Of a stretch of DNA of 8,263 nt, positions 1 to 8,263 are shown in pieces (position 1 is the stretch's first letter; every line of letters starts with the position of its first letter). Source of the DNA: Clostridia bacterium (GTDB taxonomy: Bacteria; Bacillota_A; Clostridia; Christensenellales; Aristaeellaceae); the NCBI GenBank assembly GCA_017481185.1, contig JAFUPO010000407.1, positions 1 through 8,263 of the forward strand. The letters are read 5' to 3'. The position numbers and the translations under genes are program-made. Under the pieces are notes generated by a model. The model did not search any database. It was not told where the DNA came from and saw nothing but the letters and a program-made list of their open reading frames with translations.

Positions 1-591
1 CATTACGCCGCCCTCGCCCTGCACCATCTCCAGCATCACGCCGCAAACGTTGCCTTCCTCCATAATTGCTTCAAGGGCCTGCGCGTCATTGGCAGGGGCG
101 TAAACAAAATCCCCCGGGAAGGGGCCAAAGTGGTGATGAAACACATCCTGCCCCGTGGCCGCCAGGGTAGCCAGGGTACGGCCATGGAAGCTGTTTTGCA
201 GCGTCACGATCACTGAATGGCCGGGCCCCCGCTTGTCGCTGGCATACTTGCGGGCCACCTTGATCATGCACTCATTGGCCTCTGCGCCAGAGTTGCCGAA
301 GAACACCTTGGCCATGCCGGTCTTTTCACACAGGAGCTTGGCAAGTTTGGCTTGAGGGCTAGTATAATATAGGTGAGAAGCATGGCTCAAGGTCTGAAGC
401 TGCCGGGTCACCGCCTCTGCCCATATCGGGTCGCAAGCGCCGCAGGTATTGACCGCAATGCCGCTGCCCAGGGCAATGTATTCCTTGCCGTTTTCGTCGG
501 TCCAAACCGCTCCCTGGCCCTTGGCCAGCGGCACGTTGAAGCGGCCATAGGTATTAGCGATATAGGTTTGATCCATTTCCTGAAGGTTCAA
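1..591 (-). CDS. argD: Acetylornithine aminotransferase ArgD, N-terminal 197 codons (partial)
   Basis: PLP-dependent class III aminotransferase that converts N-acetylglutamate semialdehyde and glutamate to N-acetylornithine and 2-oxoglutarate in the cytoplasm. Translation in this frame is open to the window edge, so the C-terminal half, including the PLP-binding lysine, is not visible. Family features seen: the N-terminal NTYGRF segment, a GSGIAVN stretch, HLYYTSPQAKLAKLL, the PLP-phosphate loop FFGNSGAEANE, NSFHGRTLATLAATG, and EMVQGEGGV just before the edge. I chose the TTG at 589-591 because GGGAGG ends 7 nt upstream of it, and because it gives the usual N-terminus (M)NLQEMDQTYIANTYGRF. 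The ATG at 574-576 would drop five residues and lie too far from the ribosome binding site. It is the last arg gene visible and starts 13 nt after the argB stop. The identification is firm; whether the missing part is intact cannot be seen. Confidence 0.95.
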   Translation of the reverse strand, partial: MNLQEMDQTYIANTYGRFNVPLAKGQGAVWTDENGKEYIALGSGIAVNTCGACDPIWAEAVTRQLQTLSHASHLYYTSPQAKLAKLLCEKTGMAKVFFGNSGAEANECMIKVARKYASDKRGPGHSVIVTLQNSFHGRTLATLAATGQDVFHHHFGPFPGDFVYAPANDAQALEAIMEEGNVCGVMLEMVQGEGGVM

Positions 592-598
592 AATGCTA

Positions 599-604
599 CC
601 TCCC
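599..604 (-). promoter_or_regulatory. Ribosome binding site of argD
   Basis: GGGAGG on the minus strand directly abuts the argB TAA stop and ends 7 nt before the TTG at 589-591. It decides the start in favour of TTG over the ATG five codons further in, and suggests translational coupling between argB and argD. Confidence 0.8.
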
Positions 605-1459
605 TTATTTCACAAACATGGTGCCGATGCCCTCGTTGGTCAGCGTTTCAATCAAGATGGAATGAGGGATACGGCAATCAATAATAAACACCTTGCGCAC
701 GCCCATATTCAAAGCTTCCATGCAGCAGTCGGCCTTGGGGATCATGCCGCCAGTAATCACGCCTTGGCTGATTAATTCCTCAGTTTCCTCCTGCGTCAGC
801 TTCTGGATCAGGGAGGAAGGATCCTCCGGATCCCGGAGCACGCCGCAGGTATCGGTCATGGAGATCAGGCTCTCAGCCTTCAGGCTGCCCGCAATGGCTG
901 CCGCCGCCGTATCGGCGTTCACATTGTATACGTTGCCTTCCTTGTCGCAGCCCAGGGTGGAGATGACAGGGATATACCCTTTCTCCAGCAGATCCACAAT
1001 AGGCTGGGGGCGAATCTTTTCGATCTGGCCCACATAGCCCAGGCGCTGATCCAGCATAGAGGTTTCAATCATGCGGCCGTCCATACCGCACAGGCCCATG
1101 GCCTTGCCGCCGATATTATTGAGGAAAGCCACCAGTGATTTATTGATCTTGCCTGCCAGCACCATCTGCACAATCTCTGCCGTTTCCGCATCGGTGACCC
1201 TCAGGCCGTTAACAAACTGTGTCTCCTTGCCCACCCGCTTGAGCATATTTGAAATCTCAGGGCCGCCGCCATGAACCAGCACCACCTTCACCCCGATGAG
1301 GGACAGGAGCACAATGTCGCCCATGACCGCCTTTTTCAATTCTTCGTTAACCATGGCGTTGCCGCCATACTATACAACAACAACCTTTTGATTATACCGT
1401 TTGATGTAGGGCAGCGCCTCCACCAAGATCTGCGCCCTGTGGGCGTTATCGATTTTCAT
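605..1459 (-). CDS. argB: Acetylglutamate kinase ArgB, interrupted by an in-frame TAG at codon 30
   Basis: N-acetylglutamate kinase, second step of arginine synthesis, amino acid kinase fold. The start is the ATG at 1457-1459, 7 nt after GGGGAGG and 15 nt after the argJ stop. The frame reads MKIDNAHRAQILVEALPYI, then KRYNQKVVVV, then TAG, then YGGNAMVNEELKK and on to TAA at 605-607: 284 codons before the stop, a normal family length. The TAG replaces the lysine of the K-Y-G-G motif that contacts the ATP phosphates. Everything else looks intact: VHGGGPEIS (substrate loop), NGLRVTDAETAEIVQMVLAGKIN, NVNADTAAAAIA, and GGMIPKADCC. The N-terminal helix and the C-terminal HSILIETLTNEGIGTMF signature are those of arginine-inhibited, hexameric NAGK, which fits a cyclic pathway using ArgJ. 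An in-frame ATG at 1352-1354 could start a shorter protein, but it would lack the first strand and the glycine motif, so I do not take it as the real start. The gene is either a very recent pseudogene, a sequence error, or read through. Confidence 0.9.
1370..1372 (-). other. In-frame amber codon at the ATP-binding lysine of ArgB
   Basis: The plus-strand bases cta at 1370-1372 read TAG on the minus strand. The flanking codons are GTT GTT GTT GTA before and TAT GGC GGC AAC GCC ATG after, i.e. VVVV-stop-YGGNAM. Family knowledge puts lysine here (E. coli Lys8 equivalent). A single change from AAG explains the codon; no insertion or deletion is needed because the frame and spacing match on both sides. 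Confidence 0.93.
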
Positions 1460-1466
1460 CTTTCTT

Positions 1467-1473
1467 CCTCCCC
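1467..1473 (-). promoter_or_regulatory. Ribosome binding site of argB
   Basis: GGGGAGG on the minus strand, 7 nt before the ATG at 1457-1459. It is strong evidence that translation of argB starts upstream of the in-frame TAG, and that the gene does not begin at the internal ATG at 1352-1354, which has only a weak GGCGG ahead of it. Confidence 0.8.
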
Positions 1474-1474
1474 A

Positions 1475-2689
1475 TCAGGTACGGTAGTCGCCGTTGATCT
1501 TCACATAATCATAGGTCAGGTCGCAGCCCCAAGCCGTTGCCTGGCCTTCGCCGCAGTTCAGAGCAACATCAATGATGATCTCATCCTCAGAGAGGATCTT
1601 TTTTGCTTCCTCCTCGGAGAAAGCAACGCCTGCGCCATCTTGGCACACCAGAATCTCGCCCATGGTGGAAGCAAAGGATACATCCACCTTGTTCACATCC
1701 ACATCAGCCCCTGAATAGCCGATGGCGCACAGCACCCGGCCCCAGTTGGCGTCAGCGCCGAACATGGCCGCCTTCAAAAGGCTGGAACAAATAACGGACT
1801 TGGCCACGACCTTTGCGGTCTTTTCATCCGCCGCGCCGGTGACCTGGCAAGTAAGAAGCTTGGTCGCCCCCTCGCCATCCTTGGCGATGCAACGGCAAAG
1901 ATAGGTGGTCACCACCCGCAGCGCCTCGCAGAAGGCTTGATAATCATCATTTTCTTCAGTGATGGTCTCATTGCCCGCCAGGCCGTTGGCCAGCACGGTC
2001 ACCATATCGTTGGTGGAGGTATCCCCATCCACAGAAACCATATTGAAGGTATCCTTCACGTCCGCCTGGAGGGCCTTTTGAAGCATGGCAGGGGAAATCG
2101 CCGCGTCGGTGGTCACAAACACCAGCATGGTCGCCATATTGGGATGGATCATGCCAGAACCCTTAGCGATGCCGCCCAAACGGCATACCTTGCCGCCCAC
2201 TTCAAAAGAAACAGCCATTTCCTTAAGCCGGGTATCGGTGGTCATAATGGCAGCTGCCGCATCCTGGCTGCCCTCGGCGCTAAGCGCCTCCACCAGGGGC
2301 GGGATACCCGCAGCGATGGGCGTAATATCCAAAGGCTGACCAATCACGCCAGTGGAAGCCACCACCACATCGCAAGCTTTAATACCGGCTGCCTGCTCCA
2401 CCAAGGCGCACATCTGCTCAGCGATTTCGATGCCGTTGGCGTTGCAGGTATTGGCATTGCCGCTATTGCAGATCACAGCCTGGGCTATGCCGTTAGCCAG
2501 ATTGGCTTTGGTAACCAGCAGAGGCGCACCCTTCACCAGGTTCTGGGTGTAAACTGCCGCTGCTGCAGCAGGCGCCTCGCTAACGATCAGCGCCAAATCC
2601 TTTTTTTCACGGTTCTTGCGAATACCACAGTGAACGCCCGATGCTTTAAACCCTTTTGCGGCACAAATGCCGCCGTTGATCATTTCCAT
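1475..2689 (-). CDS. argJ: Glutamate N-acetyltransferase ArgJ (ornithine acetyltransferase)
   Basis: Transfers the acetyl group from N-acetylornithine to glutamate, releasing ornithine and regenerating N-acetylglutamate; some members also use acetyl-CoA, which cannot be told from sequence alone. The 404-residue product has normal family length. It contains the oxyanion-hole segment ASTGVIGQPLDITP (about residues 111-124), TTDT (150-153), and the self-cleavage site in KGSGMIHPNMATMLVFVTTDA. Cleavage between Ala186 and Thr187 should give alpha and beta chains, with Thr187 as the nucleophile. The C-terminus ends in the conserved DLTYDYVKINGDYRT. The frame extends to a TTG at 2708-2710, but that lies over the ribosome binding site; AGGAGG ends 5 nt before the ATG at 2687-2689. 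A further ATG at 2681-2683 is possible. The gene begins 10 nt after the argC stop and ends in TGA 15 nt before argB. Confidence 0.97.
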   Translation of the reverse strand: MEMINGGICAAKGFKASGVHCGIRKNREKKDLALIVSEAPAAAAAVYTQNLVKGAPLLVTKANLANGIAQAVICNSGNANTCNANGIEIAEQMCALVEQAAGIKACDVVVASTGVIGQPLDITPIAAGIPPLVEALSAEGSQDAAAAIMTTDTRLKEMAVSFEVGGKVCRLGGIAKGSGMIHPNMATMLVFVTTDAAISPAMLQKALQADVKDTFNMVSVDGDTSTNDMVTVLANGLAGNETITEENDDYQAFCEALRVVTTYLCRCIAKDGEGATKLLTCQVTGAADEKTAKVVAKSVICSSLLKAAMFGADANWGRVLCAIGYSGADVDVNKVDVSFASTMGEILVCQDGAGVAFSEEEAKKILSEDEIIIDVALNCGEGQATAWGCDLTYDYVKINGDYRT

Positions 2690-2694
2690 AATAT

Positions 2695-2700
2695 CCTCCT
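2695..2700 (-). promoter_or_regulatory. Ribosome binding site of argJ
   Basis: AGGAGG overlaps the last base of the argC TAA stop and lies 5 nt before the ATG at 2687-2689. It rules out the longer TTG start at 2708-2710, which lies upstream of this site, and implies coupled translation of argC and argJ. Confidence 0.8.
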
Positions 2701-3638
2701 TATAGCGCAAGGCCGGTGGTCATGGGTACGCCCATCATCAGGTTCAAGCACTGCACAGCCGCCCCCGAGGATCCCTTGCCCAAATTATCAAACCGCGCCA
2801 TGGTCAAAATCCGATCATCATTGCCCGAGATGATAATCTCCATCCCGTCCCTTTGAGAGAGGGAATTCCCTGCCGCAAAGCCGCCCAGCGCCTGGGTTTC
2901 CTCCTCCGTATATACGTGAATGAAGGGCTGGTTAGCATAATGCTCGGCATACAGGCTTCGCAGTTTTTCAACGGTCAGGCCCTTGCCCTTGCCCCAGAGC
3001 GGCACCGTGACCAGCATCCCGCTGTAAAAGTCAGATACGATGGGGCAGAAAATCGGCAGCTCTTTCAGGCCGGAAATGGCAGCCATTTCTTTTAGGTGCT
3101 TATGCTGCTGGGTCAGGCCATACTGACGGGGGCTGTCAAGCTCAATATCGCGGCCCTGAGCTTCATACTGGGCGATCATCTTTTTGCCGCCGCCGGAATA
3201 GCCGGTGATGGAATGGCAGTACAGCCCTTCCTCAGAGGATACCAGACCTTCTTGCACCAGCGGATAAGCCAGCGCGATAAAGCCGGAAGCATGGCAGCCG
3301 GGCACAGCCACACGCTTGCCCCTCTGAATTGCCTTTAAATGCTCCGGGGAAAGCTCCGGAAATCCGTAGGCCCAGTCAGCCAAGGTGCGGTGGGCTGTGG
3401 AGGTATCCAGCACCCGGGTATTGGGCTGATCGATCAAACTAACAGATTCCTGGGCAGCCGCATCCGGCAGGCAGAGAATGGCGATGTCCGCCTGATTCAA
3501 ACATTCTTTACGGGCCTGCGGATCCTTGCGCTTGGCCTCGTCAATCAGAATCAACTCAATATCCTCTCGCCCGGTCAGCCGCTCATAGATGCGCAGCCCG
3601 GTGGTTCCCTCCCGGCCATCGATAAAAACCTTCGTCAA
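2700..3638 (-). CDS. argC: N-acetyl-gamma-glutamyl-phosphate reductase ArgC, short type
   Basis: NADPH-dependent reductase that turns N-acetylglutamyl phosphate into N-acetylglutamate semialdehyde. At 312 residues it belongs to the shorter ArgC subfamily. Visible motifs: the dinucleotide-binding loop FIDGREGTTGLRIYERL from residue 5, ILCLPDAA (about 54-61), LDTSTAHR (77-84), the catalytic Cys115 in VAVPGCHASGF, GYSGGGKKMI, and a C-terminal NLGKGSSGAAVQCLN segment that is usual in the family. The start is the TTG at 3636-3638, which gives MTKVFIDG, with GGGGG ending 8 nt upstream; there is no ATG nearby. It is the first gene of the arg operon, about 44 nt downstream of a likely transcription start. 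It ends in TAA, and the argJ ribosome binding site overlaps that stop. Confidence 0.96.
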   Translation of the reverse strand: MTKVFIDGREGTTGLRIYERLTGREDIELILIDEAKRKDPQARKECLNQADIAILCLPDAAAQESVSLIDQPNTRVLDTSTAHRTLADWAYGFPELSPEHLKAIQRGKRVAVPGCHASGFIALAYPLVQEGLVSSEEGLYCHSITGYSGGGKKMIAQYEAQGRDIELDSPRQYGLTQQHKHLKEMAAISGLKELPIFCPIVSDFYSGMLVTVPLWGKGKGLTVEKLRSLYAEHYANQPFIHVYTEEETQALGGFAAGNSLSQRDGMEIIISGNDDRILTMARFDNLGKGSSGAAVQCLNLMMGVPMTTGLAL

Positions 3639-3654
3639 AGGGATGTCCCCCTTT
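3637..3654 (-). promoter_or_regulatory. Small hairpin over the argC ribosome binding site and start codon
   Basis: On the minus strand AAAGGG, loop GGACAT, then CCCTTT form a perfect 6-bp stem. One arm holds the start of the G-rich ribosome binding site and the other reaches into the TTG start. Such a structure could lower or control argC translation. The inverted repeat is seen directly; a regulatory role is inference, and the stem is short. Confidence 0.35.
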
Positions 3655-3658
3655 CAAA

Positions 3659-3697
3659 TACACATAACTATTCGACGAACACGTATAATTATACACA
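3659..3697 (-). promoter_or_regulatory. Candidate pair of ArgR operator boxes
   Basis: Two 18-bp windows, 3680-3697 and 3659-3676, resemble the ArgR box core TGAAT-WWWW-ATTCA. The first contains the perfect 12-bp palindrome GTATAATTATAC and matches the core at 11 of 14 positions. The second (cacat-aact-attcg) matches at 9 of 14. They are separated by 3 bp, so their centres are 21 bp apart, the usual spacing for an ArgR hexamer on tandem boxes. The first box covers the -10 element, so binding would block the promoter. The gene neighbours support arginine control; the individual matches are imperfect. Confidence 0.45.
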
Positions 3698-3715
3698 ACT
3701 GCATTTCCGTGTCAA
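3688..3715 (-). promoter_or_regulatory. Sigma-A type promoter of the argCJBD operon
   Basis: On the minus strand a perfect -35 TTGACA (3710-3715) and a perfect -10 TATAAT (3688-3693) are separated by 16 nt. Transcription should begin near 3681-3684, leaving a leader of about 44 nt before argC. That is too short for a T-box or a known riboswitch. Confidence 0.85.
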
Positions 3716-3745
3716 GCCCTGTGCGCAAGTTCTTTGGGCAACGCA

Positions 3746-3779
3746 AGAGGGAAACTTTCTTGCTTGAAAGCTTCCCTCT
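3746..3779 (-). terminator. Strong hairpin after the repeat-protein gene, probable terminator
   Basis: AGAGGGAAGCTTTC and GAAAGTTTCCCTCT form a 14-bp stem with one G-U pair and a 6-nt loop, beginning 10 nt after the TAA stop. The sequence after it on the minus strand (TGCGTTGCCC) is a poor U tract, so this is not a textbook intrinsic terminator; it may act with a factor or protect the 3' end. It lies upstream of the arg promoter, so it separates the two transcription units and is not an arg attenuator. Confidence 0.6.
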
Positions 3780-3789
3780 GGTCTGTTTC

Positions 3790-6700
3790 TTACTTCCACA
3801 CCTGAGTGGGGGCAGGCTTCATGGCCTCCGGCTTCACCCCTTCGTCTCTTAGGGCAAAACCTAAATCAAAATTGAAGTTTTTAACATTGCTGCGAATCTC
3901 TACGCCAGTGATGATCTGACTGGTTTCGTCGCTTTCCTCCAACTGGCTGCCCAACAGAACCAAGTCTGTGCGCTTCTGGGTGGGAATCAGCTCCTCATGC
4001 CAGAGTATCTCTACATCATAAACGCTGGGATAAACATTGTCAAAGAGATAGTAGCCGTAAATGTCAGTCACCGCTTCATGGATCATCAGGCCATCCTTGA
4101 TAAGGCGAACGGTGATGCCGGGCATGGCTGCTTCCGTCGTATCCTGCAAGCCATTGCCGTTTTCATCCAGCCATGCTTTATCGCCCAGCATACCAGGCTT
4201 CACAGCGCCAATATCCAAACCGCTTTCATGGGCGCCCATGATCACATGAATGGGATAGCTTACGCCCGTTGCGCCAGCCTCCTCCTGAATGATGCTCATC
4301 ATCAGGCCGCTGGTCACTCGATCATCCTGGTCGTTCACCAGCAGATACCCGTCAGGCAGTGCAACTTGAATCTCGTAATCTCCAGGCAGCACGCTATCAA
4401 AGCGATAGGCGCCGTCTTCGCCAGTGGTCATACTGCCCACGACCATGCCATCCTCATTGACCAGGTTCACCGCCGTGCCCGGCAGCGCCATCGCCGTGCC
4501 AGCTTCATCCTGCCAGGCCATGCCCTCCAGAACGGTATACTGAACGATACCAGCGCTCAGGCCTTCCTTGTATTCCCCTGCGGAAAGCCCAAAGGCAGGC
4601 TCTACCAATTCGCCATCCCCATTATCCTGGAAGGTGGCATACCCTGCCTTCGCGGCAATGCAGCCTGCCGGCAGCTCCACCAAGGCATCATAGCTGCCAG
4701 GAACCAAGCCCGCAAACTGAAAGCGGCCATCGCTGTCCGTTACAGCCTGATAGCGGGTCGTGCCATCGGTCAGATCCCTCAGGGTCACATCCATGCCGGA
4801 AAGCATGGTGTCCATCTCGTTCCAAGAGCCGGATAGGTCTTCATCCATCCAAATATAACCTGTGATCTGGGCCTGGGGCACCATACCGATCATCAAACCT
4901 GTATCCATCTGCCCTGCGGCAGCGTTATAGATGCCTTCGTAGGTATTTTGCCCTCGAGGAGCAATAGCTTCGCCGTTACGGGTAAACACATAGTTTTCAA
5001 GGCCTGCCAGATTCAGCGTATAGCTGCCCGGGCGAATCCCATCTACCAGGAACGCGCCGTCTGCGCCGGTAATTTGTTCCTGACCCTCAAACGTCAGCCG
5101 CACCCCTGACAGGAATCTCTCGCCTTCTTCATACTGGCCGGAGCCGTTCAGATCTTCGTAGATTCGTCCCTCCAACCGGGCCAGAATCAGGCCGCCAGCC
5201 AGAGGCATGGCCTTCTGGTCTGCCGTTTTGAAATCGAAAATATCGCTGGCCGCCGTCAGGCCAACGCCTGTCAGCACATTGCCGCCAGCTGCCACAGGGG
5301 CAAAAGCGCCGCCTTCAGGCAGGTCGTACCGTACATGGTAGGATCCGGGCATCACCCGATTAAAGCTATAGCCGCCGTCATTGCCGGTAACCGTCTGGAA
5401 GGCAATCGTTCCCTCCTTCTGGTTCACCAGCGTCACCGTTACGCCGGCCAAACCGCCTTCGCCGCCGTCCTGCACACCGTTATCGTTGGCATCGTTAAAG
5501 AACGCGCCGCTAACTCGGCCAGGCCGGATCAAACCGCCGTCAACCCCTTCAAGATTCTGGCCCATAGCCAGCATCAAAGAGGCAGTTTCCCCATCTCCTT
5601 CATCGCTCAGGGAGGTGACCAAGTTGCCTTCCCCAAGCTTCGTAAACACATAGCCGTCCTTGGCTTCCATACGCACCTGATAGGCGCCGGGCACCAGGCC
5701 AGCAAAATGATAGCTGCCGTTATGATCAGATCGATCCCGTGCAATGATCTGCCCAGCTGCATCAACCAAAGCCACATCCAGGTTGGCGGCAGCCGCCTCA
5801 CGGTTGTCCTGAACGCCGGTATAGTTATCATCCATATAGATGGTGCCGGAAATGGAGCCGGTACGCACCGCGCCGACATAAACTGTTTTCTGCTCCATAT
5901 CCTCCATCGGGAGTTTTTGAAGAGTACTATCCTGACGACCGTCACGGGCCTCGAACCAGTTGCCCGCCTCGCTCATGCTGACCGCGTGGGTGAAAACTAC
6001 CGTTTCATCCGGCAGGGTGGCTTTCAGGCGATAGTTGCCGCCCCGAAGAGCTTCAAAGCGGAACGTGCCTGTTGCATCCACCGTAACGCTGCCCATCTTA
6101 TCGCCTGTGGAGATCTTCTCCAGCACCAGCTCCACGCCAGCCAGAGGTTCATCCCCCTCCTGATAAATGCCGTCATAATCAGGATCCAGGAATACGATGC
6201 CCTCAATCACGCCTCCGGTAACCAAGCCAACATTCTGGCTATCGATGGTTTTGCCCGCTTCCACCACGATGGTCTTCTCGCCAGTGCGCAAGCCCTCGCC
6301 GGTGAAGATGGAGCGCATATCCCGCCCCGTTTTGCTGTAGCGGGTAAACATCATGCCCTCAGGCGTCGTCACAGTCAGATCATAGCTGCCCGGACGCACA
6401 CCGCTAAAGCGGTAAACACCGGTCTCATCCGTTACCAGCTCGTAGCTCACGCCACCGGATCTGCGGGGCACCAGCTGCACGACCACGCCAGCCTGACCCG
6501 GCTCATCCTCTGTCATGATGCCGCTGGCATCAGAGTCGTACCACACCTTGCCGGAAACGAAGCCTAGCTTCACCACACCCGCTGCCACAGCCGTTTGACC
6601 GCCCTGGGTCAGCGTGATGGGATCCGTATCCGCCTGGCGGCCTTCCTGCTTTGCAATCGCGCTGGTGTAATCATTCATTTTGTCGCCCTTGGCGCTAAAG

Positions 6701-8263
6701 GCGTAGCCCTCAGGCAGCTGGAAACGCACTTGATATACGCCGGGAAGCAGCTGCTTAAAGCTTACCTCACCATCGGCATTGGTCGTGCCGGAGGCTGCGA
6801 TATTGCCCTGCTGATCCACGGCGCTGACCGTGATACCCGCCACAGCCCGCTCGTAGATACCGCGGCTTCCGTTTTCGTTGGAATCCCAGAAAACGACCGC
6901 CCGCAGGCCCGTAGGAACCACCAGCGTGCCGTTCATGCCGGTGAGCTGCTGCCCATCGCCCACCTGGAAGGGAGCAGACTGCCCATCCTTAGCAATAATG
7001 CTGCCGCCAATCAGGTTAAAGGCTGTGCCCGCCGGGGCTTCCATGGCCAGGCTGTAGGTGCCGGGCATCAGATTGCTGAACTGATAATTGCCCTGATCAT
7101 CCGTAGCCGTCGTATGGTACAGCTCATAGCTATCACCCACAAGGCGGTACAGGCTCACGGGGAACTGGGTTTTTGCGCTTTCTCCACCATCCAGCACGCC
7201 ATTAGCGTTCTGATCCTCAAAAACCTGGCCGGATACCTGGCCCTCCCGGTAAAGGGCCAGCGTCTCTAGCAGCGCCGTCTGTTCCGCTGTCACCTGCACG
7301 GTCAAGGATGCAACGCCTTGCTGAACTGTCCACGCGCCGCCCTGCTGGGCCCCATAGCCTGCCGGAATGGCGACGCTCACCGTGTATGCGCCGGGAATCA
7401 GATCATTAAAGGCGATGGTGCTTTGGGTCTCAAGGCTCCAGGCTTCCTGAACGCCCTGGGCTGTTACCGTTACAGGCACTGACTCCTGCCAGCTGATGCC
7501 GCCCTCCATGCGGCCCAACGCAGACAGGGTCAGGCGGTAGAGGCTGTCCTGGCCGCCGGTCACGCCCAGATTCCACTGGGCAGCGCCCTTCTGAGCAAAG
7601 TCATAACCGTTCAATGAGGCAAGCATCATCCCTTGCGGGAGATAAACTGCCATCTGATAATCTCCAGGATAGAGCTGGCTCATCGTAACCCTTCCATTTT
7701 GGAACACGCCGCTCTTAAGCACCTGGCCATTCTGGATCAGGCTAGCTTCCTGGCCATCCATGCCGGAGGCTTCTAGGGTCACGCTGCCCAGGGCCACCGC
7801 TTCTGCGTTGACCTGGGCTTCCTTGGTTTCTTCATTCAGCGCCACAGCCCCTGCCTGCCACTTGCCGCGGCTGCCGTCTACAAAGGCATAGGCATCGGCC
7901 ATATCGCCGGTCAACTCAAAGGTCACATCATAGGTTCCGGCAGTCAGCTGACTGAAGCGGTAAAGGCCCTGGCTATCCGTCACAGCCGTCTGCCCAGCTG
8001 CCGTCACCCCCACGCCCTCAAGGGGCGCGCCGTTCACCGTGACCTGCCCCTGAATCATGCAGGTCACCGTATAGGGGATCTCCATGCGGCCATTTGCTTC
8101 GCCAGTCATCATATGTTCCGGCAATACGAAGGTGAGGCTCTCTCCCTCTGGGAGGCTGCCGGGGATCTCGAAGCTGCCGTCTCCCTGGGTGTATGCTCTG
8201 AGGATCACGCCCTCCTGACGCTTCTCCACCCGCAGGCCGGTTTCGCCGGTCTCGCCGTTATCC
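3790..8263 (-). CDS. Giant SdrD_B/Cna-B-like repeat protein, N-terminus outside the window
   Basis: The frame is open to the high-coordinate edge (first full codon at 8260-8262) and gives 1490 residues ending in TAA at 3790-3792. A GTG at 8227-8229 lies in the frame, but reading continues upstream of it with DNGETGETGLRVEKR, so it is not the start. The visible part is almost wholly tandem beta-sandwich units: three degenerate ones, then about ten with the SdrD_B pattern G-x-(V/I)-(W/F/Y)-x-D-x-N-x-x-G, E, a GVxV strand, a TxxxGxYxF strand and a PGxY turn. Such units form stiff, often calcium-binding stalks in bacterial surface adhesins. I find only two cysteines. The C-terminus reads NFNFDLGFALRDEGVKPEAM then KPAPTQVWK, with no LPXTG motif, hydrophobic segment or positive tail. 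Secretion or anchoring must be decided by the unseen N-terminus. An extracellular role is inferred from the domains; the ligand is unknown. Confidence 0.9.
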   Translation of the reverse strand, partial: DNGETGETGLRVEKRQEGVILRAYTQGDGSFEIPGSLPEGESLTFVLPEHMMTGEANGRMEIPYTVTCMIQGQVTVNGAPLEGVGVTAAGQTAVTDSQGLYRFSQLTAGTYDVTFELTGDMADAYAFVDGSRGKWQAGAVALNEETKEAQVNAEAVALGSVTLEASGMDGQEASLIQNGQVLKSGVFQNGRVTMSQLYPGDYQMAVYLPQGMMLASLNGYDFAQKGAAQWNLGVTGGQDSLYRLTLSALGRMEGGISWQESVPVTVTAQGVQEAWSLETQSTIAFNDLIPGAYTVSVAIPAGYGAQQGGAWTVQQGVASLTVQVTAEQTALLETLALYREGQVSGQVFEDQNANGVLDGGESAKTQFPVSLYRLVGDSYELYHTTATDDQGNYQFSNLMPGTYSLAMEAPAGTAFNLIGGSIIAKDGQSAPFQVGDGQQLTGMNGTLVVPTGLRAVVFWDSNENGSRGIYERAVAGITVSAVDQQGNIAASGTTNADGEVSFKQLLPGVYQVRFQLPEGYAFSAKGDKMNDYTSAIAKQEGRQADTDPITLTQGGQTAVAAGVVKLGFVSGKVWYDSDASGIMTEDEPGQAGVVVQLVPRRSGGVSYELVTDETGVYRFSGVRPGSYDLTVTTPEGMMFTRYSKTGRDMRSIFTGEGLRTGEKTIVVEAGKTIDSQNVGLVTGGVIEGIVFLDPDYDGIYQEGDEPLAGVELVLEKISTGDKMGSVTVDATGTFRFEALRGGNYRLKATLPDETVVFTHAVSMSEAGNWFEARDGRQDSTLQKLPMEDMEQKTVYVGAVRTGSISGTIYMDDNYTGVQDNREAAAANLDVALVDAAGQIIARDRSDHNGSYHFAGLVPGAYQVRMEAKDGYVFTKLGEGNLVTSLSDEGDGETASLMLAMGQNLEGVDGGLIRPGRVSGAFFNDANDNGVQDGGEGGLAGVTVTLVNQKEGTIAFQTVTGNDGGYSFNRVMPGSYHVRYDLPEGGAFAPVAAGGNVLTGVGLTAASDIFDFKTADQKAMPLAGGLILARLEGRIYEDLNGSGQYEEGERFLSGVRLTFEGQEQITGADGAFLVDGIRPGSYTLNLAGLENYVFTRNGEAIAPRGQNTYEGIYNAAAGQMDTGLMIGMVPQAQITGYIWMDEDLSGSWNEMDTMLSGMDVTLRDLTDGTTRYQAVTDSDGRFQFAGLVPGSYDALVELPAGCIAAKAGYATFQDNGDGELVEPAFGLSAGEYKEGLSAGIVQYTVLEGMAWQDEAGTAMALPGTAVNLVNEDGMVVGSMTTGEDGAYRFDSVLPGDYEIQVALPDGYLLVNDQDDRVTSGLMMSIIQEEAGATGVSYPIHVIMGAHESGLDIGAVKPGMLGDKAWLDENGNGLQDTTEAAMPGITVRLIKDGLMIHEAVTDIYGYYLFDNVYPSVYDVEILWHEELIPTQKRTDLVLLGSQLEESDETSQIITGVEIRSNVKNFNFDLGFALRDEGVKPEAMKPAPTQVWK
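3853..7245 (-). repeat. Array of ten SdrD_B-like units of about 103-118 residues
   Basis: Unit boundaries by eye, minus strand: 7245-6913, 6912-6568, 6567-6220, 6219-5866, 5865-5527, 5526-5185, 5184-4876, 4875-4540, 4539-4195 and 4194-3853. Nine units carry an acidic loop resembling an EF-hand: DQNANGVLDGGE, DSNENGSRGIYE, DSDASGIMTEDE, DPDYDGIYQEGDE, DDNYTGVQDNRE, DANDNGVQDGGE, DLNGSGQYEEGE, DEDLSGSWNEMD and DENGNGLQDTTE. The ninth unit has lost it. All carry the turn before the last strand (mostly PG-x-Y). The units differ strongly from one another in protein sequence, so the array is old and not the product of recent tandem copying. Confidence 0.85.
7246..8058 (-). repeat. Three degenerate Cna-B-like units before the main array
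   Basis: Units at about 8058-7792, 7791-7519 and 7518-7246, each about 90 residues. Each keeps the core strand pattern and the G-x-Y turn (TAGTYDV, YPGDYQM, IPGAYTV) followed by a long polar stretch. None has the acidic D-x-N-x-x-G loop of the following ten units. They look more like plain carboxypeptidase-regulatory or Cna-B folds. A further 57 or so residues before 8058 have no clear assignment. Confidence 0.6.

Follow-up and report, generated by a model that had tools for sequence, protein, structure and literature searches.

The window, the whole 8,263-nucleotide stretch of DNA analysed here, carries an arginine biosynthesis operon in which one gene is broken by a single stop codon. Read on the minus strand, the order of frames is a large frame, argC, argJ, argB and argD, with the following features:

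2700..3638, minus strand: argC, of the TIGR01851 type
1475..2689, minus strand: argJ, identical over 404 residues to a copy on a 17,932-base contig
1457..1473, minus strand: argB start codon ATG with its Shine-Dalgarno sequence, GGGGAGGAAGAAAG
605..1459, minus strand: argB (N-acetylglutamate kinase; TIGR00761 and PF00696), interrupted at codon 30 and open onward to its TAA
1370..1372, minus strand: in-frame TAG at argB codon 30, the catalytic lysine position, placed by frame reading, alignment and PDB ranges
605..1354, minus strand: open frame of 249 amino acids from the next ATG (codon 36)
995..997, minus strand: argB codon 155, a variable site: Val here, Leu in the nearest copy
674..676, minus strand: argB codon 262, Cys where relatives have Gly, the second odd site
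1..591, minus strand: argD, cut by the window end and departing at four columns that at least 95% of relatives conserve

Within the window, argC, argB and the large frame terminate at TAA and argJ at TGA, so that the earlier tally of three TAA and one TGA, never TAG, is upheld. A single in-frame TAG occurs across the five frames, and no tRNA was found in the window. The large frame (3790-8262, minus strand), which adjoins the arginine operon, spans 1490 codons and is open at the window edge. Its ten SdrD_B stretches, nine CarboxypepD_reg stretches and one SpaA-like domain suggest a multi-domain, surface-protein-like repeat protein, whose C-terminus bears no obvious LPXTG-type tail by eye.

The interrupted gene is argB. 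Its frame comprises 285 codons from ATG 1459-1457 to TAA 607-605 and is open throughout except at codon 30. The strong ribosome binding site and start at 1457-1459 reported by the sequence-only reading are borne out, GGGGAGGAAGAAAG preceding the ATG, as is its central observation of a TAG at plus-strand positions 1370-1372, which is read on the minus strand as codon 30. Read through the stop, the product scores 259.8 bits against TIGR00761, well over the curated whole-protein cut-off of 151.3, and the 249-residue frame alone still reaches 246.7 bits. The same reading had placed the stop at the catalytic lysine, and this too holds. Alignment to PDB chain 1gs5 begins at query residue 27 and chain residue 5, which equates codon 30 with Lys8 of the Escherichia coli enzyme, a placement that rests on alignment ranges rather than on a residue-level alignment and stands provided that those four residues are ungapped. 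In an account of E. coli N-acetylglutamate kinase (NAGK), this lysine is described as invariant and as stabilising the transition state (PMC11609274). The codon at this catalytic position is TAG here.

Lysine occupies the codon-30 site in 141 of 143 ArgB homologues, the union of those listed by two ArgB searches (each listing its top 120 out of 8000 scored); 140 of these were counted by pairwise alignment and one, P0011, by multiple alignment. P0011 (376 amino acids, from a contig of 174,392 bases) is an ArgB homologue that contains an internal tandem duplication. The other two homologues, P0122 (252 amino acids) and P0142 (250 amino acids), start after the site; they represent clusters of four and three members, respectively, and are possibly short gene calls. 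The lysine is likewise present in all 115 distinct argB locus sequences from public genomes (126 sequences less 11 duplicates), and the 14 aligned relatives, down to 66% identity, all have Lys at 30 and Gly at 262. A stop at the codon-30 site was found in none of the 143 listed proteins and in none of 135 argB locus matches; the latter contain no internal stop of any kind, and none appeared among the matches listed from searches of class- and order-level genome samples. Over the arg-gene locus matches as a whole, isolated internal stops number one in 426 (some genomes counted twice), a low rate for draft data of this kind. That sole case is a TAG in the argD of locus L045, at match 10864-11448, in another metagenome-assembled genome.

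The most informative comparison is with the nearest intact copy. ArgJ P0145, from a 17,932-base contig, matches the window ArgJ at 404 of 404 residues, and ArgB P0002, an intact protein of 284 residues with Lys at 30, also comes from a 17,932-base contig; given the equal size, the two very likely lie side by side on one contig. The window ArgB differs from P0002 at only three residues, namely the stop for K30, V for L155 and C for G262. The lysine in the ArgB paired with that ArgJ shows that the TAG is not a feature of the lineage. When the 249-residue ArgB frame of the window served as query, no identical protein appeared among the best 120 listed, although such a protein would have come top, and the window ArgJ is in the same protein collection. 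Either the collection lacks the window record or it was built from different argB letters, a result that leans toward error. More distant surveys brought nothing nearer. ArgB identity did not exceed about 72% in a scan of genome contigs, from which 80 of 88 loci were retained, in a sample of the class (n = 391), in order samples (n = 295, 295 and 394, with many genomes shared) or in orders of 9 and 28 genomes; the order-sample search of 394 ran without a positive control, and its empty answer shows little. The best ArgJ identity in a family of 63 genomes was 77%, and viral contigs scanned with ArgJ yielded no relative.

The stop is not the only oddity of this argB. Residue 262, which went unnoticed earlier, is glycine in all 143 listed homologues and in all 113 locus sequences that reach the position. 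The earlier description of the 254 codons after the stop as "fully conserved" consequently does not stand, since Cys replaces this Gly. Nor does one change explain the distance from the nearest intact ArgB, which amounts to three residues. Two of these three differences fall on columns conserved to at least 95% in the 115 distinct locus sequences, compared with one of 127 variable positions among the 14 closest aligned relatives (Fisher p 0.001, a value that overstates certainty, the counts being tiny and the relatives not independent). Recounting leads to the same conclusion: one of 95 with 11 of the 14 relatives (P0009, P0011 and P0014 left out; p 0.002), one of 101 without P0011 alone, and none of 59 for the eight nearest. 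In leave-one-out comparisons, the window argB shows two departures at columns conserved to at least 95%, counting the stop as one, a number that 37 of 120 loci reach; both departures are unseen in other loci, which four of the 120 loci match. The argD piece has four departures, equalled by five of 99 loci, and three of these are residues found in no other locus, a number reached by two of the 99. They are D161, H73 and A40 of ArgD (window 109-111, 373-375 and 472-474, minus strand); all 90 distinct locus sequences carry G, N and D, respectively, at these sites. No close relative is reachable for ArgD, the best being at about 65%, so these residues could be lineage traits; they could also reflect decay or error. 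The argC gene has one departure (38 of 65 loci have as many) and argJ none. The oddities are thus concentrated in the 1-1372 part of the window, a clustering that fits thin coverage near a contig end and also the decay of a dead gene.

Taken with the identical ArgJ P0145 and the intact ArgB P0002, regarded as one contig, these observations indicate that the TAG is an isolated change on a single contig, most likely a sequence error, rather than a conserved or functional codon. The error would have arisen as a misread in a thin-coverage stretch, in assembly or in the copying of the record, and the real organism would carry an intact argB, an ordinary NAGK gene of its arginine operon. Beyond the near-identity of the intact copy, we infer error rather than biology in part from the nature of the changes. 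By the genetic code each of the three ArgB differences requires at least one transversion, which mildly favours error over drift. On the other side, the departures of the window ArgB are by plain count not extreme, being equalled in the 37 of 120 loci noted above; errors would have to be patchy, ArgJ being free of differences; and differences clustered in argB also fit the decay of a dead gene. This last point leads to the alternative of a real, recent nonsense mutation in one strain, a less probable reading, in which translation stops after 29 codons and NAGK is lost. It is equally tentative that argB then decays, Cys 262 being one trace of this, while the strain imports arginine or ornithine from its surroundings. 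Auxotrophy is common among host-associated bacteria. A single stop in an otherwise open argB frame suits such a history, and a second unusual residue in argB, with none in argJ, fits relaxed selection at Cys 262. Against it, the remaining operon frames are open and argJ is unchanged, and neither the listed proteins nor the locus matches include another copy interrupted at codon 30. A far less probable rescue of such a gene, and the least credible of the readings weighed here, is re-initiation at the in-frame ATG 1354-1352, 15 bases past the stop, to yield a working shorter kinase. Two of the 143 listed homologues, P0122 and P0142, do begin at the same methionine, but these may be annotations of truncated or disrupted copies, and the site before the ATG is only GGCGGCAACGCC. 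The 249-residue product could be made in this way, yet it should be inactive: it would begin within the glycine-rich loop and lack both the first strand and the catalytic lysine, the Pfam AA_kinase domain starting at residue 25.

Decoding of UAG as an amino acid, whether as lysine through an amber suppressor tRNA, as pyrrolysine or as glutamine, would restore a full-length ArgB and is very improbable. Strong similarity does persist downstream of the stop, and four gene ends in the window lack TAG. The sequence-only reading had counted the latter as weak evidence for recoding; the count is true and carries no weight. TAG is a rare but functional stop in relatives, ending 7 of 151 long open reading frames (6 of 115 plus 1 of 36, mechanical frames of at least 150 amino acids from loci L001-L010 and L129-L137), and with TAG use at about 5%, four ends without it are expected by chance (0.83) and mean nothing. 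What is decisive is that the ArgB accompanying the identical ArgJ carries lysine at codon 30. Replacing the charged catalytic lysine by glutamine or pyrrolysine should inactivate the enzyme, since either removes the charge from a residue described as invariant (PMC11609274), so that only insertion of lysine would help. It is scarcely to be expected that an amber-suppressing tRNA reads UAG as lysine in this strain, such that a stop at the catalytic lysine is tolerated, and no more so that argB is one of few genes to have acquired TAG after a change of code. A pyrrolysine codon should be shared by relatives at the equivalent position, and none of the 143 listed proteins or 135 locus matches shows a stop there; nor do the window and the relatives' loci display TAG avoided as a stop and frequent inside conserved genes. 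In the family with the best ArgJ neighbours, none of the 63 genomes has a pylS match above the cut-off. Matches below it occur in 56 of the 63, and the controls also match weakly, 13 of 14 responding and one exceeding the cut-off. A CUA-like tRNA pattern matched 53 of the 63, and 12 of its loci were put to ARAGORN: 11 hold a tRNA-Arg(UCU) at the pattern match and L146, the twelfth, is truncated at that point, so the pattern is a poor test. These 63 genomes are related no more closely than at family level (ArgJ identity at most 77%) and constitute weak evidence on the window's own genome. According to the introduction of an eLife screen (PMC8629427), the bacterial code changes known before it all reassign UGA. 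Recoding thus finds no support, and of the three options raised from the sequence at the outset, only error and recent nonsense mutation are retained and favoured. The most likely ordering places error first, a private strain-level nonsense mutation second and recoding far behind.

Were the TAG read as an amino acid, the locus would exemplify a change from stop to sense in a bacterium of the Clostridia type; the evidence points otherwise. The case counsels caution, in that a lone stop on a single contig is best compared with the nearest intact copy first, a comparison that in this case brought a second suspect residue to light as well.

Known systems place the window gene in perspective. In gut Bilophila, as described in PMC7593587, a pyrrolysine TAG lies at a conserved site of the trimethylamine methyltransferase gene and the pyl genes are present. 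The resemblance is that of an in-frame TAG in a bacterial metabolic gene that is called short. In Bilophila, however, the TAG is conserved across genomes and accompanied by pyl genes, whereas the window TAG is in no relative examined and no pylS rises above the cut-off at the family level. The TAG in the L045 argD is alike in that a conserved gene, open but for one stop, is interrupted on a single contig; unlike that and similar stops in draft genomes, the window stop falls on a catalytic residue. With N-acetylglutamate kinase ArgB (TIGR00761; 2jj4, 2bty and 1gs5), the window gene shares its frame on both sides of the stop and its argC-argJ-argB-argD context, and it differs from these in carrying a stop at the catalytic lysine and Cys for Gly at residue 262.
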